Assembly: GCF_004016515.1 (NCBI RefSeq)
Contig: NZ_SACT01000001.1
Location: 930,001-994,000, forward strand
Direction of reading: 5' to 3'
Length of the DNA: 64,000 nucleotides
Origin: Rubrivivax albus
Lineage (GTDB): Bacteria; Pseudomonadota; Gammaproteobacteria; Burkholderiales; Burkholderiaceae_C
Position 1 is the first letter of the stretch. Each line of letters begins with the position of its first letter. Position numbers and translations under genes: made by a program. Below are positions 1 to 64,000 of this stretch, one piece after another. The notes below the pieces were generated by a model. That model did not search any database. It had not been told where the DNA came from and saw only the letters and a program-made list of their open reading frames with translations.

Positions 1-1
1 T

Positions 2-481
2 GCCGATCAGCTGCGCCAGGTCTGGCAGCGTCTGGATGCGTCCGACCGGCGCGATCCAGCGACCGTGGCCACGGCGGCCGAGCGCGCATCGGCGCTCGGA
101 GCGCACGACGATGCTCGCCAGTGGCTGCTGCCCCTGTGGGAGAAGCTGGCATCGCTGGACCCCGAGGACCGTGCTCGCATCGCCACGGCGCTGATGCGGT
201 CGGTGACCGGCATCGGCGCCGACTGGCTGCCGCGTCTGCAGGAGGCCGCGTCCCGGCACGCCCACGAGCCTGCGCTGCTGGCGGCCGTGGGTGCGGCCTT
301 CGCCGAGCGCCAGCTTTGGGGCAAGGCGCGCCAGCTGCTGGAGCCCGCCGCTCAGGACGCCCGCCTGGACGTGGCGACCCGGCGCCTGGCCTGGCATCGC
401 CTGGCCGCGCTGGCGCGGGTGGAAGGCGACGAGGCGCGCGCTGCCGCTTGCGACCGCGCCGCCAGTGCGCTGGGGGCCTGA
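2..481 (+). CDS. HemY-like TPR protein, C-terminal part (5' end outside window)
   Basis: The reading frame is open from base 2 to the TGA at 479-481, so the gene enters from the left edge; about 159 residues are visible. The sequence is all-helical and rich in Ala, Leu and Arg, with paired helices typical of tetratricopeptide repeats (for example ARQWLLPLWEKLASLDPEDR and RQLWGKARQLLEPAAQDARL). This matches the C-terminal half of HemY, the inner-membrane protein of the proteobacterial hemX-hemY (heme biosynthesis) operon whose N-terminus carries two membrane helices. That diagnostic N-terminus lies outside the window, so the family call rests on the repeat region only. tRNA-Arg follows 72 bases downstream. 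Confidence 0.65.
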   Translation, partial: ADQLRQVWQRLDASDRRDPATVATAAERASALGAHDDARQWLLPLWEKLASLDPEDRARIATALMRSVTGIGADWLPRLQEAASRHAHEPALLAAVGAAFAERQLWGKARQLLEPAAQDARLDVATRRLAWHRLAALARVEGDEARAAACDRAASALGA

Positions 482-511
482 ACGGTGTCGGAGGCCGCCC
501 CGGGGTCGTCC

Positions 512-542
512 TTGTCTCTCGACCCAAAACTCGTGCTATAGT
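512..542 (+). promoter_or_regulatory. probable promoter of tRNA-Arg
   Basis: A good -10 hexamer TATAGT lies at 537-542, eleven bases before the mature tRNA 5' end. The best upstream -35 match is TTGTCT at 512-517 with a long 19-base spacer, so the -10 is more convincing than the -35. Confidence 0.5.
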
Positions 543-553
543 CTTGGGCTCGC

Positions 554-630
554 GCGGCTGTAGCTCAGCTGGATAGAGTACTTGGCTACGAACCAAGGGG
601 TCGTGGGTTCGATTCCTGCCAGCCGCGCCA
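554..630 (+). tRNA. tRNA-Arg (ACG)
   Basis: A complete cloverleaf: acceptor 554-560 pairs with 620-626, discriminator G627, and an encoded CCA at 628-630. The anticodon loop is CTACGAA with ACG at 588-590, flanked by a CTTGG/CCAAG stem. The T-arm carries GTTCGAT. The A at the wobble position is the usual substrate for conversion to inosine, so this tRNA reads CGU, CGC and CGA. Confidence 0.97.
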
Positions 631-637
631 CCTTCAT

Positions 638-678
638 CAAGGGGTCACGTTCGAGAGAGCGTGACCCCTTGTTCTTTT
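638..678 (+). terminator. Rho-independent terminator of tRNA-Arg
   Basis: A perfect 12-base-pair stem (CAAGGGGTCACG at 638-649 with CGTGACCCCTTG at 660-671) closes a 10-base loop and is followed by TTCTTTT. It begins eight bases after the tRNA CCA. Confidence 0.9.
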
Positions 679-773
679 CCGGGGCCCCTCCGCCGGGTCG
701 TTGGCGGCACCATCTGCGACAGTGGGGCGATGCCTGCAAAGACCCGTGGCTGTGCGGCCCGTGTCGGTATCGA

Positions 774-779
774 TATCCT
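774..779 (+). promoter_or_regulatory. -10-like hexamer close to the start of the 789 gene
   Basis: TATCCT lies nine bases before ATG 789, and no Shine-Dalgarno sequence is visible between them. This fits the leaderless pattern seen at many genes in this window. No convincing -35 is seen. Confidence 0.35.
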
Positions 780-788
780 GCGGTCCCC

Positions 789-1211
789 ATGGAACCTGCA
801 GTGAAGGCCCACCGTCGTTCCGCATGGCGTCGAGCTTTGGTCGTCGCCGCGATCGTAGTCGCCACCCTGGGCCTGGTCTGGAGTCAGTTGCCCAAGGGCA
901 GCTACCCGACGGACCTGGCGCGCATCGGTCAGGGTCAGGCGGTGCTGGTGCTGGCGATGGACGGCAACTACCAGGCCGGGGCCGCCGTGATGCACCTGAT
1001 GCACGGGCTGCGGCGTGAATATGCCGATGCCGTGCATTTCGTGGCGGCGCCGCTGGCACGGCCGGAGGGGCAGGCGTTCGCTCGCCGACACCAGGCGGCC
1101 GACGGCACGGTGCTGCTGTTCGATGGCAGCGGCCAGCGCGTGGCGGTGCTGCACGCCCCGCAGACCGAGGACGAACTGCGGCAGGCGCTGCGGCAGGCCT
1201 TCGGGCACTGA
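789..1211 (+). CDS. membrane-anchored thioredoxin-fold protein lacking the CxxC site
   Basis: 140 residues. A basic N-terminus (about 1-15) is followed by one hydrophobic helix (RALVVAAIVVATLGLVW, about 16-32), which should anchor the protein with its C-terminal domain in the periplasm. The rest has the beta-alpha layout of a thioredoxin fold (VLVLAMDG, then VHFVAAPLARPEGQAFARRH, VLLFDGSGQRVAVL and a C-terminal helix). The redox cysteines are absent: where CxxC would sit the sequence is DGNYQAGA, so a disulphide oxidoreductase role is unlikely. The frame is open further upstream, but the tRNA and its terminator exclude that. ATG 789 is chosen; GTG 801 is an alternative. Function unknown. Confidence 0.6.
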   Translation: MEPAVKAHRRSAWRRALVVAAIVVATLGLVWSQLPKGSYPTDLARIGQGQAVLVLAMDGNYQAGAAVMHLMHGLRREYADAVHFVAAPLARPEGQAFARRHQAADGTVLLFDGSGQRVAVLHAPQTEDELRQALRQAFGH

Positions 1212-1223
1212 GCCCGGAAGGTG

Positions 1224-1245
1224 AGGCCGGTGTCAGGCCGGTGAC
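1224..1245. repeat. 11-bp tandem duplication between two convergent genes
   Basis: Two adjacent copies differ at one base: AGGCCGGTGTC at 1224-1234 and AGGCCGGTGAC at 1235-1245. The unit length is not a multiple of three. It sits where the reading frame of the minus-strand gene starting at 1548 loses protein-like character. Confidence 0.8.
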
Positions 1246-1548
1246 TGAAGGGGCGCCGTCGATGGCCAGGGCCACCAGCACCCCGGGGTCCTTCTGCGCC
1301 ACGTAGTCGGCCAGCGCCAGCACCTGGGCGGTGCCCAGTCGTCGCGTGTCGTCCAGCGACACCTCGGCCTCGCGCCAGCGGGCGTCCGGCCCGCTGGGCA
1401 GCAGCCCGCCGAAGGCACCGGCCGCCACCGTCACCAGCGCCAGCGGCCCCAGCGGGCGCAGCAGGCGGTTGAGCAGGGTCACGCGCTCCGGCCCGGAGGC
1501 CTGCGCGTAGAGCGCGGCAACACGGGGCGGCAGGTCTCGGGCATCCAT
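1233..1548 (-). CDS. small membrane protein of unknown function; 3' end uncertain
   Basis: From the ATG at 1548 the minus-strand frame encodes a protein-like sequence: a helical N-terminus (MDARDLPPRVAALYAQASGP), a hydrophobic segment (LRPLGPLALVTVAAGAFGGLL) and a polar region ending near the conserved-looking VAQKDPGVLVALAIDGAPS. After about residue 102 the frame stays open, but the sequence becomes low-complexity Pro/Arg/Ala that is merely the antisense of the 789-1211 gene; there is no stop before 637. A shift of one base near the CCCC run at about 1250 would end the protein at TGA 1233, used here as a provisional end. The gene is either frameshifted or oddly terminated. I do not recognise the family. 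Confidence 0.45.
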
Positions 1549-1555
1549 GTCGTGC

Positions 1556-1561
1556 ACGGTA
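1556..1561 (-). promoter_or_regulatory. -10-like hexamer for the gene starting at 1548
   Basis: TACCGT on the minus strand, seven bases upstream of the ATG and with no Shine-Dalgarno between: a leaderless-type arrangement. Confidence 0.35.
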
Positions 1562-1629
1562 GGCCCGGTCTGTGAATCGATGGTGAAGACCCTGAAACCG
1601 ACCGCGTCATCGGCGCGCAAGGGCGCCGC

Positions 1630-1635
1630 TACAGT
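1630..1635 (+). promoter_or_regulatory. -10-like hexamer for the aceE-like gene
   Basis: TACAGT lies six bases before ATG 1642 and no purine-rich ribosome binding site fits between. The same hexamer and spacing occur before the genes starting at 4913 and 11811. Confidence 0.4.
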
Positions 1636-1641
1636 CCCGAC

Positions 1642-4281
<2,640 letters not shown>

Positions 4282-4581
4282 TCAGTCGCCGGGCCCCAGC
4301 AGTTCGGCCAGGCGGGTCATCACCCAGCGGGTCTCGGCTTCGCTGAGATCCAGCCCGCTCACCGGCAAGCCGCGTGCGATGCGCTCCAGCGTGTCGGCGG
4401 TGGTGATGCCCAGCGACCAGCGCTGCGTTCGTGCGGTCTCCAGGAGCATCTGCGCCAGGTCCTCGCAGAGTTCGTAGCGCTCGGCGATGTGCTCGCGTGC
4501 CGCGGTCGGCTTGATCCGTCCCGGAGCCACGAACAGGGCCACGAAGGAAGGTGGGACGAAGATCTGGCAGTCGTCGGACAT
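4282..4581 (-). CDS. conserved small protein of unknown function (99 aa)
   Basis: 99 residues from ATG 4581 to the stop at 4282. It is soluble and mostly helical. It begins MSDDCQIFVPPSFVALFVAPG, then has AAREHIAERYELCEDLAQMLLETA and a C-terminal helix ending MTRLAELLGPGD. I recall short proteins of this kind as recurrent in Burkholderiales, sometimes labelled as ATPase with chaperone activity, but there is no Walker motif here and that label is not supported by the sequence. Its two downstream bases abut the end of aceE on the other strand. Confidence 0.7.
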   Translation of the reverse strand: MSDDCQIFVPPSFVALFVAPGRIKPTAAREHIAERYELCEDLAQMLLETARTQRWSLGITTADTLERIARGLPVSGLDLSEAETRWVMTRLAELLGPGD

Positions 4582-4587
4582 CGGCGC

Positions 4588-4593
4588 ATTGTG
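4588..4593 (-). promoter_or_regulatory. -10-like hexamer for the gene starting at 4581
   Basis: CACAAT on the minus strand, six bases before the ATG, no Shine-Dalgarno; leaderless-type spacing. Confidence 0.35.
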
Positions 4594-4616
4594 GCGCCGG
4601 CGCCCGATCCAGCGGG

Positions 4617-4913
4617 TCAGGCGACGGCGTCGAGCAGGGCGCCCGCCATGGTGTCGCCGGCCTTGAACACGGCCAGGTTGGCCATGAAGGCGTGGCTGGC
4701 GCTCAGCTGCCCCACCATGTCGGCGGCCAGGTCCGGGCCCGCGGCCGCAGCGCGCTGCCAGGTGGCCGTGGTTCCGCCCGAGGCAGTCTCGGTCTGCGCG
4801 ACCATGCTGCGGCGGAAACCCTCGGTGCCCCCGTTGGCCAGGTTGTGTGCGTGCGCCTGCAGGCGCTGCTGCGCAGCGGCCATGCCGGACAGGGCGACGC
4901 TGGAGGTGTTCAT
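4617..4913 (-). CDS. miniature flagellar rod/hook-like protein (FlgC/FlgG-type ends)
   Basis: 98 residues. The N-terminus (ALSGMAAAQQRLQAHAHNLAN, then GTEGFRR) matches the N-terminal helix of flagellar rod and hook proteins, which normally reads ...NVANANTPGYRR. The C-terminus (ASHAFMANLAVFKAGDTMAGALLDAVA) matches their C-terminal helix. Real FlgC is about 135 residues and FlgG about 260, so this is essentially both terminal helices with a minimal linker. No other flagellar gene is nearby. It may be a non-flagellar adaptation or a shortened paralog. No signal peptide is present, as in the rod family. Upstream by 106 bases is tRNA-Thr. Confidence 0.7.
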   Translation of the reverse strand: MNTSSVALSGMAAAQQRLQAHAHNLANGGTEGFRRSMVAQTETASGGTTATWQRAAAAGPDLAADMVGQLSASHAFMANLAVFKAGDTMAGALLDAVA

Positions 4914-4920
4914 GGCGCCC

Positions 4921-4926
4921 ACTGTA
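4921..4926 (-). promoter_or_regulatory. -10-like hexamer for the gene starting at 4913
   Basis: TACAGT on the minus strand, seven bases upstream of the ATG; no Shine-Dalgarno is present between. Confidence 0.4.
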
Positions 4927-4970
4927 GGCCAGAGTGGCTGTGTGCAGCGCAGCCCAGCAGCCGCCAAACG

Positions 4971-5010
4971 TGAAAAAGCCCGCCGGTCGCAGCGCGACGG
5001 GCAGGCTTTC
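4971..5010 (-). terminator. terminator of tRNA-Thr
   Basis: On the minus strand an interrupted stem pairs 4975-4980 with 5004-5009 and 4986-4990 with 4994-4998 around a three-base loop. It is followed by TTTTTC. It begins about ten bases after the tRNA 3' end. Confidence 0.75.
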
Positions 5011-5019
5011 CACGGAGGT

Positions 5020-5095
5020 TGGTGCCGGTGAAGAGAGTCGAACTCCCGACCTTCGCATTACGAATGCGCTGCTCTACCAACTGAGCTACACCGGC
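5020..5095 (-). tRNA. tRNA-Thr (CGT)
   Basis: A 76-base cloverleaf on the minus strand starting GCCGGTGTAG (5095 downwards) and ending CACCGGCACCA with encoded CCA at 5022-5020. The anticodon loop contains TTCGTAA, anticodon CGT, within GCGCATTCGTAATGCG, as in E. coli thrW. It reads ACG codons. Confidence 0.96.
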
Positions 5096-5105
5096 CAAGC
5101 CCGCA

Positions 5106-5111
5106 AGTATA
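5106..5111 (-). promoter_or_regulatory. -10 element of tRNA-Thr
   Basis: TATACT on the minus strand lies ten bases upstream of the mature tRNA 5' end. A poor -35 candidate, TGAACC, lies 18 bases further upstream. Confidence 0.5.
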
Positions 5112-5145
5112 GCCTGCCATGCAACCAATGGTTCAGGCCGAAGGA

Positions 5146-6159
5146 TCAGGCAGGCGTGTCCGCGTGGTAACCCGTCACGCGCTCGACCTCGTGGCGCGAG
5201 CCCAGCATCACGCTCACGCGTTCGTGCAGCTTCTTCGGCACGATGTCCAGGATGCGCTCGTGCCCGTTGGTCGCCCGGCCACCGGCCTGCTCTACGAGGA
5301 AGGCCATCGGGTTGGCCTCGTACATCAGGCGCAGCTTGCCCGGCTTGTCCGGTTCGCGCTGGTCCCAGGGGTACATGAAGACGCCACCGCGCGTGAGGAT
5401 GCGGTGCACGTCGGCCACCATGCTGGCCACCCAGCGCATGTTGAAGTCCTTGCCGCGAGGGCCTTCCTTGCCCTGCAGGCACTCGTCGATGTAGCGCTTC
5501 ACCGGCGGTGCCCAGTGGCGCATGTTCGACATGTTGATCGCGAACTCCTTGGTGTCCTCGGGGATCTGCACGCCTTCTTCGGTGAGCAGCCAGGAACCGG
5601 TCTCGCGGTCGAGCGTGAACATCGCGACGCCGCTGCCCACGGTGAGCACCAGCGTGGTCTGCGGCCCGTAGACGCAGTAGCCCGCCGCGGCCTGGTGCTT
5701 GCCGGGCTGCAGGAAGTCCTCCTCGCTGACGCCGCGCGTGTGGCCCTGCTTGCGCAGCACGCTGAAGATGGTGCCGATGGAGACGTTGACGTCGATGTTG
5801 CTGCTGCCGTCCAGCGGGTCGAACAGGAGCAGGTACTCGCCCTGCGGGTAGCGGTTGGGCACGACGTGGATGGAATCCATCTCCTCGCTGGCCATGGCCG
5901 CGAGGTGGCCGCCCCACTCGTTGGCCTCGACCAGCACCTCGTTGGCGATGACGTCGAGCTTCTTCTGCACCTCGCCCTGCACGTTCTCGCTGCCGGCGGT
6001 GCCCAGCACGTCGCCGAGCGCGCCCTTGTTGACCGAGATGGCGATGCGCTTGCAGGCGCGGGCGACGACCTCGATCAGCAGGCGCAGCTGGCCCGGGATG
6101 TGGCCATGCTCGCGCTGCTGTTCGACCAGGTACTGGGTGAGGCTGATGCGGCGGGGCAT
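5146..6159 (-). CDS. fbp: fructose-1,6-bisphosphatase class I
   Basis: 337 residues, the normal length for the bacterial class I enzyme. It hydrolyses fructose 1,6-bisphosphate to fructose 6-phosphate, a gluconeogenesis and Calvin-cycle step, in the cytoplasm. The metal and phosphate signature [10 protein letters not shown] is present, preceded by the family motifs [17 protein letters not shown] and [12 protein letters not shown]; the C-terminal active-site region reads [23 protein letters not shown] 6159 is chosen because AGGAGG precedes it by six bases. It lies downstream of pepN on the same strand, separated by a structured repeat at 6175-6232. Confidence 0.96.
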
Positions 6160-6174
6160 GTCAGGCCTCCTGCC

Positions 6175-6232
6175 GGGCCGCCCCAAGGGTGGCCTGGGCC
6201 CCTTGGGGGCCGCGAACGAAGTGAGCGGGGGG
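6175..6232. repeat. structured intergenic repeat-like element between pepN and fbp
   Basis: CCCCAAGG (6181-6188) and CCTTGGGG (6201-6208) form a perfect inverted pair. They are followed by a second partly palindromic block (CGCGAACGAAGTGAGCG, 6211-6227) and a run of G. I recall similar sequences scattered between genes in related Burkholderiales; within this window it occurs once. On the minus strand it could also weaken read-through from pepN. Confidence 0.45.
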
Positions 6233-6237
6233 TTTCA

Positions 6238-8892
6238 TCATTCGGTCTCCAGGGCGCGGGTGACGATCTCCCGCAAGTCGGCGCTCAGGTCAGGTTTGGC
6301 CGCGACGCGGGCAATCGCTTCGCGGGCCGCACTGCGGCAGGGCTCGGCCAGCACGTTCCAGCGGTCCAGCGCACGCGCCAGGCGCGCAGCGAGCTGCGGG
6401 TTCATCACGTCCAGGGCCAGCAGTTGCTCGGCCCAGAACACGTAGCCGGCGGCGTCGATGCGGTGGAAGGCGGCCGGGTTGCCCATGCACAGCGCGAAGA
6501 CCAGGCTGCGCGCCCGGTTCGGATTCCTCAGCGAGAAGTCCGGGTGCTTGAGCAACGCACGGACCTGGCCCAGCACGCCGGCACCGGCATCGCCCGGAGC
6601 CTCGGGTGCCATGGCCTGCAGCGAGAACCACTTGTCCAGCACCAGGGCGTTGCCCTGCGCAGCGGAGTGGAAGTGCGCCAGCGCCTGGGGTGCCAGGGCC
6701 GATCGCGCGCCGATCAAGGCCCACAGCGCACCCTGACGGTCGGTCATGTTGGTGGCGTCCTTCACGCGCTGGTAGGCGCGGCCGGGCCAGACCGGGTCGC
6801 CACTGGCCACCGCCTGGCGAACCAGCATGGCCAGGGCGCGGTTGGCCAGGGCCCGCATGCCCGCCTGCAGCGGCGTCGGGCGATAGCCTTCGCGCACCTG
6901 GTTCGCCGCCCAGGCGCGCTGCCAGTCGGGTTGCAGCGCAGCCGCCAGCTGGTCGAGCATCGCTTCGCGTACGGCGTGGATGCGCGCCGGGTCGACCGGG
7001 CTCACCTGTTCGGCGATGTAGGCCTCGTCGGGCAGGGTCAGGGCCAGGGCGCGGAAGGCCGGGTGCAGCGTGCCGTCGTTCAGCACGGCGCGCATGGCCT
7101 CGATGAAGGCAGCATCCAGAACCGGAGCGTCCGTGCCGGGCAACGCGGCCAGCACGCGGCGCAGCGCCAGGCGTTGGCCTGCTTCCCAGCGGTTGAAGGC
7201 ATCGGCGTCGTGCTTCAGTAGCACCAGCAATCCCTCGTCGTCCAGGCCGTCGTCGAGGACCACCGGGGCCGAGAAGCCGCGCAGCAGCGACGGCACCGGT
7301 GCGCTGTCGATCCCGTCGAAGACGAAGCGCTGCTCGGCCTCGGTCAGCACCAGCATGCGCTGCGCCAGCTCGTGTCCGTCGGGGGTCAGCAGCGCGGCCT
7401 GCACCGGGATCAGCTGCGGCAGCTTGTTCGCCTGCCCAGGGGAGGGCGGGTTGTCCTGGCGCAGGGTCAGCGTGTAGCGGCGTGTCTCGGCGTCCCACTG
7501 GCCGCGCGCGTGCAGGCGCGGCGTGCCGGCCTGCGCATACCAGCGCTTGAAGACGTCCAGGTGCTCGGACAGCGCGCTGCCGGGGTTCGCATCGGCGATG
7601 GCCTGGGCGAAGTGATCGCAGGTCACGGCCTGCCCGTCGTGGCGCTCGAAGTAGAGCTTCATGCCACGCGCAAAGCCGTCACGGCCAACGAGGGTGTGCA
7701 TCATGCGCACGACCTCGGCGCCCTTCTCGTAGACGGTGGCGGTGTAGAAGTTGTCGATCGCGGCGTAGGTGTCCGGGCGCACCGGGTGCGCCATGGCACC
7801 CGCATCCTCGGCGAACTGCGACCGGCGCAGGTTGGCCACCGCCTCGATGCGCTGCACGGCGCGAGCGCTCTCGTCGCCCGCCATGTCCATGCTGAACTCC
7901 TGGTCGCGGAAGACCGTGAGGCCTTCCTTGAGCGACAGCTGGAACCAGTCGCGGCAGGTGATGCGGTTGCCCGTCCAGTTGTGGAAGTACTCGTGGCCGA
8001 TGACGCTCTCGATGTCGAAGAAGTCATCGTCGGTGGCGGTGGCGGCGTCGGCCAGCACGTACTTCGTGTTGAAGATGTTGAGGCCCTTGTTCTCCATGGC
8101 CCCCATGTTGAAGTCGTCGACGGCGACGACCATGAAGCGCTCCAGGTCCAGCGGCAGGCCGAAGCGGGCTTCGTCCCAGACCACCGACGCCATCAGCGAG
8201 GCCATCGCGTGCTCGGTGCGGCCGAGATCGCCGCGATTGACATAGATCTGCAGCAGGTGCTCACGGCCGTTGCGGGCGACGATGCGCTGCTCGCGCGCCA
8301 CCAGGTCAGCCGCCACCAGCGCGAACAGGTAGCTGGGCTTGGGGAAGGGGTCGTGCCAGACGGCGAAGTGCCGGCCGCCGTCGAGTTCACCCTGCTCGAG
8401 CAGGTTGCCATTGCTCAGCAGCGTGGGGTAACGGCGCTTGTCGGCGCGCAGCGTGACCTTGAACACGGCCATCACGTCGGGCCGGTCGAGGAAGAAGGCG
8501 ATGCGGCGGAAGCCCTCGGCCTCGCACTGGGTGAACAGGCCGCTGCCGCTCTCGTACAGGCCGCTGAGCTGGGTGTTCTTGGCCGGCGCGCAGGTGTTGC
8601 GCACCTCGAGCACGAAGCGTTCGGCCACCGGGGGCTGGTCGATCACCAGCAGGTTGTCCTCGTGACGGAACGACACGCTCTGGCCATCGGCCTGCACGCG
8701 CAGCAGGTTCAGGTCCTCGCCGTGCAGCACCAGGGGGCCACCGGGGCCGCTGGCGTTGCGTTCGATGTGCAGCCGGCTGGCGACGATGGTCTTGGCCGGG
8801 TCGAGGTCGAACGTGAGCTCGACCTCGCGGATCCAGTAGGCGGGCGGCGCGTAGTCCTCGCGCCGCACCACCGTGGCGGTGCCTTCTTTCAT
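6238..8892 (-). CDS. pepN: aminopeptidase N (M1 zinc peptidase)
   Basis: 884 residues, similar to the 870 of E. coli PepN. It removes N-terminal residues from peptides in the cytoplasm. GAMEN, which binds the substrate amino terminus, is at residues 264-268, and the zinc motif HEYFH is at 300-304 with the downstream glutamate in NRITCRDWFQLSLKEGLTV. Further family marks are YEKGAEVVRMMHTLVG and the PepN-type C-terminal helical domain ending NPNRARSLVFALCMGN and beyond. The start at ATG 8892 matches the usual N-terminus (RREDYAPPAYWIREVEL). It lies 22 bases downstream of prfB on the same strand, so the two are probably cotranscribed. Confidence 0.95.
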   Translation of the reverse strand: MKEGTATVVRREDYAPPAYWIREVELTFDLDPAKTIVASRLHIERNASGPGGPLVLHGEDLNLLRVQADGQSVSFRHEDNLLVIDQPPVAERFVLEVRNTCAPAKNTQLSGLYESGSGLFTQCEAEGFRRIAFFLDRPDVMAVFKVTLRADKRRYPTLLSNGNLLEQGELDGGRHFAVWHDPFPKPSYLFALVAADLVAREQRIVARNGREHLLQIYVNRGDLGRTEHAMASLMASVVWDEARFGLPLDLERFMVVAVDDFNMGAMENKGLNIFNTKYVLADAATATDDDFFDIESVIGHEYFHNWTGNRITCRDWFQLSLKEGLTVFRDQEFSMDMAGDESARAVQRIEAVANLRRSQFAEDAGAMAHPVRPDTYAAIDNFYTATVYEKGAEVVRMMHTLVGRDGFARGMKLYFERHDGQAVTCDHFAQAIADANPGSALSEHLDVFKRWYAQAGTPRLHARGQWDAETRRYTLTLRQDNPPSPGQANKLPQLIPVQAALLTPDGHELAQRMLVLTEAEQRFVFDGIDSAPVPSLLRGFSAPVVLDDGLDDEGLLVLLKHDADAFNRWEAGQRLALRRVLAALPGTDAPVLDAAFIEAMRAVLNDGTLHPAFRALALTLPDEAYIAEQVSPVDPARIHAVREAMLDQLAAALQPDWQRAWAANQVREGYRPTPLQAGMRALANRALAMLVRQAVASGDPVWPGRAYQRVKDATNMTDRQGALWALIGARSALAPQALAHFHSAAQGNALVLDKWFSLQAMAPEAPGDAGAGVLGQVRALLKHPDFSLRNPNRARSLVFALCMGNPAAFHRIDAAGYVFWAEQLLALDVMNPQLAARLARALDRWNVLAEPCRSAAREAIARVAAKPDLSADLREIVTRALETE

Positions 8893-8914
8893 GGGTGGGA
8901 TGTCTCCGGGCAGG

Positions 8915-10019
8915 TCACAGCCCCTGTTTGAGGCTGGCCGTGATGAAGGGGTCGAGGTCGCCGTCCAGCACCTTCTGGGTGTTGGAGATCTCGACGTTGG
9001 TGCGCAGGTCCTTGATGCGGCTCTGGTCCAGCACGTAGCTGCGGATCTGGTGGCCCCAGCCGACGTCGGTCTTGCTGTCCTCGAGCTTCTGCTGGGCTTC
9101 GCGCTGCTTTCGCATCTCGTGCTCATACAGGCGCGCGCGCAGCACGCGCCAGGCCTCGTCACGGTTGCTGTGCTGGCTGCGGCTGTTCTGGCACTGCACG
9201 ACGATGCCGGTGGGCATGTGCGTCAGACGCACGGCCGAGTCGGTCTTGTTGATGTGCTGGCCACCCGCGCCGCTGGCGCGGAAGGTGTCGGTGCGCACGT
9301 CGGCCGGGTTGATGTCGATCTCGATCGTGTCGTCGACCTCGGGGTAGACGAAGAGGCTGGCGAAGCTGGTGTGGCGGCCGCCGGCACTGTCGAAGGGGCT
9401 CTTGCGCACCAGGCGGTGCACGCCCGTTTCGGTGCGCAGATGGCCGAAGGCGTAGTCGCCCTCGACCTTCAGCGTCGCGCTGCGGATGCCGGCGGTGTCG
9501 CCCTCGCTCTCTTCCAGCACCTCGGCCTTGAAGCCCTTGCGCTCGCAGTACTTGAGGTACTGGCGCAGCAGCATCTGCGCCCAGTCGCAGGCCTCGGTGC
9601 CGCCGGCGCCGGCCTGGATGTCGATGAAGCAGTTGCCGGGGTCGGCCGGGTTGTTGAACATCCGGCGGAACTCGAGTTCCTCGACCGCCTTTTCCAGCGC
9701 GTCGGCCTCGGCGTCGATGGCCTGCAGGCCGTCCTCGTCGCCCTCGGCCTTCGACATCTCGTAGAGCTCGGAGTTGTCGGCCAGGTTGGTGGCCAGGTGG
9801 TCGATGGTCTCGACCACGGTCTCCAGCGTCTTCTTCTCGCGGCCGAGTTCCTGCGCGCGCTTGGGCTCGTTCCAGATGGCCGGGTTCTCGAGCGCCGCAT
9901 TGACCTCGTTCAGGCGCAGGGCCTTGCGGTCGTAGTCAAAGATACCCCCTTAGCGCGTCGGTGCGCGCTGAGAGGTCGGCCAGTCGGGTGCCGATGAGGT
10001 TGATCTGTTCGTTGTCCAT
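8915..10019 (-). CDS. prfB: peptide chain release factor 2, with programmed +1 frameshift
   Basis: RF2 ends translation at UGA and UAA. The gene is in two frames. From ATG 10019 the zero frame runs 27 codons and meets TGA at 9938-9936. The slippery CTT-TGA-C is preceded by the internal Shine-Dalgarno-like AGGGGG, the standard autoregulatory site. After a +1 shift the frame continues from GAC at 9937 to the stop at 8915, giving 367 residues. The stop-codon-reading tripeptide SPF is at residues 207-209 and the catalytic GGQ at 252-254. When RF2 is scarce the ribosome shifts and more RF2 is made. No lysS follows, as it does in E. coli; pepN is next instead. Confidence 0.97.
9936..9956 (-). promoter_or_regulatory. 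RF2 recoding site (programmed +1 frameshift)
   Basis: On the minus strand: AGGGGG, then TAT, CTT, the in-frame TGA (9938-9936) and C. The purine run sits three bases before CTT, the spacing known to drive the shift in prfB. Confidence 0.96.
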
Positions 10020-10067
10020 GACAGGTCCGTGATTCGGGACAGCCTGCGATTTTCGCATGGCACCAAG

Positions 10068-10091
10068 ACAAACGGCGCCCGCAGGCGCCGT
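10068..10091 (-). terminator. terminator of the PEP-CTERM gene at 10112
   Basis: An eight-base-pair stem ACGGCGCC/GGCGCCGT (10072-10079 with 10084-10091) has a four-base loop. On the minus strand it is followed by the T-rich TTTGTCTT. Confidence 0.7.
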
Positions 10092-10111
10092 CCGGCTGGG
10101 ATGAGGACGCG

Positions 10112-10756
10112 TCAGTGGCTGCGGCGACGGGCCACGAAACCCACGGCCGCCAGACCGGCCAGCAGCATGGCGTAGGTGCCGGGTTCCGGCACCGCGGCCA
10201 CGGTGAGGTCGTCCACCGTCGGCCAGGTGACGTTGCGCTCACCGTAGAACGTCTTGATCTCGAACATCGTGATCGCGGTGGTGGACACGAAGCCGAAGTA
10301 GTTGTCGACCCCGGCGCGGAAGGTGAAGTCCACCGTCTGGCCTTCGGCCGTGGTGACGCGGGCGGCCGTCAGGCCGGTGCCCTTGAACGCGCCGGCGATG
10401 TCGGAACCGAAGGCATAGGCGCCGATGGCGTAGATCGGCGTCGAGAAGCCTTCGAAGATGATGAAGTCGGCCGCGTTGTTGCTGGACAGCCAGGCGTCAC
10501 CCGGGGTGCCGGCGCCATAGAGGATCGGGCTGGTCGGCGCAGTGGACACGGTGTAGCCGACGTCACCGGCGCTGCGCACCAGCGGGCCATCGTAGGGATC
10601 ACCGGGGATGAGGTCGTCGAAGGTGTCGGTGGCGTAGTTGCCGATGGCCGCCAGGAAGCTGGCCTCGTCGTTGTACACGTCGACCGCGGCGTGGGCAGCA
10701 CCGGCCGCGAGCAAGGCTGCCGCCGCCAAGGGGCGCAAGGCAAAGGACAACGTCAT
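10112..10756 (-). CDS. PEP-CTERM sorting domain protein
   Basis: 214 residues. Signal peptide (about 1-23, ending AGAAHA), then a secreted beta-rich domain (DTFDDLIPGDPYDGPLVRSAG, WLSSNNAADFIIFEGFSTPI, VTTAEGQTVDFTFRAG). It ends with a textbook PEP-CTERM tail: VPEPGTY, a hydrophobic helix and the basic RRRSH. Such tails are recognised by exosortase EpsH/XrtA, and the proteins are delivered to the surface or the exopolysaccharide matrix. No exosortase is in this window. Two further PEP-CTERM genes lie at 19046 and 20341. The biological role of the domain is not apparent. Confidence 0.9.
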   Translation of the reverse strand: MTLSFALRPLAAAALLAAGAAHAAVDVYNDEASFLAAIGNYATDTFDDLIPGDPYDGPLVRSAGDVGYTVSTAPTSPILYGAGTPGDAWLSSNNAADFIIFEGFSTPIYAIGAYAFGSDIAGAFKGTGLTAARVTTAEGQTVDFTFRAGVDNYFGFVSTTAITMFEIKTFYGERNVTWPTVDDLTVAAVPEPGTYAMLLAGLAAVGFVARRRSH

Positions 10757-10881
10757 GGCGCACTCCCGAGAAAAACCTGTTCGACGCAGTTTAGGGGTCT
10801 GGCAAGCCGGGTCAACCCTCGCCCGTCCATTCCTGCGCCCAGGCCAGGCCTTTCGCGCGAGCACCCCCATGAACGCGGGGG

Positions 10882-11811
10882 TCAGAGAAAGGCGAGCAGG
10901 GCGGCCGCCAGCGCCTCGGGCTGGTCGTGGTGCAGCATGTGCGCGGCGTCGGGCAACGTGACGCGCCGGCAATCGGGCACCACGTCCAGCCGGCGGGCGA
11001 ACTCCTCGCGGCTGTAGCGGCCGCGCCACCAGGCGTCGACGTTGGTGTCGGCGCCTTGCACCCACAGCAGCGGTGCGGTGATGGCGCGCCAGGTGGCCAG
11101 CACCTCGTCGACCCGGTAGAGCACGGGGTTGGTGCGTTTGTGGGCCGGGTCACCCAGCACCTGCCAGCGGCCCTGCGCGTCCGGCCGCGCCCACTGGCGG
11201 GCCAGCCAGGCGGCGCGGGCGAGTGGCAGCCTCGGGTTGTTGGTGCGCAACCGGGCCACGACGTCGTCGACGCTGGCGTAGTCCTTCAGGGACGCGGGGC
11301 GGGCCAGTTCGTCCAGCCAGGTGGCCAGGCGTCCGGGCGTGTCTTCGGGCCGGGTGCTCGGCAGGCCGAAACCCTCCAGGTTCACCAGGCGGCGGACATG
11401 TTGCGGCCGCACGCCGGCGTAGCTCATCACGACGTTGCCGCCCATGCTGTGACCCAGCAGGTCCACGGGCTGCGCCGGGCTGACCTGCGCCAGCAGCGCG
11501 TCGAGGTCACCCAGGTAGTCGGGGAACCAGTAGCTGTCGCTGCCCGAGCTGTCGCTGAGCCCGAAGCCGCGCCAGTCCGGCGCGACGATGTGGCGTGGCC
11601 GGTCGCCCAGGGCCTGCAGCGCGTCGACGACGAACTGGAAGGAGGCGCCGACGTCCATCCAGCCATGCACCATCACCAGGGTCGGCGCATCCGGTGTCGC
11701 GTCCGCCGGATCCCCCCAGCTCAGCAGGTGGTAGCGCAGGCCGCGCAGGGCAACGTGGCTGGAGCGGGCGGGCCGCAGTGGCTGGTAGGGCAGCGTCTCG
11801 GGGGCGTTCAC
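10882..11811 (-). CDS. alpha/beta hydrolase
   Basis: 309 residues from a GTG start at 11811. The fold is clear: LVMVHGWMDVGASFQFVVDAL (oxyanion region), DWRGFGLSD, the nucleophile elbow GHSMGGN and a C-terminal histidine in LPDAAHMLHHDQP. No signal peptide, so cytoplasmic. The substrate cannot be told; the closest general class is the epoxide hydrolase/MhpC-like esterases. An upstream in-frame ATG at 11970 would overlap the end of the neighbouring HD-GYP-like gene and adds non-conserved sequence, so GTG 11811 is preferred. A TACAGT hexamer six bases upstream suggests its own leaderless promoter. Confidence 0.87.
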   Translation of the reverse strand: MNAPETLPYQPLRPARSSHVALRGLRYHLLSWGDPADATPDAPTLVMVHGWMDVGASFQFVVDALQALGDRPRHIVAPDWRGFGLSDSSGSDSYWFPDYLGDLDALLAQVSPAQPVDLLGHSMGGNVVMSYAGVRPQHVRRLVNLEGFGLPSTRPEDTPGRLATWLDELARPASLKDYASVDDVVARLRTNNPRLPLARAAWLARQWARPDAQGRWQVLGDPAHKRTNPVLYRVDEVLATWRAITAPLLWVQGADTNVDAWWRGRYSREEFARRLDVVPDCRRVTLPDAAHMLHHDQPEALAAALLAFL

Positions 11812-11817
11812 GCCGGC

Positions 11818-11823
11818 ACTGTA
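11818..11823 (-). promoter_or_regulatory. -10-like hexamer for the hydrolase at 11811
   Basis: TACAGT on the minus strand ends six bases before the GTG; there is no Shine-Dalgarno. Same sequence and spacing as before aceE. Confidence 0.4.
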
Positions 11824-11890
11824 GCCGCCGACGGCATGGACGCCTGTCCACAGCGTGACAGGCGAAGGCGACCGACAGGCGTACCGGTGG

Positions 11891-13012
11891 TCAATCGACC
11901 AGCGTGACCAGCTTCTCGAGCGCCACGGGCGCGCGCATCTGTCGCGCCGGCAGCACACCGACGATGGCATGCAGCGGCATCATCGTCTCGCGGCGCACCG
12001 GCTCGCGCAGCGGGGAGCCGTAGGCGTTGGTGAGCGCGGCAACGATGGGGGTCATCACGGTCGGTCCGCGCTTGACCACCACGCCGGTTTCGCCGGAGGC
12101 CAGCGCGACGAAACATCCGGGCGGATAGACACCGAACTCCTTCACCAGCGCGGCGCAGACCGGGTGCCCCGGGTCCTGCATGAAGATCTCCCGGCCGGCC
12201 TTGTCCGCCGCCTCGGCCTCGCGCGTGGCGCGGCTGCTGAGCTTGGCGCTGTAGACATCGGCGCGGTGCAGCAGGGTGGCCAGCTCGCAGGGCTCGCGCA
12301 GGCCGGCAGGGTAGCCCGATCCGTCGCGTTCCTCGTGGTGTTCCTCGACTGCGCGCAACCAGGTCTCGTCGGAGACGCCCGACAACTCCAGCATCTGGCG
12401 GCTCACGCGTGGATGCTCGCGGATGCGCTCGCGCTGGGCGGCCGTGGGGGGCGCCAGCTGCTCGGCGAGTTCGCCCTGCAGTTCGAGCATGCCGAGGTTC
12501 ATCGTCAGCGCCGCCTTGAACACGCGCGCCAGTTCGTCCGTGCTCCAGCCCAGGCGGCCGGCGACCAGGCGGGCGACGATGGCCGCGTGCACCGAGTGGG
12601 TCAGGCCGTACTGCGTCCGGGCGTTGCCTTCCTGGCGCAGCACCTGAAAGATGGCCAGGTCCGGGTCGCGCTCGATCAGCTGCTGCAGCGGCGCCGCAGC
12701 GTCGTCCAGCGCGCTGCGGAAACCGACGCCCGGTGGGCGCAGAAGCGCCTCGCCCACGCGCTGCATGCTGTCGCGCCACAGGCCCGGCAGGGCCGAGCGT
12801 GGCGCGCTGCTCACGTCCACGGAGGCCTCGGCGCGCAGTTCATGCAGGTCCACCAGGCTGCCGCGCTCGAGCAGGGCCTCGATCTGTTGCGCGGTCTGCA
12901 CCACCTGGCCACGGGCCAGCAGCAGGGTGGTGTCCGGGCGATAGACGTTGAACGGCAAAGGCTGTCCGGCCAGGACGCGGTGCTTGACCTGGTCCAGCGG
13001 CGTGTGGTGCAT
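11891..13012 (-). CDS. HD-GYP-like protein with degenerate HD site
   Basis: 373 residues. The N-terminal third (about 1-110) is unrecognised; about 115-300 aligns with HD-GYP domains, which hydrolyse cyclic di-GMP. The second half of the signature is intact (HHEERDGSGYP, with HHE at 225-227). The metal-binding HD, normally in HDIGK, is replaced by MNLGM with Met171-Asn172 in place of His-Asp. Diguanylate hydrolysis is therefore doubtful, and the protein may bind the nucleotide or act as a scaffold. The C-terminal part (FGVYPPGCFVALASGETGVV) is typical of the clade. ATG 13012 chosen; 13036 is possible. Divergent from the GNAT gene at 13094. Confidence 0.8.
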   Translation of the reverse strand: MHHTPLDQVKHRVLAGQPLPFNVYRPDTTLLLARGQVVQTAQQIEALLERGSLVDLHELRAEASVDVSSAPRSALPGLWRDSMQRVGEALLRPPGVGFRSALDDAAAPLQQLIERDPDLAIFQVLRQEGNARTQYGLTHSVHAAIVARLVAGRLGWSTDELARVFKAALTMNLGMLELQGELAEQLAPPTAAQRERIREHPRVSRQMLELSGVSDETWLRAVEEHHEERDGSGYPAGLREPCELATLLHRADVYSAKLSSRATREAEAADKAGREIFMQDPGHPVCAALVKEFGVYPPGCFVALASGETGVVVKRGPTVMTPIVAALTNAYGSPLREPVRRETMMPLHAIVGVLPARQMRAPVALEKLVTLVD

Positions 13013-13081
13013 GACAGTGGTGGCCTGCGGTGGCATGCAGCAGGTTTCGGCGGCCCGCGGCAGGACTTGAGCCGACCGGCG

Positions 13082-13087
13082 CACAAT
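13082..13087 (+). promoter_or_regulatory. -10-like hexamer for the GNAT gene
   Basis: CACAAT six bases before ATG 13094, with no Shine-Dalgarno between; leaderless-type spacing. Confidence 0.35.
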
Positions 13088-13093
13088 CACCGC

Positions 13094-13582
13094 ATGAACG
13101 AAGATCTCCGTCACACCCTGCGCGTGGCCGAGCCTGCGGATGCCGCTGCCCTGGTCGGCCTGATCCGCGAACTCGCCGTCTTCGAGCGGCTGGAGCACCT
13201 GGTCGAGGTGACCCCGGAGCGCCTGGCGGCCCACCTCTGCGGCCCGCGCCCGGTGGTCGAGGCGGTGGTGGCCGAGGCCGACGGCGCCGTCGTGGGCTTC
13301 GCGCTGTTCTTCACCAACTACTCCACCTTCCTCGGACGGCCCGGGCTGTACCTGGAGGACCTGTACGTGCAGCCGGCCCACCGGGGCGCCGGTCTCGGCA
13401 AGGCCCTGCTCAGGCACCTGGCGGCACTGGCCGTGGCCCGCGGTTGTGGTCGATTCGAGTGGAGCGTGCTCGACTGGAACACGGCGGCCATCGGTTTCTA
13501 CGAGCGCATGGGGGCCACCGTGATGCCCGACTGGCGCATCTGCCGGGTCACCGGTGATGCCTTGACGGCGTTGGCCGCTTGA
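13094..13582 (+). CDS. GNAT family N-acetyltransferase
   Basis: 162 residues, a single GNAT domain. The acetyl-CoA binding motif A is YLEDLYVQPAHRGAGLGKALL (RGAGLGK forms the pyrophosphate loop), and motif B includes FEWSVLDWNTAAIGFYERMGA. The layout and the Trp-Asn-Phe-Tyr segment resemble diamine acetyltransferases of the SSAT type, so a polyamine or small amine is a reasonable but unproved substrate. Its TGA overlaps a possible TTG start of the acyl-CoA synthetase, whose ATG follows six bases later, so the two genes are probably one transcript. Confidence 0.88.
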   Translation: MNEDLRHTLRVAEPADAAALVGLIRELAVFERLEHLVEVTPERLAAHLCGPRPVVEAVVAEADGAVVGFALFFTNYSTFLGRPGLYLEDLYVQPAHRGAGLGKALLRHLAALAVARGCGRFEWSVLDWNTAAIGFYERMGATVMPDWRICRVTGDALTALAA

Positions 13583-13587
13583 ACGCC

Positions 13588-15324
13588 ATGCCGGCCCCGA
13601 ACGCAACGGGCCGTGGCGCCGGCCAGGGTCCGGACCGCTATGCGGAACTGCACGCCGGCTTCCATTGGCAGGTACCCAGACACTTCAACATCGCCGAGGC
13701 CTGCTGTGCCCGCTGGGCCCGGCGCACGCCCGACGCGGTGGCCATCCATTGGGCGCGCGAGGACGGCCGGCGCGGGCGCCTGACCTATGCGCAGCTGCAG
13801 GTCGGCAGCGAGCGTCTGGCCGCCGTGCTGGCGGCGCGCGGCGTGCGCCGCGGCGACCGCGTCGCCATCGTGATGCCGCAGCGGGTGGAGACCGCCGTGG
13901 CACACATGGCGGTGTACCGGCTCGGCGCGGTGGCGATGCCGCTGTCCATGCTCTTCGGGCCGGAGGCGCTGGCTTTCCGGCTCAACGACAGCGGCGCGCG
14001 CCTGGCGATCGTCGACGAGACCGCGGTCGACAACCTGACCGCAGCGCGCGCGGACTGCCCCGGCCTCGAGACCGTGCTGGCCGTCGGCGCGGCGGCAGGG
14101 CGGGGCGACCTGGACTGGGACGACGCCCTGGCCGCCGTCCGCCCACGGCGCACCGCGGTACGCACGGCCGCCGACGACCCGGCGGTGCTGATCTACACCA
14201 GCGGCACCACCGGGCCACCGAAGGGCGCGCTGATCCCGCACCGGGCCCTGATCGGCAACCTCACCGGCTTCGTCTGCAGCCAGAACTGGTACCCGCACAC
14301 GCCGGCCCGCGGCCAGCAGCGTGACGACGCGCCGGTGTTCTGGTCCCCGGCGGACTGGGCCTGGACCGGCGGCCTGATGGACGCGCTGTTGCCGGTGCTG
14401 TACTTCGGCCGCCCCATCGTCGCCTGGCAGGGGCGCTTCACGCCCGATGCGGCCTTTGCGCTGATGCAGCGCTACAAGGTCACGCACAGCTTCCTGTTCC
14501 CCACCGCGCTGAAGGCCATGATGAAGGCCGAGCCCGAACCGCGCCGGCGCTGGAAGCTGCGCCTGCGCGCCATCATGAGTGCCGGCGAGGCGGTGGGCGA
14601 TGCTGTCTTCGTGTGGACACGCGACGCGCTGGGCGTCACCCTCAACGAGATGTTCGGGCAGACCGAGATCAACTACGTGGTCGGCAACTGCGCGCTGCAC
14701 TGGCCGGCGCGGCCGGGCAGCATGGGGCGGCCCTACCCCGGGCACCGGGTGGCGGTGATCGACGACGAAGGCAAAGAGTGCCCACGTGGCACCCCGGGCG
14801 ACGTGGCTGTGCACAGGCGTGACGTGCATGGCCATCCCGACCCCGTGTTCTTCCTCGGCTACTGGCACAACGATCCGGCCACCCGGGCCAAGTACACCGG
14901 CGACCCCGGTGACAGCTGGTGCCGCACCGGCGACACCGCGGTGATGGATGCCGACGGCTACCTCTGGTACCAGGGCCGCAGCGACGACATGTTCAAGGCC
15001 GCCGGCTACCGCATCGGCCCCAGCGAGGTGGAGAACTGCCTGGTCAAGCACCCGGCGGTTGCCAATGCCGCCGTGGTGCCCAAGCCCGACGCCGAGCGAG
15101 GGGCCGTGGTCAAGGCCTACGTGGTGCTGGCGCCTGGCTTCGTGGGCGACGATGCGCTCGTGGCGTCGCTGCAGCAGCACGTGCGCGGCCGCCTGGCGCC
15201 CTACGAGTACCCGAAGGAGATCGAGTTCATCGACGCGCTGCCGATGACGACCACCGGCAAGGTGCAACGCCGGGTGCTCAGGTTGCAGGAACAGGCGCGT
15301 TTCGACGCGCATTCCGGCACCTAG
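13588..15324 (+). CDS. acyl-CoA synthetase (AMP-forming)
   Basis: 578 residues. Adenylates a carboxylic acid with ATP and transfers it to CoA. The P-loop-like motif YTSGTTGPPKG begins at residue 203; the adenylation motif GQTEINYVVGN and hinge region (WYQGRSDDMFKAAGYRIGP) follow. The C-terminal catalytic lysine is K558 in TTTGKVQRR. Overall it resembles the medium-chain/acetyl-CoA synthetase branch (ACSM/Acs-like), including SPADWAWTGGLMDALLPVLYFG; the chain length of the acid cannot be read from sequence alone. ATG 13588 is used; a TTG at 13579 overlaps the upstream stop. The BTAD regulator starts 33 bases after its stop. Confidence 0.9.
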   Translation: MPAPNATGRGAGQGPDRYAELHAGFHWQVPRHFNIAEACCARWARRTPDAVAIHWAREDGRRGRLTYAQLQVGSERLAAVLAARGVRRGDRVAIVMPQRVETAVAHMAVYRLGAVAMPLSMLFGPEALAFRLNDSGARLAIVDETAVDNLTAARADCPGLETVLAVGAAAGRGDLDWDDALAAVRPRRTAVRTAADDPAVLIYTSGTTGPPKGALIPHRALIGNLTGFVCSQNWYPHTPARGQQRDDAPVFWSPADWAWTGGLMDALLPVLYFGRPIVAWQGRFTPDAAFALMQRYKVTHSFLFPTALKAMMKAEPEPRRRWKLRLRAIMSAGEAVGDAVFVWTRDALGVTLNEMFGQTEINYVVGNCALHWPARPGSMGRPYPGHRVAVIDDEGKECPRGTPGDVAVHRRDVHGHPDPVFFLGYWHNDPATRAKYTGDPGDSWCRTGDTAVMDADGYLWYQGRSDDMFKAAGYRIGPSEVENCLVKHPAVANAAVVPKPDAERGAVVKAYVVLAPGFVGDDALVASLQQHVRGRLAPYEYPKEIEFIDALPMTTTGKVQRRVLRLQEQARFDAHSGT

Positions 15325-15357
15325 GTGGCCGGCGGCGTTGGCGGGCAGGCAACGGGC

Positions 15358-18300
15358 ATGAGCGCAAACGACGCGGCCATGACCCCTAGGACCGCCGGTT
15401 CGGCACCTTCGGCATCGACGGGGGCGCGGGCCGACGCGGCCCTGGGCACCGCCACGTTCGAACTCCACCTGCTGGGCACACCGCAGGTCATCGGCCCGTC
15501 GGGCGCCGTGCACGCGGTGTCCCGCAAGGTGCTTTGCCTTCTGGCGTATGTGTCGCTGGAAGGCCCCAGCAGCCGGGAGCGTCTGGCCGGGCTCTTCTGG
15601 GCGGACCTCGACCATGGCACGGCTCGGCGCAACCTCCGGCGCGAACTGCACCGTCTGCGCGAAGCAGGGCTGGAAGACATGCTGGCCGATGCTGGCGATC
15701 GCGTCGCCTTGCGATCCGTCGTGGTCACCGATGTCGGCCGCTTCGAAGAGGCGCTGGCCCAGGGCGATCTGGCAGCCGCGCTGCGCCTGTACGGCGGGCC
15801 CTTGCTGGACGGCCGTCATGGCCGCGATGCCGACCTGCTCGCGTCCTGGGTCACGAGCTGGCGCGAGCGGCTGGCCCAGCGGTTCCGCGAGGCGGTGGAA
15901 GCCCAGGTGTCGCTGCACGAGGCCGCTGGGCACTGGCGCGAGGCCCTGGTGTGCCAGCTCCGGCTGCTCGAGGTCGACCTGCCCCAGGAGGCGCATGTGC
16001 GGGCCGCCATGCGGCTGCATGCCCGGCTCGGCGAACGCGAGGCGGCCCTGAAGCTCTTCGAGCGCTGCCGACGCCAGCTGGGCCAGGAACTGGGCCTGCG
16101 GCCGATGCCGGAAACGCTGTGCCTGGCCGAGGACATCCGCGTCGGCAGCCGCCATGAGGCCACGCCGCCTGCCCCGTCGCCGGCGGCGCCGCGCCTGCCT
16201 GGGGCTTTGCCGCTGGTGGGCCGCGACGGCCTGCTGCGTCGCCTGGCGGCGTCGCTGGCGGGCGGGCGCACGGTCTGGCTGGTCGGTGAAGCCGGGGTCG
16301 GCAAGACCCGCCTGGCGGCCGAGGCCGTGGCGGTGCGTGGCCCCAGCTGGACGCTGCAGGCCCGGCCGGGTGATGCGCAGGTGCCCTACGCTCCGGCGAT
16401 TCGGGCCCTGCGCGCCGCGCCCGGCGGGCCGGGCGCGCTGGAACTGCCCGCCTGGGCTGCCAGCGTGCTGGCCCATCTGCTGCCCGAGCTTGGGACCTCT
16501 GGCGCCGCGCTCGACACCGACGCCGACCGCGCCCGACTGCAGGCGGCCCTGGCACTCGCGCTGCGCCAGACCTGGCCGGCCAGCCTGGCCACCGTGGTGC
16601 TCGACGACTGGCACCTGGCCGATCGTGCGTCGCAGGACTTCTGGGTCGGCCGACCCGACGCCGGGCCCTGGCCGGGCCAGGCCAGTGCCGGCTTGGCGCT
16701 GCTGGTGATCGCGCGCGATGCCGACACCTCCGTGGCGCAACGTGATGCGCTGCTGCGCGCCCAGCGTGCCGGCCAGGCCGAAACCATCGACGTGCCGCCG
16801 CTGGACGCCGGCGCCACTCGGGAACTGCTGGGTTGGATGGTCCCGGATCAGGCCGCTCGGGCTGGCGAAGGATTCGCTGGCCGACTGCAGCGGGCCACGG
16901 GGGGCAACCCGTTCTTCATCCTCGAGACGCTGCGCCAGTGGCCCACCGGCACCGTCGGCCACGGCCAGGACGACGCCCTGCCGCTGCCGCCGACCGTTCG
17001 CGACGCCATCCTGGCGCGTCTGGACCGCCTGGACGCGGCCACGCGGCGTCTGCTGGAAGCGGCCAGCCTGACCGGCCTGCCGTTCCGGCTCGAGGACCTG
17101 GACGGCACCACCGCGCTGTCGGCACTGGAGGCCGTCCAGGCCGTCGAACAGGCCTGCGACCAGCGGGTGCTGGTGGCCGGCGGCGACGGCCTGCTGTCCT
17201 TCGCCCACGACCTCGTGGCCCAGACCCTGGCTGAAGGGCTCGGCGCCGAGCGGCGGCGGCTGCTGCACCGGCGGCTGGCCCAGGCCCTGGAACGCCAGGG
17301 CGGCACACCGGCCCGCCTGGCGCAGCACCTGGAAGCTGCCGGGGAGGCTCAGCGCGCGCTGCAGGCGCGGCTGGCCGCGGCCGATGCCGCCGCCGCGGTG
17401 TCGGCACACGACGATGCCCTGACACACCTCACCGCAGCACTGGCCCAGGCCAGCTCGGCTGCCGACCGCCTGACCGTACAGATGCGGCGCGCCCGCCTGC
17501 TGCAACGCGCCAGCCGCAACGCCGAGGCCGATGCCGCGTTCGATGCCGCCGAAGAGGCCGCGCTGGCGGCCGGCGACGGCGCCGGCGCGGTCGCCGTGGC
17601 CCTGTCGCGTGCCGAGCACCAGGCCTGCAGCAACCGGGGCGACGCGGCACTGGCCACCGTCGATGGGCTGCTCGACGACGACCTGCTGGCGCCACTGCAG
17701 CAGGGCGAGGCCCTGGAGGTGCGTGCTGACGTCTTCATGCGCCAGGGGCGGCTGGCCGAGGCGGCCGACGCACTGCGAGCGGCACTGGCGGCGCTGCCGC
17801 CTGGGCCGACCGCGGTGCGCGGCCGCGTGCTCACCGCACTGGGACGTGCCGCGCTGTACCAGGGCGCGTTCGCCGAGGCCTCGGGCTGGCTGGACAAGGC
17901 GGTGCGCGTGCAGACGGTGCTGGGGGCCCAGGAGCCACTGGCCCGCGCGCTGTTCATGCGTGGGGCCGCGCTGCTGCACCTGGGCCGCTTCGACGAGGCG
18001 GTGGCCGTGCTCGAGCGGGCCCGCACCCACGCCGCGCAAGTCGGCAGCGTGCCGGTGCAGCGAGGTGCACTCCTCAACCTCGTCAAGATCCACACCCAGC
18101 GCGGCGAGGTCGACCGTGCCGTGGCCTGCCTCGACGAGGGTGAGGCGCTGTCCCCGCTGTACGAGAGCCTGGAGGCCGAGGGCGCCTTCCTGCAGGCCCG
18201 CTACTACTGCCGGGCCCTGCGCGGCGAGGTCGGTGCGGCGCTGGCCATGATCCCGGCCGTGCTGGCCCACGCCGACCGCTGCACCGAGCTCTACTGGCAG

Positions 18301-18930
18301 GTCGGTGCTCGGCAGCTTGTGGTCGACCTGCTGCTGCTGACCGGCGATCTCACACGCGCGGGTGAACTGCTCACCGACGCCGAACGGCTCTGCGACGGCG
18401 ACCGTGACGGACACCACCGGCCGCTGGTGGTGGCCAAGCGCGCGTGGTGGACGCTGCTGCAGGGCGACCCGGCCGCGGCGGTGGCCCAGCTGGCAGCGCT
18501 CGGCCCGTGCCAGGACATGGCCATGCTCGAGGCGCAGGACGTGCGGCGCCACGTCGAGGCCGCCGCTCTCCTGGCGCTGGGCGACGCCACTGGCGCGCTG
18601 GCGGCTGTGACGGCGCCCGACCAGGCGAGCACCGAGGAGTCGAAGGCGCTGCAATGGGCGGCACGGGTGAGGGCCGAAGCGGCCGCCGGCGGCGTCACCG
18701 CACCGACGGCGGCGGCGGTCTCGGCGCTGCTGGCCGCCGAGGCCCGGTTGCCGGCGCTGGAGGCCCTGGCGCTACGGCAGGCCTGGGCCGCCGGGTGTTC
18801 GGCCGGCCAGGGGCAGGGTGCCGTCGACGTGGAGGCGCGGCGGCAGGCGCTGGTGGCCTCCCTGGGTGACGCCTGGGGCCAGCGATCCCCGGCCGGTGTT
18901 CTCGCGGCCGGCCCCGTCCTCGCGCGCTGA
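15358..18930 (+). CDS. large BTAD-ATPase-TPR transcriptional regulator
   Basis: About 1190 residues. After a low-complexity N-terminus, residues about 35-130 form a winged-helix DNA-binding region (LLGTPQVIGPSG...LAGLFWADLDHGTARRNLRRELHRLR), followed by a BTAD helical domain (about 135-265, ending FERCRRQLGQELGLRPMPET). An ATPase module follows with Walker A VGEAGVGKT (about 309-317) and Walker B-like VVLDDWHLAD, then roughly 600 residues of TPR-like helices. This is the architecture of SARP/AfsR- and MalT-like signal-responsive activators. No sensor or LuxR HTH is seen at the C-terminus. GTG 15325 is an alternative start. The next two genes downstream encode PEP-CTERM proteins and are candidate targets. 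Confidence 0.85.
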   Translation: MSANDAAMTPRTAGSAPSASTGARADAALGTATFELHLLGTPQVIGPSGAVHAVSRKVLCLLAYVSLEGPSSRERLAGLFWADLDHGTARRNLRRELHRLREAGLEDMLADAGDRVALRSVVVTDVGRFEEALAQGDLAAALRLYGGPLLDGRHGRDADLLASWVTSWRERLAQRFREAVEAQVSLHEAAGHWREALVCQLRLLEVDLPQEAHVRAAMRLHARLGEREAALKLFERCRRQLGQELGLRPMPETLCLAEDIRVGSRHEATPPAPSPAAPRLPGALPLVGRDGLLRRLAASLAGGRTVWLVGEAGVGKTRLAAEAVAVRGPSWTLQARPGDAQVPYAPAIRALRAAPGGPGALELPAWAASVLAHLLPELGTSGAALDTDADRARLQAALALALRQTWPASLATVVLDDWHLADRASQDFWVGRPDAGPWPGQASAGLALLVIARDADTSVAQRDALLRAQRAGQAETIDVPPLDAGATRELLGWMVPDQAARAGEGFAGRLQRATGGNPFFILETLRQWPTGTVGHGQDDALPLPPTVRDAILARLDRLDAATRRLLEAASLTGLPFRLEDLDGTTALSALEAVQAVEQACDQRVLVAGGDGLLSFAHDLVAQTLAEGLGAERRRLLHRRLAQALERQGGTPARLAQHLEAAGEAQRALQARLAAADAAAAVSAHDDALTHLTAALAQASSAADRLTVQMRRARLLQRASRNAEADAAFDAAEEAALAAGDGAGAVAVALSRAEHQACSNRGDAALATVDGLLDDDLLAPLQQGEALEVRADVFMRQGRLAEAADALRAALAALPPGPTAVRGRVLTALGRAALYQGAFAEASGWLDKAVRVQTVLGAQEPLARALFMRGAALLHLGRFDEAVAVLERARTHAAQVGSVPVQRGALLNLVKIHTQRGEVDRAVACLDEGEALSPLYESLEAEGAFLQARYYCRALRGEVGAALAMIPAVLAHADRCTELYWQVGARQLVVDLLLLTGDLTRAGELLTDAERLCDGDRDGHHRPLVVAKRAWWTLLQGDPAAAVAQLAALGPCQDMAMLEAQDVRRHVEAAALLALGDATGALAAVTAPDQASTEESKALQWAARVRAEAAAGGVTAPTAAAVSALLAAEARLPALEALALRQAWAAGCSAGQGQGAVDVEARRQALVASLGDAWGQRSPAGVLAAGPVLAR

Positions 18931-19045
18931 CCCCCTGTCCAGGGGGGCGGGCTGCTTCGGCGTTCGCCGGCCGCCCCGTTTGCAACGCCTGGGGAACGCC
19001 TGGGCAGGTGAAATCCGGTCAACACATCACCGGAGAACGCCGCCC

Positions 19046-20308
19046 ATGGCCACCGCCCCCGCTGCAGTCCGTTCGCGCTCTCGCCGACAGGCCGGTTCCG
19101 TTTGGGCGAGGCTCCTGCAGGCTGCCGTGCTGGCCGCCGGGTTGTACGGCCCAGTCGTCCAGGCTCAGGTCTCGGTGCCGATCGCGCTGCCGCCTGGAAC
19201 CGACACCGCAGGCCTCATCCTGCCGTCGGCCATCGTGGTGCCACCGGCCGTGGGCAACCTGGTCAACCCGCTGGGTCTGATGCCGGGGTTCTACTCGTTG
19301 AACCTGGGTCAGTGCCTGGGTGCAGCTTTCGGCAACTGCACCGGAGCGTTCATGACGCACGCCGCGCCGATCGATGCCACGGGTGGGCTGCCGAAGGATC
19401 CCGCGGACACCATGGTGGATTGGGTCGGCGCAACCATTTCCTCGGCGATTTCGGGTGACGAGCCCGCAGCGCCGCGGCCCACGGACAAGACGATGCCTGG
19501 CTGGAGCCTGTTTCACGTGCAACTGCCCAACGCGTCCGGTGCCCCGTCGCCTCGCTTCCAGCAGGCGCTCTCCTTCGCCAAGCAGCCCGGCATCGAGATG
19601 CCACTGGCTCAGGTGTTTGGGGTCGATGTCGACGAACAGGGCTGGTTCGACATCACCGCCGACGCCCGGAGCCACTACTTCGGGCGAAGCGAGAACTACG
19701 ACCGCCTGAGCGTGGGCTGGGGCTGGTCCGAAATCATTCCTTCGGCGCCGCCGATCTTCATGGCGAAACTGGACCTGCAAGCGCAGACGCTGGACCTGGG
19801 TGCTGGGCCGTCGGACGTCATCGTTTGGCAAGCCTTCGTGGCCGATGACTCCATCGGCAAGATGGGCGAATGGCGCATGGGCCTGGCCGCGGTGCGCCCG
19901 GACGACACCTCTTTCGTGTACGGCACCACGCAGCCGCTGGGCCAGGCCAGCATCCTGCAGCTGATGCTGCAGGAGATCCGCGACCACGTGGCCACCGAGG
20001 AGCCGGAGTTCGCGCGCCAGGCCTGGGCCACGTTCAACAGCCTGAGCCTGATGAAGCACGACGACTGGGAAGAGATGGCTCGGCGCATCGCCGGCGACCT
20101 GACCGAGGTGCTCGGCGGCAAGGAAAGCCAGCTGCTGACCGCGGACGGTGCCCTGCGCTTTCCCATCCGCAGCGACATCGCCGAGTTCATCCTGCCCGAG
20201 CCATTGCCTCCGGTGCCGGAGCCGTCCACCTGGATGACGCTGGCGGCCGGCCTGGCCAGTCTGGCTTGGGCTCGCCGGCGCCGGGCTGCCCCTGGCGCCA
20301 CCGCCTGA
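19046..20308 (+). CDS. PEP-CTERM protein of unknown function (420 aa)
   Basis: 420 residues. A long signal peptide with a basic start (RSRSRR) and hydrophobic core ends near VVQAQ. The secreted domain has no family I recognise; it holds segments such as MPGFYSLNLGQCLGAAFGNC and GWGWSEIIPSAPPIFMAKLD. Residues near the end read VPEPSTW, then a hydrophobic helix and RRRR, the PEP-CTERM anchor recognised by exosortase. GGAGA nine bases before ATG 19046 supports the start. It lies 115 bases downstream of the BTAD regulator and 32 bases upstream of another PEP-CTERM gene. Confidence 0.85.
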   Translation: MATAPAAVRSRSRRQAGSVWARLLQAAVLAAGLYGPVVQAQVSVPIALPPGTDTAGLILPSAIVVPPAVGNLVNPLGLMPGFYSLNLGQCLGAAFGNCTGAFMTHAAPIDATGGLPKDPADTMVDWVGATISSAISGDEPAAPRPTDKTMPGWSLFHVQLPNASGAPSPRFQQALSFAKQPGIEMPLAQVFGVDVDEQGWFDITADARSHYFGRSENYDRLSVGWGWSEIIPSAPPIFMAKLDLQAQTLDLGAGPSDVIVWQAFVADDSIGKMGEWRMGLAAVRPDDTSFVYGTTQPLGQASILQLMLQEIRDHVATEEPEFARQAWATFNSLSLMKHDDWEEMARRIAGDLTEVLGGKESQLLTADGALRFPIRSDIAEFILPEPLPPVPEPSTWMTLAAGLASLAWARRRRAAPGATA

Positions 20309-20340
20309 CCGATCCCTTCATCACCCTGGAGATCCCCAGC

Positions 20341-21051
20341 ATGACCACCCGTACCCTCGCCGCCGCCCTGGCATGCGCCGCCACCCTGGCCCTGCCCACG
20401 CACGCCGCGGACCTCAGCTTCACGCAAGTCTTCACCGGCGCCGGCGGCGATGCCAGCTTCGGCGGCGGCGACGTCAGCACCGTGCTCACCGTGGGGCTGA
20501 ACATCCCCTTCTTCGACCCGGCCTGGGGCACGCTGCAGCAGGTGTCGTTCGAGCTGTCGGGCTGGCGCGACCTGGACCTCACCTGCACGGCTGGCATCGA
20601 AGGCGCCACCGGCAGCTGCAACGCGCGCGTCGATGGACTCTTCAACCTCTACGTGCCGCAGGGCGGTGGCAGCTACACGCTGGCGCTGATCAATCCGCGC
20701 CAGGCCGTGCCCACGTTCTATACCCCGCGGCTGGAAACGACGCCGGCGATCAGCGACACGCTGTCCGCCTCGGACTCCGCCAGCGGCGGCATCACCGACC
20801 CCGCGCTGCTGGGCCTGTTCGTGCAGGACGGCGCGTCGGACCTGTACCTCCTGAGCTTCTACGGCAACGACGGCGGCGCCTTCGGCGACGGCGGTGGCGT
20901 GAGCTTCACGAAGATGCTGTGGGACGCCGACGCCACGGCCACCATCACCTACACCTTCCTGCCCGCGGTGCCCGAGCCCGGCACGCTGGCGCTGATGGCC
21001 GGCGGGCTGGCGGCCGTGGCCTGGCGCCGCCGCCAGCAGCCGGCGCGCTGA
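20341..21051 (+). CDS. PEP-CTERM protein of unknown function (236 aa)
   Basis: 236 residues. Signal peptide about 1-22 (ALACAATLALPTHA). The mature part is Gly-, Thr- and Asp-rich beta structure (FTGAGGDASFGGGDVSTVL, LINPRQAVPTFYTPRLE, GNDGGAFGDGGGVSFT), ending with VPEPGTLALMAGGLAAVAW and the basic tail RRRQQPAR. GGAG lies about ten bases upstream of the ATG. It follows the 19046 gene at short distance and is probably cotranscribed. The two may form a surface pair, but nothing in the sequence says what they bind. Confidence 0.87.
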   Translation: MTTRTLAAALACAATLALPTHAADLSFTQVFTGAGGDASFGGGDVSTVLTVGLNIPFFDPAWGTLQQVSFELSGWRDLDLTCTAGIEGATGSCNARVDGLFNLYVPQGGGSYTLALINPRQAVPTFYTPRLETTPAISDTLSASDSASGGITDPALLGLFVQDGASDLYLLSFYGNDGGAFGDGGGVSFTKMLWDADATATITYTFLPAVPEPGTLALMAGGLAAVAWRRRQQPAR

Positions 21052-21084
21052 CGCCCTGCGGCCCGGGCGACGGGCCGGCTGCGG

Positions 21085-21090
21085 CACACT
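21085..21090 (+). promoter_or_regulatory. -10-like hexamer for the aldo/keto reductase
   Basis: CACACT seven bases before ATG 21098, without Shine-Dalgarno. It lies just downstream of the stop of the PEP-CTERM gene. Confidence 0.3.
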
Positions 21091-21097
21091 CGCGGCC

Positions 21098-22186
21098 ATG
21101 ACGACGAACATCCCGAGTCTGGCCGACGCCCGGGTCACCCTGGGCGACAGCGGACTGCAGGTCTGCCCGATCTGCCTGGGCACCATGACCTTCGGCGAGC
21201 AGGTGGACGAAGCCGAGGCCCACCGCATCCTCGACCGTGCCGTGGACCGCGGCGTGAACTTCCTCGACGCCGCCGAGATGTACCCGGTGCCGCCGCGCCG
21301 CGAGACGGTGGGCGAGACCGAGCGCATCCTGGGCCGCTGGTTCGCCGCCGACCCGACACGCCGCCAACGCGTGGTGCTGGCCACCAAGGTGGCCGGCCCG
21401 GCGCGCGGCATGGACTGGATCCGCGACGGCGCGCCGGATCTGAAGCCCGAGCACATCCGCGCCGCCTGCGACGCCAGCCTGCAACGGCTGCGGACCGACG
21501 TCATCGACCTCTACCAGATCCACTGGCCCAACCGCAACGCGCCGGCCTTCGGCAACCTGTACTTCGACCCGACCAAGGACCAGCCGCAGACCCCCATCGA
21601 CGGGCAGCTCCAGGCGCTGGGCGACCTGGTGCAGGCAGGCAAGGTGCACGCGATCGGCCTGAGCAACGAGACGCCCTGGGGCCTGATGAGCTTCCTGCGC
21701 CGCGCCGAGGCGCTGGGCCTGCCGCGGGTGGTGTCGGTGCAGAACCCGTATGCGCTGGTCAACCGCGTGGTCGACAACGGCCTGGACGAGGTCTTGCACC
21801 GCGAGGGCGTGTCGCTGCTGGCCTACTCGCCGCTGGGCTTCGGGTCGTTGACGGGCAAGTACGACGCCGCCGGTGCCGACCCGGCGCAGCCGGGCCTGGG
21901 CCGCCTGGCGCGCTTCGAGCGCATGCGCCAGCAGCGCTGGGCGCGGCCGGAGACGCTGGCCGCCGCCCGCGAGTACAACGCACTCGCCCGGCGCCATGGC
22001 CTGACGCCCACCCAGCTTGCACTGGCCTTCTGCTACCGCAACTGGCGCGTGGCCAGCACCATCATCGGCGTCACCACGCTGTCGCAGCTGGACGAGGACC
22101 TCGATGCCTGGCCGGTCGCCCTGCCGGCCGACCTGCTGGCCGAGGTCGACGCCATCCGGTGGCGCCTGCGCGACCCGGCGCAGTGA
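21098..22186 (+). CDS. aldo/keto reductase, Tas-like
   Basis: 362 residues, one TIM-barrel domain using NADPH. Catalytic tetrad positions are recognisable: Asp and Tyr in NFLDAAEMYPVPPRRETVGETE, the Lys in VVLATKVAG and the His in LYQIHWPNRN. NADPH-binding segments AYSPLGFGSLTGKY and STIIGVTTLSQLDEDL are present. The YPVPP-RRETVGETE insertion is characteristic of E. coli Tas (YghZ/Tas group). The physiological substrate of Tas is not settled. Its stop codon overlaps the ATG of the YbaK-like gene, so plsY, ridA and the others may share this transcript. Confidence 0.9.
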   Translation: MTTNIPSLADARVTLGDSGLQVCPICLGTMTFGEQVDEAEAHRILDRAVDRGVNFLDAAEMYPVPPRRETVGETERILGRWFAADPTRRQRVVLATKVAGPARGMDWIRDGAPDLKPEHIRAACDASLQRLRTDVIDLYQIHWPNRNAPAFGNLYFDPTKDQPQTPIDGQLQALGDLVQAGKVHAIGLSNETPWGLMSFLRRAEALGLPRVVSVQNPYALVNRVVDNGLDEVLHREGVSLLAYSPLGFGSLTGKYDAAGADPAQPGLGRLARFERMRQQRWARPETLAAAREYNALARRHGLTPTQLALAFCYRNWRVASTIIGVTTLSQLDEDLDAWPVALPADLLAEVDAIRWRLRDPAQ

Positions 22187-22683
22187 TGGCGAAGAAGGGC
22201 ATCCACGTCAGCGAGACGCCGGCCACGGCATGGCTGCGCGCGCACGGCGTGGCCTTCACCGAGCACCCCTACGAGTACGTGGACCACGGCGGCACGGCGG
22301 AGTCGGCGCGCCAGCTCGGGCTGCCGGAGCACCAGGTGGTGAAGACGCTGGTGATGCAGGACGAGAAGGCGCGGCCGCTGGTGGTGCTGATGCATGGCGA
22401 CCGCCAGGTCAGCACCAAGAACCTGGCCCGCCAGATCGGCGCCAAGAGCGTCGAGCCCTGCACGCCCGAGGTGGCGCAGCGCCACAGCGGCTATCAGGTC
22501 GGCGGCACGTCGCCCTTCGGCCTGCGCAAGCCGATGCCGGTGTACGTGGAGGACTCGGTGCTCGCGCTGCCCCGCATCGTGATCAACGGCGGCCGGCGCG
22601 GTTACCTGGTGGGGCTGTCGCCCGTGGTGCTGCGCGACGTGCTCGGGGCCCGACCGGTGCAGTGTGCGCTGGCGGCCTCCTAG
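22186..22683 (+). CDS. ybaK: YbaK-type aminoacyl-tRNA deacylase
   Basis: 165 residues, a single YbaK/EbsC domain. The E. coli protein hydrolyses mischarged Cys-tRNA(Pro) in trans. Characteristic elements are VAFTEHPYEYVDHGGTAES, the invariant lysine in VVKTLVMQD, GDRQVSTKNLARQIGAKSVE and GYQVGGTSPFGLRKPMPVY. ATG 22186 shares its A with the stop of the upstream aldo/keto reductase (TGATG), which implies translational coupling and fixes the start. Its own stop TAG is part of a -10-like TAGAAT for plsY. Confidence 0.9.
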   Translation: MAKKGIHVSETPATAWLRAHGVAFTEHPYEYVDHGGTAESARQLGLPEHQVVKTLVMQDEKARPLVVLMHGDRQVSTKNLARQIGAKSVEPCTPEVAQRHSGYQVGGTSPFGLRKPMPVYVEDSVLALPRIVINGGRRGYLVGLSPVVLRDVLGARPVQCALAAS

Positions 22684-22686
22684 AAT
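22681..22686 (+). promoter_or_regulatory. -10-like hexamer for plsY
   Basis: TAGAAT overlaps the ybaK stop and ends nine bases before ATG 22696; no Shine-Dalgarno is present. Confidence 0.35.
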
Positions 22687-22695
22687 CGCGGCTCG

Positions 22696-23367
22696 ATGGA
22701 ATTCCTCGCTCCCCTGCTGGCCGTGCTGGCCGCCTACCTAGTCGGCTCGCTGTCGTTCGCCGTCATCGTCAGCCGCTCGATGGGCCTGGCCGACCCGCGC
22801 AGCTACGGCTCGAAGAACCCCGGCGCCACCAACGTGCTGCGCTCGGGCAACAAGGCCGCGGCGCTGCTGACGCTGGCCTTCGACGCGCTCAAGGGCTTCG
22901 CGCCGGTGTGGCTGGTGCTGGCCTTCGGGCCACGGTTTGGTCTCGGCGAATGGAGCGTGGCCTTCGTCGGCCTGGCGGCCTTCCTGGGCCACCTGTGGCC
23001 GGTGTTCTTCCGCTTCCAGGGCGGCAAGGGCGTGGCCACCGCCGCGGGCGTGCTGATCGCGCTGGCGCCCGGCCTGGGGCTGGCCACGCTGGCCAGCTGG
23101 GTGATCATTGCCGCCTTCTTCCGCTATTCGTCGCTGGCGTCCATCGTCGCCGCGCTGTTCGCCCCGTTCTACCAGCTGCTGATCTGGGGCGTGGCGCCGG
23201 CGCTGGCCTGCATCGTGCCGATGAGCCTGCTGCTGGTCTGGCGCCACGAAGGCAACATCCGCAAGCTGCTCGCGGGTACGGAATCCCGGCTTGGCCAGAA
23301 AGCCGAAGCCACCGCGCCCGCCCGGCCTGCGGCCGGACACCACACCAAGAAGGGACACCACCGATGA
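22696..23367 (+). CDS. plsY: glycerol-3-phosphate acyltransferase PlsY
   Basis: 223 residues. Transfers an acyl group from acyl-phosphate to glycerol 3-phosphate, the first step of phospholipid synthesis, in the inner membrane. About five membrane helices are predicted by eye. The three conserved loops are visible: GSKNPGATNVLR, FRFQGGKGVAT and the C-terminal LLVWRHEGNIRKLLAGTE. A hydrophilic extension of about 25 residues rich in Ala, Pro and His follows the last motif. The TGA overlaps the ATG of the RidA gene (ATGA). Confidence 0.95.
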   Translation: MEFLAPLLAVLAAYLVGSLSFAVIVSRSMGLADPRSYGSKNPGATNVLRSGNKAAALLTLAFDALKGFAPVWLVLAFGPRFGLGEWSVAFVGLAAFLGHLWPVFFRFQGGKGVATAAGVLIALAPGLGLATLASWVIIAAFFRYSSLASIVAALFAPFYQLLIWGVAPALACIVPMSLLLVWRHEGNIRKLLAGTESRLGQKAEATAPARPAAGHHTKKGHHR

Positions 23368-23708
23368 TCCAGCGATTCGACGTCGGCCGCCGCATGTCGG
23401 AGATGGCCGTCCACAACGGCGTGGCCTACCTGGCCGGGCAGGTGGCCGAAGACGCCTCGGCCGACATCGCCGGCCAGACCCGCCAGGTGCTGGCGGCGGT
23501 GGACGCCCTGCTGGCCCGCGCCGGCACCGACAAGACCCGCATCCTGCGGGCGCAGATCTACCTCGCCGACCTGGCCGACTTCGACGCCATGAACGCCGTC
23601 TGGGAAGCCTGGGTGGTCGAGGGCCACACGCCACCGCGCGCCACCGTGCAGGCGGCGCTGGCCAAGCCCGGCTGGAAGATCGAGGTCGTGGTCACGGCGG
23701 CGGTCTGA
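23364..23708 (+). CDS. RidA family protein
   Basis: 114 residues, one RidA/YjgF/UK114 domain. Canonical RidA hydrolyses reactive 2-aminoacrylate-type imines. The conserved C-terminal block PPRATVQAALAKPGWKIEVVVTA contains the key arginine; GVAYLAGQVAEDASADIAGQT is the N-terminal signature, placing it with the YoaB-like subgroup rather than the strict RidA type. It overlaps plsY by four bases (ATGA), indicating coupled translation. Confidence 0.9.
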   Translation: MIQRFDVGRRMSEMAVHNGVAYLAGQVAEDASADIAGQTRQVLAAVDALLARAGTDKTRILRAQIYLADLADFDAMNAVWEAWVVEGHTPPRATVQAALAKPGWKIEVVVTAAV

Positions 23709-23718
23709 GCGCGACGGC

Positions 23719-24090
23719 ATGAACGTCTCGCGGCGCTCGCTGTTCGGCCTCGTCCTGCTGATCCTGGCCATCAGCGTCGCGAGCCAGTGGTGGGGCCACC
23801 GGCAGGAGGCGCAGGTCGGCGAGCGGCTGGCCGCACTGGTGCGCCCCGGTGATCTGAAGATGATCGCCTCGGACACCTGCGGCATCTGCAGCGTGGCCCG
23901 CACCTGGCTGCGCGACCATGGCGTGGCCTTCGAGGAGTGCTCGATCGAGCGCGACGCCGCCTGCCGCGCCGAGTTCGAGGCGCTGCGCGCTGCCGGCACC
24001 CCGGTCTTCGTCGTGGCGGGGCAGCAGGCGTCGCTGGGGTTCAGCCCGTCACGGCTGCTGGCCCAGGTGCGCGCCCTGCGCAGCGGCTGA
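23719..24090 (+). CDS. membrane-anchored glutaredoxin-like CxxC protein
   Basis: 123 residues. One N-terminal membrane helix (SLFGLVLLILAISVASQWW, about 7-25) precedes a small thioredoxin/glutaredoxin-like domain. The redox motif CGIC is at residues 54-57 after the strand LKMIASDT; a second cysteine pair (Cys74 and Cys81 region in FEECSIERDAACRAEF) follows, then the cis-proline strand GTPVFVVAG. The topology implies a periplasmic domain. It lies 10 bases after the RidA gene, at the end of the 21.1-24.1 kb gene run. The partner protein is unknown. Confidence 0.75.
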   Translation: MNVSRRSLFGLVLLILAISVASQWWGHRQEAQVGERLAALVRPGDLKMIASDTCGICSVARTWLRDHGVAFEECSIERDAACRAEFEALRAAGTPVFVVAGQQASLGFSPSRLLAQVRALRSG

Positions 24091-24143
24091 CGCCCCCGCC
24101 CAGGAGCGGCTCCATCACCTCAAGTTGGCAGCCCGTCGGTCGA

Positions 24144-24149
24144 TACCGT
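24144..24149 (+). promoter_or_regulatory. -10-like hexamer for the lipoprotein gene at 24154
   Basis: TACCGT ends four bases before the ATG; spacing is slightly shorter than in the other cases here, so this one is weak. Confidence 0.25.
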
Positions 24150-24153
24150 CGGG

Positions 24154-25287
24154 ATGTCCCCCCGACGCCTTACTACCCTCGCCACCGTGCTGGCCCTGCA
24201 GCTGGTGACGGCCTGCGGCGGCGGCGGTGGCGGCGCCGACGTTGCTGACCAGCCGGGCACATCACCGGTGACCGCCACCCCGACGGCCCCTGTGTCGGCC
24301 GGCGGCGGCGGGGTCGGCGCGCCGGCATCGCCAGTCGAGCCCGCCCCGCCAACCGTGCCCACGGGGCCGGACCTGGGCGCGCGCACGGCAGCGGTGCTGG
24401 CCACGGTGGCCGACGCGGACAACGCCTGCGGCGCCATCCGGCCGTTCTACTGGGAGATCGGCGACCACAGCGGTCGCGCCGTAGGCGGTAGCGTGGGGTC
24501 CACGCCCGCCGGTGCGCGCATCCGCGAGACGACGACCATGCGCTACGCGTCGGCGACCAAGTGGCTCTATGCCGCCTACGTGGCGCAACTGCGCGGCGGC
24601 GTGCTCCAGCCCTGGGATGCACGCATGCTGTCGATGCGCTCCGGGTATGTGGACTTCGCGGGCTGCCGTGCGTCGCAGACGGTGGACGGCTGCCTGGCTT
24701 GGCAGGACAACGACCGCCAGACGCCTGCGGCCGACGGCGCCTTCTACTACGGTGGCGGCCACATGCAGAAACACGCCAGCCTGATCGGGCTGGGGGAACT
24801 CGACGCCGCCGGCCTGGCGTCGGCCTGGCGGGCCGTGCTGGGCGAGGACCTGTCCATCGGCATGCTGCAGGCCCGGCCCGGCGGCGGCGCCATGGGCACA
24901 CCGGCCACCTATGCCGCCTTCCTGCGCAAGCTGCTGAGCGGTGAGTTGGCGCTCGGGACGATGCTGGGCGACAACGCCGTCTGTGCCAGCGTCGGAGGCT
25001 GCGCAGCCGGTGAGGCGCTTTACTCGCCGGCACCGGCGCGCGAGACCTGGCACTACGGCTATGGCCACTGGATCGAGGACGACGCCGCCACCGGCGACGG
25101 CGCCTTCAGCAGCGCCGGTGCCTTCGGGTTCTATCCCTGGATCGACGCCGGGCGCACGCAGTACGGCATCGTCGCGCGCGAGGTGGCCAACAGCACCGGA
25201 GACGACGAAGGCATCGGCGCCGGCGAGGCGTCGGCGCGCTGCGGGCGGCTCATCCGCCGTGCCTGGGCCAGCGGCGTCGCCGCCTGA
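24154..25287 (+). CDS. lipoprotein with beta-lactamase-like serine hydrolase domain
   Basis: 377 residues. A lipobox LVTAC places lipidated Cys21 after a short signal peptide. Residues about 22-85 form a Gly/Pro/Thr/Ala-rich linker. The remaining part has the serine hydrolase/beta-lactamase layout: nucleophile motif S133-A-T-K136 in RYASATKWLYAAYV, a YxYGxGHW segment near residue 301, and GFYPWIDAGRTQYGIVAREV at the end in place of the KTG strand. It probably acts on peptidoglycan or an ester in the periplasm. Cysteines are unusually frequent (NACGAIRP, AGCRASQTVDGC, VCASVGGCAAG), suggesting disulphides. Function uncertain. Confidence 0.75.
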   Translation: MSPRRLTTLATVLALQLVTACGGGGGGADVADQPGTSPVTATPTAPVSAGGGGVGAPASPVEPAPPTVPTGPDLGARTAAVLATVADADNACGAIRPFYWEIGDHSGRAVGGSVGSTPAGARIRETTTMRYASATKWLYAAYVAQLRGGVLQPWDARMLSMRSGYVDFAGCRASQTVDGCLAWQDNDRQTPAADGAFYYGGGHMQKHASLIGLGELDAAGLASAWRAVLGEDLSIGMLQARPGGGAMGTPATYAAFLRKLLSGELALGTMLGDNAVCASVGGCAAGEALYSPAPARETWHYGYGHWIEDDAATGDGAFSSAGAFGFYPWIDAGRTQYGIVAREVANSTGDDEGIGAGEASARCGRLIRRAWASGVAA

Positions 25288-25311
25288 CGCGCCCGGCGCC
25301 GGAAGGACGGC

Positions 25312-25935
25312 TCAGAGCCCCAGGCGCGCCGGGTCGCCGCGGCCCTGGCGCACGAGCACGGGCTCGTCGCCGCTGAGATCGACCACCGTGGTCGGCTGCA
25401 GCGGGCAGGCGCCGGCGTCCACCACCGCTTGTAGCCGTTTCTCGAAGCGGTCGCGGATGTCATGCGGGTCGTTCAGCGCCTCGGTCTCGCCGGGCGGGAT
25501 CAGCGTGGTGGCCAGCAGCGGCGCACCGAAGACCTCCAGCAGGGCCTGGGTGACGGCATGGTCGGGCACACGCAGGCCGATGGTGCGTCGCGACGGGTGC
25601 GACAGTCGGCGCGGCACCTCCTTGGTGGCTTCCAGGATGAAGGTGAACGGGCCCGGCGTGCCCTGCTTGAGCAGCCGGAACTGCCGGTTGTCCACGCGCG
25701 CGTAGCTGGCCAGTTCAGACAGGTCGCGGCAGATCAGCGTGAGGTGGTGCTTGTCGTCCACCTCGCGCAGCCGGCGCAGCTGCTCGGCCGCGGCCTTGTC
25801 GTCCAGGTGGCAGACCAGGGCGTAGCTGGAATCGGTGGGGATGGCCACCACGCCGCCACCGTGCAGGATCTGCGCCGCCTGCTTCAGCAGCCGCGGCTGC
25901 GGGTTCTGCGGGTGCACCTCGAAGTACTGGGACAT
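25312..25935 (-). CDS. Sua5/YciO/YrdC family protein (YciO-type)
   Basis: 207 residues, a single YrdC-like domain without the Sua5 C-terminal extension. The family binds RNA and ATP; the TsaC/Sua5 members make threonylcarbamoyl-AMP for the t6A37 modification of tRNA. Key motifs are GGVVAIPTDSSYAL, RLREVDDKHHLTLICRDLSEL and PGPFTFILEATKEVPRR. The DSSYAL form and lengths match the YciO branch, whose activity in vivo is less certain than TsaC. ATG 25935 is preceded six bases upstream by GACAAT on the minus strand. Confidence 0.85.
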   Translation of the reverse strand: MSQYFEVHPQNPQPRLLKQAAQILHGGGVVAIPTDSSYALVCHLDDKAAAEQLRRLREVDDKHHLTLICRDLSELASYARVDNRQFRLLKQGTPGPFTFILEATKEVPRRLSHPSRRTIGLRVPDHAVTQALLEVFGAPLLATTLIPPGETEALNDPHDIRDRFEKRLQAVVDAGACPLQPTTVVDLSGDEPVLVRQGRGDPARLGL

Positions 25936-25941
25936 GGCGCG

Positions 25942-25947
25942 ATTGTC
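25942..25947 (-). promoter_or_regulatory. -10-like hexamer for the YciO gene
   Basis: GACAAT on the minus strand, six bases before the ATG at 25935; no Shine-Dalgarno. Confidence 0.3.
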
Positions 25948-25964
25948 GCGCTGCCCCGGCGGCA

Positions 25965-26019
25965 AAGGAAACGGCCCGCCGAGGCGGGCCGTCTCGCGCA
26001 CCGGCCTGAGTGCCGGTGC
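25965..26019 (-). terminator. tandem hairpins at the end of hppA
   Basis: Reading on the minus strand from hppA, the first hairpin is GCACCGGC/GCCGGTGC (25998-26005 with 26012-26019). The second is ACGGCCCGCC/GGCGGGCCGT (25971-25980 with 25983-25992), followed by TTTCCTTT. The second looks like the terminator proper. Confidence 0.7.
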
Positions 26020-26027
26020 AGCGTTGA

Positions 26028-28073
<2,046 letters not shown>

Positions 28074-28286
28074 GAAGACCTCTCCTTCCTCTGCTCGGAT
28101 GAATGTCTGGAACGGGTACCCCTCCTCCGGGAGGGTCGCGGGGCATGCTACGGGACGACTCCAGCGCCCCGGCAGGGGGTTTTCCTGCGCCTCCCCTGTG
28201 CGGGCGTCAGGCCGGCGACAGTGCGCTCAGTAGAATCCCGCATTCCCGTCGGTACACCGAACGAACGCTCGAACGAAAGAACGGCC

Positions 28287-28826
28287 ATGAGTCTGCACAA
28301 CGTGACCCCGGGCGCAACTGCGCCAGATCAGTTCAACGTGATCATCGAGATCCCGATGAACGCCGACCCCATCAAGTACGAGGTCGACGAGGAGTCCGGC
28401 GCGCTGTTCGTGGACCGTTTCATGGCCACGTCGATGCACTACCCGTGCAACTACGGCTACATCCCGCAGACGCTGGCCGACGACGGCGACCCGGTGGACG
28501 TGCTGGTGATCACGCCGGTGCCGTTGATTCCGGGCGTGGTGGTCACGTGCCGGCCCATCGGCGTGCTGAAGATGGACGACGAGGCCGGCGGTGACAACAA
28601 GTTGCTGGCCGTGCCGGTGGACAAGATCCTGTCGATCTACTCGCAGTGGCAGAAGCCGGAGGACCTCAACCCGATGCGGCTGAAGACCATCCAGCACTTC
28701 TTCGAGCACTACAAGGACCTGGAGCCCGGCAAGTGGGTCAAGGTCATCGGCTGGGAAGGCCCGGAATCGGCGCGCCAGGAAGTGCGCACCGGCATGGCCA
28801 ACTGGCAGGCCACGCACAAGGCCTGA
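28287..28826 (+). CDS. ppa: inorganic pyrophosphatase (soluble, family I)
   Basis: 179 residues, typical of hexameric bacterial family I enzymes. It hydrolyses pyrophosphate to phosphate in the cytoplasm with Mg2+. The signature [10 protein letters not shown] is present, along with [30 protein letters not shown] and the C-terminal [17 protein letters not shown]. The upstream region has TAGAAT at 28231-28236 as a possible -10, about 50 bases before the start. It is divergent from hppA and convergent with the FemAB-like gene that ends 25 bases downstream. Confidence 0.96.
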
Positions 28827-28851
28827 CCGGCCGCGCCCGGCCGGCCGGCCC

Positions 28852-30060
28852 TCAGGCGCCGGCCTTGAACGGCGAACGCGTCTGCAGTTCGCCCACGTAG
28901 TCGGCCACGCCCGCGCGCTCCTGATCCAGGAAATCGGCCACCGCGTCGGCAAAGCGTGGGTGCGCCAGCCAGTGCGCCGAATGCGTGCGCACCGGCATCA
29001 GCCCGCGCGCCATCTTGTGTTCGCCCTGGGCGCCACCCTCGAAGCGCTGGTACCCGTGGGCCAGGCACCAGGCCAGCGGCTGGTAGTAGCAGGCCTCGAA
29101 GTGCAGACAGGGCACGTGCTCCAGCGCGCCCCAGTAGCGGCCCCACGCGCCGCCGCGCTCCGAATCCACGGCCACCAGCGAGGCGGCGATGCGCCGGCCC
29201 TCACGTGTGGCGACGAACATCACCCAGTGCTGCGGCATCGTCGCCGCCATGCGGGCGAAGAAGTCGCGCGTGAGGTAGGGCGACGAATGGTGCTCGGCGT
29301 AGGTCTGCGCGTAGCAACGGTGGAAGAAGTCCCACAACGCCTCGTCGATGGCCGCACCTTCGTGGACCTCGAACACCACATCGGCCTCGGCCACACGCCG
29401 CCGCTCCTGCTGGATCTTCTTGCGCTTCTCGCGCTGCAGGCGCGCCAGCAGCGTGTCGAAGTCCGGCGCCGGGTCGGCGGCGTCCTGCATCCAGTGGAAC
29501 TGCACGCCCTCGCGCATCAGCCAGCCGGCCGCGGCCAGCGCGGCGCGGTCGGCCTCGTCCGGATAGAGAAGGTGCAGTGACGACACGCCCGATTCCTTCG
29601 CCAACTGCACCAAGCCGTGAGCAAGGGCGGTACGTGCGGCGTCGTCGGCAGCCAGCAGGCGGCTGCCCGGCACCGGCGTGAACGGCACCGCCGCCAGGAG
29701 CTTGGGGTAGTAGGCCAGCCCATGGCGCCGGTAGGCGTCGGCCCAGGCCCAGTCGAACACGTACTCGCCGTACGAATGGTGCTTCAGGTAGAGCGCGCAG
29801 GCGCCCACGGTCTCGCCGCCGCGCTGCATGTCGACGAAGCGCGGCGTCCAGCCGGTCTCGGCCACGGCGCTGCCGGATTCATGCAGCGCAGCTAGGTAGG
29901 CATGGCGCATGAACGGCGTCGGCGACGCCTGCCGCTCGAGCAGCGCATCCCAGCGTTCAGCGGGGATCACCCGCGGGTCATCGTGGACCCGGATGACATA
30001 ATCCTCGGCAGTGATTTCAACCCCCGCGTCGTTGGTGCCGCCGGTGCAAACAGTCCTCAA
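28852..30060 (-). CDS. FemAB/GNAT-like protein of the DUF482 family
   Basis: About 400 residues. The family (peptidogalycan biosynthesis protein/FemAB-like, DUF482) is clear from QREKRKKIQQERRRVAEADV, HHSSPYLTRDFFARMA, GRYWGALEHVPCLHFEACYYQP and the C-terminal QGEHKMARGLMPVRTHSAHWL. Two GNAT-like folds are expected; the acyl acceptor is unknown. The start is uncertain: TTG 30060 is used here because homologous sequence begins near YVIRVHDDP. ATG 30108 and GTG 29970 are alternatives. With TTG the gene overlaps the start region of the divergent nadE gene by some 16 bases. Confidence 0.8.
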   Translation of the reverse strand: MRTVCTGGTNDAGVEITAEDYVIRVHDDPRVIPAERWDALLERQASPTPFMRHAYLAALHESGSAVAETGWTPRFVDMQRGGETVGACALYLKHHSYGEYVFDWAWADAYRRHGLAYYPKLLAAVPFTPVPGSRLLAADDAARTALAHGLVQLAKESGVSSLHLLYPDEADRAALAAAGWLMREGVQFHWMQDAADPAPDFDTLLARLQREKRKKIQQERRRVAEADVVFEVHEGAAIDEALWDFFHRCYAQTYAEHHSSPYLTRDFFARMAATMPQHWVMFVATREGRRIAASLVAVDSERGGAWGRYWGALEHVPCLHFEACYYQPLAWCLAHGYQRFEGGAQGEHKMARGLMPVRTHSAHWLAHPRFADAVADFLDQERAGVADYVGELQTRSPFKAGA

Positions 30061-31711
30061 GATCGCCCTGGCCCAGCTGAATGCGACCGTCGGTGATCTC
30101 GCCGGCAACGGCCGCCTGGTGGCCGCCGCCGCGCGTGAGGCACACGCCCAGGGCGCCCGCCTGGTGGTGGCCCCGGAGCTGATGCTCTGCGGCTATCCGC
30201 CCGAGGACCTGCTGCTGCGGCCCTCGTTCATGGCCGCCAGCGCAAAGGCGCTGGATGACCTGGCGGCCGACCTGGCCGACTGCGACGGGCTGCATGTGGT
30301 GGTGGGCCATCCGGTGCTCTGGGGAGACGGCGATGTTAGGTCGCGCTCGCATGCCGTGCAGCGCCGCTTCAACGCGGCCTCGGTGCTGGCCAGGGGAAAG
30401 GTGCAGGCCACCTACTGCAAGCGCGAACTGCCCAACTACCAGGTCTTCGACGAGCGCCGGTACTTTGTGTCCGGCCGCGAGGCCGGACAGGGCCCGGTGG
30501 TGGTCGACATCGACGGCCTGCGCGTGGGCCTGATGATCTGCGAGGACGCCTGGTTCGACGAGCCGGCTGCCCTCGCCCGCGACGCCGGCGCCCAGGTGCT
30601 CTGCGTGCTCAACGCCTCGCCGTTCCACCTGGAGAAGGCGGTGGACCGCGAGGCCCGCATGGCCGAGCGCGCGCGGACCGTCGGCTTGCCGCTGCTCTAC
30701 AGCCACCTCGTGGGTGGGCAGGACGAAGTGGTCTTCGACGGCGCCTCCTTCGCCGTCGATGCCACAGGCGTGGTGCGGGCGCGGGCGGCCAGCTTCGAGC
30801 CGGCGCTGCTGGTCTGCGACGTGGATGCGACCGGCGGCGTGGCCGGCCCGTTGGCGCCGCTGCCGTCGCCGGAGTCACAGGTCTGGTCGGCGCTGGTGAC
30901 CGGCGTACGCGACTACCTGGGCAAGAACGGCTTCCCGGGCGCCATCATCGGGCTGTCGGGCGGCATCGACTCGGCCCTGGTGCTCGCCGTCGCCGTCGAC
31001 GCGCTGGGCGCCGACAAGGTGCGCGCGGTGATGATGCCTTCGCCCTACACGGCCGACATCTCCTGGATCGACGCGCGGGACATGGCCGAACGCCTGGGCG
31101 TGCGCTACGACGAGATCGCCATCGCGCCGATGTTCGACGCCTTCCGCGCCGGGCTGGCCGACCAGTTCGCCGGCCTGCCCGAGGACACCACCGAGGAGAA
31201 CCTGCAGGCGCGCATCCGCGGCACGCTGCTGATGGCGCTGTCCAACAAGACTGGTGCCATCGTGCTGACCACCGGCAACAAGAGTGAGATGGCCACCGGC
31301 TACTGCACCCTCTACGGCGACATGGCCGGCGGCTTCGCGGTCATCAAGGACGTGGCCAAGACCCTGGTCTACCGCCTGGCCGAGTGGCGCAACGCGCAGG
31401 GCGCGGAGGTGATCCCGCGGCGCATCATCACCCGGCCACCGTCGGCCGAACTGCGGCCCGACCAGACCGACCAGGACAGCCTGCCGCCCTACGAGGTGCT
31501 CGACGCCATCCTGGCGCGCTACATGGAAGAGGACCAGGGCGTCGACGAGATCGTGGCGGCCGGCTTCGAGCGCTCCACCGTGGAGCGCGTGGCCCGGCTG
31601 ATTCGCGTCAACGAGTACAAGCGGCGTCAGGCACCGGTGGGCATCCGCATCACCCACCGGGCCTTCGGGCGCGACTGGCGCTACCCCATCACGTCGAGGT
31701 TCCGTGCTTAA
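30044..31711 (+). CDS. nadE: glutamine-dependent NAD+ synthetase
   Basis: About 555 residues in two domains. The N-terminal nitrilase-like glutaminase (about 1-265) has the Glu-Lys-Cys triad region APELMLCGYPPEDLL, YCKRELPNYQVFDERRYF and LMICEDAWFDEPA; it makes ammonia. The C-terminal synthetase domain (about 280-555) has the ATP-binding GLSGGIDSALVLA and GNKSEMATGYCTLYGDMAGG. Converts deamido-NAD+ to NAD+. The frame is open upstream and no Shine-Dalgarno decides the start: GTG 30044, just before QTVLKIALAQLN, fits the family best; GTG 30011 is possible. glnB follows 33 bases downstream, a common betaproteobacterial arrangement. Confidence 0.94.
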   Translation: MQTVLKIALAQLNATVGDLAGNGRLVAAAAREAHAQGARLVVAPELMLCGYPPEDLLLRPSFMAASAKALDDLAADLADCDGLHVVVGHPVLWGDGDVRSRSHAVQRRFNAASVLARGKVQATYCKRELPNYQVFDERRYFVSGREAGQGPVVVDIDGLRVGLMICEDAWFDEPAALARDAGAQVLCVLNASPFHLEKAVDREARMAERARTVGLPLLYSHLVGGQDEVVFDGASFAVDATGVVRARAASFEPALLVCDVDATGGVAGPLAPLPSPESQVWSALVTGVRDYLGKNGFPGAIIGLSGGIDSALVLAVAVDALGADKVRAVMMPSPYTADISWIDARDMAERLGVRYDEIAIAPMFDAFRAGLADQFAGLPEDTTEENLQARIRGTLLMALSNKTGAIVLTTGNKSEMATGYCTLYGDMAGGFAVIKDVAKTLVYRLAEWRNAQGAEVIPRRIITRPPSAELRPDQTDQDSLPPYEVLDAILARYMEEDQGVDEIVAAGFERSTVERVARLIRVNEYKRRQAPVGIRITHRAFGRDWRYPITSRFRA

Positions 31712-32083
<372 letters not shown>

Positions 32084-32125
32084 GCGGAACGCCGCGAGCG
32101 CGGTCGGCGGAGACCGCCGCCGGCC

Positions 32126-32701
32126 TCAGATGCGGCTGTAGTCGTCCGGTGCCGTGGCCCGCACGGCCGCGTCGGCCAGGCGCTGCAGCAGCCGCGCCGG
32201 GTCGGTGTCCACCAGCACGGCGTTGCGCTGCGCCTCGTCCAGGAAGCCCTGCGCCACGCAGTGGCCCATGAAGGCCAGCAGCTGATCGTAGAAGCCCGCC
32301 ACGTTGAGCAGGCCGATGGGTTTGTCGTGGTAGCCCAGCTGGCGCCAGGTCCAGACCTCGTAGAGTTCCTCCAGCGTGCCGATGCCGCCGGGCAGGGCGA
32401 CGAAGGCGTCGGCACGCTCGGCCATCATGCGCTTGCGCACGTGCATGTCCGGCACCACGTGCTGTTCGCTGAGCGCCGTGTGGCCCACCTCGCGCTGCAC
32501 CAGGGCCTGCGGGATGACACCCACCACCGGCGCACCCGCGGCCAGCGCGGCATCGGCCACGATGCCCATCAGGCCGACGTTGCCGCCACCGTAGACAAGG
32601 CCGTGGCCACCCTGCCCGAGCAGCGTGCCGAGGGCGCGCGCGGCGTCGGCATAGGCGGGCAGCACGCCGGCGCGCGAGCCGCAGTAGACGCAGAGGTTCA
32701 T
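32126..32701 (-). CDS. LOG-family Rossmann protein (TIGR00730)
   Basis: 191 residues. Members hydrolyse nucleoside 5'-monophosphates, in plants and some bacteria cytokinin riboside phosphates. Conserved motifs: VYCGSRAG at the N-terminus, LVYGGGNVGLMG, and the catalytic PGGIGTLEELYEVWTW. ATG 32701 overlaps the stop of the RDD gene (ATGA). It is the last gene of the sigma-factor chain. The natural substrate in this organism is unknown. Confidence 0.9.
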   Translation of the reverse strand: MNLCVYCGSRAGVLPAYADAARALGTLLGQGGHGLVYGGGNVGLMGIVADAALAAGAPVVGVIPQALVQREVGHTALSEQHVVPDMHVRKRMMAERADAFVALPGGIGTLEELYEVWTWRQLGYHDKPIGLLNVAGFYDQLLAFMGHCVAQGFLDEAQRNAVLVDTDPARLLQRLADAAVRATAPDDYSRI

Positions 32702-33216
32702 GTTGCCGGATTCTGCCCCGGCGCGGACGAGCGCCAGCGTTCCAGCCGCGTGCCGCACAACAGGTCGTGCAGGGTCTGGCGGGTCGGCGTCAGGCGGGCG
32801 ATCAGCGCGTAGACGGCCACGTTGAGCGCCAGGGCCAGCGCGATGGCGCCGCCATCGTGCCGGCCGGACAGCCCGGCGGCGGCCAGGCCGGGCAGGAACC
32901 ACAGCCAGCTCGCCACGTAGCGGGCGAAGGCGCGCGCCTGGCTCAGCGGCTGGCCGTCGCGGGTCATCACGCGCAGCTGCCAGGTCTTCATCGCCAGCGT
33001 CTGCCGGCCCTGGGCCCAGAACCAGGTGAAGTAGATGCCGATGACCACGAACATGAACGCCTGCAGGCCGGCCGTGCCGACCAGCGCGTGGCGCTGCTGC
33101 GTGAGGCTGGAGTACAGGTAGCCGGTGATCATGACCACGCCGAAAAGCAGCAGCCCTTCATAGAGCATGCAGGCCAGCCGGCGCCAGACGCCGGGAGCCT
33201 CGGGCGCGCCACTCAC
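32698..33216 (-). CDS. RDD family membrane protein
   Basis: 172 residues from GTG 33216, which overlaps the stop of the DUF3106 gene (GTGA). Three membrane helices: MLYEGLLLFGVVMITGYLY, AFMFVVIGIYFTWFW and a C-terminal pair around AIALALALNVAVYALIARL. The RDD signature is partly relaxed at the first position (PGVWRRLACMLYEG in place of R..AxxID). The second block is clear: QGRQTLAMKTWQLRVMTRDGQPLS, followed by RQTLHDLLCGTRL. Transport or stress roles are proposed for other RDD proteins; none can be assigned here. Confidence 0.85.
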   Translation of the reverse strand: MSGAPEAPGVWRRLACMLYEGLLLFGVVMITGYLYSSLTQQRHALVGTAGLQAFMFVVIGIYFTWFWAQGRQTLAMKTWQLRVMTRDGQPLSQARAFARYVASWLWFLPGLAAAGLSGRHDGGAIALALALNVAVYALIARLTPTRQTLHDLLCGTRLERWRSSAPGQNPAT

Positions 33217-33944
33217 CGCTGGGCCTTGCCGCTGGCCGCCTTGGGTGCCGATGCCGGCCGCGGCGCGACCGAGGCCGCCTGCGGGCCGCGGCGCGGTTGC
33301 AGCGTTGCCGGGTCGACGAAGGACGGCGTGGCGGCGATCTTGGGCACGCCGGGCTGCTGGTGCATCGGCGCCTCGTCGCCCGAACGGGCGAGCGGCCGGG
33401 TCGTGGCGCCGGCACGCGCAGCCGCCGCCGTGGGCGTGGCGGCGCGGGGCGGCTGCGGCGCCGGTCGCACCGGTTCGAGCACGTTGCGCTTCTGGTCGGC
33501 GGGCGCGGCGGCGTTCCGGTCGCGGGCGGCGGCTTCGAGCTTCCAGCGTTCGGCCAGCACGCGGCGCGCCTGCGGGTCCAGGCTCTGGTAGGCCTCCCAG
33601 CGTTCGCGACGGGCCTCGGCCGACCAGCGTCCGGCCTCCTGGAACTGCAACCGGGCCTGGCCTCGGGCCTCCGGCGACATCGCCGACCAGTCGCGCATGC
33701 GCTGCTGGGCGCGCTGCTGTTCTTCGGGCGACATGCCGCGCCAGCGGTCGGCCAGTTCCAGCCACATCGTGCGTTCGGTGCCCGGCAGCGACGACCACCC
33801 GGCCTGCAGCGGGGTCAGCGCGCGACGCTGGGTGGGGCTGAGGTCCTGCCAGTCCTGCGCCACCACCGCCGATGTCGCGAGGCCCAGCACCGCCGCGAGG
33901 ACGGCGCCGTGCCAGGTCCGGCGGGCAGCCGCGCGGCCGGTCAT
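33213..33944 (-). CDS. DUF3106 exported protein
   Basis: 243 residues. N-terminal signal peptide (about 1-29, ending SAVVAQ). Mature part (about 30-150) is a run of similar short helical units built around LSPTQRRALTPLQAGW, MSPEEQQRAQQRMRDWSAMSPEARGQAR and LDPQARRVLAERWKLEAAARD. A Pro/Ala-rich C-terminal tail (about 160-243) follows. This matches DUF3106. The repeats recall periplasmic metal or stress sensors such as the CpxP/ZraP kind, but that is only a resemblance. ATG 33944 overlaps the DUF3619 stop (ATGA). Confidence 0.85.
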   Translation of the reverse strand: MTGRAAARRTWHGAVLAAVLGLATSAVVAQDWQDLSPTQRRALTPLQAGWSSLPGTERTMWLELADRWRGMSPEEQQRAQQRMRDWSAMSPEARGQARLQFQEAGRWSAEARRERWEAYQSLDPQARRVLAERWKLEAAARDRNAAAPADQKRNVLEPVRPAPQPPRAATPTAAAARAGATTRPLARSGDEAPMHQQPGVPKIAATPSFVDPATLQPRRGPQAASVAPRPASAPKAASGKAQR

Positions 33945-34375
33945 GGCTGCTGCAGCTTCAAGAACGCGGCGAAGCCTGGGTCGGCGTAGGCTGCCGGCGG
34001 GAGTTCGTCGGCCAGCAGTGCGCTGTCGATCTGCGCCGCCACCGCGGCAGCGTCGCGCTCGTGGCGCAGCTGCACCAGCAGCACGCCGACGGCCACGGCG
34101 GCCATCGGAAGCAGCCAGCCCAGCCTCGGCCACCACCCAGAGGTGCCCAGGCGGCCCAGGACGGCAGCGCCGCCGGCGCCGAGCGACACGTTGCCGGCTG
34201 CCGGCGCGGCGGCGCGGCGTGCCAGCGCCTGCTCGCGGGCGAAGCGCAGGCGGCTCTCCACGTCGGCAGGCAGCGCGTCCAGCGCCGGGTTCAGCGCGGC
34301 GGCCAAGCGGCTGCCCAGGCGGGCTTCGAGCTGGCCCTGGACCGCGGGGTCGATGGGGGTACGGTGAATGTTCAC
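33941..34375 (-). CDS. DUF3619 single-span membrane protein, candidate anti-sigma factor
   Basis: 144 residues from GTG 34375. The first 95 residues are cytoplasmic and helical (QGQLEARLGSRLAAALNPAL, ADVESRLRFAREQALARR). One membrane helix, LGWLLPMAAVAVGVLLVQLR, lies at about 97-116, and 28 mainly acidic/neutral residues follow. The gene sits directly after an ECF sigma factor and overlaps its stop (GTGA). Position and topology fit a membrane anti-sigma factor, although no known zinc anti-sigma motif is visible. The domain matches DUF3619. Confidence 0.8.
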   Translation of the reverse strand: MNIHRTPIDPAVQGQLEARLGSRLAAALNPALDALPADVESRLRFAREQALARRAAAPAAGNVSLGAGGAAVLGRLGTSGWWPRLGWLLPMAAVAVGVLLVQLRHERDAAAVAAQIDSALLADELPPAAYADPGFAAFLKLQQP

Positions 34376-34932
34376 GGTGCAATGCCCTTGTCGCGCAAGG
34401 CCTTGGCCAACGCATGCACGGCCCGGGAGCAGTGCGTCTTCACGCTGCCCTCCGAGCACCCCATGGCGGCGGCCGTTTCAGCCACGTCAAATTCTTCCCA
34501 ATAACGTAACAGGAAGGCCTCGCGTTGACGGCCGGGAAGATCGGCGATCGCGGCTTCGATCACGGCCATCACCTGCTGGCGCGAAACGCTGTCGGCAGCG
34601 CTTTCGGCGCCCAGCGTCCCGTCCATCGACACCAGGGCCTCGAGCAGGTCAAAGTCGCCGTCCGGACCCTCGAAATCGCCCAGGTTGACGATGGCGGCGT
34701 TGCGCACCTTCTGGCGGCGGAACCAGTCCAGCGTGGCGTTGGACAGGATGCGCTGGAAGATCAGCGGCAGTTCGGCCGCAGGGCGGTCGCCGTACTTCTC
34801 GGCCAGGCGGATCATCGCGTCCTGCACGATGTCCAGCGCCGCGTGGTCGTCGCGCACGGCGTAGGCCGTTCGCTTGAAGGCGCGCTTCTCGACGCTCTGC
34901 AGGAAGTCGGACAGTTCTTGTTCGGTGGCCAA
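34372..34932 (-). CDS. ECF (RpoE-type) RNA polymerase sigma factor
   Basis: About 186 residues from TTG 34932. Region 2 is AFKRTAYAVRDDHAALDIVQDAMIRLAEKY with the -10 recognition helix; region 4 is LPGRQREAFLLRYWEEFDVAETAAAMGCSEGSVKTHCSRAVHALAKAL with its helix-turn-helix. The TTG start is preferred because homologous proteins start at about this point (xATEQELSDFLQSVEKRAFKR); ATG 35010 and 35025 would add 26-31 residues of Arg/Pro/Cys-rich sequence. Four genes follow with overlapping stops and starts. ECF sigmas normally activate their own operon in response to envelope or other stress. Divergent from ilvB. Confidence 0.9.
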   Translation of the reverse strand: MATEQELSDFLQSVEKRAFKRTAYAVRDDHAALDIVQDAMIRLAEKYGDRPAAELPLIFQRILSNATLDWFRRQKVRNAAIVNLGDFEGPDGDFDLLEALVSMDGTLGAESAADSVSRQQVMAVIEAAIADLPGRQREAFLLRYWEEFDVAETAAAMGCSEGSVKTHCSRAVHALAKALRDKGIAP

Positions 34933-35160
34933 CGGGGCGGGGCACCGCGACGGGCACCTTGCTGGGCGACGCGTTGCATTATTGCATCGGCCCCGAAGCG
35001 GCAATGCCATAATGCTGCTTCGCACAACGCAGTATCTGGGTCTCGATCCGGTGGCCGACCCGGCGCCGGCTTTTGACCGCGCAGGCCGCGAATCCGCCTC
35101 ACGAGGGCGCGAGGAGCGGCACCGATGGTTTTTCGTCAGAGAAATTCACAGAGGTTCGAA

Positions 35161-36939
35161 ATGGACATGTCTGCCGCGGAAGTCAAGCGTGCCGCATCGG
35201 CACAACCTTCCCCCTCCTCCCCCGCCACCGATCCCAACGGGTCGGACATCCTCGTCAAGTGCCTGCAGGCCGAAGGGGTCCAGTACCTCTGGGGCTACCC
35301 GGGCGGCGCCGTCCTGTACATCTACGACGCGCTGTACAAGCAGGACACCATCCAGCACGTGCTCGTGCGCCACGAGCAGGCCGCCGTGCACGCGGCCGAC
35401 GGCTATGCCCGCGCGACGGGTGAAGTCGGCGTGGCCCTGGTCACTTCCGGCCCGGGCGTGACCAATGCCATCACCGGCATCGCCACGGCCTACATGGATT
35501 CCATCCCGATGGTGATCATCACCGGGCAGGTGCCGACGCCGGCCATCGGCCTGGACGCCTTCCAGGAATGCGACACCGTGGGCATCACGCGGCCCATCGT
35601 CAAGCACAATTTCCTGGTCAAGGACGTGCGCGACCTGGCGCTGACGATCAAGAAGGCCTTCCATATCGCCCGCACCGGCCGCCCCGGCCCGGTGGTCGTG
35701 GACATCCCGAAGGACGTGTCGCTGAAGACGGCGCCCTTCCACTACCCCGAGCGCGTGGAAATGCGCTCGTACAACCCGGTGCGCAAGGGCCACGGCGGCC
35801 AGATCCGCAAGGCCGTGCAGCTGTTGATGCACGCGCAGCGCCCGTACATCTACACCGGCGGCGGCGTCATCCTGGGCGAGGCCACGGCCGAACTGCGTGA
35901 GCTGGCCGATCTGCTGGGCTTCCCGTGCACCAACACGCTGATGGGCCTGGGCGCGATCCCCAGCAGCGACCCGAAGTTCCTGGGCATGCTGGGCATGCAC
36001 GGCACCTACGAGGCCAACATGACCATGCAGCACTGCGACGTGCTGCTGGCCGTGGGCGCGCGCTTCGACGACCGCGTGATCGGCAACCCGAAGCACTTCG
36101 CGTCGGTGGAGCGCAAGATCATCCACGTCGACATCGATCCGTCGAGCATCTCCAAGCGCGTGAAGGTGGACGTGCCCATCGTCGGCGACGTCAAGGACGT
36201 GCTGCAGGAGCTGATCGCACAGATCCGGGAAGCCCAGAGCAAGCCGGACGCGGCGCATCTGTCGGCCTGGTGGCGTCAGATCAACGACTGGCGCAAGCGC
36301 GACTGCCTGGCCTTCAAGGACAGCAGCGAGGTCATCAAGCCGCAGCGTGTGGTGCGCCTGCTGCACGAGCTCACGCGCGGCACCGACGCCTACATCACGT
36401 CGGACGTCGGCCAACACCAGATGTGGGCTGCCCAGTTCTACGGCTTCGAGGAGCCGCGGCGCTGGATCAACTCCGGCGGCCTGGGCACCATGGGCGTGGG
36501 CCTGCCGTATGCCATGGGCATCAAGCTGGCCAAGCCCGACAGCGACGTCTTCTGCATCACCGGCGAAGGCAGCATCCAGATGTGCATCCAGGAGCTGTCC
36601 ACCTGCGCGCAGTACAAGACGCCGGTGAAGATCATCAGCCTCAACAACCGCTACCTGGGCATGGTGCGCCAGTGGCAGGAACTGGACTACCAGGGCCGCT
36701 ATTCGCACAGCTACATGGATGCGCTGCCCGACTTCGTCAAGCTCGCCGAGGCCTATGGCCACGTGGGCCTGCTGGTCGAGAAGCCGTCGGACGTCGAGCC
36801 GGCGCTGAAGGAGGCCATCCGCCTGAAGGACCGCACCGTCTTCCTGGACGTGCGCACCGACCCCACCGAGAACGTCTGGCCCATGGTCCAGGCGGGCAAG
36901 GGCATCACGGAGATGCTGCTCGGCGCCGAGGACCTGTGA
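35161..36939 (+). CDS. ilvB: acetolactate synthase large (catalytic) subunit
   Basis: 592 residues, ThDP/FAD enzyme. Condenses two pyruvates to acetolactate (valine, leucine) or pyruvate plus 2-oxobutyrate (isoleucine). ThDP glutamate in LVRHEQAAVHAADGYARATG; C-terminal ThDP motif GEGSIQMCIQELSTC...NNRYLGMVRQWQE; FAD-binding region SDPKFLGMLGMHGTYEAN. AGAGG eight bases before ATG 35161 sets the start; the first 25 residues are a variable Ser/Pro/Ala-rich tail. The regulatory subunit ilvH follows after 168 structured bases, then ilvC. I see no leader peptide or attenuator upstream. Confidence 0.96.
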   Translation: MDMSAAEVKRAASAQPSPSSPATDPNGSDILVKCLQAEGVQYLWGYPGGAVLYIYDALYKQDTIQHVLVRHEQAAVHAADGYARATGEVGVALVTSGPGVTNAITGIATAYMDSIPMVIITGQVPTPAIGLDAFQECDTVGITRPIVKHNFLVKDVRDLALTIKKAFHIARTGRPGPVVVDIPKDVSLKTAPFHYPERVEMRSYNPVRKGHGGQIRKAVQLLMHAQRPYIYTGGGVILGEATAELRELADLLGFPCTNTLMGLGAIPSSDPKFLGMLGMHGTYEANMTMQHCDVLLAVGARFDDRVIGNPKHFASVERKIIHVDIDPSSISKRVKVDVPIVGDVKDVLQELIAQIREAQSKPDAAHLSAWWRQINDWRKRDCLAFKDSSEVIKPQRVVRLLHELTRGTDAYITSDVGQHQMWAAQFYGFEEPRRWINSGGLGTMGVGLPYAMGIKLAKPDSDVFCITGEGSIQMCIQELSTCAQYKTPVKIISLNNRYLGMVRQWQELDYQGRYSHSYMDALPDFVKLAEAYGHVGLLVEKPSDVEPALKEAIRLKDRTVFLDVRTDPTENVWPMVQAGKGITEMLLGAEDL

Positions 36940-37041
36940 TCGCCTGAACCCGTGCTGGGGCGAGCCGGTTACCGCCGGCCCGTGCGCAGCGCAGGGGAGG
37001 GCAGGATCAACCCCGGACCACCATCTCGCTTTCCACCCTGA

Positions 37042-37080
37042 AGGACGTGGCCAAGGGCCGCCGGTCACCGCCGGCGTCCT
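37042..37080 (+). promoter_or_regulatory. structured RNA segment upstream of ilvH
   Basis: AGGACG (37042-37047) pairs with CGTCCT (37075-37080) around an inner GC-rich region. The 15-base block CCGGTCACCGCCGGC (37061-37075) repeats, with one change, a block at 36965-36979. It lies just before the ilvH Shine-Dalgarno (AGGAG) and may affect mRNA stability or subunit ratio. Confidence 0.35.
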
Positions 37081-37082
37081 GA

Positions 37083-38660
<1,578 letters not shown>

Positions 38661-38680
38661 GCGGCGGCGCCTGGAGGCGC

Positions 38681-38686
38681 TATCCT
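38681..38686 (+). promoter_or_regulatory. -10-like hexamer for pssA
   Basis: TATCCT nine bases before ATG 38696. A GGAGG exists further upstream (about 38672) but is too far from the ATG to act as a Shine-Dalgarno. Confidence 0.3.
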
Positions 38687-38695
38687 CGCGCCCCT

Positions 38696-39523
38696 ATGAC
38701 GACGGAGTTCGAAGACTCGGGCAGCGCGGCGGAGACCCCGCCGCGCCCGCGCCGCAAGGGCATCTACTTCCTGCCCAATGCGGTGACGCTGGCGGCGCTG
38801 TTCTCCGGCTTCTACGGCGTGGTGATGGCGATGAACGGCCGCTTCGAGGCGGCCTGCATCGCCATCTTCGTCGCCGCGGTGCTGGACAGCCTGGACGGCC
38901 GCATCGCGCGCATGACGAACTCGCAGAGCGCGTTCGGCGAGCAGATGGACAGCCTGTCGGACATGGTCAGCTTCGGCGCCGCGCCGGCGCTGATCATGTA
39001 CCAGTGGGCGCTGAAGGACCTCGGCCGCCTGGGCTGGATCCCGGCCTTCGTCTACATCGCGGGCGCTGCGCTGCGGCTGGCACGCTTCAACACCAACATC
39101 GGCGTCGTCGACCGACGCTTCTTCCAGGGGCTGCCCAGCCCGGCGGCCGCCGCGATGGTGGTGGGCTTCATCTGGGTCATGGACGACGCGGGCTTCCGCA
39201 ACCTGGCCGGCGAACGCTGGCTGGTGTGGACGGCGTTCGCGGTGACGCTCTACGCCGGCATCACGATGGTGACCAACGCGCCGTTCTACAGCTTCAAGGA
39301 CCTGAGCGCGATGAAGCGCAGTGTGCCTTTCGTGGTGATGGTGGCCATCGCCATCGCGATCGTCATCGTCAGCCAGGACCCACCGAAGGCGCTGTTCACG
39401 CTGTTCTGCATCTATGGCCTGTCCGGCTACGGCGTCTACGCATGGCGCAAGTCCAAGGGCCTGCCCACCAGCGTGATCGCCACGTCCACCGACGAGCCGG
39501 ACGAGGCCGGCTTGCACCGCTGA
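38696..39523 (+). CDS. pssA: CDP-diacylglycerol-serine O-phosphatidyltransferase
   Basis: 275 residues, type II (membrane) PssA. Makes phosphatidylserine from CDP-diacylglycerol and serine. The CDP-alcohol phosphotransferase signature D-x2-DG-x2-AR-x8-G-x3-D-x3-D is complete in LDSLDGRIARMTNSQSAFGEQMDSLSD. About six to eight hydrophobic helices follow. The gene lies inside the branched-chain amino acid block between ilvC and the leuA leader, a common betaproteobacterial arrangement. The leuA leader promoter overlaps its last codons. Confidence 0.95.
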   Translation: MTTEFEDSGSAAETPPRPRRKGIYFLPNAVTLAALFSGFYGVVMAMNGRFEAACIAIFVAAVLDSLDGRIARMTNSQSAFGEQMDSLSDMVSFGAAPALIMYQWALKDLGRLGWIPAFVYIAGAALRLARFNTNIGVVDRRFFQGLPSPAAAAMVVGFIWVMDDAGFRNLAGERWLVWTAFAVTLYAGITMVTNAPFYSFKDLSAMKRSVPFVVMVAIAIAIVIVSQDPPKALFTLFCIYGLSGYGVYAWRKSKGLPTSVIATSTDEPDEAGLHR

Positions 39524-39542
39524 GGCGGCGTGCTGCTATGAT
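39512..39542 (+). promoter_or_regulatory. candidate promoter of the leuA leader
   Basis: TTGCAC (39512-39517) and TATGAT (39537-39542) with a longish 19-base spacer. Transcription would start at about 39549-39550, on the ATG of the leader peptide, which has no Shine-Dalgarno. The -35 overlaps the end of pssA. Confidence 0.45.
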
Positions 39543-39549
39543 CCGATTC

Positions 39550-39597
39550 ATGTCGATCCAGCAGACCCTGCTACTAGGCGTGCCCAAGGCGCGCTGA
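39550..39597 (+). CDS. leuA leader peptide (attenuation)
   Basis: 15 codons, [15 protein letters not shown] and a stop. Three consecutive Leu codons (39568-39576) are CTG CTA CTA; CTA is very rare in this GC-rich genome, as expected for control codons. A GC-rich hairpin with a U tract lies 29 bases after the stop, and leuA begins 48 bases beyond that. Starved of charged tRNA-Leu, a ribosome stalled at the Leu codons would let an alternative structure prevent termination. An upstream in-frame ATG at 39538 lies in the -10 box and is less likely. The leader appears to be translated from a leaderless mRNA. Confidence 0.7.
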
Positions 39598-39602
39598 TCG
39601 AC

Positions 39603-39661
39603 TTCGTCTTCCTTTCCGAAACGAACGGCCCGCCAGCACGACGCAGCGGGCCTTTTGTTTT
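39603..39661 (+). terminator. leuA attenuator
   Basis: Stem GGCCCGC (39627-39633)/GCGGGCC (39646-39652), 12-base loop, then TTTTGTTTT. An upstream pairing TTCGT (39603-39607) with ACGAA (39621-39625) abuts it and could take part in the alternative fold. Located between the leader peptide and leuA. Confidence 0.75.
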
Positions 39662-39709
39662 GCCGGAAGCCACTCCGGGCTGCGTCGGGAACCCCCGAGG
39701 AACCACGCC

Positions 39710-41404
39710 ATGCCCATGCTCCCGAACCCTGCCTCCAAGTACCGCGCCTTCGCGCCGGTGGGCCTGCGCGACCGCCGCTGGCCCGACGCGGTGCTGACCG
39801 CCGCGCCGCTGTGGTGCAGTGTCGACCTGCGCGACGGCAACCAGGCGCTGATCGAGCCGATGGACCCGGCACGCAAGCGGCGGATGTTCGAGATGCTGGT
39901 GAAGATCGGCTTCAAGGAGATCGAGGTCGGCTTCCCGTCGGCGTCGCAGGCCGACTTCGAATTCGTGCGCCAGCTGATCGAGGAGCGGCTGATCCCCGAC
40001 GACGTGACGATCCAGGTGCTCACGCAGGCGCGCGACCACCTGATCGCGCGCACCTTCGAGGCGCTGCAGGGCGTGCCGCGGGCCATCGTGCACCTCTACA
40101 ACGCCACCGCGCCGGTGATGCGCCGCGTGGTGCTGGGGCTGGACGAGGACGGCATCGTGGACCTGGCCTCGCGGCAGGCGCAGCTGGTGGCCGAGCACGC
40201 GGCGCGCCAGCCCGGGACCGACTGGACCTTCCAGTACTCGCCGGAGATGTTCTCCGGCACCGAACTCGCGTTCAGCAAGCGCGTGGTGGATGCCGTCACC
40301 GCCGTGTGGGCGCCGACGCCGGCGCGCAAGTGCATCGTCAACCTGCCGTCCACGGTGGAGCACAGCACGCCCAACGTCTTCGCCGACATGGTGGAGTGGA
40401 TGCACCGCCACCTCGAGCGACGTGACAGCATCGTGCTGTCCGTCCACCCGCACAACGACCGTGGTACCGGCACCGCCGCCGGCGAGTTCGCGCTGATGGC
40501 TGGTGCCGACCGCATCGAGGGTTGCCTGTTCGGCAACGGCGAGCGCACCGGCAACGTCGACCTCGTCAACATCGCGCTGAACCTGTACACGCAGGGCGTG
40601 CACCCGGGGCTGGACTTCTCCGACATCGACGACGTACGCCGCTGCGTGGAGCACTGCAACCAGCTTCCGGTGCATCCGCGCCATCCGTATGTGGGCGACC
40701 TCGTCTACACCTCGTTCTCCGGCTCGCACCAGGACGCGATCAAGAAGGCCTTCGCCGCGCGCCGCGAGGGCGAGTTCTGGGACATGCCCTACCTGCCCAT
40801 CGACCCGCAGGATCTGGGTCGCAGCTACGACGCGGTGATCCGCGTCAACAGCCAGTCCGGCAAGGGCGGCATCAGCTACCTGCTGGAGGTCGAGTACGGG
40901 CTGGAACTGCCGCGCCGGCTGCAGATCGAGTTCAGCCAGGTGGTGCAGGCGGTGATGGACACCGAGGGCCGCGAGATGACGGCGCCCGACCTGTGGCGCA
41001 TCTTCGCCGGCCACTACCGGCTCGACGAGGCACAGGCGCCGCGCATCCGCCACCAGCAGATGCAGGAAGCCGACGACGGCACGATGCAGGTGCAGGCCGA
41101 GGTCGAGATCGACGGCCGGCGGCTGACCATCGAGGGCCGCGGCAACGGTCCGGTCGATGCCTTCGTCGCCGGCGTGGCGTCCGCCACCGGCGTGGCGATC
41201 CGCGTGCTGGACTACCACGAGCACGCCATCGGCGAAGGCGCTGCGGCGCGCGCCGTGGCCTACCTGGAGTTGCGCGTCGGCGACAGCCGGACCCTGTTCG
41301 GCGTGGGTCTGGCCGACGGCATCGTCGCCGCGTCGATGAAGGCGGTATGGTCCGGCCTTCGCATCGCCGGCGTGGCCCTGCCGCAGGCCGCCGCGATGGC
41401 ATGA
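39710..41404 (+). CDS. leuA: 2-isopropylmalate synthase, long (type 2, yeast/actinobacterial-like) form
   Basis: 564 residues. Condenses acetyl-CoA with 2-oxoisovalerate, the first committed leucine step. The catalytic TIM barrel starts [18 protein letters not shown]; metal ligands are in [17 protein letters not shown], and the family block is [21 protein letters not shown]. The C-terminal part (about 430-564) is the LeuA allosteric dimer domain ([27 protein letters not shown]) that senses leucine. It differs clearly from the next gene, the standard bacterial type. A TGA/ATG overlap (ATGA at 41401-41404) exists with an upstream start of the second leuA. Expression is probably set by the leader attenuator in front. 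Confidence 0.93.
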
Positions 41405-41424
41405 ACATCCCAGAGGAGCACACG

Positions 41425-42978
41425 ATGACCGACAAGCTGATCATCTTCGACACCACGCTGCGCGACGGCGAACAGAGCCCCGGCGCGTCGATGACCAAGG
41501 ACGAGAAGCTGCGCATCGCGCGCCAGCTCGAGCGCCTGCGCGTGGACGTCATCGAGGCCGGCTTCGCCGCGTCGAGCAACGGCGATTTCGATGCCGTGAA
41601 GGCGATCGCCGACCACATCCGGGAGTCCACCGTCTGCTCGCTGGCGCGCGCCAACGACCGCGACATCAGCCGCGCGGCCGAGGCGCTGAAGGGCGCGCTG
41701 TCCGGGTCGGGTGGCGCGCGCATCCACACCTTCATCGCCACCAGCGAACTGCACATGGCCAAGAAGCTGCGGATGACGCGCGACCAGGTCTTCGAGCAGG
41801 CGAAGCTGGCGGTGCGCTTCGCGCGCAACCTGTGCGACGACGTGGAGTTCTCGCCCGAGGATGGCTACCGCAGCGACCCTGCGTTCCTGGCCCGCGTGCT
41901 GGAGGCCGTGATCGCCGAGGGCGCGCGCACCATCAACATCCCCGACACCGTGGGCTACGCGGTGCCGGAGCTCTTCGGCGCCTTCATCCGCGACCTGCGC
42001 CAGCGCGTGCCCAACAGCGACAAGGCGGTGTGGTCGGTGCACTGCCACAACGACCTGGGCATGGCGGTGGCCAACTCGCTGGCCGGCGTGACCATCGGTG
42101 GCGCGCGTCAGGTGGAGTGCACCATCAACGGCCTGGGCGAACGCGCCGGCAACTGCAGCCTGGAAGAGGTGGTGATGGCGGTGAAGACCCGCCGCGACTA
42201 CTTCGGCCTGGACGTGGGGATCGACACCGCGCAGATCGTGCCCGCGAGCCGCATGGTCAGCCAGACCACCGGCTTCGTCGTGCAGCCCAACAAGGCCGTG
42301 GTGGGCGCGAATGCCTTCGCGCACGCCAGCGGCATCCACCAGGACGGCGTGCTCAAGGCGCGCGACACCTACGAGATCATGCGTGCCGAGGACGTGGGCT
42401 GGAGTGCCAACAAGATCGTGCTCGGCAAGCTCAGCGGCCGCAATGCCTTCAAGCAGCGCCTGCAGGAACTGGGCATCGAGATGGAGAGCGAGGGCGAGAT
42501 CAACGCCGCCTTCGCGCGCTTCAAGGACCTGGCCGACCGCAAGGCCGAGATCTTCGACGAGGACATCATCGCGCTCGTCGGCGACGAGAGCGTCACCGCC
42601 GAGCAGGAGCACTACCGGCTGCTGGCGCTGTCGCAGCACTCCGAGACGGGCGAACGGCCGCATGCCCGCGTGGCCTTCGCGGCCGGCTCGCAGGAGCTGC
42701 GCGCCGAGAGCTATGGCAACGGACCTGTGGACGCCAGCCTGAAGGCCATCGAGTCCCAGGTGAAGTCTGGCGCCGAACTCATGCTCTATTCGGTCAATGC
42801 CATCACCAGCGGGTCCACAGAATCGCAGGGCGAGGTGACGGTGCGGCTGCAACTGGGCGGCCGGGTCGTCAACGGCGTGGGCGCGGACCCGGACATCGTG
42901 ATCGCCTCGGCCAAGGCCTATCTGTCGGCGTTGAACAAGCTGCACAGCCAGACCGACCGCGTCGCGGCACAGGGGTGA
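41425..42978 (+). CDS. leuA: 2-isopropylmalate synthase, bacterial type 1 form
   Basis: 517 residues, aligning with E. coli LeuA. Catalytic [15 protein letters not shown], metal site [33 protein letters not shown] and [12 protein letters not shown] are all intact; the leucine-binding C-terminal domain includes [16 protein letters not shown] and [20 protein letters not shown] seven bases before ATG 41425 sets this start rather than the in-frame ATG 41401. It lies directly behind the long-type leuA, so the organism carries two isozymes for one step. A 13-bp hairpin follows its stop. Confidence 0.95.
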
Positions 42979-42985
42979 GCCCGGA

Positions 42986-43015
42986 CGAGAGACAGTCCCT
43001 GCGGACTGTCTCTCG
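42986..43015 (+). terminator. long perfect hairpin after leuA
   Basis: A 13-base-pair perfect stem (42986-42998 with 43003-43015) around the loop CTGC, eight bases after the leuA stop. No U tract follows, so it may protect the 3' end or pause polymerase rather than be a classic intrinsic terminator. Confidence 0.6.
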
Positions 43016-43077
43016 CCTGCCGAACCGGCAGCATCGCGCAAGTCGTAGCCTCCACTTGAGAAACATCCCGCAAGTTC

Positions 43078-43107
43078 TTGATCTTGCAAATGTTTCTCCC
43101 GTACACT
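43078..43107 (+). promoter_or_regulatory. promoter of the PBP7-like gene
   Basis: TTGATC (43078-43083) and TACACT (43102-43107) with an 18-base spacer, 24 bases before ATG 43132. Confidence 0.5.
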
Positions 43108-43131
43108 GTTTGCCAGGTGCTGGAGGGAACG

Positions 43132-44154
43132 ATGCGGCGTTGGAATCTGTGGCTGGGGGTGTGGGCATGTGCCGTGGCGCTCGGGCTCGGGCAACCGCCG
43201 GCCGCCCAGGCCGCCAGCAGCAAGTCGTCGGCATCGGCACCGAAGTCCGCCAAGAAGTCCTCCAAGGCCAAGCCCGCACGGCAGGCCAAGAGCGGCAAGC
43301 GCAACACCTCGCGCAAGGTCGTGCGTCGGGCGCCACCGGCGCCTTCGGTGGGCCAGCTGGCCGGCCTGCGTGACACGGCCGACCCCCTGAACCTGCAGTC
43401 CAGCGTTGCCCTGGTCGTCGACCAGGACACCGACGAGGTTCTGTTCAGCAAGAACCCCGACGCCGTGCTGCCCATCGCGTCCATCACCAAGCTGATGACG
43501 GCCATGGTGGTGCTGCAGGGCGGGCAATCGCTGGACGAAGAGCTCGCGATCACCGGTGACGATGTCGACACCCTGAAGGGCAGCAGTTCGCGCCTGGCCG
43601 TGGGCACGCGGCTCAAGCGGGGTGAAATGCTTCACCTGGCGCTGATGTCGTCGGAGAACCGGGCCGCGCATGCCCTGGGGCGCCACTATCCCGGCGGCCT
43701 GGATGCCTTCGTCTCGGCCATGAACGCCAAGGCCAGCCTGCTGGGCATGCACGCCACGCACTACGTGGACCCGACGGGCCTGTCCAGCGGCAACCGTTCC
43801 AGCGCACAGGACCTGGCGATGCTGGTGCGCGCGGCCAGCGAGGTCCCGCTGATCAGCGAACTGTCCACCACGCGGGAGGCGGCGGTGGACGTCGGCCGGC
43901 GGCAACTGCAGTACCGCAATTCCAACGCCCTGGTGCGCGACCCCGAGTGGTCCATCGCGCTGCAGAAGACCGGGTACATCCGCGAGGCCGGGCGGTGCGT
44001 GGTGATGCAGGCCGAGATGGCCGGGCGCAAGCTGATCATGGTGCTGCTCGACGCCGCCGGCAGCTACACGCGTACCGCCGATGCCGAGCGCCTGCGCAGC
44101 TGGCTCGCCAGTGGTCCACTGGCCGGCAGCGGGCCGCACGCCACGGCGCGCTGA
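43132..44154 (+). CDS. pbpG: D-alanyl-D-alanine endopeptidase (PBP7/8-type)
   Basis: 340 residues. A signal peptide (about 1-25) ends near PPAAQAA, followed by a Lys/Ser/Ala-rich linker (about 26-70). The transpeptidase-type domain has the three penicillin-binding motifs: S117-ITK120, S174-E-N176 and K279-T-G281. It lacks the C-terminal extension of DacA-type carboxypeptidases, fitting the PBP7 group that cuts cross-links in peptidoglycan in the periplasm. GGAGG six bases before ATG 43132 sets the start; the longer frame from 43078 overlaps the promoter. Convergent with the IclR gene. Confidence 0.9.
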   Translation: MRRWNLWLGVWACAVALGLGQPPAAQAASSKSSASAPKSAKKSSKAKPARQAKSGKRNTSRKVVRRAPPAPSVGQLAGLRDTADPLNLQSSVALVVDQDTDEVLFSKNPDAVLPIASITKLMTAMVVLQGGQSLDEELAITGDDVDTLKGSSSRLAVGTRLKRGEMLHLALMSSENRAAHALGRHYPGGLDAFVSAMNAKASLLGMHATHYVDPTGLSSGNRSSAQDLAMLVRAASEVPLISELSTTREAAVDVGRRQLQYRNSNALVRDPEWSIALQKTGYIREAGRCVVMQAEMAGRKLIMVLLDAAGSYTRTADAERLRSWLASGPLAGSGPHATAR

Positions 44155-44271
44155 CTCGGCGCCTCGCTGACGAGCTCCGGCGAGGCCCCGGCCCCTCCCA
44201 CGGCCCGGCAATCATGCCAGGCTGCTTCGGCAGGCGAGCAACCGCCCGCTAGGACGGCTGCGCGTCCGGCC

Positions 44272-45039
44272 TCAGCCGCGGTAGCCCAACGCGGCCGAGA
44301 TCGTGGCCGCTGTGGTCTTGACACGCTCGAGCCAGGCTTCCTCCAGCCGGTCGGCCGGCGCCGAGATCGACAGGCCCGCCACCAGCTTGCCCTGGTCGTC
44401 GTAGATGCCGGCGGCCATGCAGCGCACGCCGGGTTCGAGTTCCTCGTCGTCGCGCGCGCTGCCGCGGGCACGCACCTGCGCCAGCTCGCGCTCGAGTCGC
44501 GACAGGTCGGTGATGCTGGTGCGCGTGTGCCCGGCCAGACCGGTGCGCGTGGCGTAGGCACGCACGCGCTGCGGGTCGTCATGGGCCAGGAACAGCTTGC
44601 CCACGGAGGTGAGGTGCAGCGGCGCGCGGCCACCGATGGCGCGCACCACCTGCATGCCGGAGCGTTCGCTGTAGGCGCGCTCCACGTAGACGATCTCGTC
44701 GCCCTGGCGCATCGACAGGTTCACCGGCTGGTGGGTGAGCTTGTGCAGGTCGCGCATCGGGCCGATGGCCGCCTCGCGCACGTCCAACCGCGCCTTGACC
44801 AGGTTGCCCAGTTCCAGCAGGCGCATGCCCAGGCGGTAGGTGCCTGCCTGCGGGCGGTCGACGTAGCGGCCGATGGTCAGGTCGTTGAGGATGCGGTGCG
44901 CGGTGGACGGGTGCAGGCCTGTCTGCTCGCTGATCTGCTTCAGCGACATGGGCTCGGCCTGGGCCGACAGGGTGTCCAGCAGCGCGAAGGCGCGCTCCAG
45001 CACCTGGATCGTGGGCGTGTGGTCGGCGGTATCGGGCAT
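44272..45039 (-). CDS. IclR family transcriptional regulator
   Basis: 255 residues. N-terminal winged helix (about 10-70: IQVLERAFALLDTLSA...MSLKQISEQTGLHPSTAHRILNDL) and a C-terminal GAF-like effector domain (about 85-250: VNLSMRQGDEIVYVERAYSE, SVGKLFLAHDDPQRVRAYA, AAGIYDDQGKLVAGLSISAP). Such proteins usually control a neighbouring catabolic gene, but neither pbpG nor hpnE is an obvious target, so its regulon is unclear. ATG 45039 is preferred with GGAG upstream; ATG 45069 is possible. Orientation is shared with the hpn genes, whose last stop lies 64 bases upstream. Confidence 0.9.
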   Translation of the reverse strand: MPDTADHTPTIQVLERAFALLDTLSAQAEPMSLKQISEQTGLHPSTAHRILNDLTIGRYVDRPQAGTYRLGMRLLELGNLVKARLDVREAAIGPMRDLHKLTHQPVNLSMRQGDEIVYVERAYSERSGMQVVRAIGGRAPLHLTSVGKLFLAHDDPQRVRAYATRTGLAGHTRTSITDLSRLERELAQVRARGSARDDEELEPGVRCMAAGIYDDQGKLVAGLSISAPADRLEEAWLERVKTTAATISAALGYRG

Positions 45040-45103
45040 GGTGATCGGCGCTCCACGGCTATTTTGCATCGCGAAAGCACGATCAGCATAGCGGCATTGC
45101 CGT

Positions 45104-46399
45104 TCAGGCGTCGGCGATGACGCCGTCGGCAGCCTGCAGGCCGCTGCGCACGGCCCCTTCCAGCGTGGCAGGGTAGGGCCCCTCGATGAAGTCGCCGGCC
45201 GCCCACAGGCCGGTCGCGAGCCTGGCCGCGGGCCGTGCCAGGCCCGGCGTGCAGCGGAAGGTGGCGCGCTTCTCGATCAACACCTGGCGTGCCGTCAGGC
45301 TGTCGGCCCAGGCCTGGCCCGGCCAGGCGCTGCGGGCCTGGGCCTGCGTGGCCGCGGCGATGGCGTCCCGGCCAGCCGCCACCCAGTTCGCCGCACCGCT
45401 GATCACGAAGGCCAGCCGGCCCGATGGCCCGCCCAGGGCGCTGAGGTCGAACACGAACTGTGCCGGGTGCCGGGTGTCGTCGGCCGGCAGCGCCAGCATC
45501 GGGGCGTCCAGCCGCGCGCCGGGGGCGTCGGCGTAGACGGTGACGATGGGTTCGTAGGCGAATGCGCTCGCCAGGGCGGCCCAGTCCGGCGCGAGATCCG
45601 CCACGAGGCGGGCAGACTCCGGCGCCGAGGCGGCCAGGACCACGGCATCGGCGGGTTCGCCGTCGATCGTCCAGCCTGCGCCTCGGCGCGCCACGGTTGT
45701 GACCCGGTGGGTGAACTGCAGCACCGCAGCGTGCGCCTGCAGCCAGGTGACCGCCGGACGCGGCAGCAGCTGATCCAGCGGAACACGCGGCAGCAGCAGG
45801 TCGGCCGCGCCTGGCCCGCTGAACAGCGCGTCGCGCAGCACCCGCAGCAGCACCTGGGCGCTGGCGTCCTCGGCCGGCGTGTTCAGTGCCGCCACGCACA
45901 GGGGCTCGATCAGGTCGGCGCGCAGGCGTGGCGGCAGGCCGGCACACAGCTGGGACACCGTGGTCGTCGGCGGACACCGAAAGCGTCGCAGCGCCCAGGC
46001 CGATGCCGCGCGAAGCAGCGCCAGTCGTTCGCCCCAGGTCCAGTCGCGGCAGGCCAGCACGCCTCGCACGAAGGCCGGCACGGCGGGCCCGTCCGGCAAC
46101 TGCAGGCCGTGTCGACCGGGCTGGCGCAAGGTCAGCGGCAGGCGCCGCAGCACCTGAGAAGGGTCAGCGCCGACGGTCTTCATCAGCGCCAGCGTCTCGG
46201 TGTAGGCGCCGATCAGGATGTGTTGGCCGTTGTCGAGCACGTCGTCGCCGCGTGCCAGGCTGCGCGCCCGGCCGCCAGGCTGGGGCGCCATTTCCAGCAC
46301 CGTCACGCGGTGACCGCGCTGCACCAGCCGCACCGCCGCGGCCAACCCAGCCCAGCCGGCGCCGACGACGATGACGTGGCGCGCGGCGGCCGTGTTCAC
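45104..46399 (-). CDS. hpnE: hydroxysqualene dehydroxylase HpnE
   Basis: 431 residues, FAD-dependent amine-oxidase/desaturase fold. Dinucleotide motif VVGAGWAGLAAA, then the second glycine-rich block QPGGRARS and DNGQHILIGAYTETLAL, diagnostic of the squalene-associated desaturase. The C-terminal FAD motif is LWAAGDFIEGPYPATLEGAVRSG. Reduces hydroxysqualene to squalene, the last of three steps from farnesyl diphosphate. GTG 46399 overlaps the hpnD stop (GTGA), confirming the start. Final gene of hpnCDE; no hopene cyclase gene is in this window. Confidence 0.93.
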   Translation of the reverse strand: MNTAAARHVIVVGAGWAGLAAAVRLVQRGHRVTVLEMAPQPGGRARSLARGDDVLDNGQHILIGAYTETLALMKTVGADPSQVLRRLPLTLRQPGRHGLQLPDGPAVPAFVRGVLACRDWTWGERLALLRAASAWALRRFRCPPTTTVSQLCAGLPPRLRADLIEPLCVAALNTPAEDASAQVLLRVLRDALFSGPGAADLLLPRVPLDQLLPRPAVTWLQAHAAVLQFTHRVTTVARRGAGWTIDGEPADAVVLAASAPESARLVADLAPDWAALASAFAYEPIVTVYADAPGARLDAPMLALPADDTRHPAQFVFDLSALGGPSGRLAFVISGAANWVAAGRDAIAAATQAQARSAWPGQAWADSLTARQVLIEKRATFRCTPGLARPAARLATGLWAAGDFIEGPYPATLEGAVRSGLQAADGVIADA

Positions 46400-47256
46400 C
46401 GCCCGCGCCAGTGCGTGCGCGTGGCGATCCACAGCTTGCGCAGCGGCGTCAGCGAGGTGCGCTGGTGCAGCACCTGGAAGCCCTGTCCCTCGATCTCGCG
46501 CAGCAGCGTGCGGTAGATGTTGGCCATCATCAGCCCCGGCTTCTGCGCGCGGCGGTCGGCCTCGGGCAGCAGGGCCAGGGCCTCGTCGTAGAGGCGGTGC
46601 GCGCGCTCGGCCTGGAAGCGCATCAGCGCGGTGAAGCGCTCGCTGTAGCCCCAGGGCGCCTGGCGCGCGAGGATCTCCTGCGCCTTGACGTCGAAGCGCT
46701 GCAGTTCGTCCACCGGCAGGTAGATGCGGCCGCGGCGGGCGTCGTCGCCGACGTCGCGGATGATGTTGGTCAGCTGCATCGCCAGGCCCAGGCGGTGCGC
46801 GTACTGCACCGTCTGCACCTGTGTGCGGCCGAAGATGCCGGCGGCGACCTCGCCGACCACGCCGGCCACCAGGTGGCAGTAGTGCTGCAGGCCGGCGAAG
46901 TCGAGGAAGCGGTTCTGCTGCAGGTCGATCTCGCAGCCGTCGATCACCGCCTGCAGGTGGTCGGCGCGGATGTCGTGCGCTGGCGCCAGTGGCATCAGCG
47001 CCTGCATCACCGGGTGCGTGGGCCGGCCCTGGAAGGCGCTGGTCACCTCGCCGCGCCACCACTGCAGCTTGTGCATCGCCACGCCGGGGTCGCGCATCTC
47101 GTCGACCACGTCGTCCACCTCGCGGCAGAAGGCGTAGAAGGCGGTGATCGCCGCCCGGCGCGGCGGTGGCAGGAAGCGGAAGGCGTAGTAGAACGACGAG
47201 CCGCTGGCCGCGGCCTTGTCCTGCACGTACTGCTGCGGCGAGAGCACGGCCGTCAT
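46396..47256 (-). CDS. hpnD: presqualene diphosphate synthase HpnD
   Basis: 286 residues, trans-isoprenyl diphosphate synthase family. First Asp-rich motif in FCREVDDVVDE; second in QLTNIIRDVGDDARRGRIYLP. Condenses two farnesyl diphosphates to presqualene diphosphate. Other marks: KAAASGSSFYYAFRFLPPPRR and YCHLVAGVVGEVAAGIFG. ATG 47256 overlaps the hpnC stop (ATGA). Phytoene synthases share the fold, but the hpnC and hpnE neighbours settle the squalene branch. Confidence 0.94.
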   Translation of the reverse strand: MTAVLSPQQYVQDKAAASGSSFYYAFRFLPPPRRAAITAFYAFCREVDDVVDEMRDPGVAMHKLQWWRGEVTSAFQGRPTHPVMQALMPLAPAHDIRADHLQAVIDGCEIDLQQNRFLDFAGLQHYCHLVAGVVGEVAAGIFGRTQVQTVQYAHRLGLAMQLTNIIRDVGDDARRGRIYLPVDELQRFDVKAQEILARQAPWGYSERFTALMRFQAERAHRLYDEALALLPEADRRAQKPGLMMANIYRTLLREIEGQGFQVLHQRTSLTPLRKLWIATRTHWRGR

Positions 47257-48092
47257 GCGCGCATCCACAGCGCGCGCCACAGCAGGCGGGGCACGTCGCG
47301 CTTGCCCAGCGCAGGGCGGCGGCTCAGCGTGGCATGGTCCATGGCCGCGATTGTCTCCAGAATCCGCAGGCCGCCCTGCACCACGAGGCGCAGTTCCCAG
47401 CCGGCGCGGCCGGGCAGGCGGTGCACCAGCGGGGCGCCCTCGCGCATCAGGCCCTCGGCCCAGCTGCACAGGTCGCGCACCAGGGCCCGGGTCTGCGCCG
47501 TGTCGCGGCCGGGTTCGAGCCGCGCGATGCCGTGCGCCACGCGGTCGCTTTCGGGCACGTAGCAGCGCCCGCGCGGCAGGTCCACGCTCAGGTCCTGCCA
47601 GAAGTTGATGAGCTGCAGCGCGCTGCAGATCGCGTCCGACTGGCGCAGGGCGGCGGTCTCCTGCACGCCGTAGAGGTGCAGCAGCAGGCGGCCCACCGGG
47701 TTGGCGGAGCGGCGGCAGTAGTCCAGCAGCGCGTCGCGGTCCGGGTAGGGTGGGTTGCGCACGTCCTGCGCAAAGGCGTCCAGCAGGTCGGCCAGCAGGG
47801 CCTGCGGCAGCGCGTGGCGATGCACGGCGTGGCGCAGCGGCCCGAACACGTCGGGCCAGCGGGCGCTGACGGCGTCGTCGTCATACAGCCGTTGCAGTGC
47901 GCTGCGGTAATCCGAAAGGGCCAAGAGTCGGTCGTCGGCCGCTGCATCGCCCTCGTCGGCAATGTCGTCGGCCGTGCGGGCGAAGTGGTAGATCGCCACG
48001 ATCGGGGGCCGCAGCGCCGGCGGGCACAGCACCGACGCCACCGGGAAGTTCTCGTAATGCTCGACACCGTTCACGGGGTCGGCATTGTCCAT
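47253..48092 (-). CDS. hpnC: hydroxysqualene synthase HpnC
   Basis: 279 residues, same fold as HpnD. Converts presqualene diphosphate to hydroxysqualene. Motifs: HYENFPVASVLCPPALRPP at the N-terminus (the HpnC signature), ARTADDIADEGD and LINFWQDLSVDLPRGRCYVPE. Start at ATG 48092, 131 bases from the divergent RND adaptor gene. First gene of the overlapping hpnC-hpnD-hpnE set. Squalene from this route feeds hopanoids, which stiffen outer membranes, if a cyclase is present elsewhere. Confidence 0.93.
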   Translation of the reverse strand: MDNADPVNGVEHYENFPVASVLCPPALRPPIVAIYHFARTADDIADEGDAAADDRLLALSDYRSALQRLYDDDAVSARWPDVFGPLRHAVHRHALPQALLADLLDAFAQDVRNPPYPDRDALLDYCRRSANPVGRLLLHLYGVQETAALRQSDAICSALQLINFWQDLSVDLPRGRCYVPESDRVAHGIARLEPGRDTAQTRALVRDLCSWAEGLMREGAPLVHRLPGRAGWELRLVVQGGLRILETIAAMDHATLSRRPALGKRDVPRLLWRALWMRA

Positions 48093-48160
48093 GCACCGAT
48101 GTCCATCGGCGATCAGCGGGCGCAGGTCTTGCTGGCGCCGCGGGACGGCCGCCCGGGCGT

Positions 48161-48189
48161 TTGACAGCCTTGCGCTCGATCAATATATT
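48161..48189 (+). promoter_or_regulatory. strong promoter of the RND efflux genes
   Basis: Consensus -35 TTGACA (48161-48166) and near-consensus -10 TATATT (48184-48189) with the ideal 17-base spacer: one of the best sigma-70 promoters in the window. It is followed immediately by a palindromic operator. Confidence 0.85.
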
Positions 48190-48206
48190 ACTGACCAGTC
48201 AGTCAT
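48187..48206. promoter_or_regulatory. TetR-type operator palindrome
   Basis: ATTACTGAC-CA-GTCAGTCAT: two nine-base arms with eight of nine bases complementary. The TGAC/GTCA core is typical of sites bound by TetR/AcrR repressors. It overlaps the end of the -10 and the start point, so binding would block transcription. No TetR gene lies in the window. Confidence 0.75.
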
Positions 48207-48223
48207 TAACGGTGGCGTCCGGC

Positions 48224-49336
48224 ATGTTTGTCTTTCGCAGTCCCTCTTCGCCGAAGGCCGCCGCCTTCGCCACCCTGGTGCTCTCGTCGGTGCTGCTGGC
48301 GGCCTGTTCGCGCCCCGAACCGGCGCCAGACCCGGTGCGTGCCGTGCGCACGATGGTCGTGCAGGCCGACACCGTGGGCGGCGAACGGGACTTTGCGGCC
48401 GAGGTGCGCGCACGCACCGAGTCGCGCCTGGCGTTCCAGGTGCCTGGGCGCCTGGTGCGGCGCATGGTCGATGTGGGCCAGACCGTGAAGGCCGGCCAGC
48501 CGCTGGCCCAGATCGACCCCCAGGACCTGCGCCTGGCCCAGTCCGCCGCCCAGGCGGCGGTGGCGGCGGCCGAGGTCAACGCCACCCAGGCGGCGGCCGA
48601 CCTGCGGCGCTTCCGCGACCTGCAGGCCCAGGGCTTCATCAGCGCCGCCGAGCTGCAGCGCCGCGAGACCACGGCCCAGGCCGCCGAGGCGCAACTGGCC
48701 CAGGCGCGTGCCCAGGCCGCGGTGCAGGGCAACCAGGCCGGCTACGGCACGCTGCTGGCGCCGGCGGCCGGCGTGGTCACGGCCACCGACGCCGAACCCG
48801 GCACCGTGCTGGCCGCGGGTCAGGGCGTGCTGCGCCTGGCCCACGCCGGGCCGCGTGATGCGGTGTTCTCGGTGCCGGAGGACGAGGTCGACGGCGTGCG
48901 CCGCCTGCAGGGCCGCACCGGCGCGCTGCGCGTGCGCGGCTGGGGGCGTGACACCGACTGGCCCGCCACGGTGCGCGAAGTGGCCGCCGCAGCCGACCCG
49001 GCGACGCGCACCTTCCTCGTCAAGGCCGACCTCGGCGCCGCGCCGGCCGACCTGGGCCAGACGGCCACCGTGGCCCTGCCGCTACCGCCGCGCGACGGCC
49101 TGATCCGCCTGCCGCTGAGCGCGGTGCGCGAACTGGGGGGCCGCACCGTCGTCTGGCAGCTCGACCCGCAGGCGATGACGGTGGCCGCGCGCGAGATCCA
49201 GGTGGCCGGTGCCGACGGCAACCTGGCGCTTGTGGGCGGCGGCCTGGCACCGGGCGCGGAGGTCGTGACCGCCGGCGTGCACGTGCTCACGGACGGCCAG
49301 AAAGTCACGCGCTTCGTGCAGGCGGCGGCGAAATGA
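48224..49336 (+). CDS. RND efflux periplasmic adaptor (membrane fusion lipoprotein)
   Basis: 370 residues. Signal peptide with lipobox LLAAC, lipidated Cys28. Adaptor domains in order: lipoyl half (SRLAFQVPGRLVRRMVDVGQTVKAGQPLAQID), a helical hairpin (about 105-160, AQAAVAAAEVNATQAAADLRRFRDLQAQG and its partner), a second lipoyl half (GYGTLLAPAAGVVTATDAEPGTVLAAGQ) and a beta-barrel. It links the inner-membrane pump to an outer-membrane channel. ATG 48224 follows a strong promoter and operator. Its stop overlaps the pump ATG (ATGA). No outer-membrane channel gene follows. Confidence 0.92.
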   Translation: MFVFRSPSSPKAAAFATLVLSSVLLAACSRPEPAPDPVRAVRTMVVQADTVGGERDFAAEVRARTESRLAFQVPGRLVRRMVDVGQTVKAGQPLAQIDPQDLRLAQSAAQAAVAAAEVNATQAAADLRRFRDLQAQGFISAAELQRRETTAQAAEAQLAQARAQAAVQGNQAGYGTLLAPAAGVVTATDAEPGTVLAAGQGVLRLAHAGPRDAVFSVPEDEVDGVRRLQGRTGALRVRGWGRDTDWPATVREVAAAADPATRTFLVKADLGAAPADLGQTATVALPLPPRDGLIRLPLSAVRELGGRTVVWQLDPQAMTVAAREIQVAGADGNLALVGGGLAPGAEVVTAGVHVLTDGQKVTRFVQAAAK

Positions 49337-52300
49337 CCGCGCCTGGCCGCTTCGGCTTCAACGTCTCGCGCTGGGCCATCGCCCACCCGGCGCTCACGCG
49401 CTACCTGCTGATCGTGCTGATGGTGCTGGGCGCCACGGCCTACTTCCAGCTGGGGCAGGACGAAGACCCGCCCTTCACCTTCCGCATCATGGTGGTGCAG
49501 GCCTTCTGGCCAGGCGCCAGCCCGCAGCAGATGGCCGAGCAGGTGACCGACCGCATCGAGAAGACGCTGCAGGAGGTGCCGTATGCCGACGTCATCCGCA
49601 GCTACACCAAGAGCGGCGAGTCGCTGACCTTGTTGCAGCTCGACGACGCGTCGCCGCCGGCCCAGGTGCCGCAGATCTGGTACCAGGTGCGCAAGCGCAT
49701 CGGCGACATGCGCAACACGCTGCCGCAGGGCGTGATCGGCCCGGTGTTCAACGACGACTTCGGCGACGTCTACGGCTCGATCTTCGCCCTCTCGGCCGAC
49801 GGCTTCACACCCGAGGAACTGCGCGAGTTCTCCGACGAGGTGCGCCACCGGCTGCTGCAGGTGCCCGACGTGGCCAAGGTGGTGGCCTTCGGCGTGCAGC
49901 CGGAGAAGGTCTTCGTCGAGGTGTCGCAGAAGCGCCTGGCGCAGCTGGGGCTGGACTTCAACCAGGTGCTGGCGCAGATCGGCGCGCAGAACGCGGTGGA
50001 AGGCGCCGGCACCCTGAATGCCGGGCTGGAGAACTTCCAGATCCGCGTCGGTGGCCGCTTCGATTCGGTGGACGAACTGCGCCGGATGCCGATCCGCGCC
50101 GTGAACCCGGCCACCGGGCAGGCCAGCACGCTGCGGCTGGGCGACCTGGCCGACATCACGCGCGGCTACAGCGACCCGCCGGCGGTGATGGTGCGCCACC
50201 AGGGCAAGGACGTGATCGCGCTGGGCGTCTCGATGCGCGCTGGCGGCGACATCATCGCGCTCGGCCAGGCGCTGGATCAGGCGGCCGAGGCCATCCGTGC
50301 GGACCTGCCGGCGGGCATCACGCTCGAGCGCGTGCAGGACCAGCCCAAGGCCGTGTCGCGCTCGGTGGGCGAGTTCGTCAAGGTGCTGATCGAGGCCATC
50401 GTCATCGTGCTGGCGGTCAGCTTCGTGAGCCTGGGCCTGCACCAGCGGCCGCTGCGGCTGGACCCGTGGCCCGGTCTGGTGGTGGCCATCTCCATACCGC
50501 TGGTGCTGGCCATCACCTTCGTCACGATGTACTACTGGGGCGTCGGACTGCACAAGATCTCGCTGGGCAGCCTGATCGTGGCCTTGGGTCTGCTGGTGGA
50601 CGACGCCATCATCGTGGTCGAGATGATGGTGCGCAAGCTGGAGGAGGGCCACGACCGGCTCACCGCCGCCACCGCCGCCTTCGACCTCACCGCGATGCCA
50701 ATGCTGACCGGCACGCTGATCACGGCCGCGGGCTTCCTGCCCATCGGGCTGGCCAACTCGTCGGTGGGCGAGTACACGTTCGCGATCTTTGCTGTCACGG
50801 CGGCTGCGCTGGTGATCTCCTGGGTGGTGTCGGTCTACTTCGTGCCCTACCTGGGCTACCGGCTGCTGCGCACCAAGCCGAAGATCGAGGGCGAGGCCCA
50901 CGAACTCTTCGACACCCCGTTCTACAGCCGCTTCCGGCGCACCGTGAACTGGTGCGTGCAGCACCGCTGGATCACCATCGGCCTGACGGTACTGACCTTC
51001 GCCGCCGGCATTGCCGGCATGGGCAAGGTGCAGCAGCAGTTCTTCCCCGATTCCAGCCGGCCGGAGATCCTGGTCGACCTGTGGCTGCCCGAAGGCTCCA
51101 CCGTGCAGCAGACGGCCGAGGTGGCGCGCCGCTTCGAGGCGCGGCTGATGGCCGAGCCGGGCATGCAGTCCGTGACGGCCTGGATCGGCGGCGGCGTGCC
51201 GCGCTTCTACCTGCCGCTGGACAACATCTTCCCGCAGAGCAACGTCAGCCAGTTCATCCTGCTGCCGGCCACGCTGGCCGAGCGCGAGGCGCTGCGCAAA
51301 CGCCTGCCGACGCTGCTGGCGCAGGAGTTCCCGGAGGTGCGTGCCCGCGTCAAGCTGCTGCCCAACGGGCCACCGGTGGCCTACCCGGTGCAGTTCCGCG
51401 TCACCGGGCCGGACGTGGCCACGGTGCGCGCCTGGGCCGACGAAGCCAAGGCCCTGTTGCGCGCGCACCCCGACATGCGCGGCGTCAACGACAACTGGAA
51501 CGAGTCGGTCAAGGTGCTGCGCCTGGAGGTGGACCAGGACAAGGCGCGTGCGCTGGGCGTCACCAGCCAGGGGCTGGCCCAGGCGTCGCGCACCATCCTG
51601 TCGGGCACCACCATCGGTCAGTACCGCGAGGGCGACAAGCTGGTGGACATCGTGCTGCGCCAGCCGCTGGAAGAGCGCGACTCGCTGCACGCGCTGGAGC
51701 AGGGCTACCTGCCCACGGCCAGCGGCCGTGCCGTGCCGATGACCCAGGTGGCCAAGGTGAGCTTCGGCTGGGAGCCCGGCGTGCTGTGGCGCGAAGGGCG
51801 GCGCTTCGCCGTCACCGTGCAGGGCGATGTGGTCGAGGGCGTGCAGGGCCCGACCGTGAGCACGGCGCTGCTGCCAGCCATGAAGGCGCTGGAGGAACGC
51901 ATGCCGCCGGGCTACGCCATCGAGCTGGCGGGCGCTGCGGCGGAGAGCAGCAAGGGCCAGGGCAGCATCGCCGCCGGGGTGCCGCTGATGCTGTTCATCA
52001 TCTTCACGCTGCTGATGCTGCAGCTGCAGAGCTTCAGCCGGGCGATGCTGGTGTTCCTGACCGGGCCGCTGGGCATTGCCGGCGTAGCGGCGGCGCTGCT
52101 GGCGCTGAACCGGCCGTTCGGCTTCGTCGCGCTGCTGGGCGTGATCGCGCTGTCCGGCATGATCATGCGCAACTCGGTGATCCTGATCGACCAGATCGAG
52201 CAGGACCGGGAGCGCGGCGTGCCCACCTGGGACGCCATCGTCGAGGCGGCGGTGCGGCGCTTCCGCCCCATCGTGCTGACGGCGGCGGCGGCGGTGCTGG

Positions 52301-52491
52301 CGATGATCCCGCTGAGCCGCAGCGTGTTCTGGGGGCCGATGGCGGTGGCCATCATGGGCGGGCTGATCGTGGCCACGGCGCTGACGCTGCTGGCGCTGCC
52401 GGCCATGTACGCGGCCTGGTTCCGGGTTCGGCGGGACGGCGGCGGACCTGGGGATGACGGGGGTGGCCGGGGGGTGCCGGCGGCAGGCTAA
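49333..52491 (+). CDS. RND efflux pump, inner-membrane permease
   Basis: 1052 residues, the AcrB/MexB-like hydrophobe-amphiphile efflux type by length, though more distant in sequence (MMP/NodT-type subgroup: RYLLIVLMVLGATAYFQLGQDEDPPFTFR). Twelve membrane helices with two large periplasmic loops. The proton-relay Asp pair in helix 4 lies in GLLVDDAIIVVEMMVRKLEEG. Helix 10-12 repeats are intact (VIALSGMIMRNSVILIDQIEQD). Translationally coupled to the adaptor. Exported substrates cannot be read from the sequence. Its TAA overlaps a -10-like TAAAAT of the following tRNA-Leu. Confidence 0.93.
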   Translation: MTAPGRFGFNVSRWAIAHPALTRYLLIVLMVLGATAYFQLGQDEDPPFTFRIMVVQAFWPGASPQQMAEQVTDRIEKTLQEVPYADVIRSYTKSGESLTLLQLDDASPPAQVPQIWYQVRKRIGDMRNTLPQGVIGPVFNDDFGDVYGSIFALSADGFTPEELREFSDEVRHRLLQVPDVAKVVAFGVQPEKVFVEVSQKRLAQLGLDFNQVLAQIGAQNAVEGAGTLNAGLENFQIRVGGRFDSVDELRRMPIRAVNPATGQASTLRLGDLADITRGYSDPPAVMVRHQGKDVIALGVSMRAGGDIIALGQALDQAAEAIRADLPAGITLERVQDQPKAVSRSVGEFVKVLIEAIVIVLAVSFVSLGLHQRPLRLDPWPGLVVAISIPLVLAITFVTMYYWGVGLHKISLGSLIVALGLLVDDAIIVVEMMVRKLEEGHDRLTAATAAFDLTAMPMLTGTLITAAGFLPIGLANSSVGEYTFAIFAVTAAALVISWVVSVYFVPYLGYRLLRTKPKIEGEAHELFDTPFYSRFRRTVNWCVQHRWITIGLTVLTFAAGIAGMGKVQQQFFPDSSRPEILVDLWLPEGSTVQQTAEVARRFEARLMAEPGMQSVTAWIGGGVPRFYLPLDNIFPQSNVSQFILLPATLAEREALRKRLPTLLAQEFPEVRARVKLLPNGPPVAYPVQFRVTGPDVATVRAWADEAKALLRAHPDMRGVNDNWNESVKVLRLEVDQDKARALGVTSQGLAQASRTILSGTTIGQYREGDKLVDIVLRQPLEERDSLHALEQGYLPTASGRAVPMTQVAKVSFGWEPGVLWREGRRFAVTVQGDVVEGVQGPTVSTALLPAMKALEERMPPGYAIELAGAAAESSKGQGSIAAGVPLMLFIIFTLLMLQLQSFSRAMLVFLTGPLGIAGVAAALLALNRPFGFVALLGVIALSGMIMRNSVILIDQIEQDRERGVPTWDAIVEAAVRRFRPIVLTAAAAVLAMIPLSRSVFWGPMAVAIMGGLIVATALTLLALPAMYAAWFRVRRDGGGPGDDGGGRGVPAAG

Positions 52492-52517
52492 AATCGGCGG
52501 TTTGCCCGATTCCACCC

Positions 52518-52604
52518 GCGCGGGTGGCGAAATTGGTAGACGCACCAGGTTTAGGTCCTGACGCCTTCACGGGCGTGCCGGTTCGAGTCCGGCCCCGCGC
52601 ACCA
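52518..52604 (+). tRNA. tRNA-Leu (TAG)
   Basis: 87 bases with the long variable arm of class II tRNAs. Acceptor GCGCGGG (52518-52524) pairs with CCCGCGC (52594-52600); discriminator A and encoded CCA end at 52604. Anticodon TAG at 52552-52554. TAG reads CTA, so it is relevant to the CTA control codons of the leuA leader. A possible -10 TAAAAT (52489-52494) overlaps the stop of the RND pump. Confidence 0.96.
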
Positions 52605-52654
52605 GAGTCCCGCACCCCGAACCCACAGCCGCAACCCTGTCGAGAGAACCCCTC

Positions 52655-53965
52655 ATGGCCGTCACCGTCGAAACCCTCGAAAAACTGGAACGTCGCATCA
52701 CGCTCACGCTCGCGGCCAACGACATCAACGGCGAGGTCGAATCGCGCCTGAAGAAGCTGGCGCGCACCGTCAAGGCCGACGGCTTCCGCCCCGGCAAGGT
52801 GCCGATGTCGGTGGTGGCCCAGCGCTACGGCTATTCCGTGCAGTACGAGGTGGTCAACGACAAGGTCGGCCGCGCCTTCGCCGACGCCGCCCGCGAGGCC
52901 GACCTGCGCGTAGCCGGTGCGCCGCGCATCGCGCAGAAGGACGAGGCGCCCGAGGGCCAGCTGGCCTTCGACGCCACCTTCGAGGTCTACCCGGAGGTCA
53001 AGATCGGCGACCTGACGGCCGTCGAGGTCGAGCGCGTCAGCACCGAGGTGACCGAGGAGGCCATCGACCGCACAGTGGAGATCCTGCGCAAGCAGCGCCG
53101 CACCTTCGCCCAGCGTCCGGCGGCCGAAGGCGCGCAGGAGACCGACCGCGTCACCATCGACTTCGAAGGCAAGATCGACGGCGAGCCCTTCGCCGGCGGC
53201 AAGGCCGAGGGCTTCCAGTTCATCATCGGCGAAGGCCAGATGCTCGAGCAGTTCGACCAGGGCGTGCGCGGCATGCAGGTCGGCCAGAGCAAGACCTTCC
53301 CGCTGAAGTTTCCCGACGACTACCAGGGCCAGGACGTGGCCGGCAAGGAGGCCGACTTCCTGGTGACGATGAAAAAGGTCGAGGCGCAGCACCTGCCCAC
53401 GGTGGACGCCGACTTCGCCAAGTCGCTGGGCATCGCCGAAGGCACGGTGGAGGCCCTGCGCGCCGACGTGAAGAAGAACCTGGCGCGCGAGGTCAAGTTC
53501 CGCGTCGCGGCCCGCAACAAGGCCGCGGTGATGGAGGCCCTGTCCGGCGCTGCCGAGCTCGACCTGCCCAATGCCCTGGTCGCCGGCGAGATGGAGCGCC
53601 TGGTCGAGAACGCCCGCGCCGACCTGAAGCAGCGCGGCGTGAAGGATGCCGAGAAGGCGCCGATCCCTGAGGAGATCTTCAAGCCCCAGGCCGAGCGCCG
53701 CGTGCGCCTGGGCCTGGTCGTGGCCGAGCTGGTGCGCGCCAACAACCTGCAGGCCAAGCCGGAGCAGCTGCAGGCGCACATCGAGGAGATGAGCCAGAGC
53801 TACGAGAAGCCGGCCGAGGTGATGCGCTGGTACCTGGGCGATCGCCAGCGCATGGCCGAGGTCGAGGCCGTCGTGATCGAGAACAACGTGGCAGAGTTCG
53901 TCCTCGGGCGGGCGTTGGTGACCGACAAGGTGCTACCGTTCGACGAACTGATGGGTTCGAACTGA
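52655..53965 (+). CDS. tig: trigger factor
   Basis: 436 residues. Ribosome-bound chaperone and peptidyl-prolyl isomerase. The N-terminal ribosome-docking signature GFRPGKVP is at about residues 43-50; the FKBP-like domain (about 160-245) includes [36 protein letters not shown]; the helical C-terminal arms follow. It heads the tig-clpP-clpX-lon protein quality-control block; clpP begins 14 bases after the stop. Confidence 0.97.
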
Positions 53966-53979
53966 GAAGGTGTGAACGT

Positions 53980-54588
53980 ATGAGCGCGCTGGAAACCACC
54001 GCACTGGGCATGGTGCCCATCGTCATCGAGCAGTCGGGGCGCGGCGAGCGCGCCTACGACATCTACAGCCGGCTGCTGCGCGAGCGCATCGTGTTCATGG
54101 TCGGCCCGGTGAACGACCAGAGCGCCAACCTCGTCTGCGCGCAGATGCTCTTCCTGGAGAGCGAGAACCCGGACAAGGACATCTTCCTGTACATCAACAG
54201 CCCCGGCGGCAGCGTCAGCGCCGGGCTGGCGATCTACGACACGATGAACTGGATCAAGCCCGATGTCTCCACGCTGTGCATGGGCATGGCCGCCAGCATG
54301 GGCAGCTTCCTGCTGATGGCCGGCGCCAAGGGCAAGCGCATCGCGTTGCCCAACAGCAAGATCATGATCCACCAGCCCTCCGGCGGCGCCCAGGGCCAGG
54401 CCACGGACATCGAGATCCACGCGCGCGAGATCCTGAAGACGCGCGAGCAGCTCAACAAAATCTACGCCGAGCGCACCGGCCAGCCGATCGAGCGCATCGC
54501 CGCCGACATGGAGCGCGACCGTTACATGTCACCGGCCGAAGCGCTGGATTACGGTCTCGTGGACCAGGTGCTCGACAAGCGCGCCTGA
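53980..54588 (+). CDS. clpP: ATP-dependent Clp protease proteolytic subunit
   Basis: 202 residues. Barrel-forming serine peptidase that degrades substrates fed by ClpX or ClpA. Catalytic triad by alignment to E. coli: Ser106 ([10 protein letters not shown]), His131 (IMIHQPSGG) and Asp180 (MERDRYMSP). The N-terminal segment before [19 protein letters not shown] is the short propeptide. Close to tig upstream and followed by a terminator, so clpX may be transcribed from a separate promoter. Confidence 0.97.
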
Positions 54589-54621
54589 CCACGTGGCCGG
54601 CCGCTGCCGGCATCACCAGCG

Positions 54622-54647
54622 AAAGGGGCCGAATCGGCCCCTTTTCC
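54622..54647 (+). terminator. Rho-independent terminator after clpP
   Basis: A perfect ten-base-pair stem AAAGGGGCCG/CGGCCCCTTT (54622-54631 with 54635-54644), three-base loop, U-rich end. It separates tig-clpP from clpX. Confidence 0.85.
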
Positions 54648-54747
54648 ATGGCCAATCCCGCCCGGAACGCGACGGCGCGATGGTCTATGATGCAAGCAGA
54701 TCACCCAGGCCCGGCCACGGGCCCCCAAAAGGCGGACACGCACATCC

Positions 54748-56013
54748 ATGGCAGACAAGAAGGGCGCGACAGGCGAGAAGGTGCTGTACTGCTCCTTCTG
54801 CGGCAAGAGCCAGCACGAGGTGAAGAAGCTCATCGCCGGCCCGTCCGTGTTCATCTGCGACGAGTGCATCGAGCTGTGCAACGACATCATCCGTGACGAG
54901 GTGCCGGCCGAGAGCGCCGCGCCCAAGTCACCGAAGTCCGACCTGCCGGTGCCCAGCGAGATCAAGGGCAGCCTCGACCAGTACGTGATCGGCCAGGACG
55001 CGGCCAAGCGCACGCTGGCGGTGGCCGTCTACAACCACTACAAGCGGCTCAAGCACCAGGCGGGCAAGGACGAGGTGGAGCTCACCAAGAGCAACATCCT
55101 GCTCATCGGCCCCACGGGCAGCGGCAAGACGCTGCTGGCGCAGACGCTGGCGCGCCTGCTGAACGTGCCCTTCGTGATCGCCGACGCCACCACGCTGACC
55201 GAAGCCGGCTACGTGGGCGAGGACGTCGAGAACATCATCCAGAAGCTGCTGCAGAACTGCAACTACGACGTCGAGCGCGCGCAGCGCGGCATCGTCTACA
55301 TCGACGAGATCGACAAGATCAGCCGCAAGGCCGACAACCCCAGCATCACCCGCGACGTGTCGGGCGAGGGCGTGCAGCAGGCGCTGCTGAAGCTGGTGGA
55401 AGGCACGATGGCCAGCGTGCCGCCACAGGGCGGGCGCAAGCACCCGAACCAGGATTTCCTTCAGATCGACACGACGAACATCCTGTTCATCTGTGGCGGC
55501 GCGTTCGACGGCCTGGAGAAGGTGATCCAGAACCGCACGGAAAAGTCCGGCATCGGCTTCGGCGCCACGGTGCACAGCAAGACCGAGAAGCGGGTCTCCG
55601 AGCTCTTCCGCGATGTCGAGCCCGAAGACCTGATCAAGTTCGGCCTGATCCCCGAACTCGTCGGCCGCCTGCCGGTGGTCGCCACCCTCGGGGAACTGAC
55701 CGAGGACGCGATGATCCAGATCCTCACCGAACCGAAGAACGCGCTGGTCAAGCAGTACCAGAAGCTCTTCGGCATGGACGGCGTGGAGCTCGAGATCCGG
55801 CCTTCGGCGCTGTCGGCCATCGCCCGCAAGGCGCTGGCGCGCAAGACCGGTGCCCGCGGCCTGCGCTCCATCATGGAGCACGCCCTGATCGACACCATGT
55901 TCGACCTGCCGGCGCTGGACGGCGTGGCCAAGGTGGTGATCGACGAACACATCATCGAAGACGGCGCCAAGCCGCTGCTCGTCTACCGGGAACAGGCCAA
56001 GGCCAGCGCCTGA
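54748..56013 (+). CDS. clpX: ATP-dependent Clp protease ATP-binding subunit ClpX
   Basis: 421 residues. Zinc-binding N-domain with Cys15, Cys18, Cys37 and Cys40; AAA+ module with Walker A GPTGSGKT (121-128), Walker [12 protein letters not shown] and sensor-2 [13 protein letters not shown]. The ClpP-docking loop IGFGATV is present (in [12 protein letters not shown]). Unfolds tagged proteins for ClpP. 159 bases separate it from clpP with a terminator in between, so it probably has its own promoter. lon follows after 95 bases. Confidence 0.97.
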
Positions 56014-56108
56014 GCGCCCTGCTCCGGTCCTGCCCGCCGCGCGGCGCGGTCGGTGGGCCTTGCAAACCCCGTCGCGGGCCCCAACTGGGACCGTGAAAGG
56101 AAGACTCC

Positions 56109-58531
<2,423 letters not shown>

Positions 58532-58535
<4 letters not shown>

Positions 58536-58560
58536 AGAGCCCTGAAAACCCTGTTATAGT
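58532..58560 (+). promoter_or_regulatory. promoter of the tRNA-Gly gene
   Basis: TTGAAG (58532-58537) and TATAGT (58555-58560) with a 17-base spacer. The mature tRNA begins 14 bases downstream. The -35 box contains the TGA stop of lon. Confidence 0.85.
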
Positions 58561-58574
58561 GTGAGGCTGACGAC

Positions 58575-58650
58575 GCGGGAATAGCTCAGTTGGTAGAGCG
58601 CAACCTTGCCAAGGTTGAGGTCGCGAGTTCGAGCCTCGTTTCCCGCTCCA
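58575..58650 (+). tRNA. tRNA-Gly (GCC)
   Basis: 76 bases: acceptor GCGGGAA (58575-58581) with TTTCCCGC side ending TCCA; anticodon loop TTGCCAA with anticodon GCC in CAACC/GGTTG stem; T-arm GAGTTCGAGCC. Encoded CCA at 58648-58650. First of a Gly-Cys-Leu cluster. Confidence 0.96.
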
Positions 58651-58669
58651 AGTTGCTCGACGGAAAGAA

Positions 58670-58692
58670 GGAAGCCACGGGCTTCCTTTTTT
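58670..58692 (+). terminator. terminator after tRNA-Gly
   Basis: GGAAGCC (58670-58676)/GGCTTCC (58680-58686), three-base loop, then six T. It indicates that tRNA-Gly is at least partly terminated before tRNA-Cys. Confidence 0.9.
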
Positions 58693-58730
58693 CTTGCCAC
58701 AATGTGGCGCAGTTGTAGCAGCAACCGCAC

Positions 58731-58804
58731 GGCGCGATAGCAAAGCGGTTATGCAACGGATTGCAAATCCGTCTAGCCCGGTTCGACTCCGGGTCGCGCC
58801 TCCA
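58731..58804 (+). tRNA. tRNA-Cys (GCA)
   Basis: 74 bases: acceptor GGCGCGA (58731-58737) with TCGCGCC (58794-58800), the U73 discriminator typical of tRNA-Cys, and encoded CCA at 58802-58804. Anticodon loop TTGCAAA, anticodon GCA. Confidence 0.96.
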
Positions 58805-58810
58805 GACACG

Positions 58811-58839
58811 ACGAAGCCCCGGCATTGCCGGGGCTTCGT
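58811..58839 (+). terminator. terminator after tRNA-Cys
   Basis: A perfect 13-base-pair stem ACGAAGCCCCGGC/GCCGGGGCTTCGT (58811-58823 with 58827-58839), three-base loop, then GCTTTCT. Confidence 0.85.
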
Positions 58840-58903
58840 GCTTTCTGGCTTGCCGCGGCGGGCGACCTCGGCCGGCCGCCCATAATCCGCCGGCCAGCAC
58901 CGG

Positions 58904-58994
58904 GCCCGGATGGCGAAATTGGCAGACGCAGCGGACTTAAACTCCGCCGCCCCCTGACCGGGGCGTACCGGTTCGATCCCGGTTCCGGGCACCA
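58904..58994 (+). tRNA. tRNA-Leu (TAA)
   Basis: 91 bases with the class II long variable arm. Acceptor GCCCGGA (58904-58910) with TCCGGGC (58984-58990), discriminator A and encoded CCA to 58994. Anticodon TAA in the CTTAAAC loop, reading TTA and TTG. Confidence 0.96.
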
Positions 58995-59026
58995 GTCCAC
59001 CCGACCGCCTTCCTGGAATCCGACCC

Positions 59027-60331
59027 ATGGCCCTGTCCGCGCGCGAGTCCCTGAACCCCGGTGTCGCCAAGCGCGAGGTCTTCGGCTGGGCGATGTACGA
59101 CTTCGCCAACTCCGGCTACACGACCGTGGTGCTGACGGCGGTGTTCAACGCCTACTTCGTCGGCGTGGTGGCCGGCAATGCCGACTGGGCCACCTTTGCC
59201 TGGACGCTGACGCTGTCGCTGTCCAGTGCCATCGTGATGCTGACCATGCCCACGATCGGTGCCTATGCCGACCTGCGCGCGGCCAAGAAGCGGTTGCTGG
59301 TGTTCGCCACCGTCGGCTGCGTCGTGGCGACCGCGCTGCTGGCGCTGGCCGGGCCTGGCGACCTCTGGCTGGCGGTGGCCGCGGTCATCGTCTCCAACCT
59401 CTGCTATGCCTACGGCGAGGCGCTGATCGCCGCCTTCCTGCCTGAACTGGCGCGGCGCGATGCCCTGGGCAAGGTCTCCGGCTGGGGCTGGAGCTTCGGC
59501 TACTTCGGCGGCATGCTCACGCTGGGCCTGAGCCTCGGCTTCGTGATCTGGGCCCAGGGCCAGGGCTGGCCGGCCACCCGTTTCGTGCCGGTGACGATGT
59601 TGATCACCGCGGCGGTCTACCTGTTGGCGGCGCTGGTGACCTTTGCGCTGCTGAAGGAACGCGCCGTGCCGCAACCCCAGGCGCTGGAGGCGGGCGGCCT
59701 GGTGGCCTCGCTGCAACGGCTGCGGCGCACGTGGCAGGAGGCGCAGCGTTATCGCGACTTCGTCTGGCTGATGGCCTGTGCCGTGGCCTACCAGGCCGGC
59801 ATCGCGGTGGTCATCGCCCTGGCCGCGGTGTACGCCGAACAGGTGCTGGGCTTCCAGCAGACGCAGACCATGATGCTGGTCTTCCTGGTCAACATCGCCT
59901 CGGCGGTGGGCGCGTTTGCGTTCGGCTACTGGCAGGACCACATCGGCCACCGCCCCGCGCTGGCCGTCACGCTGTGGGGCTGGGTGGTGATGACCGTGCT
60001 CGCCTTCCTGGCCGAGACGGCCACGCTTTTCTGGGTCGCGGCCGTCTTTGCGGGCCTGTGCATGGGTTCCAGCCAGTCGGCGGGGCGTGCGCTGGCGGCG
60101 CTGTTCGCCCCGGAGACCCAGCGTGCCGAGTTCTTCGGGCTGTGGACCTTCGCCACCCGCCTGTCGGCCATCGTCGGCCCGCTGACCTACGGCCTGGTCA
60201 CGCTGCTGACCGCCGGCAACCACCGCCTGGCCATCCTGTCCACCGGCCTGTTCTTCCTGGCCGGCATCGTGCTGCTGACGCGCGTGGACGTCCAAAGGGG
60301 TGCCCGTGCTGCGCTGCACGATGTAAAATAG
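59027..60331 (+). CDS. MFS transporter of the UMF1 (Atg22-like) family
   Basis: 434 residues, about 12 membrane helices. The start [34 protein letters not shown] carries the UMF1 signature WAMYDFANS; other blocks are [28 protein letters not shown] and the second-half [27 protein letters not shown]. Family members are related to yeast Atg22, an amino-acid effluxer of the vacuole, but no substrate is known for most bacterial ones. Divergence from neighbours in function suggests an independent gene; etfB starts 76 bases downstream. Confidence 0.88.
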
Positions 60332-60407
60332 CACGGTCGTTCGATTTTGGCCGTCCCAGCCTAGAATCGACTGCAAATCTGTCTTTCCATCCACAGGAGC
60401 TGCGCGA

Positions 60408-61157
60408 ATGAAGGTGCTGGTACCGGTCAAGCGCGTCGTCGACTACAACGTGAAGGTTCGCGTGAAGTCCGACGGCAGCGGGGTCGACATCGCGAACGTC
60501 AAGATGAGCATGAACCCCTTCGACGAGATCGCCGTCGAGGAGGCCGTGCGGCTGAAGGAGAAGGGCGTGGTCACCGAGGTGATCGCGGTCTCCTGCGGCG
60601 TCACGCAGTGCCAGGAGACGCTGCGCACGGCGATGGCCATCGGCGCCGACCGTGCCATCCTGGTGGAGACCGACGTCGAACTGCAGCCGCTGGCCGTGGC
60701 CAAGCTGCTCAAGGCCGTGGCCGACAAGGAGCAGCCGCAACTGGTGATCCTGGGCAAGCAGGCCATCGACGACGACTGCAACCAGACCGGCCAGATGCTG
60801 GCCGCGCTGGCCGGCTGGCCGCAGGGCACCTTCGCCAGCAAGGTGGTGGTCGACGGCGGCAAGGCCCAGGTCACGCGCGAGATCGACGGCGGCCTGGAGA
60901 CGGTGGCGCTGACGCTGCCGGCCGTGGTGACGACCGACCTGCGCCTCAACGAGCCGCGCTACGTCACGCTGCCCAACATCATGAAGGCCAAGAAGAAGCC
61001 GCTGGACGTGCTCAAGCCGGCCGACCTGGGTGTGGACGTGACCCCGCGCATCACCACGCTGAGCGTGGCCGAGCCGCCCAAGCGCGGCGCCGGCATCAAG
61101 GTGCCCGACGTGGCCACCCTGGTGGACAAGCTGAAGAACGAAGCGAAGGTGATCTGA
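60408..61157 (+). CDS. etfB: electron transfer flavoprotein beta subunit
   Basis: 249 residues. Binds AMP and, with EtfA, carries electrons from acyl-CoA dehydrogenases to ETF-quinone oxidoreductase. Marks: [58 protein letters not shown] and the conserved [22 protein letters not shown] that includes the recognition loop. AGGAG lies nine bases before ATG 60408. Its TGA shares a base with the etfA ATG. Confidence 0.97.
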
Positions 61158-62089
61158 TGGCTGCCCTTGTCATTGCCGAACACGACAACGCGTCGATCAA
61201 GGGCGCGACCCTGAACACCGTCAGCGCTGCCGCCGCCTGCGGCGGAGACGTGCACGTGCTGGTGGCCGGCCACGACGCCGGTGCCGCCGCACAGGCCGCC
61301 GCGCAGATCGCCGGCGTGGCCAAGGTGCTGCATGCCGACGCCGAAGGCCTGGCCCATGGCCTGGCCGAGAACATGGCCGCGCAGGTGCTGGCCATCGCGA
61401 AGAACTACAGCCACATCCTGTTCCCGGCCACTGCCGGCGGCAAGAACGTGGCCCCGCGCGTGGCCGCGCTGCTGGACGTGGCCCAGGTCAGCGACGCCAC
61501 CAAGGTCATCGACGCCGACACCTTCGAGCGCCCGATCTACGCCGGCAACGCCATCGCCACGGTCAAGAGCGCCGACGCCATCAAGGTGATCACCGTGCGC
61601 ACCACGGCCTTCGACCCGGCCGCCGCCAGCGGCGGCAGCGCCGCGGTCGAGAGCCTGGCCGCGGCGGCCGACGCCGGCAGCAGCGCCTTCGTCGGCAGCG
61701 AGATCGCCAAGCTCGACCGGCCGGAGCTCACCGCCGCCAAGATCATCGTCAGCGGCGGCCGCGCGATGGGCAGCAGCGAGAAGTTCAACGAGGTGCTCAC
61801 ACCGCTGGCCGACAAGCTCGGTGCCGCGCTCGGCGCCAGCCGCGCCGCGGTGGACGCCGGCTACGCGCCCAACGACTGGCAGGTGGGCCAGACCGGCAAG
61901 ATCGTCGCGCCGCAGCTCTACGTGGCCTGCGGCATCAGCGGTGCCATCCAGCACCTGGCCGGCATGAAGGACTCGAAGGTGATCGTCGCGATCAACAAGG
62001 ACCCCGAGGCGCCCATCTTCAGCGTGGCCGACTACGGCCTCGAGGCCGACCTGTTCCAGGCCGTGCCGGAACTGATCGAGAAGCTCTGA
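61157..62089 (+). CDS. etfA: electron transfer flavoprotein alpha subunit
   Basis: 310 residues. N-terminal alpha/beta domain (about 1-190) and C-terminal FAD domain (about 195-310) with [46 protein letters not shown] and [22 protein letters not shown]. Holds the FAD of the ETF heterodimer. ATG 61157 overlaps the etfB stop (TGATG), so the subunits are made together. The acyl-CoA dehydrogenase follows after a hairpin. Confidence 0.97.
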
Positions 62090-62100
62090 CCGAGCCATCC

Positions 62101-62138
62101 GCACCGAGGGCGCCACGGGAGACCTGGCGCCCTCGTGC
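62101..62138 (+). terminator. hairpin between etfA and the acyl-CoA dehydrogenase gene
   Basis: A perfect 11-base-pair stem CGAGGGCGCCA/TGGCGCCCTCG (62105-62115 with 62125-62135) plus an outer extension; nine-base loop. No U tract follows, so it may attenuate or process rather than fully terminate. Confidence 0.55.
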
Positions 62139-62158
62139 CATGTGAAGGAGAAAGACCC

Positions 62159-63934
62159 ATGACCTACCGCGCCCCCGTGCGGGACATGATGTTCGTGATC
62201 CAGGAACTCGCCGGCATCGATGCCGTGGCGCAGCTGCCTGGCTTCGAGGAGGCCGGCGCCGACACTGCGCAGGCGGTGCTGGAAGAGGCCGCGAAGTTCA
62301 ACGAAGGTGTGGTCGCGCCGCTGAACTGGACCGGTGACCAGCAGCCCTCCGCGCTGAAGGACGGCGTGGTCACCACCACGCCCGGCTTCAAGGACGCCTT
62401 CAAGGCCTTTGCCGAAGGCGGCTGGCAGGGCCTGCAGCACCCGGCGGACTTCGGCGGCCAGGGCCTGCCCAAGACCATCGGTTTTGCCTGCACCGAGATG
62501 CTCAACAGCGCCAACCTCAGCTTCGCGCTCTGCCCGCTGCTGACCGACGGCGCCATCGAGGCGCTGCTGACCGCCGGCTCGCCGGAGCAGCAGCAGGCCT
62601 ACATCCCGAAGATGGTGTCCGGCGAGTGGACTGGCACCATGAACCTCACCGAGCCGCAGGCCGGCAGCGACCTGGCCGCGGTGCGCACCCGGGCCGAGCC
62701 GCAGCCCGACGGCACCTACCGCATCTTCGGCACCAAGATCTTCATCACCTACGGCGAGCACGACATGGCGGACAACATCGTCCACTTGGTGCTTGCGCGC
62801 GTCACCGGCGCGCCCGAGGGCGTGAAGGGCATCAGCCTGTTCATCGTGCCCAAGGTGATGCCTGACGGCAGCAGCAACGACGTGCACTGCGTGAGCCTGG
62901 AGCACAAGCTGGGCATCAAGGCCAGCCCCACGGCCGTGCTGCAGTACGGTGACCACGGTGGCGCCGTGGGCTACCTGGTGGGCCAGGAGAACCAGGGCCT
63001 GGCCTACATGTTCGTGATGATGAACGCGGCGCGCTATGCCGTGGGCATGCAGGGCGTGGCGCTGGCCGAGCGGGCCTACCAGAAGGCCGTGGGTTACGCG
63101 CGCGACCGTGTGCAGGGCAAGGCGGTGGACGGCTCCACGCCTGCGGGCGGCGGCATCATCCACCACCCGGACGTCAAGCGCATGCTGATGACGATGCGCG
63201 CGCTGACCGAGGGCTGCCGCGCGATGGCCGGCGTGGCCGCGGCCGCCTACGACGCGGCGCACGCGCATCCGGACGCCGCCACGCGTGCGCAGAACCAGAC
63301 CTTCTACGAGTTCATGGTGCCGCTGGTGAAGGGCTTCTCCACCGAGATGAGCCTGGAGGTCGGCAGCCTGGCCGTGCAGGTGCACGGTGGCATGGGTTTC
63401 ATCGAGGAAACCGGCGTGGCGCAGATGTACCGCGACGCCAAGATCCTGACCATCTACGAAGGCACGACGGCCATCCAGGCCAACGACCTGGTGGGCCGCA
63501 AGACGGTGCGCGATGGCGGAGCTGCCGCCAGGGCCATCGCCGGCCAGATCGAGGCCACCGAGGCGGAACTCGCGAAGCGCGACAGCGTGGCCGCCCGCGG
63601 CATGCTGCTGCGCCTGCGCGCGGCGCGAGAGGCCTTCGTCGACGTCGTGAACTGGATGGCCGCCGAAGGCAAGGCCAACCCGGGCGGCGTCTACGCCGGT
63701 TCGGTGCCCTACCTGATGCTGGCCGGCAACCTGATGGCCGGCTGGCAGATGGCGCGAGCGCTGATGGTGGCCGAGGACAAGCTCGCCGCCGGCGAGGACG
63801 CCGAATTCATGCGCGCCAAGATCGCCACCGCGCGCTTCTACGCCGACCACATCCTCAGCCGTGTGCCCGGCCAGCGCGACAGCGTCGTCGCCGGTGCCGA
63901 TGCGGTGATGTCCATGCCCCTGGAGGCCTTCTGA
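62159..63934 (+). CDS. acyl-CoA dehydrogenase with C-terminal extension
   Basis: 591 residues, the long form with an N-terminal ~35-residue helix pair and an extra C-terminal domain beyond the ordinary 380-residue fold. FAD/substrate blocks: MNLTEPQAGSDLAAVRTRAEP, KIFITYGEHDMADNIVHLVLAR, HKLGIKASPTAVLQYGD and QVHGGMGFIEETGVAQMYRDAKILTIYEGTTAIQANDLVGRK, with the catalytic glutamate in YEGTTAIQ. Oxidises an acyl-CoA and passes electrons to the adjacent EtfAB. Acyl chain specificity is not readable. AAGGAG eight bases before ATG 62159. Its stop overlaps the next ATG. Confidence 0.93.
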   Translation: MTYRAPVRDMMFVIQELAGIDAVAQLPGFEEAGADTAQAVLEEAAKFNEGVVAPLNWTGDQQPSALKDGVVTTTPGFKDAFKAFAEGGWQGLQHPADFGGQGLPKTIGFACTEMLNSANLSFALCPLLTDGAIEALLTAGSPEQQQAYIPKMVSGEWTGTMNLTEPQAGSDLAAVRTRAEPQPDGTYRIFGTKIFITYGEHDMADNIVHLVLARVTGAPEGVKGISLFIVPKVMPDGSSNDVHCVSLEHKLGIKASPTAVLQYGDHGGAVGYLVGQENQGLAYMFVMMNAARYAVGMQGVALAERAYQKAVGYARDRVQGKAVDGSTPAGGGIIHHPDVKRMLMTMRALTEGCRAMAGVAAAAYDAAHAHPDAATRAQNQTFYEFMVPLVKGFSTEMSLEVGSLAVQVHGGMGFIEETGVAQMYRDAKILTIYEGTTAIQANDLVGRKTVRDGGAAARAIAGQIEATEAELAKRDSVAARGMLLRLRAAREAFVDVVNWMAAEGKANPGGVYAGSVPYLMLAGNLMAGWQMARALMVAEDKLAAGEDAEFMRAKIATARFYADHILSRVPGQRDSVVAGADAVMSMPLEAF

Positions 63935-64000
63935 TGCCCTTGCCCCCCGTCCTGCAGAACCTGCCGCTGCCCATCATCGGCTCGCCGCTGTTCATCGTCA
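63934..64000 (+). CDS. nitronate monooxygenase-like protein, 5' end only (runs off the window)
   Basis: Only 22 codons are visible, from ATG 63934, which shares its A with the upstream TGA. The residues MPLPPVLQNLPLPIIGSPLFIV match the N-terminus of FMN-dependent nitronate monooxygenases (2-nitropropane dioxygenase family), whose first strand is LP(I/V)xGSPLFI. Overlap with the dehydrogenase gene suggests one transcript. The rest lies beyond the right edge. Confidence 0.7.
   Translation, partial: MPLPPVLQNLPLPIIGSPLFIV

Follow-up and report, generated by a model that had tools for sequence, protein, structure and literature searches.

The interval between pssA and leuA was interpreted as a ribosome-mediated transcription attenuator by which the supply of leucine would control leuA, on a leader mRNA that would start at the AUG of the leader peptide or a few bases from it (probability of about 0.88). 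Such a leucine attenuator would span the family, with no Rfam family matching it, and its sensor peptide is apparently translated from a leaderless mRNA. The unexpected feature, to a specialist, is a conserved partner of the terminator loop, located beyond the terminator. Positions are given in the window, i.e. the whole stretch of 64 000 nt that was analysed.

The leuA upstream region and its conservation

The anatomy of the region was read from the sequence and from its comparison with relatives. The genes are ordered ilvB, ilvH, ilvC, pssA, leuA (564 aa) and leuA (517 aa), the ilv names being taken from a reading of the translations. pssA is on the same strand and ends at 39523, 26 nt before the leader AUG. 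The gap between pssA and leuA holds an extended -10 element, a 15-codon ORF, a GC-rich hairpin and a U tract (Table 1). The preliminary description had located the ORF with its CTG CTA CTA codons, the hairpin, the U tract and leuA, and all were recovered at the same positions. It had also likened the order of Leu codons, alternative pairing, terminator and leuA to classical attenuation, and this order is kept as a unit across the family. The window contains tandem 2-isopropylmalate synthases of different types; in relatives, the attenuator precedes one or the other.

Table 1. Features of the leuA upstream region in the window.
Feature	Position	Strand	Basis
Extended -10 promoter element TGCTATGAT	39534..39542	+	Sequence; TATGAT at 39537-39542
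Leader peptide ORF (leuL), 15 codons, apparently leaderless	39550..39597	+	Sequence and comparison; stop codon at 39595-39597
Leu control codons CTG CTA CTA	39568..39576	+	Sequence
Strands 1 and 2, pause-type hairpin over the end of the ORF	39577..39595 (39577-39584 with 39588-39595)	+	Fold
Predicted antiterminator, strand 2 with strand 3, ribosome stalled at the first CTA	39588..39634	+	Fold
Terminator hairpin, strands 3 and 4; A/U pairs extend it to 39618-39661	39627..39652	+	Fold
Terminator U tract TTTTGTTTT	39653..39661	+	Sequence
Terminator loop strand CGACGCAGC, last bases in the inner stem	39639..39647	+	Pairing analysis
Fifth strand GCTGCGTCG, complementary to the terminator loop strand	39679..39687	+	Pairing analysis
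Likely leuA Shine-Dalgarno GAGGAA	39697..39702	+	Sequence
leuA, 2-isopropylmalate synthase, 564 aa	39710..41404	+	TIGR00970 leuA_yeast above cut-off
Second leuA, 517 aa	41425..42978	+	TIGR00973 leuA_bact above cut-off

A consensus promoter scan of the region reported no -35/-10 pair, as expected for an extended -10 promoter. The terminator scan reported a single site on the minus strand and not the plus-strand hairpin, apparently because the scan accepts loops of 8 nt at most and the loop of this hairpin is longer. The Rfam covariance search of positions 34500-43500 returned no family, with just two unrelated matches far below the gathering score. The Pfam HMMs gave 0 families for two longer leaders of relatives (L006 and L159), the window peptide being below the 20-residue minimum.

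Conservation was analysed on 80 sequences, namely the window and 79 of the 80 leuA loci fetched (L074 begins inside leuA and was dropped). The closest leuA relatives include Rubrivivax, Ideonella, Ramlibacter and Variovorax, and we infer that the family searched is Burkholderiaceae as defined by GTDB. In 80/80 leuA upstream regions, a short ORF containing three or more Leu codons was found together with a hairpin of the type GGCCCG...CGGGCC, the form of the hairpin and the three Leu codons being the search criteria themselves. The Leu codons, whose comparison in relatives had been proposed in the preliminary description, are conserved across the family. No leader of the leuA-type layout was found in the ilvB upstream region.

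A covariance model was built on 57 of the 80 sequences, omitting L006, L032, L034 and sequences more than 90% identical to one kept. It matched 363 of the 399 family genomes (E at most 0.01); the weakest of these matches are partial and correspond to ordinary terminators, so the true family count should be somewhat below 363. Secondary matches within genomes were likewise mostly partial (approximately model positions 95-140) and were ordinary GC-rich terminators. Across the order, 80 of 300 genomes were matched, strong full-length matches (E <1e-15) being restricted to 8 of the 9 own-family genomes listed and to three genomes of one genus of family f10. The next full-length matches (L201 and L202) were unrelated to the leucine element and were removed from the wider set. 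This set comprises 175 elements, near-identical ones included, of which 168 are unique by loop and downstream stretch. L118 has the leader, the hairpin and strand 5, and was left out of the leader and fifth-strand counts of the wider set.

A LeuA gene lies on the downstream side of the element in 69 of 71 loci (the window is L144), 41 being of the 564-aa type and 28 of the 517-aa type. The two types share 25-31% identity in alignments. The attenuator has thus kept its location, with one or the other LeuA type downstream of it. Given that pssA precedes the element on the same strand and that PssA is present in a flank in 63 of the 71 loci, the hairpin could be read as a mere terminator of the pssA operon, with the small ORF occurring by chance. 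However, the start codon, the Leu codons and strand 2 are conserved in 80/80 sequences, a conserved promoter separates pssA from the leader, and two loci (L198 and L199) retain the element though no PssA is found within 1.5 kb, which makes such a chance arrangement very improbable.

Leader peptide, promoter spacing and known leaders

In the wider set, a -10 element followed by a leader ORF was found in 173 of 175 elements (L162 and L171 lack them by the pattern used), a figure that is partly conditioned, as leaders were chosen by a TA...T motif 4-12 nt upstream, with TG and Leu-rich candidates preferred. At least three Leu codons are present in 173/173 leaders, Leu-rich candidates having been preferred and not required. 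Start codons are ATG in 169 and GTG in 4. CTA accounts for 382 of the 733 leader Leu codons vs 5 of 3769 in the leuA genes of the 80 loci, and 165 of the 173 leaders have two or more. As CTA is one of the two rarest Leu codons, this preference suits the need of a leucine sensor. Its rarity, already pointed out in the preliminary description, was confirmed in the window: CTA represents 9 of 1350 Leu codons in 24 ORFs of high GC3, and 0 of 198 in the six genes from ilvB to the second leuA.

The spacer between TATGAT and the leader ATG (39550) is 7 nt in the window. In the 80 sequences, a -10 element (TGnTAnnnT or near) was found 6-10 nt before the start codon in every case (80/80, with 5-11 nt allowed), the spacer being 6 nt in 10 sequences, 7 nt in 33, 8 nt in 4, 9 nt in 5 and 10 nt in 28. 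The same range was found in 173 of the 175 elements of the wider set, in which distances of 4, 5, 11 and 12 nt were allowed and never used. In 169 of 173 cases, 6-10 nt separate the end of the stricter TG.TA...T motif from the leader start; at 11-45 nt, the motif occurs once in total. In one crude test, SD-like tetramers preceded 2 of 173 leaders vs 28 of 80 leuA starts. With the -10 element ending 6-10 nt from the AUG, there is no space for a ribosome site, and the 5' end of the leader mRNA would be expected at the AUG or at most about 5 nt upstream. The promoter geometry thus supports a leaderless or near-leaderless leader mRNA, with 0 to about 5 nt before the AUG. With the 10-nt spacers (28/80), transcription may start a few nucleotides upstream, and 'leaderless' is used here for 0-5 nt. 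The preliminary description had noted the -10 element seven bases before the ATG and no Shine-Dalgarno sequence, and had proposed a leaderless mRNA; both features were seen in the window, and the 6-10 nt spacing in relatives with the scarcity of SD-like tetramers favours that proposal, widened to near-leaderless mRNAs.

Read-through from upstream genes could yield longer mRNAs. An attenuator whose leader is translated from such an mRNA, by read-through from pssA and reinitiation 26 nt past its stop codon, would fit the proximity of this same-strand neighbour and the in-frame upstream starts present in at least L002 and L031. It is nevertheless improbable in view of the distance of the extended -10 element from the leader start and the rarity of SD-like tetramers given above, and of the distance between pssA and the leader, which differs among relatives (by eye, among the loci listed).

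The enterobacterial leu operon attenuator (Rfam Leu_leader) has a Leu-rich leader peptide with rare Leu codons. The element described here shares with it a Leu-rich leader, the opposition of antiterminator and terminator, and a leucine gene downstream; it differs by having no Rfam match (E up to 5), by being apparently leaderless and by its fifth strand.

Leaderless leader peptides are known from Sinorhizobium and Actinobacteria, and the leaderless point is only partly new. In S. meliloti, the trpL/rnTrpL transcript is reported to begin with the ATG of the leader ORF and its attenuator precedes a biosynthetic gene, as here, but it senses tryptophan and not leucine and belongs to an alphaproteobacterium (PMC7298713). 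The likeness to Sinorhizobium trpL drawn in the preliminary description was apt, and such peptides have likewise been described in Streptomyces, for leuA itself. In S. lividans, leuL1, leuL2, trpL1 and ilvL are described as leaderless leader peptides, two of them Leu-dependent and one located before leuA; leuL1 differs from our element by having no typical Rho-independent terminator, and the likeness drawn here is one of description (PMC8079986). In another actinobacterial system, an ilvBNC leader peptide without ribosome binding site and a Leu leader before leuA are reported, the host being an Actinobacterium and the likeness again one of description (PMC4046766). The LEU element of Actinobacteria also has a leader peptide and a pseudoknot upstream of leuA; its Leu codons are reported to pair with the SD of leuA, and its authors find other attenuator elements missing, whereas the putative pseudoknot considered below would sit on the terminator loop (PMC1262725). 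No report of a leuA leader peptide in Betaproteobacteria was found in searches of open-licence PMC papers.

Leaderless mRNAs are known from other members of the group. In B. cenocepacia, 72 genes have a primary start exactly at the annotated start, and the leaderless tally given is 72 + 42 with at most 10 nt, 24 of these being tRNAs (PMC4603805). In C. metallidurans, 4.67% of primary starts are listed with less than 5 nt (PMC7563307). The terms 'leader peptide' and 'attenuat' are absent from the main text of both papers.

trpE has a comparable layout in its upstream region. In the genome of the window (L249), the leader is MFIARVLSNGSHDRGAWPWRRWHLSA and its ATG lies 7 nt after TACACT. A match was obtained in 39 of 40 family genomes and 30 trpE loci were fetched (L249-L278); the Trp leader starts 6-10 nt after a TA...T -10 element in 28 of these 30, the exceptions being L251 and L272, and most of the peptides contain DRGAWPWR. 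trpL of the same family therefore also looks leaderless, as judged from promoter and start codon. With trpL sharing the layout, leaderless initiation on attenuator peptides becomes a testable general design and not an oddity. In L202, from another family of the order, an aromatic leader MILFACFGYHFWFSHRIGGGEASA was noticed at approximately 1500-1650, 7 nt after TACAGT and followed by a hairpin and a T run; the gene behind it is probably a DAHP synthase, as read from its translation.

Alternative folds of the leader RNA

The 116-nt leader of the window folds at -51.8 kcal/mol (z -4.8), and 0 of 200 shuffles were equally stable. The two alternative states were obtained by folding only. The 80 sequences were folded with a stalled ribosome holding the first CTA in its A site and protecting 9 nt downstream, or with the ribosome at the stop codon. 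When the RNA was made up to strand 3, strand 3 paired upstream (P >0.5) in 79/80 sequences with the ribosome stalled vs 3/80 with the ribosome at the stop codon; in the window, the corresponding probabilities were 0.77 and 0.30. When the RNA was made up to the loop and the ribosome was stalled, strand 3 paired upstream in 80/80. With the ribosome at the stop codon, the full terminator formed in 80/80. The complete hairpin was also favoured at equilibrium with the ribosome stalled (P >0.5 in 77/80), so antitermination would have to be kinetic, through a putative co-transcriptional trapping of strand 3. The stalled fold of the window (39583-39641) has -17.8 kcal/mol and z -1.8, with 10 of 200 shuffles as stable, and is unexceptional alone.

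These folds suggest the following course of events, in which the start site, the stalling of the ribosome, termination and the response to leucine are deduced from the anatomy of the element. RNA polymerase would start at about 39550 and a ribosome would load straight onto the 5' AUG. When leucyl-tRNA is plentiful, the ribosome would reach the stop codon and cover strand 2, and the hairpin of strands 3 and 4 with its U tract would terminate transcription. When tRNA-Leu is uncharged, chiefly the one reading CTA, the ribosome would stall at codons 7-9, leaving strand 2 free to pair with strand 3 as an antiterminator, and leuA would be transcribed. In the read-through mRNA, a further conserved strand may then pair with the loop of the terminator, a pseudoknot being the simplest form of this pairing.

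A fifth strand beyond the terminator

The preliminary description had ended its account at the terminator and did not mention this strand. In the window, GCTGCGTCG lies past the U tract and is complementary to the terminator loop strand CGACGCAGC. A contiguous helix of at least 7 bp between loop and strand 5 was found in 136 of 168 unique elements, and one of at least 8 bp in 120 of 168, with 58 distinct helix sequences among the unique elements. The strand is not universal, 32 of the 168 having no helix of at least 7 bp. When compared with shuffles of its own downstream region, the helix had p <0.05 in 129 of the 168 elements and not in the other 39. In 15929 of 20418 swaps between elements with different loops, the element's own partner was the better one. 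This contiguous-helix test supersedes an earlier test on duplex energies, in which own partners were better than swapped ones in 4587 of 6304 cases, with a mean z of -1.9 against shuffles and 40/80 sequences below -2.

Pairing in the 9-bp register was counted on an alignment of 171 sequences built without regard to structure, and 1207 of 1465 cells were paired. When the columns were evolved independently along the tree, 851 cells were paired (sd 91, maximum 1079 in 500 trials), and sliding the register by 1-4 positions gave at most 750. Across the nine pairs, a total of 17 branch changes swap both partners yet keep the pairing. In the per-pair covariation test with a tree-based null, two pairs between loop and strand 5 ranked first and second with E of approximately 1.0 and 1.6, no single pair being significant, and the case for strand 5 thus rests on the helix as a whole. 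The rest of the top 45 covarying pairs mostly reflected subgroup differences within the leader. No description of this pairing was found in the open-licence PMC papers searched.

The five same-genus genomes fetched (L237, L242, L243, L245 and L247) all carry strand 5, with helices of 7-10 bp. The helix reaches the GGGCC arm of the terminator in 104 of the 143 elements with a helix of at least 7 bp, and extends 0 bp into the arm in 94 of these 104; the innermost base or two of the stem may be part of the helix. A strand opening the terminator should extend into the stem and a strand docking on the loop should halt there, so this boundary favours docking. The geometry fits an H-type pseudoknot, with a median of 6 loop nt before the helix and a median linker of 14 nt. 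In 68 loci, strand 5 ends a median of 27.5 nt before leuA. From these features it was tentatively proposed that, after read-through, the 7-13 nt beyond the U tract pair with the terminator loop up to its stem and form, just upstream of the leuA ribosome site, either a coaxial pseudoknot of the H type or a site where released leader RNA could land; this is a real possibility, at less than even odds. Between the two forms, a pseudoknot on the read-through mRNA appears the most likely from the sequences, ahead of pairing in trans.

The fifth strand could also open the terminator and be part of the antitermination switch itself (strands 2:3 and 4:5 vs 3:4). Nested folds including strand 5 were computed for 68 loci. 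The terminator had P <0.5 in the stalled fold in 9/68 loci with strand 5 vs 2/68 without it, as such a switch would predict; but it survived most of these folds, with a mean P of 0.86 when the ribosome was stalled (0.99 in the window) and 0.98 when it was at the stop codon. Strand 5 is moreover transcribed only after the U tract, and its helix mostly stops at the GGGCC arm. A role in opening the terminator is therefore unlikely. In the nested fold of the window terminator with strand 5, z was -0.34, 76 of 200 shuffles were as stable, and the 4:5 pairing did not form. This result fits a predicted pseudoknot, a structure that the folding program cannot show.

Once released, the terminated leader RNA could use its exposed loop to pair in trans with strand 5 of the leuA mRNA. 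Such an action would have a precedent in rnTrpL of Sinorhizobium, which is reported to act in trans (PMC7298713). Most of the loop is unpaired in the folded terminator, and strand 5 ends close to leuA, at the median distance given above, both being compatible with trans pairing; however, the leuA mRNA carries its own loop in cis, which makes this mode of action doubtful. If the pairing is real, the pseudoknot or landing site would add to classical attenuation a second, post-termination layer built on the terminator itself. It would also raise the question of why a terminator loop is kept complementary to an RNA that is made only once the terminator has failed.

A possible small hairpin, TCGGG-AACC-CCCGA (39685-39698), seen in the window sequence alone, overlaps the fifth strand and the likely leuA SD (to 39702). 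The loci without a fifth strand include L150, L153, L156-L158, L163, L165, L167 and L168, and L032 and L034 have no good strand 5. In six of them (L150, L153, L156, L158, L163 and L167), the terminator loops are slightly longer, with 17-18 nt vs 16 nt in the window when measured in the same way.
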